From Hymenopellis radicata (lineage: Eukaryota; Basidiomycota; Agaricomycetes; Agaricales; Physalacriaceae), in assembly GCA_015501595.1 (NCBI GenBank), contig JADNRX010000026.1, forward strand, positions 1-64,000: DNA of 64,000 bases, given 5' to 3'. How positions within the stretch are numbered: position 1 is the first letter of the stretch; each line of letters opens with the position of its first letter. The notes under the pieces were generated by a model. That model saw only the letters and a program-made list of their open reading frames with translations. It was not told the origin of the DNA and did no database searches. Below, in pieces: positions 1 through 64,000 of the stretch. Position numbers and translations under genes: made by a program.

Positions 1-2162
1 GTGAGCAGTAGCAGGGATAGTCATAATGAGCAGAATGGGCATCCTTGGACTGGAGATGGGGATTTTATAGTCTTTTTTTCATGGCATGGCCAAACAAGTG
101 TGGCCAAATAAACCATTAACAGCAGGTGCTAAGCAGTATGGAGCGATACTTGACATCTCTCTCTAGCTGAGGTGTAGGGTGGTGATGCCCATATTCGGAA
201 TGCTGTGTCTAGAAGGTTCTCGGTGCTGTACGGGTCGTTTTCGCATCAGAACAGGGTGAACTCACACGATTACGACTAGTTACAGCGTGTCTGAGCCCAT
301 CTTTCTGTTGTGGAAAGTCCATTGTTATCGATTCCTTATTGATAGTAACAGCCAAATAGAAGCTTTATTTACATTCAGTTCTGCCCAAACAACGGGGAGC
401 GGGCACAGACGCCACATCACTGCGAGGGTACCATCATGATGTCATCATCTATCCTAATGCGGTACGCAGCGGAACACCGCCGCTTCTGCCGCCTCCCCGC
501 CCCATCTTCTAATCAAAATCAGAAGTGAGGCTCTACTCCGAGGAAGTGGCCGCTCACTTTTGGAAAGTAAAGTTTACTTTCCCAGAGTTCACACTCACTT
601 TCTGAGACCAGGATCTCTCTCTCAGAAAAGTAGCCTTCCACTTGTCAAGGCACACTCTCACTTGTCAAAAGTGTCGGCTCACTTCGAAAAGTAAGTAGAA
701 AAAGTAGTATTTCACGCTCTCGAAAAAGTGGAATTATTACCCAGTATTACCACCAAAACTCTGAGTAGTAGCGGCTTGGCATAGTGTCGCTGCCACTGCG
801 TCTGAAGCGGCGTGCCTATGGATCGGAGAACGAATAACCAGTTGTAACGCGTTTATTTTGCCATTAAGTGACTTTCCGCTAAGATTTAGACGCGCAGTTA
901 AGATTCAAAGCTAGATGTCGCACGTTTCGTTTCTACAGCATCGGTGAACGATCTTTTCAAGTCAAGAATGCACACCGTTCTACGAACGCGTCACCGCAAA
1001 GAACTCCTCGAGTCCCATGACGAACTGCGCGGAGGTGGTACACGTATCCTTTTCAAACTGACCATCGTGGACAAGCGGCCATCAGTATAGGTAGAGGCAA
1101 AAGTAAGTTCCACAAAGTACCTTAGAATCATGTTGACGAGGACGTATCAATTATCTTGGCACAACTGCTTCGCGTTCCTCTCAGTGCTGATAAGGAACAT
1201 TCATGCTGAGAAGACCTACTGTCACAGGTTTACACGCCACCGCCGCAACGGAATGGCACGAGCCAGCTACTAACCGCAGACCTACAAGAAAGCGTAACCG
1301 ATTTGAGGTGCACGTTAGAGTCCAGACCAAAGACCTGTGCGGCGTTAATCTTACAATCAATTTAGCACGTCGTTCATGGCATAACTTAAACTTCGTAACG
1401 TTTAGACTCACCTGTCCGGTATTATGGCCACACGACCTCGAAGCCTTGGGCCGACCAATGAGTAGCTTCGACGGTCAGACGTCTGTCCGCAATGGACGAC
1501 CCACGAATCGCGGAGCTGCGTAAATTCCGCATCGTGCTGGTGTTGTGACCACCTTAACCGTTCAATGGCTTCCCCAGTTCTTCGATTGCGGAGGAGGTAC
1601 AAGACAGAAGAATGTTCTTGAATGCCATGTCACTAAACTAGGTACCAGGAGGATGCGCTCATTGTAGAGAAATCCGATTGTTCGACGCGTTGAACTGTAA
1701 CAGCATTCGGGTCGTAATCATTACGAACCATAGTCGGTGAACGGCGCCCAGGAGTTCACTGTGATCAACGACGTCCTTGGACTCCGGGATGCTGTCGTTT
1801 GTCGACGTCGGGCTTGAAGTGAGTGTCCTGGAACACGGACTTTGGATACACCGCTCGGAATTGGCGAGAGGAGGCTGCCATTAAACAAGAGTTGTGACCA
1901 AATTTCAGACGTCCAGCCACGACGCGACGCGAGGTGTAAGTAGCTGGTTGCAGCTGATGGTGGGAACTTGAAAGGTTGGCCATAAACCGATCACGTGGCT
2001 CGGGGCGACTTGTTCAACTACTTCGACATGTCACACTCGTGTTCTCAGCGTGGCACAGAGTTGTAAAAACGGCCGCGATTTCCAAGTGATAATCGATAAA
2101 GGTTTATATTAGCCGCTGTTTTTGGGTGCGTTCGTGTGGCTCTCTTGCCTTTCTCTCTCATC
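1..2162. other. Gene-poor leading region
   Basis: I recognise no gene here. The open frames are short, overlap on both strands and match no family I know. The stretch at about 540-735 is unusual in repeating short AAAGT/ACTTT motifs (annotated separately). The last few hundred bases are presumably the upstream region of the kinase gene that starts at 2163. Confidence 0.5.
540..735. repeat. Degenerate AAAGT/ACTTT motif cluster with short palindrome
   Basis: Variants of CTCACTT and AAAAGTG recur at irregular spacing on both strands, for example near 553, 594, 656 and 677. Bases 562-582 form a 21-base palindrome with arms GGAAAGTAAA and TTTACTTTCC around a single G. The motifs look like clustered protein-binding sites or the worn end of a repeat. 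No coding role is visible. Confidence 0.4.
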
Positions 2163-5100
2163 ATGTTGTACGACGAACCTAGCGCCAATTTAAACATCAC
2201 ACCGACCCGCGCGGGAGTGCGCCCCTCCTTGAGCTACTCGTACCAGCAAGAGAGTGCCGCTACCATGAAGGAGGCTGTTAACACTGATTTCCCCGTCCAC
2301 TGTCGTGTCACCGACACCGACCAGTTTCTGAAGGTTATGTTCCCCGTCGAGGACACACTTGTTGACGCCATTTGGAAGAAAGTCAAAGTGGTGCATCACC
2401 CACAATCCCGATGGAGCGCCTTTCCCGAATCAGTCGCCAAAGAGGATGAATTGTATGGCGCCTTCGTCTCTGTCGCCAACGCCATCCACAACGCCGCGGA
2501 AGAGCTCTGCCCACACCATCCCGGTGAAAACACCGCTCGACTTGGAGGGTCGACCACGTGGGTCGACTACCACTCAAAATCTCCGAACTCTGTCGATAAG
2601 GATATTGCGCGGATACGACCGGATTGTCTTCTTGCACATAGTCTTCTACATGACCGTGTCCAGACTTTACCTCCAGTATGCCAATCATCCCTCAGTTCCA
2701 ACGAGAAACTAACGTTATCTGTAGGATGACGCCACAGTTCGTATTTTATCAAGTTCGGGGGCATGAAAGGCTGACTGTGTGTATAGGGCGTAATTTGGTG
2801 GTTACAAATCGTCGCCGCGCTGGAGATGAAGCGTAACGACAAGGAAAAGTGGGAGGGGGTGGTCAAGCAGCTTATTGGCTATCTGCGGCAGATATTACGC
2901 GAGCAACTCGATCGTCGATTCGTTTTCGGTTTTACTCTTGGACCACGATGCATGGCAGTATGCCTCCACGACCGATCCGGCGTCCTCCTTACTAGTACGC
3001 CTATTGATATCCACAAGGTGAGTTCTGTATTCGACACGCATCGGTCTAGAATTCACCTATTGGGCTTAGTCACCGAAAAACTTTATCCGTATCATCGCTG
3101 CCTTTGCGGTCCTTGCTCCTCACAAACTTGGCTTTGATCCCTCCATGAAAATCTATGTTCAGCCCAACGAAGTGGTGGAGTCTTACCGATTGACGAGTGA
3201 GACGGCGCTTGACGTTTTTGCGACTGATTCGTACAAGAAGCGCTGGGTCATCACCCTCAATGACGGTACACAGTATTTGACTGTCAAAGTGATGAGTGTT
3301 GCTCGTGCGAGAGTAATGCGTGGTAGGGCAACATTGGTTTGGGCGGTGGTACGCTTCGTAAATGGTCGACCCGGCACAGAGGTACACATTGAAATCTGGC
3401 TTCGAACCAAACTCACGTCTTTGATTAGGTCTTCGTTCTCAAGCAGTCCTGGCGTCCCGAAACAGTCAAGTCCGAAGGCGAGTTCTACAACGAGGCGAAG
3501 GGTTCTGACTGCAGTCATCTTGGTCGAATAACGCTGTGCGAGGACGCCGTAGTCGACGATATGGTAGATCGGACCGGGTCTTTCATACGTGCGGGTCTCT
3601 CCGCGAGCTTGCCGCCAGGTGTCAACCAAGAACGCGGAACGAAGCGTGCACGTGCGGAAAGCGAAGAGCCTTTCCTTCATGTCGCATCGACGAACGATGA
3701 CGAAATCGAACGCATCACCACTCCTCGAGAGAGACAGTATGTTTCTCGCGTTCACACGCGCGTCATTATGTCGACCTATGGCTGGCCGCTGAAATATTTC
3801 GCAACGTTGAAGGAACTCCTCTCGGTGTTCTTGAATGGAGTACAAGGTATAATTGTTTCAAATATACAACATCTCTCTGACAATAATGACTTGCAGGACA
3901 CGCATATCTGTACGAGAATGGTCTTTTACACCGTGATATTAGTGCAGGAAATGTCATCATCGCATGGTGGCCGAGTGAAGGAGCAACTACTCTTGGCACC
4001 AGAGGGTGTCTTATTGATTTCGATCGCTCAAAGCTCGGTACTCGAAATCCCAGGACGCTCCCTCAGTTTCAAACCCAAAATAACCCGCTAACAGCGACCC
4101 AACTTACTATCCGTTCTGCCACACTCCTTGATTACTTTCAATCTCGTAAGGACTCGCCGCTGTCAGTATCAGTGCAGCCGGACGTTATTTCGTCTGCGGA
4201 TGATGTGCTCGGGGCAGAGTATAACAATTATACGATTGCGGCCATCAGTTATAGTCTAGCATTCCCTCCGGCCCCGGAGAACTATACCATTACAACAGAT
4301 CGGTTAGGATGGCGCACGGTATGTCTCATTGAACATTTTGGTATTCATGCTCATACATCTTCAAAGGTTGCACAGTGTTTCGACTTTAACACCTCCATAA
4401 CTGCACCGAACAATGCGAAAGACGGCCCTAAAGGATCCAGGACTGTAAGTCCCATCTTGCGAACCTTCAAACTAATATTAACTTCATTCTTTCTAGGGAA
4501 CACCTCCTTATGCCAGTGCAGAAATTCTAGGACGCGTCAAATATGGAACTATCTCGGCAGAAGTCGAATATCATGATGCAATCCACGATATCGAGTCATT
4601 TTTGTGGATCTTGGTCAACATCTGCCTGACGCGCAGTGGACCTCGCGGCGCTCGTCGTACGGAACTCACAGAAACAGACCCTGGGCATGACATGCTCCGC
4701 CGAGTGGTCTATTATGTCTTCGACAGTGATGAGCCCGATCTCATAAAAAACAAACGGCGTCTCTTTGCCGAACCTAGCGCCTTCGAGCGGGACGTCGTGG
4801 GCAATTTCCATGCCTATTTCCACGATCTCAAGCCCCTCATTCGGCAATGGTTCAGTCTCCTTTGCTTGGCGTACAAGCACCGCGAGTTATACGAATATCA
4901 CACCCTTCACGAAAGGGTCGTTGATCTGTTGAAGAAGGCAGTGGTAACTGTGCCTTCCGAAGAGGATCACGATGATCAATTTGCAGCAAACGTCTTCGAG
5001 GAACGAAAGAAGGAGATCAGCGACCTGTGTTTGCTGTCTGCTACTAGCAGTACATCAAATGCTGCACACTCGGACTCACCACCGATTGCAACGACTTTCC

Positions 5101-5174
5101 AAACACGTTCACAACAGCGGGTACCTCCAGAGTCTCCGACTCCGCATAAACGAGCTAAAAAATCAGTACGATAG
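2163..5174 (+). CDS. FunK1-type fungal protein kinase
   Basis: A multi-exon kinase of the FunK1 family, which is expanded in mushrooms and mostly of unknown substrate. After a variable N-terminal part (exon from 2163), the exon near 2790-3015 carries the family block ending RRFVFGFTLG...DRSGV. The catalytic loop HRDISAGNVI is at about 3925-3955, with LIDFDRS in place of the usual DFG region. GTPPYASAEIL (about 4498-4530) and HDIESFLWILVNI (about 4587-4625) follow, all in the expected FunK1 order. The C-terminus is basic (HKRAKKSVR). Likely introns include 2676-2724, 3018-3085, 3848-3895 and 4446-4496. The reading frame in the track begins at a GTG; I chose the in-frame ATG at 2163. The essential motifs are all present, so the kinase may be active. 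Exon edges in the 3000-3560 and 4320-4370 parts are approximate. Confidence 0.82.
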
Positions 5175-6757
5175 TCGAAGATAGTCGTTCTACGAAGCAG
5201 TACAATGTGAAATATTTAGAACATGCTAAGGTGCTTCAATTCCAATCGCCGCCGTCAAGCCTAGGTATCTTATGAGTAACATGGCATGTCGCGAATCGTC
5301 CGTTCGGCTTACCCATGACTTCAAAGAATTGCTTCGCATACCCCGAGCTGAGGGGAACGAATAACATGGACCACCTATACAGCAGTTTTGAAAAGAGTTC
5401 AATAATCTGACTTCGAAGAGAGACGTACTAATCATAACTGCTTCGGCCTCCTTCACTATTACTGCCCGTTGGAGAGACGCCACCGGTAACTGCATTGAGG
5501 AGAACCTATCGAAGTATCAGTACATTGGTAGCCTCGTAGCTACCCCTCTTCTTGCGCATCTAGGGAGAAGTGGACACAACGAAAGTAAATGTAATGTGCT
5601 CATCAACAATTCACTTCTCTTATCATCATCTCATTCACCACTTGATCACCTTGGGTTCAGGCTGAGAGCTATCCGCGCTCTGAGTCAGAAAAGTTGTTTC
5701 TTACTAGCACGTGGCATGAGCGAATCTGACGAAGGAAGTTATAGTTAGCGCGTGCGCCACCACCACCTCGGATTGATTTGTACGCGTGGCAGACGAATAT
5801 GGCGAACCAGACATACTGGCGCCTGTGTAGCATATAGTGAGGAGAAATTGTGAATGACCACGGCCAGGCCCTGGGAAACTCCCCTAGGACTCCGGCGATT
5901 TTGGCGGATTTGAGGGTCCACCATGTCGATCGGATGTCGTTGGCGGGTTTTCGTTTGGTTTTCGTAGGGCCCGACACTATGGCCCGGAGAAAGTCTATGG
6001 CTCAAGCGCTCAAGCTCAAGGTCTGCATCAGGTCTGGACTATCGACGTTGACGACAGCATTACGCGGTGACGCAATAGTCATCGACTTCAGATGATCGTC
6101 AAAGACAGTGACATTTTGTCCAACCAACGTGCGGGCATACACTTAAGTAACACGGCAGAGGACGACAATTTGAAGCATTTATCATTTCAACGTCCCATTC
6201 ACCTCTGCATTTAATCGGCTATCCTTTGTGGTCCAGGGGGATCAGGTTCGCATTATAAGGTGGTGTTGGATCAAGTTGAAGTTCTCGGGGGTCCTGCCAT
6301 CACTTCGCACTCACGTGGATGACACGTGAGTGCGAAGTGGTTTCCAGAACCCGAGAACTTGCCCCCACCCCGAACGACGCGAACGATGACAGTTCCGGAC
6401 TCATCGATTAGGGTTTGAGACTTCATCTTGTCGTGAAGTGTTTGCTCGGATTGTAATGTCTGGGCCAGCTGCGTGGACGCGTTGAATAAAACAAAGGCAT
6501 CTCGTCGACTTCACTCACGTTCTGCATTGCGAGCCCGCTATCGAATTTCTTGTCAACAGTGCGCAAGAGCTCGTCCTCCGACGAGGCATGTATCAAGCGT
6601 TCCAGTAGGGAATCCGTCGTTTCAAAAACTTGCTGGAAGTTGTGAATCGGCCTGTGGTGAGTATTCAGATGCGGTCACCCAGGAGAACAATCAAAAAATG
6701 CATACTCTTGTAGGTACGGAAAATGGCCGAGCGCCTCAATCTCGACGATGCGGTCTC
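5175..6757. other. Intergenic region with a long hairpin
   Basis: I recognise no gene. Short open frames occur on both strands without family resemblance. The region holds the strong inverted repeat at 6279-6360. Its right end, from about 6470 on the minus strand, may hold the worn start of an NLR-like gene (see findings). Confidence 0.45.
6279..6360. repeat. Long inverted repeat (hairpin) with CACGTG in both inner arms
   Basis: Inner arms of 17 bases, CACTTCGCACTCACGTG at 6301-6317 and its exact complement at 6323-6339, flank a five-base loop. Outer arms AAGTTCTCGGG (6279-6289) and CCCGAGAACTT (6350-6360) pair again after a short unpaired bulge. Each inner arm carries CACGTG, the core of the E-box bound by bHLH factors of the Cbf1/Pho4 type. 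It could be a remnant of a palindromic element, a structured RNA or a paired binding site. No coding sequence overlaps it. Confidence 0.85.
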
Positions 6758-8947
6758 TCAGTTCTTCGCGCGCCGCAGTGTTCTCATACCGTGTCTAGAA
6801 ACGTTCATCAGCCTCTTTCTCCACTGTAGAAAAGACTGAGGACACACAGCGAAAGCTTTTACAGCAGCACCCACAGCCTTTGGTATTGCCGACAGAGGAG
6901 CCACTTGAACCATGAGGATGTCCTGTACAGCAGTCGCGACACCGTACGGGACATCCCCATGGTTCAACTTCGGCCATCGAGGTGGAGATGAAGCACCATT
7001 ATCAGAAAAAGACACAGATGTAATGCAGTTAGTATGGCCCTGTAGTAGTGTAGTTGGCGTAATTGGGACACTGCCGCTTCTATTGGACGAGGCGGAATCG
7101 TAATGAATGGTGGACGTAGAATCGTACGCAGAACTGGTGAGCGGAGCCGGCACCTGCCGTCTACAAGGTGACAACAGGTCTATAACTTCAGAGGCTCGGC
7201 GTAAGACAAAGGTATTCCGCGAACGATCGTTGAACGACTTACGGCGTTTCCCTGTGTACGTCTCCCTCAGCTGTTGGAGGCGACTTGCTACTTGCTTTAC
7301 GGTGCATCTGCGTCCTGTCTTCCGGTATATGTACTCGGAAATAAAACGATTTCTCATAGGGAAACGCCCGAGAAGACGCGTTTCCCGCGAATCATCTGGT
7401 TGATACTTTTCCAGACCTGCTGGGCGATGAGTTGAGAACGACAATGGAGCCACTGAACCCACCCTCAATCAAGGCAGCTTCCAATTCTGCAGGCCAGACC
7501 ATTTCACCACCTCGTAATGTCTTCCAACTTTTCCTTCCTATATATAGAAAGACCCCCATGGCGCCTGAACCATCTGGCGTCTTCAGGTTATTATTACTGC
7601 TCGCTCTGGACGACCTCGGTGAAGGGGTTGAAGAGGACTTGCGATACGACGCCCGGGACGTGTTGGGGTGGGGAGCGAAGCTAGCAGTAGACAAGAATGG
7701 TTCAGGCGCCTTCAGGTTATTATTACTGCTCGCTCTGGACGACCTCGGTGAAGGGGTTGAGGAGGCCTTGCGATACGACGCCCGGGACGTGTTGGGGTGG
7801 GGAGCGAAGCTAGCAGCAGACAAGACCTGCTCGCAGAGCTGGGCAACAAGCAAGGTACTACCACTGGGACCCCCGGGCTCCAGTAGCTTCTGCAACTTTT
7901 CCCGCTGCTCGTCTTGGGATAGTGTACGATGTAGAGGTGAGATGAACCTGACGACGGTCGCAGCGGAGAGGCATAGTCCGCCTGCTCGGAGTGTAAGTTG
8001 TGCGCGCTTGTTGGTGTCTCGCAGCTCCGTGAGCTTCTCGGCGAGAAATTTGGCAATATCGTCTTGGACGTCGACCAATGGTACCTCGTGCAGATGATAA
8101 ATCATGTCCGCTAGAAGTTGGAAGGAATGGCAGAGGTCGACAATCTCGGGCTGTGGGCGACGTGTAACCAGAAACTTGATCCCTGTCAGGCGCTTGTCCC
8201 CTACTACGCGAAATAGGTTCTTCAAGAACTCCACGCCATTATCGTTTTCATCGAGAGCATCGATGACGACCACTGGTGCAGGTAAACCATCCCGTTTAGG
8301 AAGCGACGCGGACCATGGCGCGACAAGGAGGTCGTCGATCTGCTCATGGATCCGAGCCTCGCCAAGGACGGAGTCTGCTTGTAGGACGGGCACGAGCTCA
8401 GTCGCATTCGAAGGGAATAGTTCTGCGAGGTTACGGCAAATCGTTGGCACAATGAGCTGAGAGTCCTTGCTGTCGGCCCACATGCGCTCGCAGATGGTAT
8501 AAGCAATGGTGGTTTTGCCTGTTCCCGCGAGGCCAGTGAGCCAGAACACAGACGGGGCGTCGGCGTCGTTGGCTCGAGCCCAAGACATGATCTTGTCGAT
8601 GGTCTCGACTCGAGTACCGGATGTGCATGGACCACGTAAGAGCGTGTCAGTCTTGATAGATGCACGGAACGACGCGCGTGTCGTAACATAATATTGAGAG
8701 TCTTGAGGATCAAACTCGTCCTGACAGAGCTTGTCGCGGTCACCATCAAATGGAATTTCAGGTGGAAAGTCGCAGGTCGAAGGTGTTTCCCAATGATCCT
8801 TTTCGAGGTTAGCACTTGACGGCAGATTCGTGCTGAACCCAGCGTTTCCGCCTTCAACATCTCCAACGAGTGGCCCTATTTGTTGTTTCTCCACAGTTTC
8901 TGAATCTCCAGAAACAGACGTGTCTTGCAAGATGGCAACCCCTGTGA
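6758..8947 (-). CDS. NACHT NTPase fused to a TEA/ATTS DNA-binding domain
   Basis: One long exon (to about 7463) encodes a NACHT module: Walker A GLAGTGKTT (residues about 133-141), Walker B VVVIDALDE (220-228) and the sensor-like LVTRRP (254-259). Compared with mushroom NLRs, the FFFSR-like strand between Walker A and VPTICRNLAE is missing. A Ser/Pro/Asn-rich linker with a 43-residue duplication follows (371-456). The exon ends in KSWKTLRGGEMVWPAELEAA, the first TEA helix. A 46-base intron (7462-7417) joins in frame to LEKYQPDD, GRFPMRNRFISEY and KQVASRLQQLR, the rest of the TEA domain. No WD40 or ankyrin array follows, only a Ser/Thr-rich tail with one WD40-like stub, GHTNCITSVSFSDNGAS. The 5' end is unresolved: the first codon of the frame is not ATG, and an acceptor at about 8948 implies an upstream exon, perhaps 8995-9089. 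Inferred role: nucleotide-regulated transcription factor. Confidence 0.72.
7581..7827 (-). repeat. 129-bp direct tandem duplication inside the NACHT-TEA linker
   Basis: Two nearly identical copies (7581-7709 and 7710-about 7827) differ by only a few bases and keep the frame. Each encodes a 43-residue unit containing FAPHPNTSRASYRK and TPSPRSSRASSNNNL. Such high identity indicates a recent duplication or ongoing homogenisation. The units are rich in Ser-Pro and Arg-x-x-Ser motifs, so they could be phosphorylated. Confidence 0.93.
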
Positions 8948-9231
8948 GTGTACATTCCGGAACCAGTCAGCGCGACGCTCTGCTAAAATAGATAGACTTG
9001 CCGTTGTGGATAATGGTCTCGCGTTCCGACATGATCTTGCGTACAAGACGAGGACCATCAGGAATGGAGGTTATGTGTGCCATCCACATGCGGTCACTAA
9101 CAATTGCTATGTGTGCTTCGGGATTCTATAGATGTAACTTTTTAGATGCGATGCCTGATCGACAAAACTTTACTGACTGTGTCCAGAATACCATTGCTCA
9201 AACGCATGGCAGGGCTAACGAACTGCCGAAC

Positions 9232-10477
9232 TCAGATCAGCGCCTGCGTTTGGTATGCATTCAAGAGATAGCAAGGTCTCACCGTTTCTAGAAACAAGTT
9301 CAAACAACTCTCATCTTCGTCTTCATCCGAAGATTCATCGGCAGTCTGGAAATCCAGCTCTGGCAAGAGGTCGTCCAGGCTGAGACTGGTCATAGATGAC
9401 TGAGGGGAGTTGCATTTCGATGAAGAAGGCGAGCTACTTTTCGATGACGGAGGGGATGAACGTCTCGAGAAGGAGTGCCCCCAAATGGGGACCTCGGAGA
9501 CGACGAGCATAAGAAGGATGGGTAGTTGTCGTGAGGAGACCCTTTTATCCAGTCCGTCCGCACTGTGCCACTCAACTTGGACACCACTTCGAGATTTGCG
9601 GAAAGATATGGTTAGTCCTCGCGCGAAGAGACATTGATTTTCTGTGGAGGACTATTCTGTGCAAGATCAACACCTTGTGGCGGATAGCTTCGTGTGGTGG
9701 TTCCTGTGCTCCCGCTCCAGGACGTCCTGTACGTAAAACCCGCACCAACACTGAATGCGGAGAACTTGAGTGATACTTCAACTGAACTGGAGGGCTTGCG
9801 AGCTACAGCTAAGCCCCACGTGGGCGCTTTGTCGCACCCAGTAACAAGGTAGAGAGAACCATTAGGGAGATGGTGACCAAGGTCGTCAACGTATTCGCGC
9901 CAAGATTCCGCATACTTTTCAGCATATCTCTCGTAGAGTTTCTCGTTCATGGCATCGTATCGGGTCGCTCCATCAGGAAGCATCAGAAATGCTTCTTGTA
10001 CCCTTGACGTACTCAGCTCGATGCTGGCACTCCCACCAACGCCAACAACTAGACTGTGGCAAACAGTCAGTCGTAGGATCTTCGGATTGAGAGACGGGAG
10101 ATGCGCGTACGGTGTTTCAGCTGATGCTTCCATGTTAAATGAAGTGGCGTGCTCGTCATTAGCGGCAACCGTGGCTCCTACGTTGTAGTAGTAAGCATGC
10201 TCGACGGGTGGACACGATTGGGAATTTTAAGAGGCTCGAAGTTGGTAGGAACGTTGCCGGCATTCAACTCATGGTCGGCAGGTGCATGAACGTTGAACAG
10301 GAAGTTGTACGAACCCTCTTCTGTGAGGATAACGAGGTCACCAATGCTGAGACCTTTTCGCCTGAAGCTCCAAGGCGAAGACCTAGAGGGCCCTGGGAGA
10401 AAGAAGGGAACGCCATTGCCTTGGCGTAGCATGCAGCCGCGATAGATTACGCACGGCCTCTGATCTTGAAAGCTCAT
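9232..10477 (-). CDS. Uncharacterised Agaricomycete family protein
   Basis: A protein of a large mushroom-restricted family without assigned function. The order is: GDLVILTEEGSYNFLFNV (start exon, ATG at 10477), then after an intron LMLPDGATRYDAMN and a helical part ending ESWREYVDD. NGSLYLVTGCDKAPTWGLAV and NQCLFARGLTISFRKSR follow, and an acidic tail (DESSDEDEDE) ends the protein. These are hallmarks of the family. The step into NQCLFARG near 9655-9685 needs either a very short intron or one missing base, so the gene may be slightly damaged or misread. Cysteine and tryptophan positions suggest a compact cytosolic domain. There is no signal peptide or membrane segment. It lies upstream of the NACHT-TEA gene on the same strand. 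Confidence 0.7.
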
Positions 10478-11803
10478 GGTTGGTTCGGGAATGGGTGGCC
10501 AGACAGGACGGGCTGGGAGGAGTGATAAAGGACAACTGAAAGCCGACTCTCGTTATATGCTGGTCCCCCACAGCCTTCCGAGCTAAATCTACATAGAACG
10601 TACAGCTGTGACATCAATCTCTAGCACCGCTCGTGGGTACTGTTCTTGGTAGAAACAAAGCTCGAACGGCGCATATGTCGAATGCCAGTGAGAGCGATAA
10701 CGAATCTGAGGACGTTGAGAGACAGTCGCCCCGAATAAGTGTTTGCATAGATAAGCAGACCATGGCAGGAGTTGGGCAGGTGTATGGTCGTCAAAAGTAT
10801 TTAAGTAACACGGGTATGGAAGAAGAACAGATCTTTACGAAACTTGCGTGGCAGTTGAAGATGGAACCTGAGGAAGCTGCAGTCAGCAGGTCTCTTAAAA
10901 ACTGATGAGTGCTACAGTGCCCAACACTGGTTTAATGGAAGGAGGACCTACTGCAAGCGAACTTGCCACTGCCTCAACCTGCCTCAAGGCCCCAGGAAGC
11001 TCCCCTACACCGCCGGCGAGCCTCAGAGCCTCAAGTATTCAAAAATCACTGGGGATGATGTCGCGTACTGTGATGACAGTTACACACCTTGAAAATTCGA
11101 TTTTCTTGCTGCTCGGCAGTGCTGGGCGCCGTTGTAGGTTGATTTACCTATCATACGACCGCGAAACCAGGACGAAACTGCGCATCCACACTCCAAAACC
11201 ATAGCTCTGCCAGGTTGGTGTTGGAGGTCCTCCTCAGCCTCTGAAATATTCAACACTTCACTGGGCTTTGGGCTCTCAGAGCCTCAAATATTCAAATATT
11301 CGCCGCGATTTTGGCTCATTTTGGTCCTCGAATATTCCATTTTTCGCCGGCGGTCTAGGGGAGCTCCCCGGGGCCTCTGCCTCAACACGTATTTAGCCGC
11401 GAGTAATGTCGAACCAGCCACTCTACGCCGATGGTGGTGGTGGTGGATAGCCTTCGTTTATGGTGGTGGTTCGTATCAAGGAGCAAGTCGGCACGTGCCG
11501 TTCAACCAACATCAACAGCGCCACAGCGAACACTTCAGAACTTAAACACACAAAGAGGAGGGGGAGCACCAGGCACTGCTTCCTTTTGAGCAGGCCGTTC
11601 GCAAAAATATACGATTCCACTTCCTCCCCACCCCAAAAATCCCGTGTCCTCCCAGTGCAAGGCAGCAACTACGGTACTTTGACTACGGATGTGTATGTAC
11701 CAGATAAACAGAAGCACAAGCTAAATAAAAAAAGAAAGAGTACAAGTTACTGATGCTAACGATGAATATGTGCACTTTGCAATAGATAATTGATACAGAG
11801 TCC
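10478..11803. other. Intergenic region with AATATTC motifs and TGG microsatellite
   Basis: No gene is recognised. A plus-strand frame at 10633-10905 is acidic and open for 90 codons but matches nothing I know. A (TGG)n run lies near 11432-11448. The AATATTC cluster at 11025-11345 is listed separately. Confidence 0.45.
11025..11345. repeat. Dispersed-repeat-like cluster of AGCCTCAA-ATATTC motifs
   Basis: Variants of GAGCCTCAAATATTCAAA occur at about 11026, 11235, 11280 and 11323, the last as CCTCGAATATTCCATTTTTC. They are separated by similar G/C-rich words such as CACTGGGC. This looks like a worn non-autonomous repeat. No terminal inverted repeats or target-site duplication could be fixed by eye. 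Confidence 0.4.
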
Positions 11804-13868
11804 TCAAGCAGTAATGGCAACCTGAGACTTCGAATCCTTGTTCGCGGCGTCCTCCTTCATCTTGAGGTCCTTCTCCATCTCGTTCTTCTCCTGCTCAAGC
11901 TTCTCCAGCTTCTCCTTCACAGAGGCCGCGCTATTCGTGAACTTGGCGCTCTTATGGGGGCTAGGGCCGCCCATAGTGCCCGTCTCCGGTGTCGGTACGT
12001 TCACCAAAGGTGCGGTAGCCGATAGCCCGCGATGGAAAGAGGTCGGAAGTACGCGTCCTTCCGGATGTTGGAATTGACAGCTCGCGCGAGTGCAACCAGC
12101 GCCATATCTGCACGGTTGAGCACGTGGAGTGCTATGGGCGGACGGACGAGGTGGATGACTGAAAGTGCATCCTGGTCGCGTGCAAGCAGCACCAAAGCGA
12201 CAAGGGACAGCGGAGGGAGGAGGAGGATGGTGAGGCACATGGACCGGAGCAGGCGCAGGCGCAGGTGGAGGAGCATTGGCTAAGTAGTAAATTTAGTATA
12301 GCACAGATGATACCAACTAGAGAACTCACGATTGGCAGTCAAGACAGCAGGGCTAACATGCGTCTTGGCACAATCCTTGTCTTTGCAGTTCTTTCCTTGC
12401 TCACAAGGCTCTGTGCTGACAACAACGCCACTTTCCGTCGTCGCCACTGGCGAGGGATGCGCCCATCGACAATGCGGGTTTGTGCATTTCAGGGAGAACT
12501 TACACAAAGTGGGCGACTGTGGTCGCTCCGGGAACACATATGTTGTCCGTTGCTGCTGACCCACCTGACCAACAGCCGGAGTGGGCTGAGCAGAGGTGGC
12601 GATAGTGGGTGTCGGTGCAGCGATATTATGCGAAGCCTCTTCGCCAGAAGGTATCGACGACGTCTGGGAATGTCCACCACGACCACGGGCACCACCGCGT
12701 CCCCGCCCATTCCCCCGACCTCTGCCGGCTCCATTCATACCTGGAAAACCCTGTTGCCCTTGCATGCCATTCATCATGTTCATATCCATCGGCATCCCAT
12801 TTTGCATCCCGAACGCCATGCCCGAATTTAGGACTTGTTGCATAAGTGCCATCTGGTTCATGAGGATGTCGTTAATGCCTATTGGTACCCCGCCACCGGC
12901 GGCCATAGCAGCCATGGCATTCATGTCCATGCCGTTCATGGCCGGGAAACCATTCGCCATCATCATGTTAACGTCGGGAGTGTGTGTGATGTTGTCGATG
13001 CGCGACTGTATATCGTCGTTGTACCCATTCTGGTTCTGGTTCCGCGCAGGATGACCGCTTACTCTATCTATGAGGCTACGGGTGTTGGGTGGGCCATCAC
13101 GTTGCATTGCGCGGGGACCAGTCGGGACATCGGTTCGGCGAATTTTGTTGGGATGAACGGGGGAAGGGGAGCGTGCAGATGCAGTACGCTTTTGGGAGGT
13201 GGATGGTAGGGCTTGGGAAAGCGCCTGCTGATATAGGCCGCTTCGGTTGGAATTGTTCGGCGGTCGTCTTGAGGGGTCAGCACGGTGCGACGTCTCATGG
13301 ACCGGTTCTGGCACAGGTTCCGGTGCTGGCGGTTCTGCTGCTGGCTCCTCGTCTATTTCACCCTTAGCGGCCTCCACGAATAGCCAGTCTGTAAATGCGC
13401 GATCTGGAACTGTTTGAGCATGATAGGGTGCCACAGCAGGTAAATGCGTACCGAATTCGGACCCAATTACTACGAGAAATGATGTTAAAAACACTTGAAG
13501 ACTGCAAATGTAGAAAACGCCTTACAATCCTCCAATTCCGATGTGATCTGGGCTAAGCAAAGCAAGAGTCGGTCAAGCGCCAATTGTGGCAATGCAACAA
13601 ACGACGCACCAGCAGTCTTGTTATTTATTATCATGATAGTGATGTATTCCGCCATAACGTTGTCTTTCGTGTAGAGTTGAGCGTCGTCGTCGCCAGATGA
13701 ACCGAAAGACGACTCACCGCCATCTGGACTGTAACCCCGGGCAGCGAGTTCATGTTGAATAGAGCGCTAACAAGTCCAGTAAATACAACAAAACCACCGC
13801 CAAAAGGTAGAAATAAGCACCTCGAGCGCCTGAGCACGCTCAGTTCCAATAGTGAGGCCGAAAGGCAT
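11804..13868 (-). CDS. NAB2: Nab2-like nuclear poly(A)-RNA-binding zinc finger protein
   Basis: The protein binds poly(A) tails and couples mRNA packaging to nuclear export. The start MPFGLTIGTERAQALE (ATG at 13868) is followed after introns by SIQHELAARGYSPDG and DNVMAEYITIMIINNKT, then an ITSELED...FTDWLF segment. This is the PWI-like N-terminal fold of the Nab2/ZC3H14 family. The middle is rich in Met, Asn and Gly with an RGRG-type stretch (AGRGRGNGRGRGGARGRGG), a likely RNA or Mtr4/Kap104-type import contact. CCCH fingers of the C-x5-C-x4-6-C-x3-H form follow: LCKFSLKCTNPHCRWAH, CEQGKNCKDKDCAKTH, CRFGAACTRPGCTFSH and CRYGAGCTRASCQFQH. A charged coiled coil ends the protein. Two short introns near 13690 and 13790 split the N-terminal domain. 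The frame is intact. Confidence 0.88.
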
Positions 13869-16203
13869 GATAGCAAGAGGGTGATGACTGAACAAGAAGG
13901 AACGGCTTTTCACGCTCGCTGTGTCAGCACCTTCCTTTTCCATCCACAACGTGATCGACGTTTCTTGACTTGGACAATCGCGACCTGTGGGCTGAGCCTC
14001 TATTCACTGGAAAACTGGGCAACTTCTTGGACGTCTCTTTCAGCGACACTCCTGGGTGCTGCTGCTGGGCCTCTCAGAAAATATTTTCTTGACTCACAAC
14101 TAACCATTTATCTCGATGTCGTCGACTGTCCACTGCGACTACCAGGATAGGCTATAACTCGCGCCAATGTCGGGGGACCTCTTGGAAGACTAGATAACGT
14201 GTCGGAGATTTCTTCCATTATCTTGCTGCAGGTCAGTCTTCGACAACATTCTGACTTACAGGTAATCATCTGTCTCGCAAACTGTCGTGCTCAATCCTCA
14301 GAGTCGACTTGACTGCCTGTACAGGTTATAGTCCAGACCTGCTCGCTGCGACTGCTGTGGGCTGATCTCCCTCGTTGCTGTATTGCGGCATTGTCTATTA
14401 CCTGGTGCCTGGTACTAGTTCTCTATCTACGACGCGCGTTTTTAGCGCCCAGAACGCCGTCACTACCGCAGTACCCAATCCACCGCCAACGTTGTGCCAC
14501 CTTCTTTATCACCGCGCACCTTCGCGTAAGTGATACACGCGCCATGTCCCCCTTCAAATATTCTTATGGCAGCATGAGCTGTATGAAAGCCACTCCGACC
14601 GTAGAAGTCATCAAGACTCGTGTCCTAAGCACATTGCGGCTCTGTGTCTATACTGGTGCTCCTCTCAATCACTCTACTGCAACTGCTGTAAGAACGTACG
14701 GCATCCAAGCGTGTCGTACCACTCTTCGCCAGGCGCCTTTGGTGTGACACCGTCTATCTCCGAAGAACACCAATTGTGTGCCACACATGTGGTGATCGCC
14801 CACCGTTCTCTTGATGTCCTCACCCTTGACGGAGCTGTCGTTCTCCTACAGGCTACCGCTAGTCTCCGCCAGTCATTCGAACTGATGCTGAGAAAATATC
14901 ATCAGCCGGACTGGTCCGTTGATTCCCTATGCAACGATCCTTTTGTCTCAGTTTGAACGATTGACAAAGGACGCTTTCTGATAGCCCTGCTCGTCGTTAC
15001 CGAGTCAAGTTCTTTTCTCTTGACTTCCTTTTACCTGTCTCAGTCAAACCTGGTACTAGCTCCCTACGATGATATCGCACATAATTGAAAACGTGTTCCG
15101 GTGATTCTGGTACCCCAGCTGTTAAAATGTTGCGTACGCCGTAAGGTTTTATTCATTTAGACATCAAAGTTTAAGATATCTAGGCGATGGGATTTGATTC
15201 ACACACCCAGGTGGAGACAGTCGGAGCTTGATCTGACTCATGCTGTGGGTACGCGCTATATGCGTTCCAGTCGAGCTTTGACCTGCTGCTCCGCTCTCTC
15301 TATTTCCCTCGTGAACGCTGCTATCGTATCGGCGTAATATCACATAGGGCTCCATCCCATTCTGTTCGAATATTGTCATGGTATTAGTCACGCCTTCCAT
15401 CCGAAGACTGTCGACGACTATCTACAGCACGAGACTCCGACTAGTTGCCACCAGATTACCACCAGTAGATACCCATTGACAGTGCCTGGGTTCACAGCTT
15501 CAAAGTTCACGAGGCGCGTTCACCGAGTCAAATCTTAGATAGATGGTGGATGACAGAGCACAGCCCATTGCAAACAACCCATATCTGATAATCTACCTCA
15601 CATGAGAAGACACGCTGCTTTCCCTGGTCTACAGCAGGAGCGGTATCAAGAGTCCGATCCACATGCTCGATTTCAGACGGGAAGAGTCAAGGCCACGACG
15701 ATCGCGTTTACGAAGGTATGTATTGGACCCACAACGCGATACACGAATAAGCGCCTGATCTGACTAGCGCGCGTCTATCGACCATCCTAAACAGGCGCGT
15801 CACGCCGTTGTGGGTGGGCATAGGACATCCCGCTGGCAGGGTCCTTGATCAAATACGGGTAGAGATAGCAGCAACGTGGCGGCGACCATGAGGATTGTGA
15901 CGCCTGTCAACGTTCAAACGTTCAAGCTGCACTCTGTCAGTGTTGTAAAACTGTGAATGTCCATTTGTTGATGCAATGTATGTACAGAAGCATGTTATTT
16001 GTGTACATGATGTAGATGGGAGCACTATGATGATACAAGATGCAATGTAAGTAAAGAAACGTGCAGTATATAAGTAATGCTGGTATTGAAGAGTGTGGTG
16101 GTATAGAGAAACCGACGGTGGCGAGACACACAATAAACATCCTATGTATGCAAGAGTCTTGAGGGTGAAAGGAAAGTATGCACATCGGATAATAAAAATA
16201 CAG
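13869..16203. other. Long intergenic region
   Basis: About 2.3 kb without a recognisable gene. Scattered frames of 60-120 codons on both strands match no family. Near 15728-15830 the words ACCCACAACGC and CGTTGTGGGTGGG form a loose inverted repeat. The right end is the 3' flank of the cyclin gene. A 276-codon minus-strand frame (15849-16679) is a shadow of that gene plus its untranslated tail. Confidence 0.45.
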
Positions 16204-17253
16204 CTACCAGATCGTCGCACTCGCCACCGAGAACATCTTCGTTTTGAGAGGATGGCCGGTCGCACCCAGCTCCTTTGACCTCTTCCGCCGGAGGGTAAAG
16301 ACGGGGGATGTATCGACGCCACGAATCTTGGCCGAAAAATCATGGGGCCCGTTAGGCGTGACAGGAGATGGGGTGGAGGCTGGGGAGTAGGCAGAACGCG
16401 TCGGGGATGGCGTCTCTGGTGGCGGGGTTTGTTGCATGTCCCCGTAAACTTTGACACGTTTCCGCTTCGAGGACGAAGGAGAATCGCCCATCGTCGGCGT
16501 CGCCTGTCGACTCCCGTGTCCAAAGGCCGGGATCGGACTCGAAGACGATGAGGGTTCCGGAAGGGGAGTGGCAGAGGTGGAAGCAGCAGCACGAGCCGCG
16601 CGTTTCGAAACCGTCGATAGAGAGTAGGTCGGATAAGCCGCTCTGGGTTCCCCGAAATCCGTTCGAACCATGCCCTCAAAGTTTTGAAGTAGGTGCCCGT
16701 CCACGGTAAGTTCCCAATCGAGATAAGAACACATTTCGCGTTCCATCTGGTTAACCTCGCGCAGGTTAAACATGCCCTGACCTACGATAGTCCACGACTT
16801 GTTGGAGTAGGTGTCGTCGCATATTATCTTGGACGCGATCATGAAAGCGGATAAAAAGAGGCGGTGGCCAGAAGAACCGCGAGCAGTGGGGAACCGGGCC
16901 TTCAGCCGCTGGAGGAGTATTAGCGCAGCAAACGTGACAGCGTTGGCGAGTTTCGTGCGATGGAACGCGTACGCGATGAAATGGGGAAGTCTGGCGTGGA
17001 TCTGGCTGGTGGCGGGTGGACTATCAGGACACGCGAATAGATGTGTGATAAATCGCGCGCAGAGATTGGCAATCTCCTCATATCCGTAGAACGGCTGCGC
17101 CTTGTTCGCTTGTGCTGGCTGCTGGCCTCATAAGTCAGCCTTGCACATTGGCACCGTGACAATCAATCTCACCGGAGCAATGGCTTGAAATGCTGTCCTC
17201 CGATTAGGATCTTTCTTTGGTTCTGGATGTGAACCATGGGTGACAGTGGCCAT
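16204..17253 (-). CDS. Pho85-type (PCL) cyclin
   Basis: The protein should be a regulatory partner of a Pho85-like cyclin-dependent kinase, linking growth or morphogenesis to the cell cycle. The first exon MATVTHGSHPEPKKDP (ATG at 17253) joins after a roughly 55-base intron to YGYEEIANLCARFITHLF. The cyclin box follows: LPHFIAYAFHRTKLANAVTF, LLQRLKARFPTARGSSGH, FLSAFMIASKIICDDTYSNK and NQMEREMCSYLDWELTV. This matches the PCL1/2 group in order and spacing. The C-terminal third is rich in Ser, Pro and Thr, with many SP/TP sites (possible CDK phosphorylation) and the basic patch KRKRVKV that could direct nuclear import. The frame is intact. Confidence 0.9.
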
Positions 17254-19121
17254 TTACGTGTGATAACTAGACGACACAGGTTTTGAGTCTGCCCATAAAA
17301 TCGTCAGAACAAGGTTCAAACACCAACCCATTATAATAAGGGAACAGAAAGCTCCTTTCGTGTTCTGTTGAAAGAGAGCTCGAATCGGCCGTCTATCAAA
17401 AAATTCTTTGTAGGGCCAAACACACTGCCCACCCAACCCCTTTAGGGCGATCCAAATCGAGAAGACACATTCCGTAACCAGTAAAAAGTCAACAACGCTC
17501 ACCGGAGGTCGGATTGCTCGACGAACGAGTGTGAGGGAGGCCACTGCGCTTGCTGGTAGTCTTGGTTTGGAGAAGACAGAAGGACAATGTCTGGCGCCAG
17601 AGGCCGGGACACGATTAGGCGATGGAATAGGGTAAAGCCGTTTGAGGCTTGCAAGTGGGCGCCTAAGGAAGAAAGAAACAAGTCGGAGTACCGGGTGGAC
17701 AAAAGGAAGCCTATTAAAGCCAGGGCTTAATGGTGGGGATGGGAGTTCTTATGAGGGCGTGAACAGCCTTCGGTGGTGTGCACAGTTTAAAAAACTGTGA
17801 CGGGCGTCACACAAATTTGATCGCCTCTGCCACCGAGATCCGCTATTCAGATCCATACAGATCCGACTCACCTCCCTTTTCAAGCATGTTTGACGCGCGG
17901 CATAAATGTTTCGTCGTCTGCATTGCACTCATCTGAAAAAGTTCTACTACCTAGTTAAATGCTACTCTCCGAGCAAGCTACACCCTCTCCACCGTTCCCG
18001 ACGGCGTTCATCGCTGGTTGATGCATCGTAGAATGAGTCACCACCATATCTTTCCGGAATGATTCTTCGTTCCATGCTGCGAGCAGTGCTACCTGATATG
18101 ATAACCAGCGGCTAACAGGATCGTACATATACTGACATCCCGTCGCAAGCGACTCGACACAGATCTTGCACTGGATTGCACATCCTCCGGAAAAGGTAGC
18201 TGCGTGGGCTTCCTTGTGCTCAGCTGCGCTCGGGACGTGCCATGCGTCCCACACGGCTCTCGCGCGACGCGAGCCTCGTGTCTTCGAAAAACCCCTTCCA
18301 AACCCCTTCCCTCTTTTTTGGCGGATCACCGTCCCCCATCTTTCCCACATATCCCAAACGTGGCTTGCGAGTCCCCAGTACTGCCTCGCGTCAATGGCGT
18401 TGTGTGATGCTATCGAGTCATGCCTCCCCAACGTGCCAACGCACCTTATCGACACCGACGCACTCATTGTTCTCCAAAAAGGCAATTCAGTCGAAATGAG
18501 CAATAAACGCCGCTGGACATCAGAAGTTCGCGTTTGTAGCTATCGACAATCACAACACACCCTCTCAGAAGCCTCTTCGCAACTTCGCCAGATTCCGCGC
18601 GCCATCAAAGGGGTTCCAAACTTCCTAAATTTGTCTTGCTCTACTGCATTTCGCTGTGTGCTCGACGAGGCCAGACGTCCAGTGCCTGGCTCCTCGAAAT
18701 CTGCTAGTGGCACTCAAGATCCGAAGAATTCACTCAATGTCGCCATCCGGGCCCAACGACAGCGGATCGGGTCAACTGTCTACAGCCTCTGTCTCTATAC
18801 TCATTCCGAGTCACACCGCTGCATATGCATCCTCATACTGAACGCGAATTCTCTTCCCGTTGATCACGAGATTGCGTCTTCCCTGTCGGAACCGCAATGC
18901 CAGCGAAACGTGCACGACGACATCGAGTATTACAGGTGGTTGTTCTAGGGCTCACTCTGGGCACGGAGCATCGATATCAATACTACTCGGGACGAGACAG
19001 GTGGCGATTCAATACACTCCGTGCTTGTCTGTACTCGAATACATTTTTCACCTACGGCTGTTAAGTGGCGAGTCTAATTGTAGCGATACCACGTTAATAG
19101 CGCTTGCCGTTCTACTTCAAA
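17254..19121. other. Intergenic region with unassigned open frames
   Basis: Includes the 5' flank of the cyclin gene. A plus-strand frame of 260 codons (18166-18948) and an overlapping minus-strand frame of 182 codons (17955-18503) are the longest here. Neither matches a family I know and neither has convincing splice structure. I leave both unassigned. Confidence 0.4.
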
Positions 19122-20016
19122 CTATACCTCAGTGTCGATAAAACTCTTATAGAAGACCCATGCATCCAGGTACTCCTCTCCGTCTCCGTCCTTTCGCTTC
19201 AGCCGACCCGCACGCGGAATACGCCCTGCTTTCGTGAACCCCAGCCGTTCCCAAAGTCTATAAGCGAGGTAATATATCGTACTTGATATGAAAGAGTAAT
19301 CAAACACACTCACTTGATTGATGCCGTGTTATTGACATACACCAGATTAAAGACACTGGCCTGATATGCGAGCTTGGGCGCGTAGTGTACGTAGGACTTG
19401 GCCAAGACTGATCCGAATCCCCGACCGCGCTGTGCGGGCGGCACGACGAACCCCGCGTTACAAATCTAGGTGTAAGATGAAACCGATAAATATCATAACA
19501 GCCTTCAGCGCCTATAAAGGAGTACTAACATGAGAGGATCGGCCTGGGTAGTTGGGTTTGATCTGGCGAAATCCGTATCAGTGATAGATCCTTATTCCAG
19601 ACGTGATGCGTCAAGGTTCTACTCACATAGTAGTAGCCCATGACGCATTCTTCCCATGTTCGTCCCCGAGCCGTGTCGAGAAGCGCCAGTGACGATTCGC
19701 TGGGCTCAGAAATGGCGTCACTGGGGGGCGCAGACTCCTCTTTCACGTCAAGGATTGCCACAAACACGTCTGCAGCGAAGAAATAGCCCTCGAACGCGGC
19801 TTGGTCATAGGGACCTTCTTGAGGGTACGTCAAGCCCGTTTCGACCTCTGTGACGAACACGGAGCTGAGATACTCGATTAGGCCTGGGATGGCTCGAGCG
19901 GTTTGGAGCGTAAGATGATAGATAGTGACTGAACTCTCCTTCGATGAGAAGTACCACTTTGTCGGTGGAAGGACTTTTCCACTACTCCACGCTGGAATGG
20001 CGCCATAGGCAGACAT
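19122..20016 (-). CDS. GNAT-family N-acetyltransferase
   Basis: Predicted to transfer the acetyl group of acetyl-CoA to an amine; the substrate is unknown. Spliced order: MSAYGAIPAWSSG (ATG at 20016), an N-terminal alpha/beta part ending WEECVMGYYY, IKPNYPGRSSH, and ICNAGFVVPPAQRGRGFG. The last contains the acetyl-CoA-binding Q-x-x-G-x-G/A loop QRGRGFG (motif A). Then come LAKSYVHYAPKLAYQASVFN, LVYVNNTASI and RLWERLGFTKAGRIPRAGRL (motif B), with DAWVFYKSF at the end. Three or four short introns interrupt it. The order and spacing fit a group of fungal cytosolic GNATs found in yeasts and mushrooms. The frame is intact. The track frame begins at a TTG upstream; the in-frame ATG at 20016 is a better start. 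Confidence 0.87.
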
Positions 20017-20416
20017 CGTAAGTACTATGGTCAAAGTTCACGATAGGATGATCGATGAGAAAAATCAAATTTCTCCGCGTTCAAATTGAAGAAGAGACGT
20101 GCATTAGGAAAAAGCAAGGAAATGGACTTATCGAGAAAGAACGATTGCCGGGGCGAAGCTGTTTGGCATGGGACACTTTCAATTCAAGGTAATCTTTGAA
20201 GCGTGAAGCACACGGAGAATTAAAATGAAGACCCGACTTGAACTATCACAAAATCATTGTGAAGTACAATGCTTGGACTTTGTCTGGTAGCTGATTGGAT
20301 ACTTGTGTCCACATGGCAACATCGGCGCTTCATCATCGCGTCGCGTCGCGTCCGTCAACTCGCAGATCCTTCCCGGCGTTTATGGAGTGTCATGAGTCAT
20401 GCACAGCAAGGACGAG
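20017..20416. other. Short intergenic region
   Basis: Holds the upstream region of the GNAT gene and the downstream region of the glycerate kinase gene. Both genes are on the minus strand. No other gene is seen. Confidence 0.5.
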
Positions 20417-21470
20417 TCATAGCTCGCCAACCCCGACAACTTCTCGGTGTTCGTCAATTAAGATGCGAACGCCTTTACCCGACCATGGCGGTGCACGGTG
20501 GGTACCATCGCCGTCGATATAGCCATCGGTCACACCGTCACCAAAGAACACATATCCGGGGATGTACCGGTCAACGAACCTGTGGCGGGACGTTTGAATG
20601 ATGAGCGCTATGGACGCGAGCCCGAATAGAATGGATGGTTTACAATTTAACGGCATCATCGGTCATGCCCAACCCTCCATTGCGAGCTTTCATAGAGTGT
20701 TCCTGTTCGAGACGCCATTTATATATGACAGAATACGATGATGAACAATCAGCTTGACTAGCCGGTTGGAGCTGCAATTCAGAAGACGAGTCAGATACTA
20801 TAAATATGGAAGAACAATGAGCAGTCGTTACCTGAACGAAAGTGTCGAAAAAGGACCATAGCTCCAGGTACGAGTGAAGGGCCTCGTTGATAGCTTCGAG
20901 GCATTGTTTTGATCCTAGCATCGCATCCGTAAGACCAAGGGCTGATTTCTCCTTCTCCCATACAGTGGACCATCTCTCATGCAGCGCAGCAGACGAAATG
21001 GGATGGAATCCCATGCACCAGCCTTCTACGATGACAACATCGACTGGGGTTTGCACAGAATTGCCGTGCATGGGAAGACGGTCGCCCTCACCATTGAACA
21101 GGCTCTTGTCGAACACAGGGATCTCGACGTCTGCACCGGTTGTGTCCCTTAGAGCAGTCAATACTTGGATGGCGAGGTTGATATCATGAGTGCCGGGTTG
21201 GCCACGACCGCGCCACAGTGGGTTGTCTGGGTTCTTGGAAGCAAGATCAACCAGTCCAGCATGAGTGAGATAGAGATCGTCGATGGAAACGGTGGCGACG
21301 CGCAGGGAATGTGGGGGACTCGAGAGGAGTTTATGGGTGAGTCCAGTGAGATAGGACTTGCCCGAGCCTTGGGGACCTTGGAGAGCGACAAAGAGAGGCT
21401 GCAAAGGAGCCTGTCTTGCAGCAAGTTGCTTTAGAATATGCTCAGAGATGTGGCCGACTGAGGCAGACAT
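20417..21470 (-). CDS. TDA10: Tda10/GLYK-type ATP-dependent kinase (probable D-glycerate 3-kinase)
   Basis: A P-loop kinase of the plant glycerate kinase/yeast Tda10 family, thought to phosphorylate D-glycerate; the substrate in fungi is inferred. Visible motifs are Walker A LQGPQGSGKSYLT (about residues 29-41), VSIDDLYLTH, the NPLWRGRGQPGTHDINL loop, PVFDKSLFNGEGDR and VVIVEGWCMGF (Walker B-like). ELWSFFDTFVQ ends exon 1. Exon 2 gives LQPASQADCSSSYSVIYKWRLEQEHSMKA in family position. Exon 3 gives VDRYIPGYVFFGDGVTDG and ends REVVGVGEL. Introns lie at about 20772-20831 and 20581-20644. Its length of about 300 residues fits the family. It is transcribed divergently from RER1. Confidence 0.92.
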
Positions 21471-21690
21471 GACATTAAGAGTCAGAGTCGGTCCGCAGAC
21501 GGCCCGTCCTGTTTAGCTGTTCTTGAAATTGCACCTAACACCTGCTGTTTAGCTGTTGAAGAGGATATATAAACCATGTTCAAGGCATTCAAACACTTTG
21601 TTGAAGGACCTTGACTGCAAATCTTGACTATTGAAAAGGGTACTTTACGTAACCCAACATTTACACGGTTTGGACACGACCACGACAACG
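21471..21690. promoter_or_regulatory. Divergent promoter between TDA10 and RER1
   Basis: The 220 bases between the two start codons must serve both genes. TGTTTAGCTGTT occurs twice in direct orientation (21510-21521 and 21546-21557). A TATATAAA at 21566-21573 points toward RER1, about 118 bases before its ATG. The direct repeat could be a shared binding site; this is inferred. Confidence 0.5.
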
Positions 21691-22550
21691 ATGATGTCTG
21701 ACACCGACGCTGCCGACGCCACGCCCGTACAGAATGTGATGGCCACGTATTCACGACTTCAACGCCAGTACCAGCAGATCCTCGACCGCTGGACGCCTTT
21801 CATGCTCAACCGCTGGCTGGCGACGGGTGGACTGCTCTGCCTCTTTATGCTGAGAATTGTCCTCGCTCAAGGGGTGCGTATCCCCGCCTTTTGGCTCTGA
21901 TAATGTACTAATGAGTGCTTACAGTGGTATATCGGTGTGTACATCGCGTCTGACTGCAATCCATGCTAATTTGCCGGTCTTCAAATTTTCAGTCTGCTGT
22001 GAGAACCATTATTCTCTTGCTGTTAAGCATTCTCTTACAATCAACTAGACGCACACGCTATATATTTGCTCAACCTTCTGTTGGCCTTCCTGCAGCCAAA
22101 ATTCGATCCGTCGTTGCAGGAAGACCTTCTCGCTGACGAGATAGAAGAAGGTGGCGAGGAAACAAGGAGCCCTTTACCGAGCCAAAGAGACGACGAATTC
22201 CGGCCCTTCGTTAGGCGCCTTCCCGAATGGCAGTTCTGGTGAGTAAACAATTCCGAGTCTATCTTGGAGCGCTTAAATCTGTCTGTTAGGCTGTCCGCTA
22301 CCCGCGCCACCATTCTCGCCTCCTCGCTACGACGTCAGAAGTGTTCGATGTCCCCGTGTATTGGCCCATTTTGGTTGTCTACTTCTTCGTCTTGTTCGCC
22401 TTGACTATGAGACGCCAGATACAGTACGTGCCCTCTTGTCGCGCTCTTCCTCGTGCTAATCACGTCTCCGCGTTTTCCAGACACATGATCAAGTACAAAT
22501 ACATACCGTTCGATATCGGCCGCAAGACGCGGTATGGAAACGGACGATAA
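21691..22550 (+). CDS. RER1: RER1-like Golgi-to-ER retrieval receptor, frame interrupted once
   Basis: Rer1 recycles membrane proteins from the Golgi back to the ER. Exon 1 (21691-21873) carries [20 protein letters not shown], the first membrane segment. A ten-base exon (21925-21934, WYI) follows, then [18 protein letters not shown] and the acidic loop [12 protein letters not shown] ending RRLPEWQFW. The next exon starts [11 protein letters not shown]. The conserved [20 protein letters not shown] comes in a different frame, so about one base is lacking near 22321-22325. The last exon is [20 protein letters not shown] after a proper intron (about 22423-22480). All family blocks are present and clean on both sides of the break, which favours a sequence error over a dead gene. 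Confidence 0.87.
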
Positions 22551-22958
22551 TGGACTTTGATGGGGTTAATACTTTGCGTTACATTATTGCGTTCAATTTC
22601 ATCTCCTTTTTTTCATTTCTGAATTCCCGACTCGCAAGCGTCACTCCAAATCAGCAAACCTGTCTCGGTGAAAAGTTCTACATGATACACAATCGCTATC
22701 GATACCCAGGCCCGCGCTGAACCTAGACATCGTGATATAATTCCCGAGTCCTCAAGGCTAACGTGCGTACCGACGCCACCAGCTTAGCACCTTATCATTA
22801 ACTTCCGGTTGGCTGGACCAGTCCATCCGAGCCTTAAACTCGTGCTTCTTCCTCCGCAATCGCAATGCCAAAAGCGGAAGGTTCAAAGCGCACCTTAGCG
22901 GAAACATGAGGCCTGCTGCGAACGTCGGAGACCCAAATGGCAGACTTACAGTGCCCCC
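22551..22958. other. Convergent intergenic region
   Basis: Lies between the 3' ends of RER1 (+) and the Impact-domain gene (-). No gene or clear structure is seen. Confidence 0.5.
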
Positions 22959-23709
22959 TCAAAGCTGTTGCTGCCTTTTTTCTTCGATTAGGCTTTTCAC
23001 GCTCTTGATCGCATTATCCCGAGCCTTGACCAGGCGCTTAGCCTTGGGGAGCTCCGCGAGAGTCCAGTCCGGATACGTTGGCGGTTTGGGAGTATTACTA
23101 CTAGATGCATCGACCCCTTCATTGAGCGCATTCAGCTGGCTTCGTAGCGAGTTAAGCTCTTCATCTAGCGCTAACAGCAGGAGCACAGCCTCGTCAAGCT
23201 CGTCCTGCTGCTTGAACGCCTGGCAGACTTCTGTTGCGCATGTCTCGATGTGCGTGAAGCGTACTGGGCCGAGCATAGTTCCCCCGTACCTATTATTATA
23301 GTTTGACTCGAGATGAGATTAAGTAGTTTCTCACTTACCACCGACTAACGACGACAACGGCATCGATCACAGCTTCGGCTTTCATGAGCTTCAAAACGCG
23401 CTCGCCGGCCCACTGCTCCCCGTCATCCTCGCTCCCGTTGCGTACTTCAAAGTCATCTGGCCCACCGAGCCCAGTTTGTTTCTGTTTCAACGCCATGCAG
23501 CGCCAGGCGGCTATCTCGTGTGAAGCAGGCTTGTTCCCATGGATGACATTTTTGAGGTGCTGAATGCACACACGCGCTTGCTCGACCGTGCTACATCGGA
23601 ATATAGTCCCGACGAATGTAGACCCCCGGTCGCGGATTTCCTGCGACGTGGCAATAGGAACAGGAAGAGACCTCGAACGCGTTATGAATGAATCCAATGT
23701 CGTCGTCAT
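22959..23709 (-). CDS. Impact/UPF0029 domain protein
   Basis: The protein has an Impact N-terminal (UPF0029, YigZ-like) fold but lacks the RWD domain of Yih1/IMPACT. A role in translation or the Gcn2 response is therefore only inferred. It starts MTTTLDSFITRSRSLPVPIA (ATG at 23709). The diagnostic run is STFVGTIFRCSTVEQARVC, KPASHEIAAWRCMAL, EDDGEQWAGERVL, VVVVSRW and, after a roughly 50-base intron (about 23288-23340), YGGTMLGPVRFTHIE. The C-terminal half is a charged helical region (DELDEAVLLLLALDEELNSL) likely to form a coiled coil. The frame is intact. Confidence 0.85.
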
Positions 23710-23834
23710 GATCGTGGTGTAAGACCAAGATGTCAACTCAGTATACAAAGTCGTGCAGTCATAAATAATGTGTACAGTACATGTTAACGTTCACCACTAT
23801 GTAGAGCCTTGAAGTCAGGAAACATTATAGATTT

Positions 23835-26800
23835 TCAGTTTTCTAATAAATATGGGTTAAAATATGGAGATCCCTGCTGATCATCACGCGTGTATGGCGC
23901 TGGCGATCCCGTCCTTTGCACATACGGAGGAACAAGCGTCGACGTTCGCGTGTGCTGGGCGGAGAAACTCGGTGTATGCTGGTGTGAATAATTCCCATAC
24001 ACGTCTTCCTGAATAGGTCCGAAACGAGACTGTTCCATCACCACCTGGGGGGACGAAGTCGAATACATGGACATGTGTTGGGGTCGCTGGTCAAAATAGC
24101 TCGTGCTGTTGTTGGTGGGCGCCAGGAGAGGCTGAGGGCTACCATAAGCAGGGTAGGAGTGTATTCCGAGGGGGTCTAGGCATGGCAGAGCTCATGATAG
24201 AAGGCGTATAAGCGCTCGTGCCAAATACTGTAGCATATAGAACGTCCTTCCCATTCGAGGGTGTTGCATAATTCCTCTGGTAAAGTCCTGGGTCATACTC
24301 GAGATCCTTCTATCGAAGGTCGTTAGACAGCAAGAAGGAAAAGATAATCAATTTACCTGAGCAACGGCAGCAATCTTGAGTCCATCAATGACCTGGGCGT
24401 CTACTCGCTGTCCGCCATACTCCTTCAGTTTGGTTGTGGTCTTGTCCTCGGTCACCGCTCCGCCGTATACTCCTCGTAATAACGGCAACATATCCGCATG
24501 CAGCATAGGCGTGAACAACTCGGCGTGTAGTGCGGGATGTCCAAAACGGTTTTCCAGTCTGTGTCCCTTGATATCTCCCCGTCCCAAATGCACTTTCGTC
24601 GTCCTCAGCTCATCCTGCGTCGGAGCATAATATCGAACGACCGGTCGAACTTCCATGTCAGAAACCATTTGAAGATGATGATGATAAGAATGGGAGGCAT
24701 CGTATAAATCCACAAGAATGACCTGAATCTGTCCTGGAGGCCGATGGCTATGCAACAATCAAAAGTTAGCGCGGTGTGGCCATATTGACGGATAGTTCGT
24801 ACTTAGCACCATCAACGCCTGCATCAACATAACACAAAAGAGGAGCCGGTTTATCACAACATTCCACAGGCGCTTAAAGAGGACATATGATTAGGATGCT
24901 TGACTCGGGGAAGGAAGAATGGAAACCTACCCCACCGGTTTCAACTTTTGTCACAAAGACGTAGATCAAGTTGTATTTGAACACCCACGAGTTCAACCAG
25001 AACACGACCGCGGCTACTAAGGCGACAAGTGGCGCTAGTGGCGCAAACAGAAATGCAACTGCTGTCAAGAAGAGCATATTCGCGTAAATCAACGCATACT
25101 CAAATGGGGCAGGCTGTGTCCACTCTTTTATGTCTCGAGGTGTACGTCCGAACATACTAGGTGCGTCACAGTCAGGCCGATATCATTATGATGATCGTGC
25201 ATACTTACTGAGTTTTGAATGAGATCCATATGAGGCCGATGGCTTGACCTAAGTCGAAAAGGAGAGTAGCAAAGAAACGGAAGCTGTGGACATATATTAA
25301 GAACAAGATAAACAGCAGCGATGTGACTCACGCGAAGTATTGTAGCCAATAAGACGACTGCTTGATGTACGTTTCGTTAATCGTCTCCGGAAGTTCTACA
25401 GCAGAAATCATCCTCAGAACCACGCCGGAGATTTCTGATCCGAACTTACGGTCAAAGTTCGCAATGATGTTCTTGAACGATTCTTGCGATTAATAAGAGT
25501 CACGACTTGGGCCGCCGCATCTGCGGAACGTTAGAGAGCGGCTACAAAGCTGAGATATAAGAGACTTACTGAACACAACACCGATTAACGTAAAGATGAT
25601 CAACTGAGTAATGACATTAAATGCGAAGAAGCGCGCCACAACCGCTCTGTCCAGACGAGCGTGGGTGACACCTCCCATGTATTGCGATAGCCAACGCATT
25701 ATCTTTGGGAGGAAAAACCAAATAATGCTGAAAGCGCGGTGCTAAAACACCCTGCACGATGGCGAAGGATGTTTGCGAATTTTCGGCCCAGTTTTCTAGC
25801 CACGGAAAATAAGCAAACACGGCAACCTACGAGAGCGCTCAGAAACGACGCATGAGGCGAAAGACGGAGACTTACGGCATCCAAGTTGGCCAATGCAGAG
25901 AGGAGGAACATGGGATCAAACTGAGGAAACAGATGACGCCCAAGTAGAAGAATCCAAGCAACTTTCGACGGGACAATGCTCCAGCAGTCATGTTCATGTT
26001 TTCCCAAATCTATGCATGATGAGCGAGGAAGAAAAAGCACAGTGTTAGCGGGATACTTACAATGTCTTTCGGATTGGGGACAATGTGATATTCGTTCCTT
26101 TCGGGCTCTTACCAGCCAGTTTCCATGCAGCAATATAGGCGTAGTGAACGGCGGCCAACGAAGCAAACCCATATCGTTCTGCCTTCCTACTGTGCATCTG
26201 GTTCCGATAATTAATGACAGCCGCTTCAGTTCGCTTGAGTTTCGCGCTGTACAAAAAACGGTCAAATAGGATACTTGTATGAGAAGCGACCACTTGCGTG
26301 TAAAACTCAATAGCATCCTTTTTGACACCACCGATACCACAGCAGCCACCGAGCCTAACCGTGGACGTTTGGCGGCCACCTTTCCACCTTTGAGATGCTT
26401 GACCAGGATGACCTCGAGTTCACGGACGGTATTGTTGTGATACTCGATTAGCTCTGGTAACTGGCCAACCTGTCGCCCAATGTGCACCGCCGTGGCAGGA
26501 TAAGGCATCTTCACGCTGTCCAGAATCTTTGAAATGCCTTGGTCGGACTGGAGACTGCATGGGACATGGGTGATGCACAATGTTCGAGCATAAAACGCGT
26601 TCATGTGTTCCGGGGAGCGGAACCACTGCTTACGAAGTTTCAGCATGTCGCGCCAGTAAATGTAGACGAGGATGACGACAAGGAACGTGATCATATATGT
26701 GACGGCGATGTGCGCGTATAGACTGTGGCCCTTCACGTCGCGGATGGTGGACATGCTGAGGATGTCGCGCTTCCAATCAGGAACATTGGCGCGGTTGTAG

Positions 26801-27275
26801 ATGACATCGATTGGGATGAGGACACCACAGGCGACGATGGCGATCCCAGTGAAGAGAACCCGAAGAAGACCCATGAAGCGGAGGAAAGTGACCCCATCGA
26901 GCCCAATCTTGTCCAGAAGCTCAGCCTCACTCGTGTGCACGATGGGCGATATCCAGCCACAGAAAGAACTGGAGATTGCAGGTGGTTCTTTGTCTCCAAC
27001 ATGGTACTTGACTTTTGGTTGATAGATTCGCTGATGTCTAGGGTTTAGGCACGTCGCGCCTTTGGTAGAAAAGAACTTACCTTGTGCATTGGGCGTATAA
27101 CATTGAAACCAATTATCGTAACAAGCTGAGGAGAGATGAGTGCCGCGAAGATCCTAAGAATAAGGTAACGAACCGAGGCACCAGCCATGATCAGGAACTG
27201 ATACGCAACGGCGGAAGGCGTGAAGGTGCGCTCTTCGGCGGCAGCCTGGGCACCTTGGTCGAGTGGCGAGGACAT
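23835..27275 (-). pseudogene. CSC1/OSCA (DUF221) osmosensitive cation channel gene with multiple frame breaks
   Basis: The family forms stretch- or osmolarity-gated cation channels in the plasma membrane. The start exon MSSPLDQGAQAAAEERTFTP joins to IIGFNVIRPMHK, YQPKVKYHVGDKEPP and WISPIVHTSEAELLDKIG. The cytosolic loop WFRSPEHMNAFYARTLCITHVP and many membrane helices follow (FYLGVICFL, FAFNVITQLIIFTLIGV, LIYANMLFLTAVAFLFAPLAPLVAL). Exon order is complete, but the conserved frame jumps by one base near 26346-26351, 26076-26079, 25912-25914, 25738-25739, 25713-25717, 25486-25489 and 24634-24636, mostly in short G/C or A/T runs. Another shift lies near 24170-24174 in the tail. Splice sites are well kept. 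This density means either a recently dead channel gene or systematic base-call loss. I mark it as a pseudogene only as it reads here. Confidence 0.8.
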
Positions 27276-28600
27276 GTTGTCCGTCGAGAGAATGTAAGGG
27301 AGAACACAAAAGCGAGAAGGCTCGACATCTCCGTAAGACCATTTTTATGGTGGAATGCAAGTAAAGGGGCCGAAACAGAAGACGGCACAGGAACAATGCA
27401 GATCATGTCTTGGCTAAGAAACTGCACTGGACGACGGAGGAAGACAGTCATGAATGTTAATGAAGAGATGGGCAAATGTCATGATGGTGAAGATTGGAAG
27501 CTCATCTCCGCAACATGTCAGCATTGAGAATGCATGCATCAATTCCAGTCTTTGCAGGTTCCGTGAGTCCAAGTGGGCTGTACAAAGTACACATTGGATC
27601 TGAGGTCAGTGAGGAAGATCGGCAAGCTGTGTTCCAGGGCCGCCAGTTCGGAGTTTAAAAATTAGTTTGGCACAGTAGTATCTGAATCCCGCCTCAGAGT
27701 CAGTGTTGCTATCCTCAAGTATGCAACCATGAAAGTACAACCGAATTGTTACCTTGCATATTCCGGTACTACTTCTCAGCAGGAGCCATGGTAGCGTGGA
27801 ACTGTCACTTTGCTTTGACTTTGCTCTTGAAAAGTATGCACGTTTCGAGTTGTATATCAACGAGCGATCTCTATCCGAGTCCGCGAGACTCCCATACCCT
27901 CACAAGCTCTTGGAACTAGATCCACGCTCGATGAGGGAGGATGCATAATTGACCACGAGCTTCTTTAACGGTGCGCCACAGTTCCGGCTCTGTCTCGTGC
28001 GTATGGAGTTTATTGACATTGAATATCAATGTTTCTGCCAGGATGCGTGGTGTCGCCACCCAGAAAAAGTGCTGCAGGTTGCACCCTACAAAGGTGATCT
28101 CGACCTGAAGGTTGCGACGGAGGTGAAGCCGGGGCGTACGAAGGGAAGAGCCGATATGGGTCTAGCCGCGGTATAATCGTTTGGCTGACCGCCTACATTG
28201 AGCTTCAGTTCTTCTAAGGCTGGCCATAGTTGGAATATTTTTGAGAAATGGTTGGAAGGCCGTCTCGCCACAAACGAACCGTTCGCTCCGTTCATAGACT
28301 ACTCATCTGTGGGTAAACGAGGGAATCAGATGGAATATCAATTTGGCGACAATATGAGACAGACATATGATGATCAGTGTGAAACCGTCAAGCCTAGAGT
28401 CAACTACTACGTCTCAAGAAAGCGGGGCAGAGACGATCTTCGCGAGACGCTGAATCGAAAGAAGGCGACATGATGATGGTGGCGCGTCTTGGCCGCCGCG
28501 TTGGCGCTTCTAAGTTTCACGAGCACGTGCATCGTCACAACTTGTTACACCCCTTTACGGACCATGTACGGACCCTCACTCAAACTCTCACCAACAACAT
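27276..28600. other. Intergenic region with possible F-box/LRR-like minus-strand remnant
   Basis: Minus-strand pieces at about 28295-27950 read NHFSKIFQLWPALEELKLNV followed, in another frame, by FFWVATPRILAETLIFNV. These resemble the leucine-rich parts of mushroom F-box proteins. No F-box, start or consistent exon chain was found, so this is at most a fragment. The rest, including plus-strand frames, is unassigned. Confidence 0.3.
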
Positions 28601-30232
28601 GTCCAACAAGGAAGACACTATTCCGCTCAAAAATCCGTACTCATGGTTCAAGCCTCAAGATGAGGCTACGACTCCGCTCGACAATTATCTGGCCAAAGTT
28701 CGTTCCTCATCCTTTCTGCTTCAAGTCCTTAAGCCACAAATATTCAGTGTCGCCCGTCAATGGTCCAGGACGACGGAACGAAGCCGGTAGGTTCCAGAAC
28801 ATACGAGCAGTAGCCAGTGAACTCACCACGGCTTGTAGTGGATATGGGCTACGCGCGAATCAGGCCCGGAACGGAGAGACGACTTGTCGGAGACATTGGT
28901 TGAGGCGACGGCAGTTTGTGAGTTGCCACGCCTTCTGAGCTCGTACGCACGCTCATCATGTGTAGTGGACGCGACTACAAAGAAGGTCGAAGACATCCAG
29001 GTGAGCAGTAGCAACCGACTGGGGACGTGTTCCTAACGACGTGTAGAATGACGCATCTATCCCACTACGCGCCAGCAAGAAGAATGGGACGAAGAGCAAG
29101 AAAGAAGTGCGAGAACAGGCGCGTTATTCTCCTGTCCTTCCGTTCGTGCGCTGACTTTATTCGTTGGAACCAGGTTCAAACGGACGCCGCCGAAAAGCTT
29201 CAAGAGATTTCAATCCGACGGAAATACTGTAATGGAAAATGGCAATTCATATCTTCCGTAGTTCCGGTCCTGTCGCTCATCCTTCACCAGGTTAACGTTC
29301 GCTGGAGGCGACAAGGTCGATATAATATGGAGTAGTCTCGCGAGTTCGTCTTTCGACCATGGAGTGCGAATCCTGCTCATGTTCTTCTAGAATCCTTGAT
29401 AAACGGTCCTTTGTCATCAACTGCTGCTTACTGCGCCAAGGTCTCTACGTGTCCGAGGGAGGAGACGCCACATTACCAACACGTCATATGCATCTACATG
29501 CCAAATGTGTACGACAAGGATAGTGTGAAAGAGGTTTGTTCCTGCCTGTCATGCCTATGTTCCTTACACAAACCGTCGCTCAGGTTATGAAAGTCCTTCT
29601 CAGGCATCATGGAATGAACTTGTCGGGCGTCAAGTCAGACCTATACACCGCAATAGGTGAGTTGTTAAGTGACGCGTCTTTGGACGTACTCTAATGCGAT
29701 GTTGTTTCAGGCATAAAGAGTAAACATCCGTCAGGCGTGCCATCGACAGTACGGGCTTTCCTCTTCATATAGTAATATATGTTCACGTCAATGACATTGA
29801 CAGGTGTTTAAAGCGACAGATTTTATCAAAGACTCCGAGATAAAGGTATGTGAATTTCACACACCTAGAATGTCACGTTTTGACGCGTCAATCTGTCAGG
29901 AAATGAAAGACGCCTTTTTCGCCAATCTCAAGAAACCATCTACTGTCGCTGGTTCATCCACAAAGGCTGAAACAAAGGATAAAGATGACAAGAAAATGGA
30001 TGCCAAGCCAACGCTAAAGAAGAAGAAACAGAATGAGGACCCATTCGGGTCAGCTTCGGAAGACGAGGGCGACGACGCGCCAACAAAAGGCAAACAGAAT
30101 GACAGCGAAGATGATGACGAGAAACCGCGGAAGAACGCGAAGAAGAAAGCGGCGACGCGAAAAAGGTCGCGGGATGGCAGTGACAGTGATGATGAACCGC
30201 CGCCAAAGGCGAAGCGGGGAGCTAGAAAGTGA
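28601..30232 (+). CDS. DUF1917 (UPF0696/Bles03-like) protein with acidic-basic tail
   Basis: The family function is unknown. Start MSNKEDTIPLKNPYSWFKPQ (ATG at 28601). Spliced blocks follow: WIWATRESGPERRDDLSETL, ELPRLLSSYAHSSCVVDATT, NDASIPLRASKKNGTKSKKE and AAEKLQEISIRRKYCNGKW. LTFAGGDKVDIIWSSLASS, LINGPLSSTAAYCAKVST, HYQHVICIYMPNVYDKDSVK and VMKVLLRHHGMNLSGVKSDL complete the DUF1917 core. The last exon adds a Lys/Asp/Glu-rich tail with SDSDDEPPPKAKRG, probably a nuclear signal. At least eight short introns are needed. The one after GKW appears to use a GC donor or an unusual site (about 29242-29290). The gene looks intact. It heads toward EPL1 in tandem. Confidence 0.78.
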
Positions 30233-30541
30233 CTGTGGTATGTGGCTGTCCCATTTTATGTGTATCTATACGTGTATTGCATGGCGTCTGTATTTTCTGT
30301 GGGGTGGGCCTGGCAGTCCAGGTTGGAGGGGTGTGACTTTTGCGCCTTGATTTGGAAATCAAAGAGCGTGTGACTTGAAAACACGCGGCAGTTCAAATCC
30401 CCTTCCCGATCACATCCCGAATCGGTCACCGCGCGCAGGCAGCAGCATCGAGCGGGACGAGCCAGCAGACGCGACAGCGACACATACTTTTCAAATTTTC
30501 CAGCCCATTTATCCTGCTACCCCGCCGAGTCTTTCAATGTT
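30233..30541. other. Intergenic region upstream of EPL1
   Basis: Contains tRNA-like words (TGGCAGTCCAGGTTGG near 30310 and AGTTCAAATCC near 30390) that do not fold into a full tRNA; see rejected items. It probably holds the EPL1 promoter. Confidence 0.4.
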
Positions 30542-33161
30542 ATGGTCCGCCAGCCAGCACCGTTGCCTTCCAGCAGGAATCGCAATCGGGTTACCTTCAA
30601 GACGCGGCTCCGAATTCACGTCGGCGAACACCAGGCGGACACCAGCATTCTCGACGACGACACCGAGAAGACCCGTCAACAGCAAAGAGTCTTTGGCGTC
30701 GACCAGGAGGACGCAAATGTGAGTAGTCGCCTCGGCCAATCAGAGCTCGCCGCGTCACTTTTTTCCGTGGCTGTGCATTCCGCGGTTTGCTGACAAATTT
30801 CCAGGAACACCATCTGCAACAAGTCCTGTCGGCAGCCGCGGCGGCACACGCGGACACTGCTGGCGCGACGTCTAGTAGTAGCACCGCCACGCCCGCCGCA
30901 TATATCCCGACTCCCGACTCCACCGGCATCGTCCACAATTACCCCCAACTTTATCCATCCAATCGATATAAAGATCCCGCCACCTACGTCTGCTCATCTC
31001 GCACCGTCGAGGAGTCCAGCAATGGCGGTCTTGCTCATGGCATCTGCTACTACATGGACGAGAAAGATAAGGAGTGGGTCGACCGCATCAACGAGGAGGC
31101 CCGCGGTGAGGGCACCAGCGCACAGGCTGCCCTGTCGATGCCTAGGACATCTGGTCGTAGTACGAAAGCTAAAGGCAAGGAGGCAGAGTCGATCCCTCCC
31201 ATTACAATGTCCGAGGACGAATTTGAGCTGGTGATGGGTCTGTTTGAGCTGATAACGCACGAGGAGACGGAATATCTGCATCATGTGAGTGCCACATTTT
31301 CCCTTCCCATTCCCATGGTCCGTGTGTCTGATAACCGCGTATCTCCAGAGTCTCCAGAGTGGAATGGAGTTTCCCGAGTTCTCCAACTATCAAGATGTCT
31401 TTGCCCAGCCCTTGCCTGCCAACCTTTTTGCTCTCTTTGAAGTTCCAGTGTGGACCCCACAGCCGCCCCAGTTGTTACGGATGGCGCGCCTGGTCTATCC
31501 GTATTGGAGAGAGCGAAAGATGGAGCGAGGTGGCCATCGAATCATACCAACGCTCAATGTACGTTTGTTCCTTTCAATCATCGTATCGGGTTTGAACATT
31601 TTTTGTTTAGGGAGACGAATCGGACACGCTGAATGAATCCTACGTTTGTTTCCGACATCGCGAAGTCAAGGCCGTCCGAAAGACGCGTGCGTCTCAGGTC
31701 AACCCTTCAGAAAAGCTTACTGCGTTACAAAAACAATTTGCGGAGCCTCTTGAATTGGCGCGAAAGATCTTAGGCAGGGAAGACATGAAGAGTAAGGCGC
31801 TTGACGCGACTTTCCCTGTATGGCGTCTCAGAATGGAGATGGTCGATTTGAAGCGTGCCAACCCATTGTTGGGCTCAAAAGCAGACGACGAAAAGCTACT
31901 ACTCGACAAGGAAAAGCCACCGGCCAAGAAACTCGACACGTACGTTTTTGCTTGCCACTTTACCCACTGTGTCTGATTGCCTTCCGCAGACGTTCAAGAG
32001 TCCATTCTCATCACAAAAGAGATTCCCTATCTGTTGCTCCATCTTCTCGGGCAGAACCCGCTCTCCGCCCAAGCCATCGCTCTTCGATCGTCGCTACTGA
32101 GATCGAAACGGCGCTTCTTAGGCGCAAGGACACTGACCAGGACTGGGAAATGGTTGTTGATGTAGGTTTCTAGTAAACTTTCGCAATTCCCGCCACTGAC
32201 GCGTTCAATCATACAGAACGCCTACATTGCTCCATTTGTCGCGCATGCTGCGCGTCATTTCAAGTTTATCCTGTCAGCGGGTACACCATCATGGCCCAAA
32301 GCGTCGTCGTCGTCGTCTTCAGACCCTGAACAAGATTCTGAGCAGACTTTGAGAGAACGTAAACCACTTGCCGTCCGTACGCGGGTTGGTCGTGGGGGGC
32401 GCATGATGGTAGACAGACGGAGAGCATATTCTTCCACTGTTCCCAATTTCAGGGCGCGCCAACACGCTCCGGATGAGGATGATGTGGAAAGACAGCGCAG
32501 ATTGGCCGAACGGTGGCGTTATGATACCGATGATGCGCCTCTTGTTCCGCCCGAGGGTTCAGAAGAGCAGGACAGGATGCTGGTGGACGATTATGGACCC
32601 CTTCATTTGAGCCACTCGATGCGTCTCGTGGCCGACGTCGATCCCGCCTTGATCACAGATCCTTCCATTGTCACACAGACGCCCGAAGGGAAGAAGGAGA
32701 CCGTCATCCCGTTCAAGTTTGGCTTCGCCAACGCTTCAAACATCGTCCCCGCCGCGCGAACGTCCGTGCACCAACAACCGGCCTCTGTCTCCTCCCAACA
32801 TCTCCTCTCCACCACGCCCGGCCTCAACAACATCCGCAAGGCCTCCAACCTGCGCAATTCCATCGCCACTCCCCTTCCTGCGCCGACTACGACGACCAAC
32901 GGCACTGGCCGCGCTGCCATGACGATGCCGCACATCGAGCCGGTGAAGATGGAGGGGATACAGGACGGGCATCCCATCCTCTCCCATGCGCAGCTCAAGA
33001 CGGCCTTTGCCAACGTCGACCGCGGCGAAATGGCCAAGTACATCCCGCCCGCGCTGCGCCCCCCGCAATGGAACGGCAGCCCCCCGCAAGCGGCCGTCGA
33101 CTCGCCCCTCCGCAAACCGACCCCCAACGTGACTTCGTCTGCTGCCACCCAGAACTATTGA
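30542..33161 (+). CDS. EPL1: Enhancer of polycomb-like protein, NuA4 complex subunit
   Basis: Epl1 is the scaffold of the piccolo NuA4 histone H4/H2A acetyltransferase and anchors Esa1, Yng2 and Eaf6 to nucleosomes. The EPcA core starts at RNRVTFKTRLRIHVGEH (ATG at 30542) and continues FGVDQEDAN / EHHLQQVLSAAAAAH after the first intron (30719-30803). Then come IPTPDSTGIVHNYPQLYP, DPATYVCSSRTVEESSNG, HGICYYMDEKDKEWVDRINE, GEGTSAQAALS and EFELVMGLFELITHEETEYL. Downstream lie FPVWRLRMEMVDLKRANPL, ETALLRRKDTDQDWEMVV, an RER...VDRRRAYSSTV basic part and a long Ser/Pro/Ala-rich tail ending SSAATQNY. Introns near 31288, 31560, 31940 and 32165 are consistent with the frame. All family blocks are present. 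Confidence 0.92.
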
Positions 33162-33503
33162 TCCCTGTTTATTATATTGTCCGCCCTTCCGCTGTTTAAA
33201 CGCTAAATTACATCCCCTCCTCAGCTTTTGTCCTGTATTTTTACCATTATCTATACGAGTAGGTCTAGTCTGCCAAAGATTTTTGATGGCAATTTTTTTT
33301 CTTTTTTCGGATGTGTATGCTTGATACTACAATATGTACTTAGACACAAAAATATGGCGAAGATGACCATGCGTTCGTGTAGTTACTTTCGGAATCCCAA
33401 GTGTGCTCGTCAGATTCGAAGAAACTTGTGCCAACACGGTGGTAAGAATACAAATGAAAAAAGTACTGAATATATACAGGTGGGTGGAATAATAATGCCT
33501 ATG
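33162..33503. other. Convergent intergenic region
   Basis: A/T-rich 3' flank shared by EPL1 (+) and the giant acidic gene (-). A run of eight T lies at about 33294-33301. No gene is seen. Confidence 0.5.
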
Positions 33504-36500
33504 CTAAGGTCCCGGCGCAATCACCTCGCTAACACGAGCCTTCATCTTTTTGAGTTTCCGACCATCCTCTTCGTCCGCCTTTGGATCCGCCGGTCTCGCC
33601 CTCTTCTGCGCCTTCTTCTTACGCGGAATCTGCTCGTCACTCAAACCGTCAGACTCTTCATGGTCCTCCAATGTAGGCTTGTACTCCAACATGTCCTTCC
33701 CTAAGCGTTTGCGCTTATAAACTTTCTTCGGAATACTGGCGGAAGCTTGTGTCGACGGGGGCAGCTGACTGAGCTGCGTTGGTGGCTGCGTAGATGGTCC
33801 CGCCGCTTGACTAGACGGCGCGTCCTGTGTCGGCGGTCCCGCTTGACTGAGCGGCGGTGGCTCTGCTTGACTGGATGGTGGCGGTAGTGCCAGATCAGCG
33901 GACTGTGCTGGTTCCGCCGCCGTCGACTCAGGCTTTGCGCGCTTCGCCGGACGCTCCCCATCCTCCTCCTCTTGGTAGTCCTCGTCCTCATCACTTTCGC
34001 TAGAGGACGACTCCGAGCTCTCCTCATCATCAAAGTCGTCGTGTACCGCTTTCCGCTTCAACGGCGACCCCGGATTCAAGTTTGTCGCAGACGCCTCCTT
34101 CCGGGGGACGACTCGCTGACACCAGACCCTCTCCTCTTCTTCTTGTATTGGAGAGGATCTTCGCCAATCTTGGGAAGATAGTACACCTCCTGCTCGCGCA
34201 ACAGATCCAGCCCGACCAGCTGCCGGATAACCCCAATCAGATACGCATTGAAGTCGAGGTTCTCAATATCAGAGACAACGCGAGTGCTTTCTTCCACAGT
34301 CGCATCTCCGTGGTCCACGATTTCTTCGTCCTCCATCAGCTCAGCGTCGCCAAGAGAGCAGCCTGGAACGAGAAACTGGATACGAGGCCCCTCCTCTTCG
34401 ATCGGCAAACTGATACGTCGATATCGACAATTGGACCGAGTGACTGGAGAGCTGTAGTACACGTTGGTAGAGCCTCCAGCCGCTCCAGCCACTGGACCCG
34501 TAGGAAGATGATGTTGATGCCGACGAGGTTGGGCATGGGTATTACCGTGTAGGAGAGACGAAGGCCAAAACGTGGACGGTTTAGAGGACGCAGGGCGCTG
34601 AGGAGGTCTGGTAGGCGTAGACGCCGGGACAGTGGTAGTGTCCGAGTTGTCAGTGGCAGTCGATATGATGGATGACGCTCGCGAGGTGAGCCGCCTATGA
34701 TTGGTCAACCTTTTCGTCTTCTTGGCAGCAGCAGCAATGGGAGTAGAAGTCTCTTTCTGTTTTCCCTTCTCCTTAGGGCCCACACTGGCCGCGGACGTCT
34801 TGCGATTGACACGCGCCGCACGCTTGCGTTTGCCAGTGGATGGACCGGCTTCATTCCCGACAGCGGATTTCCGGGCTCCCTTGAATCCCGCAGGCTTTTT
34901 GAAATCGCTAGACATAAAAATAAGCATCACATCGATGACGGGCTGAAAAAGATGCGCTCACGCTTCCTGGTCTGACGTTGAATTCAGCGAGCTGAGCGGA
35001 GATATGAAAGGCGCATTACCGGATTGCGGCGTCTGCACAGACGGACCCGCAATCTGGGATGCAGGCAAAGCAGTGTTCACACTGAGTTGGGGTGTCAACC
35101 TCCCATTCGAAGAAGCCTTGGCTGGACTGGTATCGACGACTGAATTAGATCGTGAACTGACGACACTCGCGGTTCGCAAGGACCCGTTTCTTGACGTTTT
35201 CCGTGGCTGTGAAAGACTCCGTGGAAACGCGCCCGCCCCCAAAGACAGCGTGGAACTTGCTCTGGACCCCCGACCCAAGCGTGTTTCACAGACTGTACAC
35301 TTCGCATGGATATCTGCGTTTATAAAAGTGCAGGAAGGGCATGCTTTGCCTTGGGAATCGAGGCCAGGAGGAAATGACGCAGGCTGAGCTCTCTCCTCAT
35401 CGTCGCGTGAAGAGCTAGGTGGACCAGGACCGACATTGTCGGTGGATGGCGGAAAATGAAAGGCCGGAGGGTGGTTTACAAGAACTTGTTCGTGTGAAGA
35501 TACAGGCGCGCGCTCCGTCGGCGGTGTGACATTTCGAATAGGCGGGTAATTTAGAGGAAGGTGGAACTGGAACGCTGGCGCCTTTCCATCGCGTGAAGTA
35601 AAAGCAAGCGGGTGAAGCCCGTTGTCGATCCTACGAGTCGGTGACTGATAGTGAACAGTGAAAGGCTCGGGCTGCGTCCACATCCCTAATTCGGGTGGAG
35701 TGAACAACGGCGACTGCGAGTGACCTGTTGAACTGCTGGAACCCGATCCTGAGGCCTCTGGCAACTGAATGTCTGGTCCCCGTTCAAGGCTTTGGTCCAT
35801 CTGACTATAACTTGGTTGCCCAGTATTGTGAGGAAGCTGCTGATACGCAGTGTCAACAGATTCACGCTCCGGCCTCCAGTAAGGGTAAGTCTCGGCACCA
35901 TCCATCGGTAACTTGAAGTAACATTGAGTGTCCACAAGAGAAGAATATTGATTTAGGAACAAACCTTGGGTGATCCCGCACTCTGCATCCCACTCCATGC
36001 TGTCGGATACAAGTGGTCAGACCCATGAACTCCAGGCATGTTATGAGTGAGATGATCGTCATCATAATTTGAGAATCCCTGACCATAATCGAAAACGTCT
36101 GTATGGGTCATGGAATGAGTCTGGAGGTCTTGGTTCGCATAGGCGGAATGAGTCATGGAATGCTGTACATGACTCTGGACAGCTTGATTCGCATAGTCAA
36201 GGAGTTCAGCGTGGAATTGTTCATGATTTTCCTGAGGAGGAGTCGGCAAGAAAGTATTATCCCAGTTCTCGGGTCGAGGCGGTGCCACCATCGGTTCAAC
36301 AGGTTTCTCGAGCGCTGGGTGGGGAACTAAATCAGGTGTCAGCGCCAAGGCAAAACAAAAGGGAGCTAAATAACGTACGAGGTACAATGGGAGCCTCTTG
36401 CTCTCGGGCGACCGGTGGTAGAGCCCCAAAAAGGAGGAAATCCGGTTCAATCAGGTCCTGAGTTCGATTATCGGGCGAGTGGTCAGCCTGCGTTGTGGAG

Positions 36501-39500
36501 GTAGCTTCGATCTCGTTAATTTGAACGGGAGCTTCGGGAGCTGAGGCGGCTGCTGGCGGTTCATGCAGTGAGGAAGTCTCTGAAGTTGACTTTTCTACCT
36601 CTGGAACAGAAGACACTTCCTCGACCTCCTCGACAATAGGCTCGACCTGAGTCTGTTCCATACTTGTCGTCTCCAATTCCGATGGTTGTATTTCTTCAAT
36701 CGGCTCGACCCCAGGAAGTCCTGAAGCCTGTTCCCCGATTGTCAGCTCCGGTTCCGAAATTTCAGGCGGCTGTACTTCCTCAACTTCCTGGAGGATCGGC
36801 TCGACCTCAGGGATCGTTGAAGTCTGTTCTCTCGTTGCCATCTCCACCTCCGGAATCTCCGCCTCGACGATCTCCCGGACATGCGTAGGTTGCTCCCTGG
36901 CTATTGTCTCCACCTCTGGAGTCTGACAAACCCGTACCTTCTCAATCTCCTCGTCTACCTCGATCCCTTCGTCAATCTGTTGGACCTGAGAATGCTCTTC
37001 CACGGCTCCACCTGCAACTTGCTCCTGTTCGACGACATCGTCGATATCTTCACCAACGGCCTCGTCAACGTCTTCGAACTCTCCGGACGCGTCTTCCTCC
37101 TCATAAACCTCAACTGCAGGAACCTCTGCTGACTCCAAAGTCTGCTCAGGTTCCTGCACATCCATCTCGTCATCCACATCCGATTCCCTAGTTTCTTCTT
37201 CCAGGACTTCAAGTGGAGGTGCGGGCACTGTCGGTTCGGTAGGAGCGATCCAAACATCATCGATGGGTGCTTCAAGAACTTCTACAGTAGACTCTTGGAC
37301 AGGTACAGATCCAACAGCGGGAGTAACCGCGACGACTTCTTGAAGAGTTGGGCCTTCAACGGGAGCAGGTAGGCCTTCAACTGGAGTAGGTAAGACCGAC
37401 TCGGAAGTCAATGTCGGCTCTTCGACTGGAGTAGGTAAGAACATCGACTCGGAAGTCAATGTCGGCTCTTCGACTGGAGTAGGTAAGAAGATCGACTCGG
37501 AAGTCAACGTCGGCTCTTCGACTACTTGTGATTCCGAAACATCAGGTAATGGGTCGACATCCATGGCATCTTCCAAAACGTCGCCAGGATGTGAAGGGGG
37601 TTCATTGGGACAAAAGAGTTCTTCCTGAGCAGGCGCAGCGTGGAGTTCGAGTTCGGAAGTAGGGGTGTCGTCGAGTGGTAAATCGGGTTGAGCAGTTTCC
37701 TTCATCTCCTGGGACGCGATGGTGGAAATATCGGTGTGTTCAAGCGCTGGAGATGTTTCCCGGTTCTCGACAACTCGAGAGGCGTCAGAGAGAACTGGCG
37801 ACTCCAGAGACGACTCTTCAACGACCTCCATTTCAACTTGCCCTGGACTTTCCTCGGACGTTTGCGGTTCCTGTTCACCGGGAGATACCTCTTCGTCCAT
37901 GAGAGTTACGAACCATTCAGGATGTCGACTGACCGCTGTAGAAAAGCGTTGGCAGACAAGAGCCGAAGAGTGTAAGGATGCAACGTCGGGGATGAATTGC
38001 AGGATCACCTCTATGAGATTCAGAGGAAGAGAATCAATGGAATAATGATATCGAGGAACCGGCTCTTCGTCGACAATGGGAGAAGGTTCGCGATCAACTG
38101 AGGATGATGGGACCACCAAAGGCGAAACCACCTCTTGAACAACAGGCGATATGTTTTCATCCTCGGGAAATTTCTCTTGGGCAAGGGTAGGTTCTGGTGA
38201 TGCCATTTGCGACTCTACGGCAACCGTTTTGTCCAGTGAAGATTCCTCCTCCACGAGCATATCTTCTAGCGGGCCCGCCGACTCTGCGCGAGACATGCCA
38301 TCAAGCGCGTCTAGCGGAGGTTCCCTCTCGACGTCCATAGATTCCGGCAGTGCTACCGACGACTCGGTGGGTGATATGCCATCAACTTCATCTTTTCGAG
38401 ATTCTTGGAATTCTTCCTCGACGACAATAGGTTCTGCCGGAGCCACTGATAACTTGGCGGGCAACACGGCGGCAAGCTCGTCTGCTTGCTCCTCCAACAC
38501 GTCCGGCTTCGTTGTTAATGTATCGTCAGAATCGAAGATGTTGCTCGGGATGACATGCCGTCGAGGGCGGGCTCAGCATCCGGTGGCTCCTCGCCCAAGT
38601 GTGAAGAAACCGTTTCTGCCTGCTGTACGGACTGTGGCGGTTCGGGTATTGGTTCTTGTACAACATCAGAATGCCATACTAGATGTGTACCGTGCGGGAG
38701 GTCATCCGACTCACCATCCTCGATTTCATTCTCCACAACAGAATCCTCGGCCTGACTCTCCACCACTGACGCATCAGTCGGAACTTTGCCCATTGATACG
38801 TCATCCTCATCTTGGACGAACTCGATAGAATCTGCCTGCGTCTGTTCCGTTAATTGCGAATCGGGTTGAAGGGCTTGAACATCCTGTTCAGGAGCATCAA
38901 GTTGGTCGTCCTCCGCTTCAGCTTCCTCTACGTCTTGGTCAACTTCATCCAGCTCGAAAGAGGCGTCCTGAGTGGTAGGTGCATCGTCTTCAGAATCCAG
39001 ATCTATTTCGAGTGCTGCCTGCTTGCTACCAGACGGCGCTTCGTCTTGATCCTCTTCCTCTGAAGCTTCATCAGAATCGAGATCCAATTCAATGACTTCG
39101 GGCTCTTGTTGAACTGGAGAGCTTGCCAAAGACACGTCAGAGTCGACTTGATCATCCTCATCGTCATCGGCGTAAGAGATGCTTTGGTCGACAGGGTGGG
39201 CGAAAGTATGTAATGATGATGGCAGCGGTGTATGGGAGTTATCGCGGGGAGGTGGTGAAGAGCCTGTTAACTGTTAAGAACGAAAAGAACAGAATAGCAC
39301 AAAACACACCAATGTCATCTTCGTAGTCATCCTCATCATAGATATCGCGTGAAGAGTAGTGTTTGCGAGCTGGAAATTGTGGTAAATTCTCTTCGGCGAC
39401 ATCGTCTGCCTCGTCATCGTCAACCTCTTCGTCGTAAGAGCCTTCCTCGTCGTAGCTGCCAACCTCAGCTTGGTCATCTTTAAGTTGGCCATGACCAGCT

Positions 39501-40171
39501 TCATCCACATCCATCCCGTTCCACGAGGCATGCTCTCCGTCGTCGTCATCATCAATGACTTGGTGGCGAATTTGTTGCGAAGATGGCCCTGGTTGATTGT
39601 CGTCTGCGTAAAGCTCGTCTTCTTCGGGAATGTCAGAAAGAAAGTCACCGCCCTCCTCGTCCTCTTCGTCATACTCCTCTTCCTCGCCTTCCTCGTCATC
39701 CTCTTCATCCTCGTCCTCTTCTTCCACCGGGGCGGCAAGACTCATCCTCGCAACCTCCTCCTCTTCCTCCTCCGAGTCGGAGCCGAGGTCAATGGGCTCC
39801 TCAAAACTACCCGTGCCGCGGACACCAAGACCGGGACCTTCTCTGGGATCACGCCCTTTGCCCTTTTCGACGGCACGGCGCGCTTGTAGCTCCGTAAGTA
39901 CGTTTTCGTCGTCATCGTCGTTGACCGAGTCGTGGTCGGCGACATGTGTGGTCGATGGTACCGCGTCCAAGGTATCTTCGATATGGCCCAGCGCCCGCCG
40001 CAGCGTTCCAGTGATATCGCCTATCCACGCGTCAAATTCGGGTTGGGTGAACTTGTCATACGGGTTGTACACCGGCGCCTTTCTTAGTCGGCCGCCAGAC
40101 GCTGCAAGTGTGGCGGTGGTGCCGCTGTTGCGCGCTGGGCGGGGCAGCTCCTGCTCCCATTTCGATCCCAT
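33504..40171 (-). CDS. Giant acidic protein with F-box-like segment and RanBP2-type zinc finger
   Basis: One gene of roughly 2,000 codons, supported by introns that keep frame between its parts: about 39290-39244, 36380-36330, 35980-35930 and 34970-34918. It starts MGSKWEQELPRPARN (ATG at 40171), then YNPYDKFTQPEFDAWIGDIT. Long Asp/Glu-rich tracts follow, then an F-box-like DSLPLNLIEVILQFIPDVAS / VCQRFSTAV (about 38030-37900) and hundreds of Glu/Pro/Val-rich residues with tandem repeats. A Gln/Ser/Pro-rich region leads to one RanBP2-type finger CPSCTF-x8-CTVC near 35330-35290, and a Lys/Ser-rich C-terminal part ends near SEVIAPGP. Frames jump near 38551 and 34103-34107, each solvable by one C. 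I do not recognise the family. Nuclear or nuclear-pore-associated location is a guess from the finger and basic patches. Confidence 0.65.
37365..37530 (-). repeat. 48-bp coding minisatellite in the acidic gene
   Basis: The unit starting GTCGGCTCTTCGACTGG begins at 37413, 37461 and 37509, with a partly matching copy before them. Each encodes 16 residues of the form VEEPTLTSES-hydrophobic-LPTP. The copies are almost identical, so copy number is probably variable between strains. Confidence 0.9.
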
Positions 40172-41198
40172 ACTTTCTGCCGCCGCGCTGGACGCTGTTC
40201 GAGTAGTTGCAAGCAGAATGTCGAGCCCGACGTCGCGACCGTCGCAAAATAGCGCGCGACTCGTGGTGGTCAGGTAAAGCCAGATTCAAACTCCGACGTC
40301 ATGCCTTGTCTGGGTTTGAACGTGGCCGACGATCCGATCTCTTGACCACCAAGACGCTTTTGTGATAATTCCAGTTCGTATTCCTTCGTATTCCTTCTCA
40401 TAGCCTGTCATCGCCAATTAAAGATTGGTACGCTTCATTGCAAGAGCCGCTAGCCCTCAGGCCCTCCGTCATCTAGAGCTACGAGAAAGAATTGGTGGAA
40501 TTTGTCCACCCTGCCCGTTACACAGTGTAATAATCCACAAGCATTTGTACCCAGTGTGTTGATTTGCAGGTGATCCCATGACGAGTTATAATATTGTCGA
40601 CCCCTTCGTAGGCAAGGAGTTAGGCAGGAGACCAAGGCATTCTCTTGAAGAAAATGTTTGTCACCAAGCGTGAAGTTGTGCCCTCACTGACGCTGTATCT
40701 ACCGACAGTTACTTCGTGAAGGTCGCGTGCACGTGCTCGCGACAACTTGCCACAAACCGTCATCATGCAGGCAACGGTCCCGATCCACCATCAGTGCACG
40801 CTCTGTAATTGGAGATCTGAGTGACCGGCGCCAGTCTTCTGCGTTAAACCGTTGCGCGCCGAAATGCTACTTACCGGCCCGCCAAAAATGCATTTTGTCA
40901 AACAACATGGGCTTGGTGGGTCAGGAGAACAAGGGCACTCCAGTCGAGCACGCGCTGAAGACGCCGGAGACTGTTTCTTGCCTTCGAAGGCCCTTTCAAG
41001 AGCGACAATTCTCCGAAGTACCATCTCAATGCACGCATAACTAGACTCCCGTCCCCCCTCAAAACTTGATCATGGGACGCCTTTCTCATTCGCTGGCAAC
41101 CTTTATAAAGGACGGAGAAACTGGGGGTGTACTACCCGCTGCTTGTGGTCAAACAAAATATCCTCGTACCCAGAAGTCGTCATCACGACACCAACTAT
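40172..41198. other. Intergenic region upstream of the beta-galactosidase gene
   Basis: Separates two divergently transcribed genes. Short frames on both strands match nothing. A TATA element lies at 41101-41110 (listed separately). Confidence 0.5.
41101..41110 (+). promoter_or_regulatory. Probable TATA box of the beta-galactosidase gene
   Basis: CTTTATAAAG lies about 90 bases before the start codon at 41199, a usual distance for fungal genes. The transcription start itself is not visible. Confidence 0.5.
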
Positions 41199-44100
41199 AT
41201 GCTTCGCGTTTTTGTAAAGCTCCTTCTTATCTGGCAATGGGTGGGCGCGTTTGCTGGAAGTCTTGCCCGTTCTCAGTTTGGACTGGCTGACCGCGCCGCG
41301 TCATATACCGACCAAGTGTCGTTCGACAGCTACAGCCTTAGCCTTCTGGGGCGGCGCATATATCTTCAGTGAATAACCGTTTTCTACTAGTCGTTTGGAC
41401 AATTAACAAACTTTCGCACAGCTCAGGCGAATTCCACTCCTTTCGTCTCCCTGTGCCAGACCTCTGGCCTGACATTCTTCAAAAGTTCAAAGCCGCTGGT
41501 CTCAATGCTGTCAGCGTTTACGTGTACATGGGCTTGGTCAATCCTTCCTTCGAGGTCGTGGACTGGGATGGGTTCAGGTCTCTTAAGGCGCTTTACGATG
41601 CAGCAATGGAAGTAGGAATATGGGTGGTTATTAGACCAGGTGAGGACCTTCATCCATAGTAGTAAAATCTACGTCTCAACGTCAATGGTCGTAGGCCCTG
41701 TAAGAACTAGGTGTTATTGACTGTGAAGGGTGACTTACATTATAGCGTGCAGTATATCCAGGCGGAGTCTTCCGCGGGCGGTTTGCCCCACTGGATGACT
41801 GCTGAGATCGCTGGCCAGCTGAGAAGCAACGCCACCGACTGGACCGCCGCCTGGAAACCTTATATTCACTCCTTCATCGAGCAAACCGCACCATATCAAA
41901 TCACTGAGGGCGGGCCAGTTATAGGTAAATTCGATTGTATTTCTTTAACGAAATTATACTTAAGGCCTTTGTCAGCTGTGCAAATAGGTTGGTAGCACAA
42001 TTTCGGATCCAGCCTTGTATTGAATTGTCACAGATAACGAATGGATCCAAGACGAAGCAGGACACCCAGAGTACTATCAAGAACTGATAGATACGTATCG
42101 GTCCTCTGGCATCGTCGTCCCCTGACTTACAACGACGCATATGCTGGAGGGAACTTTGTAAATGGCACCGTAAGTAAGCACTTGCCTGACCACTATTTGC
42201 TGCTAAGCATCGTGATCGGATAATAGGGCGCTGTAGATCTCTATGGGTGAAGAACGGTCTCTACACACTTGCGATCATAACTGAACTTCGCGACTTGATG
42301 CATAGACTGGACTCGTATCCTCAATTGTTTGATTGTTCCCAGCCATATAAGTGGAACCCAGTCCAAACGACTTATCACGCATCTCACTTGGAAATCAATC
42401 CTTCGCAGCCGTTCTACTCTCCCGGTACTTCCTTGCATCTATATCTTCACCGTCAGTCTGAACACCAAGTGCAGAGTTCCAGGGCGGAGCATTTGATCCC
42501 TGGGGACCGAACGCGCCAGGTACGCTTCCTTTCGAAATACAGCGCTGAATCTAACTGAAGATCCAAGGCTACGATAACTGCCGTATCTTGACGGGTCACG
42601 ATTTCATGAACGTGTTCTACCAGGGAATGTGGGCTATGAATGCCAAACTGATGAATTACTATATGATGTATGGGTAAGTGTCCTCATCTTCCTACGATGG
42701 ATGGTGTTCTGAGGGCTCGCTGTAGGGGGACGTCCTGGGGTGCTTTGCCATATCCGTGAGTTTTGTAACTGTCTTTGCAATAATTCACGCTAAACAATAT
42801 GATTAGTGGTGTACTTGCAGCTTACTTGCCTGACGATTGACCATTAACTCCCTTCTCTGTATAGGTCTATACCTCGTATGACTACGGATCTACGGTTTGT
42901 TCTACGTCTGATGGTCTCTTCGTCGATTGATTCATTATAACAGATATCTGAAAACCGCGTCGTCGGTTCCAAGTACGACGAGCTTAAACGGCAAGGCTAC
43001 TTCATTCGCAGCTCAGCGGACTTTGTCAAGACGGATTGGATCGGCAGCACCGACACTGGTCTCAATCTAGCATCAACTCCAGATATTCATGTTACCCACT
43101 TGCAAAACCCCGACACAGAGGCGGGCTTTTACATCGTCAGGCATAACGATTCAACGAGCACGTAAGCACGTCATTCTTTCTCGTGTTCTTACTCAACCGG
43201 GTATGTGATTAGAGCACAAACAAGTTTCCAACTCAAAGTGAACACGTCTCTCGGCCAACTGACACTCCCCAGCAACACGTCCACTCTCGTGCTCAATGGC
43301 CGTCAGTCCAAGACAGTTGTGACAGACTATGCTTTCGGCACTTCCTCCACAGTGCTGTACTCGACTGCTTCTATCTATTATGCTGGTACCATCGGGGAAC
43401 GAGATGTCATACTATTCTACGGAGACGCAGACCAGTCACACGAGTTCGCGATGAAGTTCACCGGACGGTCCTTGGAGCAGCATCGAACACCGTCGCAGCT
43501 TGTCATAACCAAGTTCGGCGACTCAGACGCGTCGCTCGCCACGCTCAAAGGCGGCCATAAAACGGGCCTGGTAACGGTTCACGACAGCGACACCCAGCTC
43601 GTCTTGATAGCCGACACGCAAACAGCATCCACCTTCTTCTCACCGGCGATCCCGGGAGATGCCAGCAATCCATACCGCAACTTCTGGACGTACGGAACGA
43701 ATGTCTCCATCCTCGTTGGCGGGCCGTACCTCGTCCGTACGGCAGACCTGCAAGGCTCGACTCTGGCTATTACGGGAGACATCAATAGTACTACTACGTT
43801 TACCGTTATCGCGCCGGACTCTGTCAAAAGTATACTCTGGAACGAAGAGACGGTCAAGACGAAGGCGTCTGTGAGTCAAAGGGGAGGCTTCACTGCGCAG
43901 TTGGCTTTCGACGGGGGGATCACCGTACCCAAGCTGGCGGGGTGGAAGTATAGGGATAGTCTTCCGGAGATTCAGGCCAACTACGACGATTCGGCTTGGG
44001 TTATTGCGAACCACACGTCCACGTATGTCCCTGCGAAGCCGTGGTATGGAGATGGGCGAGTTCTGTACGGGTGTGATTATGGCTTGTGCGTATCTCCTTC

Positions 44101-45388
44101 CTGCGAAAGATGTCTGCTCATGATGAGGTCAGCTGTGAAAACATTGTTCTGTGGCGTGGGCACTTTGAGAACACGGGAGAACAGACGAGCGTCAACTTGT
44201 CGATTAATGGCGGTCAAGGTAGGCCTCATACTTTACTTTGGCGTCTCGTTCTTTGATCTAAAGGCCTTGCTAGCGTTTGCTGCTACGGTCTGGTTGAACG
44301 ACGCGTTTTTGGCTACAGCATATGGAAAGTGCGTGTTTGGGCTTCGACTTTGAGTGCGTACATACTCAATCGGGTTGACAGTTCGTCAAACAACTTGAAC
44401 GTCATCGAAGAGGTCGACCAGGTGTTCACTTTCCCTGAGGGCGCACTCGTTGATGGTGATAATGTTATCACTATTGTTCAAGTACGTTTCTTTGACGGTC
44501 TTGTACCGACCCGGGCACGTTCTGATCCTCTCTGTCGTAGGATAACATGGGAATGAACGAGCATGATTGTACGTCACTCAGGATTTTCTGCATGCCGGGG
44601 CCAAGCACTGACACTTTGGCACTGGCAGGGCACACTGATAACATAAAGAGCCCGCGTGGCGTTCGAGGGTTCAAACTGAACAACGGGACCTTCTCCGATT
44701 GGAAGGTCCAAGGCAAAGTCGGTGGGTACAAGGCGTACGTCCATGTCACCGGCGTACTATCTATCTGTCCTGATTCATCCGCACTGTACTAGGTACCCTG
44801 ACAAAGTACGAGGTGTGCTCAACGAGGGTGGTCTCTTTGGAGAGCGCGCTGGGTGGCACCTTCCGGCATTCGACACGTCTTCATGGGCGTCTCGCGAACT
44901 CTCAGACGGCCTTGTCGATTCGAAAGCGGGCGTAGGATTTTTCGTCACGACGTTTGACTTGAACATTGACGGTCACGATGTCGCCATATCATTCACGTTC
45001 AAGGAAAATTTCGGTCAGTCGTATAGAGCGTCTATATTTGTTAATGGGTGGATGATGGGGAAGAGGGTAGCTAACCTGGGGTATATCTGCTCTTCCTTTC
45101 TGGTGCCTTGACTAATTCGGGTACGTATAGGCCTCAATCCAAGTTCCCTGTTCACGAGGGAATCTTGAATTATCACGGAACCAAGTGAGTTCACCCGTAT
45201 TTGAACCTGATTAGTGAACTAACGTTGCTGTCAGTACTCTCGCTGTGGCACTTTGGGCTCTAGAAGATGGATACCTGATTTCTCCAAACCTGCAGCTTGA
45301 GGTAGATGCAGTTTTGCAAGGCGGTCTCAAAAACGTTAAGGTTAACAATCCGACTTGGACCGAAAACGGAAGAATACCCTCTGTTTAG
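41199..45388 (+). CDS. Secreted GH35 beta-galactosidase
   Basis: Hydrolyses terminal beta-galactosides, for example in plant cell-wall galactans or lactose. A signal peptide, MLRVFVKLLLIWQWVGAFAG, opens the protein (ATG at 41199). The catalytic TIM barrel has DQVSFDSYSLSLLGRRIYL, GEFHSFRLPVPDLWPDIL, LNAVSVYVYMGLVNPS and GIWVVIRPG. AVQIDNEW holds the acid/base Glu, YGLDSYPQ follows, and EFQGGAFDPWGP holds the nucleophile Glu. Later come YGGTSWGALPYP, YTSYDYGSTISENR, KYDELKRQGYF and the beta-sandwich domains to WTENGRIPSV. More than a dozen short introns are needed. One exon, 41976-41987, is only 12 bases (AVQI), and the nucleophile Glu codon is split by an intron. Every family block is in frame. 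NxS/T sites support secretion. Confidence 0.9.
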
Positions 45389-45496
45389 GGTACACGAGTT
45401 ACAACCATTGTCGATACTGTCCGTGAGCTAATACAATACATGCTACAATCTTCTTTCTTTCTTTCCTATACAGCGTGATTTCCGCAATGTCGTCAG

Positions 45497-47238
45497 TTAA
45501 TCATCCTCCAACCCCTCAGCCCACTTGGGCAACCACTCCTCCCAATCCTCCCATTCATTACCCTGCATCCCTTTCTCGTGCTTCTTCCTCGGATCCAGAA
45601 GTTTTCCAAGAACATGCACCGCTCCATTCATAGCCGGAATGTCTGCGACGGCAACCCTCTGCCCATTGACGTACACATAAGTGACAGTGCGGTGAGGCCT
45701 CGTCGGGATGGGAAGCGAAACATTGTATTTGACAACGTTAACTTCTAGGCAGCGATCCTTCAGAAGGGTAGGGAGAGAATAGTTCGCCGTGAAAATAACG
45801 TCCGAGTGAGCATTAGGCGAAAAAACAGAGGGCAAGAAGTCAGGATAGAGAGAGGAAGCAATGTTGTAATCTGTATCGTCCAAGAGTGTTGAATCGAGCG
45901 TAGTGCTAACGTGAGAAACAGAAGAATCTTGGGAGGTGGCGTTATACACCCAATCTGTACGACGCGTGAGCATAAGTTGTACTCGACGTAGAGACTACTA
46001 CTCACCACTCAGGAGCGCAACATCGGGCACAACGTGGAATTGGAGTAACTTTTTCAGCGTCCTCTCTCCGAAAGGCGAGAAAAGGTAAAGCTGCAACTTC
46101 GTTGGCAGAGCCTGGAAAGCGCGGTTGGCGGGGACGAAAGTCGTAACGACACCCGCGCCCTTGAATGTCGGATGATCTCCCTCGTGCTTAGGCGCTTGGT
46201 AAAGCAAATCAAGCGCAGTGGTCATCCCAGAGCGTTGAGTAACAGACGTCTGTGAGAAGGTAAGGTTGTCAGCGCTACTGAAATAATGTTCGCAAACTTA
46301 CGAAGTAAGAAAACTCGCGCATGATGAGATACACGCCTCGGAACGCGGTCAATGGCGGGAACAGCGGATTGTTCAGGACATGAATAACTCCTAAGTAAGA
46401 CAAGTCAGAACAAGAAAACCGTATAGGAAAAGTCTTGCCATTTTTGGTCCAAACGTTAGGCTCAACAACCTTGCTAAACATATTCACCGTAGTGCTGGGT
46501 GGGATGAGACGACTTTCCACGCGGATGCGCTGGGGCTGCTTGTCAAGACCGAATGGAATGACAAGCTCCGTCGGAAACGATGAAATTTCAGCGAGCTCCA
46601 TCACGTCAAGTTCATCTGGAAGGACGTGGTACTTGAGGATAGTGGTGATGAGGGCTTTGAGAATTTTCTTGCGGCGTTCCTTATCATCATCATCGTCGTC
46701 GTCGTCGTCATCGTCATCGTCCAAAGAGTCAACGAGACCTATAGCATCCGCGAGATCCAAGCTCTGATCGGCGAGGAAGGGCCGCATCTCGCGAGGAGGA
46801 AGCTTGATGGCCCAATCTGGAACGGCGAAGAAGGTGATCCTTAAAGCAGTCAGATTGGAAACGATGGCGACCGAAAATAAAATATTACTTTTGAGACTCA
46901 TCATCCAGAAGCTCTTCCACAGAAGAGTCCGCAAACTTGACGGCCTTCACGAGTTTGGAGAACCTTCAAACGACATTGAGCATATATCGCGCCAGAGGAG
47001 AGAGATAATGCAAACTTTGGATTCTCGAAAATGACCTGCCAAATGGTCTGGTTCTCGTACGGCGATGCAAGTGAAACCTGTGGATCGACCTGGAAGCCAG
47101 GCTGAGTATTGCTGCTCGAGATCCAGTCTACAAGGCGCATGACCGCGCCAAGGTGGAGCGACTGAGCGGGCCATTGAGGCAGCGCACTGGCGCCCAAGAG
47201 CCAGAACTGCAAGGCGAAGAGGATTTTGAACTGCAACA
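45497..47238 (-). CDS. Secreted FAS1 (fasciclin) domain protein
   Basis: Fasciclin proteins act in cell adhesion or the cell wall. A signal peptide MLQFKILFALQFWLLGASALP starts at 47238. Two FAS1-like units follow. The first runs NQTIWQVIFENPK, SKLVKAVKF, ITFFAVPDWAIKLPP, YHVLPDELDVMEL and GVIHVLNNPL. The second runs GMTTALDLLYQAPKHE, VTTFVPANRAFQALP, LLQFHVVPDVAL, VNVVKYNVSLPIP, VYVNGQRVAV and AMNGAVHVLGKLLDP. A run of thirteen Asp (46683-46725) sits inside the first unit. There is no clear GPI signal at the C-terminus, which is acidic (WAEGLEDD). A TATAAAG motif lies about 45 bases upstream. Introns near 46930, 46870, 46310 and 45990 keep the frame. Confidence 0.82.
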
Positions 47239-47655
47239 TGGTGGTGGCAGAGTGAGAGAACGGTTGAGGGCACGAACGCTTTATATGAGTGTTTCGGAGA
47301 TGTGAATCAATAGATGACGCGATGACGCGGCGGTCAGTGGAATGTGAAAGTGTATAACGTGAATAGCTCGATCCGCTGCGCGTTGTAGACGGCGCATTGA
47401 CTAACCCGCTGGGCGGGACAGAACATGGCGGTAGGACGAAGAGAGAAAGGGACGGACGCACCGGACCGACCGATTCTTATTAGAGTCTAGACGCGTCGCG
47501 ACGTTGGCTTTTGAGATTTAAGGCTCTACGGGCGAACCTCCAGTGTCTCCTTTCGTTTGAATAAAGGTTTCAAATGAGCCAAAGAAACGTGTGCGGTCAT
47601 ATAATGATACATGCAAAAACGGAAATGAGAACGAAAGAGCCACAATCCTCTCCAG
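47239..47655. other. Intergenic region
   Basis: Upstream region of the FAS1 gene and 3' flank of the MFS gene, both on the minus strand. No gene is seen. Confidence 0.5.
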
Positions 47656-49628
47656 CTAGTCCACGTGTTTGATGTCCTCCTTCTCGTCTGCCACAGGGTG
47701 GTGTACAGCGAATTCTGGCAGGGGTATATCAGTCTCGAACAAAACAATAGCATGGTGGCCACTCACGATCCACTTTCGTCGATTTGAATCTCCAGGCAGG
47801 CACTTTGTGCTCGAAAAGGAGGTCAAGTTCACCGTACGACCTGCCCTTCGTCTCGGGAGTCGTAAAATGCAGTACAGTGTGCTCAAGCCTGCACTACCTG
47901 CCCAGAAGAATCCACTCTTCGGACCCCAATTCCACGAGTCGGGCTAAGCATTCTCGGAACGATAATTCCACAGATAATGTTCACGATTTGATACGCCACC
48001 CGACTGAGGACAACGGACTTCTGTCTGAGGCGTGTCGACGACGTCTCGCTAACGAGCGTGTAGCAGATCGGGCCAAGCGTGCAGTTGTAGAAGAAGTTTA
48101 GAGCGATGAGCAGACTGCCGATGCCGTAGACAACCGAATTATGGTTTGCTGAGTCCGAGGGTACGACTCCAAGCCCCCCGATGATGAAGAGTACGACACA
48201 CATAGTGGCCATGCCCGCCGTGTAGAGCGTGCGGCGGCCAAAGTAGGTGATGACTATATAACGAGATGTTAGCGATCTGCCCGGGAAGCAAGGGCGGATA
48301 CTCACGGATCCATGACACCATCGTTCCAATCATGAACATCGAGTTGAGAACCATGTTTAACGAGAATGCGAGGTTGGTTGAGATACCCGCCGTCTGAAGG
48401 AACTGCACACCCTGCCCAGCCAAGTTTTGACCCGAGAGCAGCTGCATAGCAAAGACCATCATCACAACCTCTGTCCTCCGTCGGTCGATACCTTTGAAGC
48501 ACTCCAAGTATGTCGTGCCCTCTTGTATTTGGCATTCAAGTTCATTTGTATGCACCATCATAGCGACCGTGTTCTTGGCGTCCTCTCGCGAATACACATC
48601 CGGGTTCGTCAGACGCATGAGGGCGTCCTCAGCTTCGTCGAGACGTCCTTTACGGACAAGCCACCACGGGGACGTTGGGCAGAAGTATACAACGAGGAAG
48701 AGGGGGACAACCCACATCCACTGGAGAACGAAGGGTAAGCGCCAACCTGAAGAGCGATCAGCTGATGTCATGCTGTAAACACAGAAACTCGTACTCCAGT
48801 CCGATTGAATGTTCAAGGTAGCCTTAACCACGCCTGAGGATAACAGGATCCCAGCACCCCAGCAAAGGTTAACGTACGTCGTTAAGTACCCGCGTAACTG
48901 AATCGGGCAGACCTCCGAAGCGTAGGCAGTCGTCAGTGTTTGGAAGACACCCCAAGGAATACCACAGAAGACTTCTCCGATAACGAGCATGGTAAGTGAC
49001 TTTGCAAAGACCATGATGAAAATGAAACCCGTGAGCGCAATAATCGAAGTTTGCATGACGATTTTGGGACCGTAGCGATCAGCAGCCCAACCATTAACCT
49101 ACGCGTCTTGATTAGGCGCAAACTTGAGTGGATGTCGCGGACGTACCAGCAGGCCAATGATACCTCCAGCCGAAGAACCGTTGGAAAGCGCTGACTGCCA
49201 TTCGGCGGGAATCACATAGCCGTTTGTACTACCGGGAGACACGACACCGAAACGCCTCAGGAATGTTGCTATAACACATATCAAGCAGCCGTTTCAAAGT
49301 GGAGGATATATAACTTACGGTGACCATAGAACGACGCGATGACGACTACATCGTAGCCTTCCATGATTAACCTATAGAGAGTATCAATACGACATCAGCT
49401 CCTTGTTCAAAATCAGTATGCGCGAATCACTTACGCGCCAGAGAGCGCCATACTCCAGAATATCGCCTTCTTGTGAGTCTTAAACGCGTCCCGCCAGTTC
49501 ATAGTATGCTCCAGCTGGTCCGCCTTTGCGGCAGCCTTGAGCGTCTTCCCATCGAGCTTCTCCGCGAGCCCGTCATTGTCCGCCACAACGACATCGGAAG
49601 GTGCTTCGTGAATCCCGTACTTGGACAT
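47656..49628 (-). CDS. MFS sugar transporter, general alpha-glucoside/maltose permease type
   Basis: A proton-coupled sugar porter of the plasma membrane with twelve predicted helices. It starts MSKYGIHEAPSDVVVADNDG (ATG at 49628). Landmarks are WRDAFKTHKKAIFWSMALSG, RRFGVVSPGSTNGYVIPAEW and NGSSAGGIIGLLV. NGWAADRYGPK resembles motif A, and VCPIQLRGYLTTYVNLCWGAG and FVLQWMWVVPLFLVVYFCPTSP follow. The sugar-porter signature region is WWLVRKGRLDEAEDALMRLT. MQLLSGQNLAGQGVQFLQTAG, YFGRRTLYTAGMATM and NFFYNCTLGPICYTLVSE complete the set. After MLSPT the conserved SWNWGPKSGFFWAGSAG and GRSYGEL blocks occur in shifted frames, at 47936-47940 and 47855-47857. Each shift is solvable by one base. Substrate specificity within alpha-glucosides or other oligosaccharides is not determined. 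Confidence 0.85.
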
Positions 49629-52374
49629 GACTGTCGTGCGCGAGCTGCCGTGGGGAGCTCCTGGAGAAGACGCGGGGAAGACTTCTGATCTTCCAGCCGT
49701 TTATATTTTGAAAACTCTTCCGCACCGCGGTGCCTGCATCAAGGGTCTACAAAGGACGCAATACGACACATTCAGAGGCCTGAATTGCAATCGGAGAGCA
49801 GGTGACCATGCGGAGGGGCTTTATCGGCCAAACATCGGGGACGAGAGCGGGCCGGCTGAGATGCGTAGCTGTCCGAGAGCATTTCTAGTTGGTTTCTGGA
49901 CTCCAGTGGGCTCATGTAACACACACTGGGGAATAGGAGTCGGGCTTTCATCGCATCTTATACGCGAGACACGTACCTGCGTGGCTATGGCATGGCCAAG
50001 TACACTGTCGAAATTTGAAAAGCGCAAGTCGTAACGCTGTCTCATGACCATGTCCATGGTGGTTGAACGTTACGGCTGCCGTACACAGTTAGGTTCTTCT
50101 TCTATCGCGTGCAATAACCCCTTGGACGCCGGCCTTTTGAGCGTATAATTAAATAACGTGGCAACTTGCCTATACATTAGAACTGAAGTTCGAGTCATTG
50201 TGGCGCAAAGCAACGTTATATGAGCGGCTCAACTTTCGTAAGCTTCTGATCCCGTACCACATCGAATTTCTTGAGTTTTCGCCGCCTCAGATATAGCTTG
50301 CTGCATCTCCAGCTTGGGTTCAATATCTGCTTGTAACTGGTTTTTGGATTTTCGCATGCGCCGAGGCACAGGTACCCCGAAGATGCCCCGCGGTCCTGCA
50401 ATAAATATAGGGCGCAAAGGCTCACCTTCTGCCCTTCGGGCCTTCTCTTCTTCGTAGGCATCGTCACCAAGAGAACTCCCTCACCCCCGCCCATAATCAT
50501 AAATCATAATGAGTTTGAAGATCAGGAATTGAGATCCTCACGTCGGTCCACTATTGGGACTCCACGGCATGTAACCGGTTCGAATGTTGCGCGCTGGAGG
50601 GGGCAACAGTCAGCATACGGACACAATAACAAGTAGAAGAAGGTGTTGGGAAGCTAGGACGCCGGAAGAGGCCAAAACTGAGTTTGTCAGAACGTTTCCA
50701 GGGACTCAATAGTAAAGAGACCTTGGCTGCTCCAACCGGTATATGGTCGGATCGTCAGGAGCAGCGTTGCAATGTCGGCCATGTGAAGTGTATAAATACC
50801 CTACGTATGTTGGAGAAGGAACAGAGATACAAGAACCTACATAAACAGTTTGCTTCAACCGACGCAACAAAAAGCTATCCAAGAAACTGAGGACAGATTT
50901 TGAAATCTGTCGCCCGTCTGACTCCAAAAATCGATTTCCCAGCAATCATTATCAGACGCTCAGGTGCGGGTTGATGCAGATACCGGCCCCGGCGCGATCT
51001 CCCTCGATAGGCGCATCGGAATTTCTGTACCGAATGGTCTTGAGACGCGGACAATGCTGGAAAGAATAGATCTCACCTTCAAAGGCTTCATGGTCTTGAC
51101 TATCTTGTCAATCTCGTTCTTCAGCGTCACATCTTCCCGGAGACTGCTCACAAAGTCGCCGGTATATGCCTTTGCAAGTCCCTGTCTAGAAGATACGATT
51201 CTAGTCCCAGAAGGCATCAACAGCCTAGAATACGAGCAGCTGGTTCCCCGATAGATAGTCCAGAGTCGTATTCCACATACTCGCCGTTTACGATCTCTCC
51301 AGAAGCCATGCCTGGAAGCCTTGTGCGTATCGCATCCAATGAGCGCGCGGAATCTTTGCATCGTTGACATCAAGGTAGCAGGCTAGCACTTGCTCGGGAA
51401 CGTCGTTGATGGAGGACAGTCTGGAGGCACAGGCTGACAAGTCTCCTGGCCCACTTCGGGGAAAAGACGACTACCTTCTCTCCCTGTACGATCTTGCAAC
51501 GGGATATGTGCCCCCACCTGTCAATGGACGTTAGTCGTGTTTGGACCAAATCCAACGCAATAATCACTAACCGATGCGCATGTCGGGAAAGTGCAACACA
51601 TGCAAAGAATCCGTTCCGATCCATAGCAGTCATCGCACTTCCGTCCGGAGACGACAACAAAGAGAAAAGTGTCTTCCACACTTTGAAGAGCTTCCATAAA
51701 ACATCCCCGGAAAGTCAAGGTCCGCCGCCTGTTCTCCTCGTTATTTGAACTGACTTATTCCATAGCCAAACACGGAGCCATCTTCGTATATGCATCATGA
51801 TACGCGCGAAGCGCTGGAGGCCATTCCGTGCCGTAAGCTGCGTTTGGAGGCCAGGTCTCACCCCCAAGGAAAGAGCTGTTTCATGGAGCATTATCTCTTC
51901 ACAATCCAGCCCAATATCCTGATTGATATACGAACTTGAAGATCCTAACAGCGAGGGCAAATCAGAGAGCAGATGTTGAACGACCGAGTACATCATTATG
52001 CTTTCTTCCGACTTCCTGCCCGCCTACTTAACGGTGCTGGGAAGGCTTTTCTGTGGGTGCGTTAGCCACTCCGAGTCTCTCCATAGTCGCAACGCCTACT
52101 GACCGAGCTGGTCGGTGATTCGATGAGGACGGGTTGATCTCATAAGAATTCAAGTTGGAGAATGCCGTTGGTGTGAGTGTCTCCACGGAACGTTTCAGAA
52201 AAACCATGGGCCCAGCGAGTCACTGCAAGTAAAGCCGCCAGAATAATGATTATACATAGTACACGGTGGAATGTTCAATCTCTGTCGATGTTTTGGTGAG
52301 CAAATACATGGTGAGACCGAGATCACGTACAAAAATACAGCTACGCGAGAGTCTACGAAACCGCAAATGAAAGA
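49629..52374. other. Long region without an assigned gene
   Basis: About 2.7 kb. Minus-strand frames at about 50229-50500 read GPRGIFGVPVPRRMRKSKNQ and a helical Gln/Glu-rich end, possibly one small exon. Minus-strand frames at 50960-51996 include ETWPPNAAYGTEWPPALRAY and EQVLACYLDVNDAKIPRAHW. They look like real but unrecognised coding pieces interrupted by introns or breaks. A TATAAATA lies at about 50791. No confident gene model could be built. Confidence 0.35.
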
Positions 52375-53220
52375 TCATGTAGGCGCGCCTTGATCGGGTA
52401 AACGCTCTATTGCATATCGTCTCCGGACGATATACATCAAAGGGATTCCAGGTACTTGACGAATGCGCCGGCGAAGCTCTCGATCACAGGTAGCTACAAT
52501 ATAGCATTTGTGTTGCTGGACCCGCTGTACGAGACAGTCATCAGCATAGGTGCCGGAATGCGCGCATGCAAGGCGCTCAAAACGAGGATCACGAGCGACA
52601 CTGATAGATTAAAATCAATATGGAGATGGAGAGGTGGACACACAAATGACTTGCCGTAGCGCGACGCGAAACTTTGGGCCAAGTTTTTCCAGTTCGGCCA
52701 TGACACAGTCTGTGACACACGGTATGCCTGCATGACACGGAGTTGGATATCTGTAAAATGGGGATGGAGATGCAACATACATTTTGCGTAGAGGCAGTCC
52801 ATCATTCCACTGACGAGCTCCAACTTGTTTTGCAGGGAAAAGTTGATGAAATTGGTGTCGATAAGGACGCGGTAAGGCGGTGCAAGCGCTGTATTATGGG
52901 CAAGGAACAATGATGACGCCACGGGGTTCCTTGCACGGAGAGCGTCACTGAAAAGTTCCAGGAGTCGCGCTAGGAATGGACCTACACCCTGCGAACAGCC
53001 TTTTCCTTGGCTTCTTGCTCCTTTTTGTCTTGTTTTGCTTGGTTTTCTTTTCTGTGGAACGAAATAAATATTACACTGCCATGACGGCGGAATTACTGAC
53101 AATCGGATGTCTTTTGGACTAATCATACGCTTTACTGCCGCGAATTTGCGTGTCTTTTTAGCTTTTCCCTGTACAGACAGTCAATATTGTGCATTCAGCA
53201 TAATTTGAGCAGCATACCAT
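52375..53220 (-). CDS. FCF1: FCF1-like PIN-domain rRNA-processing factor
   Basis: Fcf1 is an essential SSU-processome factor needed for early 18S rRNA cleavages in the nucleolus. The start codon (53218-53220) is the only coding part of its exon and is followed at once by a donor GTATGC. Next come GKAKKTRKFAAVKRMISPKD, KENQAKQDKKEQEAKEKAVR, NPVASSLFLAHNTALAPPYR, and VLIDTNFINFSLQNKLELV with the first PIN acidic residue. MMDCLYAK, IPCVTDCVMAELEKLGPKFR, VARDPRFERLACAHSGTYAD and YIVATCDRELRRRIRQVPG follow. The protein ends MYIVRRRYAIERLPDQGAPT. One intron has a GC donor, GCAAGT, near 52656. The frame is intact and the protein nearly identical in layout to its relatives in other eukaryotes. Confidence 0.93.
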
Positions 53221-53735
53221 GATGGCAGAAGTAGACCGTGTGGCAGTGCTAATTTTCGATAAGATACCTTACGTCAAGTGTGTGTTTATGTTTGGCTGGG
53301 CGGTCCGAAGCCGGACAGGTTCAGTTCTTCATGTATCATGTTAGATCAAATTGTCGCGAGCTACTGTGGCGCGATGGTGGCGACAAATAATGTCGGCAAT
53401 GGCGGGGCGTTGGCCGCCATTGTGATGCTCGGAGAACAGAAGGGAGCGTCTAGAACTGCAGCGTGATTCGGCCGTGGGCCCTGGTAGCGTAAATGAGGCA
53501 GGTGCCATTGGTTCGCCACACTACCGGCCGGTTGTGCCGTCTACCAAGTATTACTGCAAATATACTACTCGTTCGCTGCCTGGGAAGGTTTATGAAGGGT
53601 GAACAGGCCGGCGGATAAAGGGATCATAGGGTACATACATGACAACGCCACGCATGGTGTGGCGCTTACATACAAGCGATATTGAAAAATTCCCAGAACA
53701 AAACAACAGCAAACCGCGTGCCCTTATGATCCACG
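53221..53735. other. Divergent intergenic region
   Basis: About 515 bases between the start codons of FCF1 (-) and the C2H2 gene (+), presumably carrying both promoters. G-rich words near 53395-53410. No gene is seen. Confidence 0.5.
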
Positions 53736-55334
53736 ATGGGCTCAGTGGCTCGTCTCCCTGCGATGTCGCCGCCGCCTCCTCCGTCGCCTTCCGCCCGACC
53801 TGGGAGCAGCACGAGCGCGACGGTGAGCGAGCCTGTTGAGCATGACGACGAGCAGGACCCAGGCGAGGTGGAAAGGTACACAGCTGCTTTGTTCGCGCGT
53901 GTCGTCGCTGATGGCGGCATTTCTTGATTTAGCATTACGCCGTGGCCAACCAGTCCAGTAGCTGCCCAGATACCAGTGTCGCCGACAGTGCTGTCGAATG
54001 GGATGCCTACACTCGACCCGCCCAAAACCCATGTTTGGGTCAATACCATGGATGGCAAGTCCCGACCTGTCGGCGTTTCTGCAGACGCCAACTACGAGCC
54101 GCCTAAGCCACTTGGGATCCGCGACGCAGTGCGTGCTTTTGTTTTCTACAACTTGAACAAGGCAACTTATACTTGGCAGATTCTAATACGCCGTGACATG
54201 GAAGCCGCATTCAAATACAAGGAAGACAACAAAGACGACAAGAACAAAGACAAGGACGGCAAGGAATCCTCTCCTGATACTTCTACAACACCGGCCAACA
54301 ATATCAAGTCCACCAAGGGCCAGCTTACCCCATCCATGGAAGCCATGGATATCAACGATAAGCGTGTTGATTCCGACAAGGATGAACCCGAATCTGAAGA
54401 GGACATGGTCGTAGACCACCACCCGCCTACAAACAGCACCACCAAACCTACCTTTTCGTTGTCGCCGTCTGTTGACTGGAAACGAGGCACAAAGACGAGC
54501 AGCGAGGAATCTGGCCCCATAACGCCCCAGGACGCTCCGTCGTTCACTCCATCCTACCTGGAGAAGCAGCGACTTCCTGCTCCGCGCCAGTCGTCGCAGG
54601 ATACGGGCTCCGACTACAGCACTACCCCTGCTCCCTCGTACCGTGTCATTCGCGGTCCCGGCTCGTCCTCCGTTTCCGCGCCTATATTCAAGCCACCACC
54701 GCGTCGTTCAAAACCAGAACCAGAACCATCTTTGTCCCGATCAGGTCCATCGCGACGCGCAGCTGCACGCGCACGGATCGCCACCCAAAAGGCGCAGCTT
54801 GAATCAGAGGAGGAGGAGGAAGAAGAGGAATATTGGGATGATGACGGCGAGGACGAGGTCGACGAGCTCAAGTCGTCGCCGCCAGCCAAGAAGACAAAGG
54901 TCAGTTTGGGTAAAGACGATGGCGCCTACGACCTCGACTCGGACGACGACGTCCCAGGGCCCCTCGTCAACGTCCCCAGAAAGCGCGGCCGCCCGCCCAA
55001 CTCTTCCCTTGTCGGCGGCAAAAGGCGGAAAACCGGCGATCGCTACCCGTGCTCTGTTGCTGGCTGCACCAAGACGTTCACGCGCCGCAACGACGTTGAG
55101 CGACACATCAAGTCGTCGGGCGCCCACCCCGAGATCAAAATTGTCGACGAGTCGAAGCGCTGTAAGCACTGCGGGACCGACTTGTCGCGTGCAGATGCAC
55201 GCCTGCGGCATGAGCGCACGAATGCGTGTGGGAAGCGCAATCTGCAGCACAGTCGCAATCGCAAAGAGGCGGAGATGGCGGCGGAGGCATCATCAGCTAC
55301 GCCTGCGAAAGCTCGCGTACTAAAGTCGTCATGA
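53736..55334 (+). CDS. C2H2-type zinc finger protein with AT-hook
   Basis: A putative DNA-binding regulator. MGSVARLPAMSPPPPPSPSA (ATG at 53736) is joined by an intron of about 60 bases (53877-53932) to ITPWPTSPVAAQIPVSPTVL. A segment DAVRAFVFYNLNKATYTWQI is followed by a long Lys/Asp/Ser/Pro-rich stretch, an acidic run (ESEEEEEEEEYWDDD) and an AT-hook RKRGRPPNSS. Two finger units close the protein: CSVAGC-x12-H-x6-H and CKHC-x12-H-x5-C. The second finger ends in Cys. The C-terminal tail is basic and Ala-rich. The same finger style occurs in the gene at 62593-63414. Targets are unknown. Confidence 0.82.
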
Positions 55335-57520
55335 GGTACCGACTCCCCGCATCTCTCAACGATCAACAAGGCATCCTTATCCTCCTGGTCAGTACGCTAT
55401 CTGATCTTTGCCCATCTCTTGATTGATAGTTGGCATGCAGGGTTAACTGGATATCATCTTAAACAAATAATCTTCTTGTGTCTTCCTCCCGTGTTATACA
55501 TGTGTATTATTGCACTTTTTTTCGCTCACATACCTACTTCGTTTTCGAGTTATCGCTTTACTTGTATCAGTGTAGAAGTACAATATCCGTAATGGGGTTT
55601 TATGCTATTTATCCTCCTCGCGGCTGGCGTAAGTAAGAGGTGAGAAATATCAAGATCATGGGGTGCGCCACCAGTCCAGACCTCGGAGATCACGTCGCCT
55701 TGCGCAAGATCAGCGAGCCCTGAAATCACTCGTGGCGCACTCAATTTATCAAGAGTAATGCCGCGACGAGACGGCTGTGCTTACTGATCAACTGTGAAAT
55801 GCCAGCACTAGACATAGGACATGCCGGTTTCATCATTCTGAAAACACGGTCAAGATGGGGTGTAGACTCGATGCCAGTTGCTTCACCAAGCCGATCAGAA
55901 GATGGGCGCGAGACTAGATGGGTTGTATTGCCCGAGAAGTATAACTGTGATACATGAGGTAGACGCGGGGGGCGGGCCTGCTGTCATACTCACGGCATAG
56001 AATACCGATGTCATTTCTAACTGATATGATACCATAGTCCAAACGTCGTGTTCGATGTGAACTCCCAAGATATCGATATCCGCCTATAGAACAAGGAACA
56101 TGTCGCGTGAGACACCGAGTTTTTGTTCAGAAATCAGAGAAGAACATTTCGAAGCCATACTTATCACCGCATCTCAGTAAGACGCGACCACTACTCCTGA
56201 AAATCACTACCAGCGTCTCGTAAGATCAGGTAGAAGAACTTACTCGGCGGAGAGACGCGTTGGTAGATGCGCCGTGCCCGAAATCAAGGTTATCTGCTGC
56301 TTCCGTGATTGAGGTGGGTATTCATTAGACCAGACAAACGCTCGTCCTGGAACCTGGGAGATATTCAGCATCTGAAGGTCTCCAATACATCCGCAAGAGA
56401 CAGAATACGTGGCTATTCAAGGTCCCTAGACGACCGAGCATTGAGACCTGAGGACGTATAGTGGGGCAGGGCGTAAGTAGCCCGCCCAACCCCCGCCTAC
56501 GTCAGTTCTGTAATAGCGCTAGTTCATAACCCGAAATACTTCAGACGTGGGGCGGCGCCAGAGTTAGGTTAGTGGCTGAAGCCTGAGAGTCCCTCCCTCT
56601 TGAGTTGAATGACCTGAAATCAAAGAATGATCAGTGTTCTTGGACCCAGGCGAGGCATTGTGTACCGTGAGTCGAGCTATATGCGCTTGTTGAAGGGTGG
56701 ACACCGACAGAGACTTCATAATGACCAAGGGGTATTCTGGGCAATGCATCCGCGCCAAAGTGTAATTCAGGATCGCGTAGAGCTCGGGTACGGGTCCTAT
56801 TGAACGACCCTAGTCTTCACAGCAAACGGTGACTCGACGCGTCAACGTTGGACTCAACGCCTCTTAATCTCCCTTAACATCGGAGGTCAGGACTTTTCTC
56901 ATTGGCTGCAGCCCAGAGCCATCACGGCGGTGGAGGAAAGGCTGTACACGTCCCTGCTGAGAGTCCATTTTTCGAGCCATGGCGGAGCATATGGTGAAGC
57001 AGAGAGAACGGAGGCTCGTTGGTTCCGACTCGAACATGGTGGTGTTGTTACCTTTTCAGGCATTCGTCGGAACAGCACGTGGCCCCGACTACACTATCCA
57101 CGAACCGCCTTGGATTCGGATTCCGCTTGGATTCCGTATGTTGAAGTCGCGTTCCCGCTTGTTTCGTGACTCAGCATCGGAGGTTTGCCTAGAAATTTTT
57201 AGCCACGCTGCACGATAGGCAATGCAGTGGTGGTGTCGTCACCAACACTTCTTCGTGAAACGCTTACTGAAACGGATGCTGACTTGTGCGATGTTGCCTT
57301 GATGGACGCCTTAGTCTGGCACGTTGCAGAAGGGCACTTTGAGCGGCTCCTCCAAGTAAATCATCAACTTCGGATCCGGATCTCTCCTCCGAAAATGATC
57401 GCCCAAGGCTGAGCCAGTACATAAGGTCAGTCCGAGCTGGGCTTGGATTAGTATCAACCTCCTCCCCCTCCTTACAGCCCCGCCTTACAGTTACTTTATA
57501 CTCCTTCTTAACTTAACATT
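55335..57520. other. Long intergenic region upstream of the PAL gene
   Basis: About 2.2 kb without a recognisable gene. The frames are short and unrelated to known families. The part just before 57521 is pyrimidine-rich (CTCCTCCCCCTCCTTAC), a common feature of highly expressed fungal promoters. Confidence 0.5.
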
Positions 57521-60137
57521 ATGGCTATTTTCTCCGAGACCCGGACCACCCGCCGCACCTCTTCTGCTCCTGCCCCCGCGGTGTCCTTGCTCGAACGAAA
57601 GGTCGTTCGACTCCATGCACCTCCTGCTGTCGCTCAGGTCGAGGCCCCCATGTCTCCCTCTTCACAGCCAGTTACTCCTTTACTGTCCAAGTTCGTCGAC
57701 TCTTTCAAGGAGCTCGAATCTTACAAGTATGTCGACATGCTACGTTGATGCCATCTTCTTATCTATCTATTCCTTAGGCATGGCAAGCCCGTAATAGTTG
57801 ACGGCAAAACGCTCTCCATCGCGGCTGTCACAGCCGCGGCGCGGTATCAGGCTTCTGTCGAGCTCACCTCGTCTCCCGAGGTCAAAAGACGCGTCGCTAG
57901 AAGCCGCGAGGTCATGGCAGGCAAGGTCGACAACGGTATCAGCGTGTATGGCGTATCCACCGGCTTTGGTGGCAGCGCAGATACGCGTACAGATCTCCCT
58001 ATCGCTCTAGGCCACAGTCTGCTCCAGATGCAACACAGTGGTGTTCTTCCTTCTTCAACGAAGCCGCTCGAAGCTCTACCGCTTCTCGATCCCATGGGTT
58101 CCACGACCATGCCCGAAGCATGGGTTCGAGGGGCAATCCTTGTTCGGATGAATTCTCTCATCCGTGGCCATTCTGGTGTTCGATGGGAACTCATTGAGAA
58201 AATGAAAGAACTTCTTGATTCCAACGTCACTCCCGTCGTTCCGTTACGCGGAAGTATTTCTGCTTCCGGCGGTATGTATTCCGCGAGATGAAAGCAAGTT
58301 ATGTACTGACCGTTTTCAATTTTAGATTTAGCGCCACTGTCCTATATCGCCGGGGCACTCACTGGTAATCCATCGATACGCGTTTTTAACGGTCCCACAC
58401 GTTTCGGTTCCCGGTCTGTTGTGTCCTCCGTTGTCGCGTTGAAGGAACACAATATCGAACCGCTTCCTCTTGCTTCGAAAGAACCGCTTGGTATCCTGAA
58501 TGGTACCGCGTTCTCTGCCTCGGTCGCTTCTTTGGCTCTTAACGACGCGGTGCACCTAACGCTGCTTGCGCAAGTATGCACGGCCATGGGCGTAGAAGTC
58601 CTCACTGGAACTCGAGCTTCATTCGATCCTTTCATTCACGCTGTCGCCCGACCGCATCCCGGACAGGTCAGCCTTTAACTCTAGTCAAATTCCATGATTA
58701 GCTGACCACGGTCACAGGTCGAGTCTGCTAAAATTATATGGGATCTATTAGAAGATAGCCATTTTGCTCAAACACACGAGGAGGAAGTCACAATCAAAGA
58801 AGACGAAGGAACCCTGCGTCAAGACCGCTACTCCACTCGTACTGCTCCTCAATTCATTGGCCCGCAAGTCGAGGATTTGCTTGCCTCCTTGGCGACGATA
58901 ACGCTAGAATGCAACTCAAGTTCGTCCTTTCATTACACTAAGTTTTACTTAGTCGTATTGACGTACTTATAGCCACTGATAACCCGTTGTCTGACGGAGA
59001 GACTGGTACGATTCACAATGGCGGTAACTTCCAGGCCATGGCAGTCACCAATGCCATGGAGAAGACCCGTCTTAGCCTTCATCACCTTGGCAAGATAATG
59101 TTCGCTCAATGTGCGGAGCTCGTCGACCCTTCTATGAATCGCGGCCTCCCACCCTCACTTGCCGCTACGGACCCATCCTTGAACTATCACGGAAAGGGCA
59201 TCGACATCTCCACGGCCGCATATGTCGCTGAGCTCGGCTACCTCGCCAATCCCGTTTCGACTCATATCCAGTCAGCCGAGATGCACAACCAAGCTGTCAA
59301 GTATGTGTGCAGTCCCCGCTACTAGTGTGCACGGATCTAACTCTTGGCTTCACAGCTCTTTGGCATTGATCTCCGCGCGCGCTACTATCAACTCGCTTGA
59401 GACATTGTCCATTCTTATGGCGTCTTACCTGTATCTCATATGTCAAGGTTAGCTGATCCGTACTGTCATCAAGCTTGATCGCTTAAATCGGCACAGCCTA
59501 TGATCTCCGCGCGCTCCAGGAAGAACTATATGCGGGTGCACGCAGCATAGTCAAAGAGGAACTCGCAGGTCTTTTCACCGGCACGCTCTCACAGTCCGAC
59601 CTCGAGCTGCTCACGAAGAAGGTGTCGAAAGTGATCATCGACAGCCTGGATGAGACAACCACCATGGACGCACCGGAGAGAATGGTGAAGGTGGCCGCTT
59701 CTAGCTCTACCGTGCTCGTGGACTTCTTGACCGAGTGTTCGTTCACCTGCGACTCCATGAACGCGGGCATCGCGCTGTCATATATTCCACGCTTCCGCTC
59801 TAGTGTGGCGGCCAAGGCGACCTCGCTCATCGATCAGCTGCGTAAAGCTTATCTCTTGGGAGAACGGGGACCTGCACCTGCCAGCAAGTACCTGAAGAAA
59901 ACACGACCACTATACGAGTTTGTCCGACTGACCTTGGGGATTCGTATGCACGGTTCGGAGAACTACCACCGTTTCGCCAACGGCCATGGTTTCGATGAGG
60001 CGACTACCGGACAGAGTGTCTCTCTTATTCACGAAGTGAGTTTTCACCATTGATGGTTCCAAGCTTTAACTAACCGTCGTGCTTAGGCCATTCGCGATGG
60101 AAAAATGCAGTCTGTCGTTGTCAGCATGCTTTCTTAA
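57521..60137 (+). CDS. PAL: Phenylalanine ammonia-lyase
   Basis: Deaminates L-phenylalanine (often also tyrosine) to cinnamate and ammonia. It feeds phenylpropanoids or, in basidiomycetes, phenylalanine catabolism. About 740 residues, the usual fungal length. The start is [20 protein letters not shown]. Active-site features include [15 protein letters not shown] (catalytic Tyr loop), SISASGD with the Ala-Ser-Gly that forms the MIO cofactor, and [45 protein letters not shown] and [11 protein letters not shown] follow in the right order. The intron at 58273-58324 cuts the Asp codon right after the Ala-Ser-Gly triad. About seven introns in all. The frame is intact to SVVVSMLS. Induction by nitrogen or aromatic compounds is plausible but not visible. 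Confidence 0.95.
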
Positions 60138-60398
60138 CTGCTTTTATAAATCGAGTAATTCTCTAACATATTTATACGCAACTGCATCTGTATTTATCTC
60201 ATTCGTTCATTTTTCATAGTGGTACATTACATTGTAGACTAGATCACAATCAACTTATAAGTAATAGAAGCCTACGAAACATAATAGATCATTGACAGAC
60301 TAATTTTCCTGCGAGGACAAGCCGGAGACCTTGGTGCATCGGCGGGGGTTTAGTTCGAAAGTTCACACGAGTTGGATGTGGCGCAGATGCAGGACAAT

Positions 60399-60943
60399 TC
60401 ATGTTTGAACTATAAACAATGAAAGACGAGACAAAAAGACCAAGACTGAATAGTAGAACGGAATTTCACTGGATGTTACAGTTGATATTGGTGGGGAAGA
60501 ATCATGTACAGTAGCGGCGCGCGTTGAACGAGATGAAGATTCACCCGTTGTCATTTCTGAGGAAGCAGCTCTTTCTGGTTTAGGCGAGGCGGGTTTGGGT
60601 GAAGGTGGGCTAGGAAACAATGAGGCGATACTGTCCCGCGGCTTGACACGCGGAGCAAAGTCGAGGGGGCTCTTGTAGCCCTTGAGGAGGTCGATGCGAC
60701 GCGGGTGGGCATCTAGGCCGAATACGGCGCCTCTCTACAAGGGCGAGATGAGTTGTGTGGATACATGACCACGATTTGAATCACCCGAACCTTGATGTTA
60801 TCCTTTTCCTGCTTCTCGAGTAGCACTTTGAACGCGCGGCGGTTGCGTTTGATGATCTGGATGAGGACATAGATAGAAAGAACAGTCATGGTGAGGACAA
60901 TGGGGATGATACAGCCGAGCGTGATAGCGAGGCTTTTGTCCAT
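60399..60943 (-). CDS. Small single-pass membrane protein, unknown function
   Basis: MDKSLAITLGCIIPIVLTMT (ATG at 60943) begins a strong membrane segment of about 27 residues, followed by a basic helix IIKRNRRAFKVLLEKQEKDN. After an intron (about 60736-60791) come VFGLDAHPRRIDLLKGYKSP, DFAPRVKPRDSIASLFPSP and a Ser/Pro/Thr-rich tail. The tail ends in a hydrophobic stretch YYSVLVFLSRLSLFIV, which could be a second membrane anchor or coincidence. I do not recognise the family. The splice site and charge pattern suggest a real gene. Confidence 0.5.
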
Positions 60944-61253
60944 GATCGAGGTCGGGAACGCGTTTAATTTATATAGTCGATCGTTCGCGATTCGCGTTGT
61001 GTGTTTACTTACGTATGCGTCTAGCATGGTTGACGGCGGCAAGCCTACTTGACTTGGAGGACCAATTGGGTAATTCCTGAATGGGGAATGAACGTTAATG
61101 AACAGAGACTATCACTCGTTGAGAAAGCGTTGCAAACTCAAAAAGGAAGTCCGCCGCTACTTTGCCAACGGTGACCACGTGGCACACGCCGCCCTTCTCA
61201 GACGTTCATTGCAGATCCGGATACACATTCTACGGAGCTGCCCCTCGTTTCAA
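60944..61253. other. Divergent intergenic region
   Basis: About 310 bases between the start codons of the membrane protein (-) and the SWIB protein (+). A possible ATG-bearing 5' exon on the minus strand near 61027 is not needed for the model. Nothing else is seen. Confidence 0.45.
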
Positions 61254-62219
61254 ATGTCTCTGGATCTCTCAGCTATCGCGCCTCTGGTCAGGGTGATTCT
61301 CACCCGGCCGGAGACAGATTTGTCGACGATCACCGCTCGGGGTGTTCGAAAGCAGTTGCCTGAATTAGACGAGTCGCTGACGCCCAGCTTTCTGAAGGAG
61401 AACAAGGAAGAACTAGAGGAAATTATAGCCGCCGAATTCGAGCGTATCAGTCCACATGGAGGCAGTGGCTCAGAGGAGGGACAGGAGGAGGATGACGAGG
61501 AGGAACGGACCCACAAACGCAAACGTGACGAGTCTGATGGCGAAGAGGATGATGAAGACGAAAACGACGAGGACGATGAAGTGGCTTCGCCCAAAAAGAA
61601 GCCAAAGAAAGCAACCCCGAAGAAGGCGTCACCAAAGAAGTCCGAGGTCCTCAGTGACGCCGAACTTGCCCGCCAGCTCTCCCATGAAATAAACGGCCGC
61701 GAACGGAGGAGTACGGCCCGCGGTGGAAAGAAGGCTGCTAATGGCGTGGCCAAGCCCAAGCGCGGCGGCAGGACCAAGAAGAGCGCCGCCACTGTCGACT
61801 CGGATAGTGAAGCGGAGGGATCTCCGTCAAAGAAACCCAAAGCCAAGAGGGCTTCTACTGGTGGTGCTAGGGGTGGCTTTGCCAAAGAACACGCGCTCAG
61901 GTCAGTCGCTTCATTTCAGTTTGACTCTCTAGCTCATCTTGTTTCATAGCGCTCCTCTCGCCGCACTCTTGGAGACCGACCGCCTCTCCCGCCCTCAGTG
62001 TGTCAAGAAACTCTGGGAGTACATCAAGGCCAACAATCTCCAAAACCCGAACGACAGACGCGAAATTCTAGGCGATGAGAAGTTTAAGGCAGTGTTCGCT
62101 GTGGACAGACTACACATGATGAGGATGAACAAGCTTCTTGGACAGTAAGTCAACATCTTTACATTACGAGCGCGTTTTCACGCAACTCTAGACATCTGCA
62201 CGAGCTTCCTACCGTATAA
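61254..62219 (+). CDS. DEK_C and SWIB/MDM2 domain chromatin protein (Uaf30/Tri1-like)
   Basis: The protein has the layout of yeast Tri1 and Uaf30, the latter a subunit of the RNA polymerase I upstream activating factor. A DEK_C-like helix domain lies at residues about 1-60 (SLDLSAIAPLVRVILTRPET, ARGVRKQLPELDESLTPSFL). A long acidic then Lys-rich nuclear linker follows (EEDDEDENDEDDEV, SPKKKPKKATPKKASPKK). The SWIB domain comes after an intron of about 50 bases (61900-61949): SAPLAALLETDRLSRPQCVK, KLWEYIKANNLQNPNDRREI, GDEKFKAVFAVDRLHMMRMN. The last exon adds HLHELPTV. The frame is intact. ATG at 61254. Confidence 0.88.
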
Positions 62220-62592
62220 TAACAATTCTATCTTTTCGGTGTGGGGAAATAGGGGGCGACATAATCTAATTCATCATTCTGCTGTATCACTGTGTGGAAA
62301 CACATCACTTCATTCTAATCAAACTCTACGATGTGTGGAATCCATCATGTGTGACCTTTGGTGAAATCCTCAACTTCCATTCTTAACGCAGCACACAATG
62401 TTGACAAGACACCAAAGCAGACCGAAATCAATTCGAGAGCAATACGAGAGCAGGGACTACGATAGATAAATACAAAACGAGGAAAGCGCGACAAATAACT
62501 ATAAGGTGAATGCTGTGTACAAGAAGATGCAAGGTATACAATGCCAGGAGAGTCACAGAAGGTATAATGCTATGCAACGGACGAAAACGAAA
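62220..62592. other. Convergent intergenic region
   Basis: Shared 3' flank of the SWIB gene (+) and the second C2H2 gene (-). No gene is seen. Confidence 0.5.
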
Positions 62593-63414
62593 TCAATGCA
62601 TCTTTGCAAGAAGCCGAGCCTTCTTCCTGAGTGCTTTATTGCAGGCGTCGCCCGCCTCCTGGTGGCGCTTGACCGCATCACGACGCGTCAACTGTTTGTC
62701 GCACACCGGGCAGGCGAAGCGAATTTTTTCGTGCACCGACTTGACGTGTCTGTCCACGTCAGAATGGCGCTCAGAGTGGAAGTAGCACTTGGCGAAGGGG
62801 CAGTGATGCATCGACGCATATGGCGACGAAAGCTTCGAACGACGTGGTTTGGGACTCGCCGATGAGCGAGGGGAAGCGGAACGGCTGAGGCGCTGGCGCT
62901 TGACGGGACGCTCGTCTTCTTCGGGGACGAAAGTCTCGTCTTGATCGTTGTCCTCGTCGTCGTGGAGGAGCTTGGCGCGGCGGACGGGAGACTTACGCCC
63001 CAGAGCCTCGAGAACAGCTTCGTCGTCGTCCAATTCCATCAGGTCGTCGTAGTCGCGCTTGTTGATCTGGAGGTTCGTCAATGACAAAATGTCATCAGGA
63101 ACTTCGAGGAGTGGCAACAAGGGAAGGGAAGGAGGGGGACTCTCGGCTTTCACGCATGGGTTCCAATCGGACGAGTACGAAGAGCACGGTGAAGAGGCCA
63201 TCAGATCCATGGGGTTGATGGTCGGTGACGGTGTGCTGCAAAGCGAGGGCGTGTCACTGAGAGGAGACGCGACAAAGTAGGGTGAAGAGGGATAATCCAG
63301 AAGCCCGAAAGAGAGAAGTGGGCTTGGTCGCGGTGCTGCGATGACCGGAGAATATTCAGAGTCCTCCTGATGATGTTGGTCAGGACCATTGATATCGAAG
63401 AATATGACAGACAC
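62593..63414 (-). CDS. C2H2 zinc finger transcription factor (5' end incomplete)
   Basis: A putative DNA-binding regulator. The long exon begins in frame at SVIFFDINGPDQHHQEDSEY and is Ser/Pro-rich up to NPMDLMASSPCSSYSSDWNP. An acidic region (LMELDDDEAVLEALG, DDEDNDQDETFVPEEDE) and a basic patch RPVKRQRLSRSASPRSS follow. Two fingers end the protein: CPFAKC-x12-H-x4-H and CPVC-x12-H-x6-C, then KKARLLAKMH. The first base of the exon frame is a GTG. Real starts probably lie upstream: pieces MYSLYSEPEHTLSVDIIDE (near 63609-63555) and EFYQSGSSKLFDDLNSPWAP (near 63500-63440) look like first exons but do not join cleanly in frame. The second finger ends in Cys as in the 53.7 kb gene. Confidence 0.75.
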   Translation of the reverse strand: MSVIFFDINGPDQHHQEDSEYSPVIAAPRPSPLLSFGLLDYPSSPYFVASPLSDTPSLCSTPSPTINPMDLMASSPCSSYSSDWNPCVKAESPPPSLPLLPLLEVPDDILSLTNLQINKRDYDDLMELDDDEAVLEALGRKSPVRRAKLLHDDEDNDQDETFVPEEDERPVKRQRLSRSASPRSSASPKPRRSKLSSPYASMHHCPFAKCYFHSERHSDVDRHVKSVHEKIRFACPVCDKQLTRRDAVKRHQEAGDACNKALRKKARLLAKMH

Positions 63415-64000
63415 GTACTACTATGTCAGACATTGTTAGAGGCGCCCATGGCGAGTTGAGGTCGTCGAAGAGCTTGGAAGAGCCCGACTGGTAAAATTCC
63501 GTTCTATGATTGTCATGAGTGTCTGTGGATCATGGTTGGTGACCTGGACCTACTCGTCGATTATGTCAACGCTGAGAGTATGTTCAGGCTCGGAGTACAG
63601 GGAGTACATGACGAGGAGACTTGATGAGATGGCAGTGGATGATCACAGAGGCACTGACGGGCAACTGCTGAGTGGCACTGGTCGAGGTAGCAGAGCGCGA
63701 TGGAACGAGGCATGGAGAGCGGGCGGAAGTATTTATACGAAGAAGCTGGGACCCATCACAATCGGTGTGGGTCCATCACATCGGGGATCACCCTGTCCTG
63801 ACAAGAATGCATTCCATTCCGAGAAAACAAATGAGTCGACAGATATGGAAGCTTATTTGTTGTCCGCGAAGCCTGTGGGAACCGGGACACCTCGAACACA
63901 ACACGAACATCCAAAGGCGTGATCTGGGGAACAAGGAAGAACAATAAGGATCACAATAAAACAAGGACATGAGAAGCGACCTTGTGACGGCAGCGCATGC
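63415..64000. other. Trailing region: possible first exons and promoter of the C2H2 gene
   Basis: Minus-strand pieces near 63440-63610 may be the missing first exons (see the C2H2 gene). Beyond them a TATTTATA at about 63730 could be its TATA box. No further gene is recognised to the window edge. Confidence 0.4.

Follow-up and report, generated by a model that had tools for sequence, protein, structure and literature searches.

The described systems closest to the locus analysed here are the fungal NACHT-WD40 NLRs, the Agaricomycete TEA regulators, the plant NLRs with integrated domains and the chimeric genes of Helitrons. Fungal STAND proteins of the NACHT-WD40 family, exemplified by a 1200-aa open frame on contig C213 of Hymenopellis radicata and by the protein P0122, share Walker A and B motifs and, over the NACHT part, 77-83% DNA identity with the locus, and on C213 and C507 the open frames run from NACHT to WD40, as is usual. 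An initial annotation of this DNA held that the C-terminal ends of known fungal NLRs are formed by WD40, ankyrin or TPR arrays, which is too strong, since in the available portion of the survey PMC4986451 about half of the N- and C-terminal domains are without known annotation. Term counts over the accessible main text of that survey and of PMC9815663 gave zero occurrences of "transcription factor" and "DNA-binding", and a literature search covering titles and the starts of abstracts found no combination of NACHT with TEA. The TEA regulator BDZ89DRAFT_315790 (P0001, 460 residues, contig C530 of H. radicata), the parent of the TEA part of the locus, shares with it the TEA domain, both introns and 92-95% DNA identity. 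Plant NLRs with integrated domains, e.g., RRS1-WRKY as presented in the available part of PMC8685902, are alike in that an NLR module is linked to a DNA-binding domain of the regulator type.

The locus departs from these systems in several respects. Relative to the P0122 family, it has no counterpart to the N-terminal region of P0122, lacks 14 residues following the P-loop and is without the part downstream of NACHT and nearly all of the WD40 array; relative to BDZ89DRAFT_315790, it has neither the start codon nor the part after about residue 175 of 460, and its recognition helix region is altered. Unlike the plant receptors, it combines an altered NACHT with the absence of a repeat array, and it occurs in one genome only among the matches listed. 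Judged from sequence, the five-segment predicted gene is probably (roughly 0.7) a drifting chimera of recent origin and not a functional sensor-to-promoter protein.

A predicted gene with NACHT and TEA domains

The window, by which we mean the whole 64-kb stretch of DNA analysed, corresponds to the first 64 kb of C585, one of the 1405 contigs in which a genome of 75.5 Mb is assembled; the locus is close to where this contig begins. The public gene model BDZ89DRAFT_381450 (P0121, 936 aa) carries both PF24883 (NPHP3_N, NACHT-like) and PF01285 (TEA). In a spliced mapping with GT/GC-AG introns, P0121 fits exactly onto nine exons of the minus strand (9510-9283, 9222-9178, 9125-9002, 8941-7463, 7419-7243, 7185-6848, 6794-6706, 6651-6519 and 6468-6274), and its stop, a TGA, follows immediately after 6274; this exact mapping indicates that the NACHT-TEA fusion is real as sequence and as a public gene model. 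The model probably originates from PMC8480192, the available part of which describes 14 new Agaricales genomes, including that of H. radicata, and an annotation improved using RNA-seq. The locus had initially been delimited as 6758..8947, an interval that contains NACHT and TEA but is exceeded on both sides by the predicted gene (9510-6274).

All NACHT and TEA features of the locus are on the minus strand. A single exon of P0121 (8941-7463) contains both NACHT and the first TEA half, which have one stop-free open frame in common, and the NACHT-TEA frame remains open across the joint, the duplication and the introns described below. The earlier observation that two TEA halves flank a 46-nt GT-AG intron (7462-7417) and continue in frame from the NACHT module holds, and the public model joins the two domains.

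Protein searches with either part returned the pair only in P0121. With the TEA part as query, no other NACHT and TEA protein was present among the best 120 of 244 matches listed; with the NACHT part, for which the 7998 candidates sharing most words were scored, P0121 alone has TEA among the best 120 of 541 matches listed. All 12 long TEA proteins were compared as well, and an NTPase domain was found in P0121 only. The initial annotation had proposed to look for the same domain order in other proteins, and these searches gave it no counterpart among the matches listed. The NACHT-TEA mosaic gene model has so far been found in one species, and the domain pair, although new, arose in a known manner.

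Five adjoining segments with copies in the same genome

BLASTN of window positions 4500-11500 against copies from the same H. radicata genome resolved five adjoining segments, all on the minus strand and each with its own best match elsewhere in the genome. Segment 1 (8677-10799), which gives exons 1-3 plus the beginning of exon 4, is 90% identical to C918:17264-19385, and a whole-genome search found no further long copy of it besides this one. Fifteen indels separate segment 1 from the C918 copy, 11 of them not multiples of three and hence frame-breaking. An informative Pfam match was found neither for the gene family of segment 1 (C918 relative, C918:16500-21500) nor for segment 5. Segment 2 (7813-8676) is the NACHT-like (NPHP3_N) module, related to the NACHT-WD40 NLR family, with 80-83% DNA identity to ten of the 11 family copies compared by BLASTN and 77% to the eleventh; at the protein level it matched at least 200 residues at 15 other places in the genome, with 63-84% identity. 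On contig C213 (141 kb) this NACHT family is represented five times, by copies or partial copies, of which two contain stops. The H. radicata proteins P0127 and P0169, discussed below, come from a contig of the same length.

Segment 3 (7053-7797) is the first part of the C530 TEA regulator gene, with both introns and without the start codon, and is 94.7% identical to C530 over 7053-7668 and 91.7% over 7702-7797, the latter being an extra repeat copy. Segment 4 (6993-7040) is a 48-bp WD40 repeat remnant, 83-91% identical to NLR paralogs and equivalent to about 15 residues of one repeat (PF00400, 15.8 bits, E 0.022, under the cut-off of 27), and segment 5 (6407-6993) is 80% identical to both C1268:12646-13231 and C551:82434-83019. 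A recent chimera had been named as an alternative in the initial annotation, and this composition bears it out: each part is a diverged copy from the same genome, and no other listed protein has both domains.

At the joint 8677/8676 the C918 and NACHT matches abut without filler, and about 15-24 bases separate the NACHT match from the TEA match. Part of this spacer is similar to the bases immediately preceding the C530 start codon, and the 14-base match suggests that 33 bases, including the ATG, may have been lost between two CCCC runs at the NACHT/TEA joint. A tandem duplication on the minus strand (7573-7696 plus 7702-7825, together 7573-7825) has a spacing of 129 bp, is in frame and has copies that are 96% alike; since it spans the NACHT/TEA joint, the duplication is later than the joint. 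Three indels were found in the NACHT-TEA frame relative to the source copies (42, 129 and 6 bp), all multiples of three, and such a three-for-three outcome would occur by chance alone about once in 27. The pieces would have been assembled by duplication and end joining, and one transcript may be made across the locus, as suggested by the public model, which joins the parts.

Alterations in the NACHT and TEA parts

The NACHT-like NTPase lies in an open frame at 7392-8966, minus strand (PF24883 NPHP3_N, 45 bits, E 1.7e-11), and PF05729, NACHT itself, reaches 22.1 bits, under its cut-off of 26.7. Walker A (GLAGTGKTT, 8508-8534, residue 269 of P0121) and Walker B (VVVIDALDE, 8247-8273, residue 356), both on the minus strand, had been called intact; both motifs are indeed present, but the NTPase core is without 14 residues between them. 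These residues are missing after the P-loop, at a 42-bp in-frame gap (8470-8480, ~8475, minus strand) where the paralogs carry KNKLLVSFFCSRQL, a stretch that we take to be a core strand of the NACHT fold and that, among the 120 NACHT proteins compared, is absent from just P0121 and its H. radicata paralog P0127. P0121 breaks eight of 61 near-invariant NACHT columns. The other 119 NACHT proteins mostly break two at most (114/119; 76 none, 22 one and 16 two), with two proteins breaking three and single proteins breaking five, nine and ten, the last two being the H. radicata proteins P0169 (9/61) and P0127 (10/61). The NPHP3_N score is 43.2 bits in P0121, compared with 76.0 in the paralog P0122.

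At sites where all 11 paralogs agree, changes private to the window fall 7, 7 and 2 times on codon positions 1, 2 and 3, respectively. The controls were mixed: C213b (5, 2, 6), C640a (8, 4, 15) and C1391 (5, 2, 11) lean to position 3, C1304 (6, 6, 2) and C213c (13, 10, 13) are without such a lean, and the remaining six have two to five changes apiece. The pairwise dN/dS of the window NACHT against the paralogs is 0.26, inside the range of the others (0.19-0.31), and largely mirrors shared history.

Structure prediction, proposed as a check by the initial annotation, gave a model of P0121 with a mean pLDDT of 50.4, for which the best fold match had an E of 0.11 and none reached significance at 0.001, so that structure supports little. 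The control P0122 has a mean pLDDT of 69.9, with its P-loop region also of low confidence. In the AlphaFold models, the P-loop helix has six residues in P0121 and 16 in P0122, with the same 41 proteins aligned and low confidence in both.

The TEA domain (7259-7505, exonic 7505-7463 and 7419-7259, minus strand) scores 74.7 bits with PF01285 in P0121, compared with a cut-off of 25.1 and with 89.6 bits in the C530 parent, and its second half lies in an open frame at 6758-7468, minus strand (E 7.7e-16). The first TEA intron (7417-7462, 46 nt, GT-AG), common to the parental TEA gene, is 43 nt long in the public model (7462-7420), which takes the other acceptor of a CAGCAG pair; the second (7186-7242, 57 nt, GTAAGT...GAAG, minus strand) is also in the parental gene and was absent from the initial annotation. 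The retention of both parental introns indicates that the TEA piece was copied as DNA rather than from mRNA, and a retrocopy of the TEA gene is ruled out, both intron sequences being present. The copy stops at about residue 175 of the parent's 460, and the parental C-terminal remainder is absent. BLASTN found no similarity between the 9.9-kb stretch around the C530 TEA gene and the stretches around three other TEA loci of the genome.

Relative to C530, the TEA exons contain 16.5 nonsynonymous and 4.5 synonymous differences, giving a dN/dS of 1.19. The introns have changed somewhat more than the exons (7 of 103 sites, compared with 21 differences over about 507 exonic sites), and exons 2 and 3 taken together have changed at 8 of 307 sites. 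Four residues differ from C530 in the aligned TEA stretch, where P0002 and P0003, from other sources, retain the C530 letters. A Cys (codon TGC, 7304-7306, minus strand) stands where all 120 related TEA proteins have Arg, an Ala where 119 of 120 have Gly and one has Ser, a Tyr where 117 of 120 have Cys and one has Tyr, and a Val where the column is Ala in 104, Pro in 14 and Thr in 2 of the 120 relatives. The Cys position aligns with an Arg of TEF-1, and, read from this alignment, the substituted Arg would be in or next to the DNA-recognition helix, which in TEAD is helix 3 according to the available text of PMC12672301. As Ala is also found at this position in the distant TEA of C518, the Ala-for-Gly change may have little effect. 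Overall, the window TEA breaks three of 52 columns conserved at 97% or more; among the 120 other TEA proteins 99 break none, 14 one, five two, and one each three (P0114) and four (P0117), so that the window TEA is not the worst.

Readings of the mosaic and its neighbouring elements

The mosaic fails defining features of both the NLR and the TEA families. It has an NTPase with Walker A and B and is without the intact core and C-terminal repeat array of a NACHT NLR; it has the TEA domain and is without the conserved recognition helix region and parental C-terminal part; and, as an NLR with an integrated domain, it has the copied domain and is without an otherwise intact NLR. With changes in both its recognition helix region and its NTPase core, any protein made from the young chimera would be a poor binder of TEA sites and a poor switch, which would leave the locus with little or no present function. 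The open frame, the frame-keeping indels and the greater change in introns than in exons leave room for a function, but are too few to establish it.

Among the other readings, the one that survives best, although unlikely, is that of two transcription units or a model artefact, in which NACHT and TEA stand in one frame by chance and never in one mRNA; two adjacent genes had also been named as an alternative in the initial annotation. Gene models can fuse neighbours, and most of the indels between segment 1 and its C918 copy break the frame, both of which would fit this reading. However, the window copy has not retained the start codon of the TEA parent (although a start may lie within the NACHT part), the NACHT and TEA matches are separated only by the short spacer described above, and exon 8941-7463 spans NACHT and the first TEA half.

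Somewhat less probable again is a captured bait, in which a TEA copy carried by an NLR traps a molecule attacking the real TEA regulator and DNA binding is unnecessary. The genome still has the related TEA gene at full length, the TEA copy is in frame with the NLR module, and in plants, according to the part of PMC8685902 available, the integrated WRKY of RRS1 may mimic DNA-binding domains targeted by effectors. If this were true, the TEA copy, freed from DNA binding, would be the sensor, an attacker of the real TEA would trip the NACHT, and the locus would be a fungal counterpart of plant receptors with an integrated WRKY, caught at birth. The altered NACHT and the loss of the repeat array argue against it, as canonical NLRs keep both.

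A one-step sensor-to-transcription protein, in which a NACHT switch controls a DNA-binding TEA domain, was the reading put forward in the initial annotation, and we regard it as quite improbable. One predicted protein has both TEA and NPHP3_N scores exceeding the Pfam cut-offs, together with Walker A and B, and its frame runs open through joint, duplication and introns; but Cys replaces the Arg of the recognition helix region that is constant in the 120 relatives, the parental part after about residue 175 and the 14 residues after the P-loop are missing, about 15 residues are left of the WD40 array, and the pair was found in one genome only among the matches listed. An assembly error joining unrelated copies is the least credible reading, for although the assembly is split into 1405 contigs, with the locus near the start of one, the segments differ by about 5-20% from their best copies and the 129-bp duplication lies across the main joint.

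Read as a young, drifting chimera, the locus shows, with joints placed within a few bases, how a new reading frame is built from NLR and regulator pieces, and related copies of these pieces are still present in the genome, allowing comparison. It also shows that two domains paired in a public gene model can represent a single mosaic event instead of a new sensor class. Should the fusion prove to be expressed and maintained in populations, this would raise the question of fungal integrated bait domains.

Helitrons have a 5' TC end and a 3' end with a hairpin plus CTRR. Chimeric genes of Helitrons, as described in the available parts of PMC4289320 and PMC3288121, resemble the locus in bringing several host-gene fragments together; in the mosaic, the fragments are all in one orientation and the TEA introns are kept. 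Helitron replicase gave 35 matches in the genome, none of them on C585, and a search of the flanks returned MITE copies and some partial matches, with no shared element ends seen. Helitron capture is thus not supported, there being neither a replicase match on C585 nor defined ends.

At 10987-11376 lies a MITE-like element, present in many copies in the genome, whose inverted ends measure 33 bp, and a single MITE end of a related family with more than 30 genome matches lies at 5866-5921, resembling the end at 10987 and having the same orientation; the sequence of the two does not show them to bracket the mosaic as one element. An inverted repeat with 30-bp arms and five bases between them (6288-6352) is close to the end of the gene model at 6274. 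Beyond the gene, two overlapping plus-strand open frames (3890-5174) have matches to PF17667, a family of fungal protein kinases, that of the second frame being under the cut-off.
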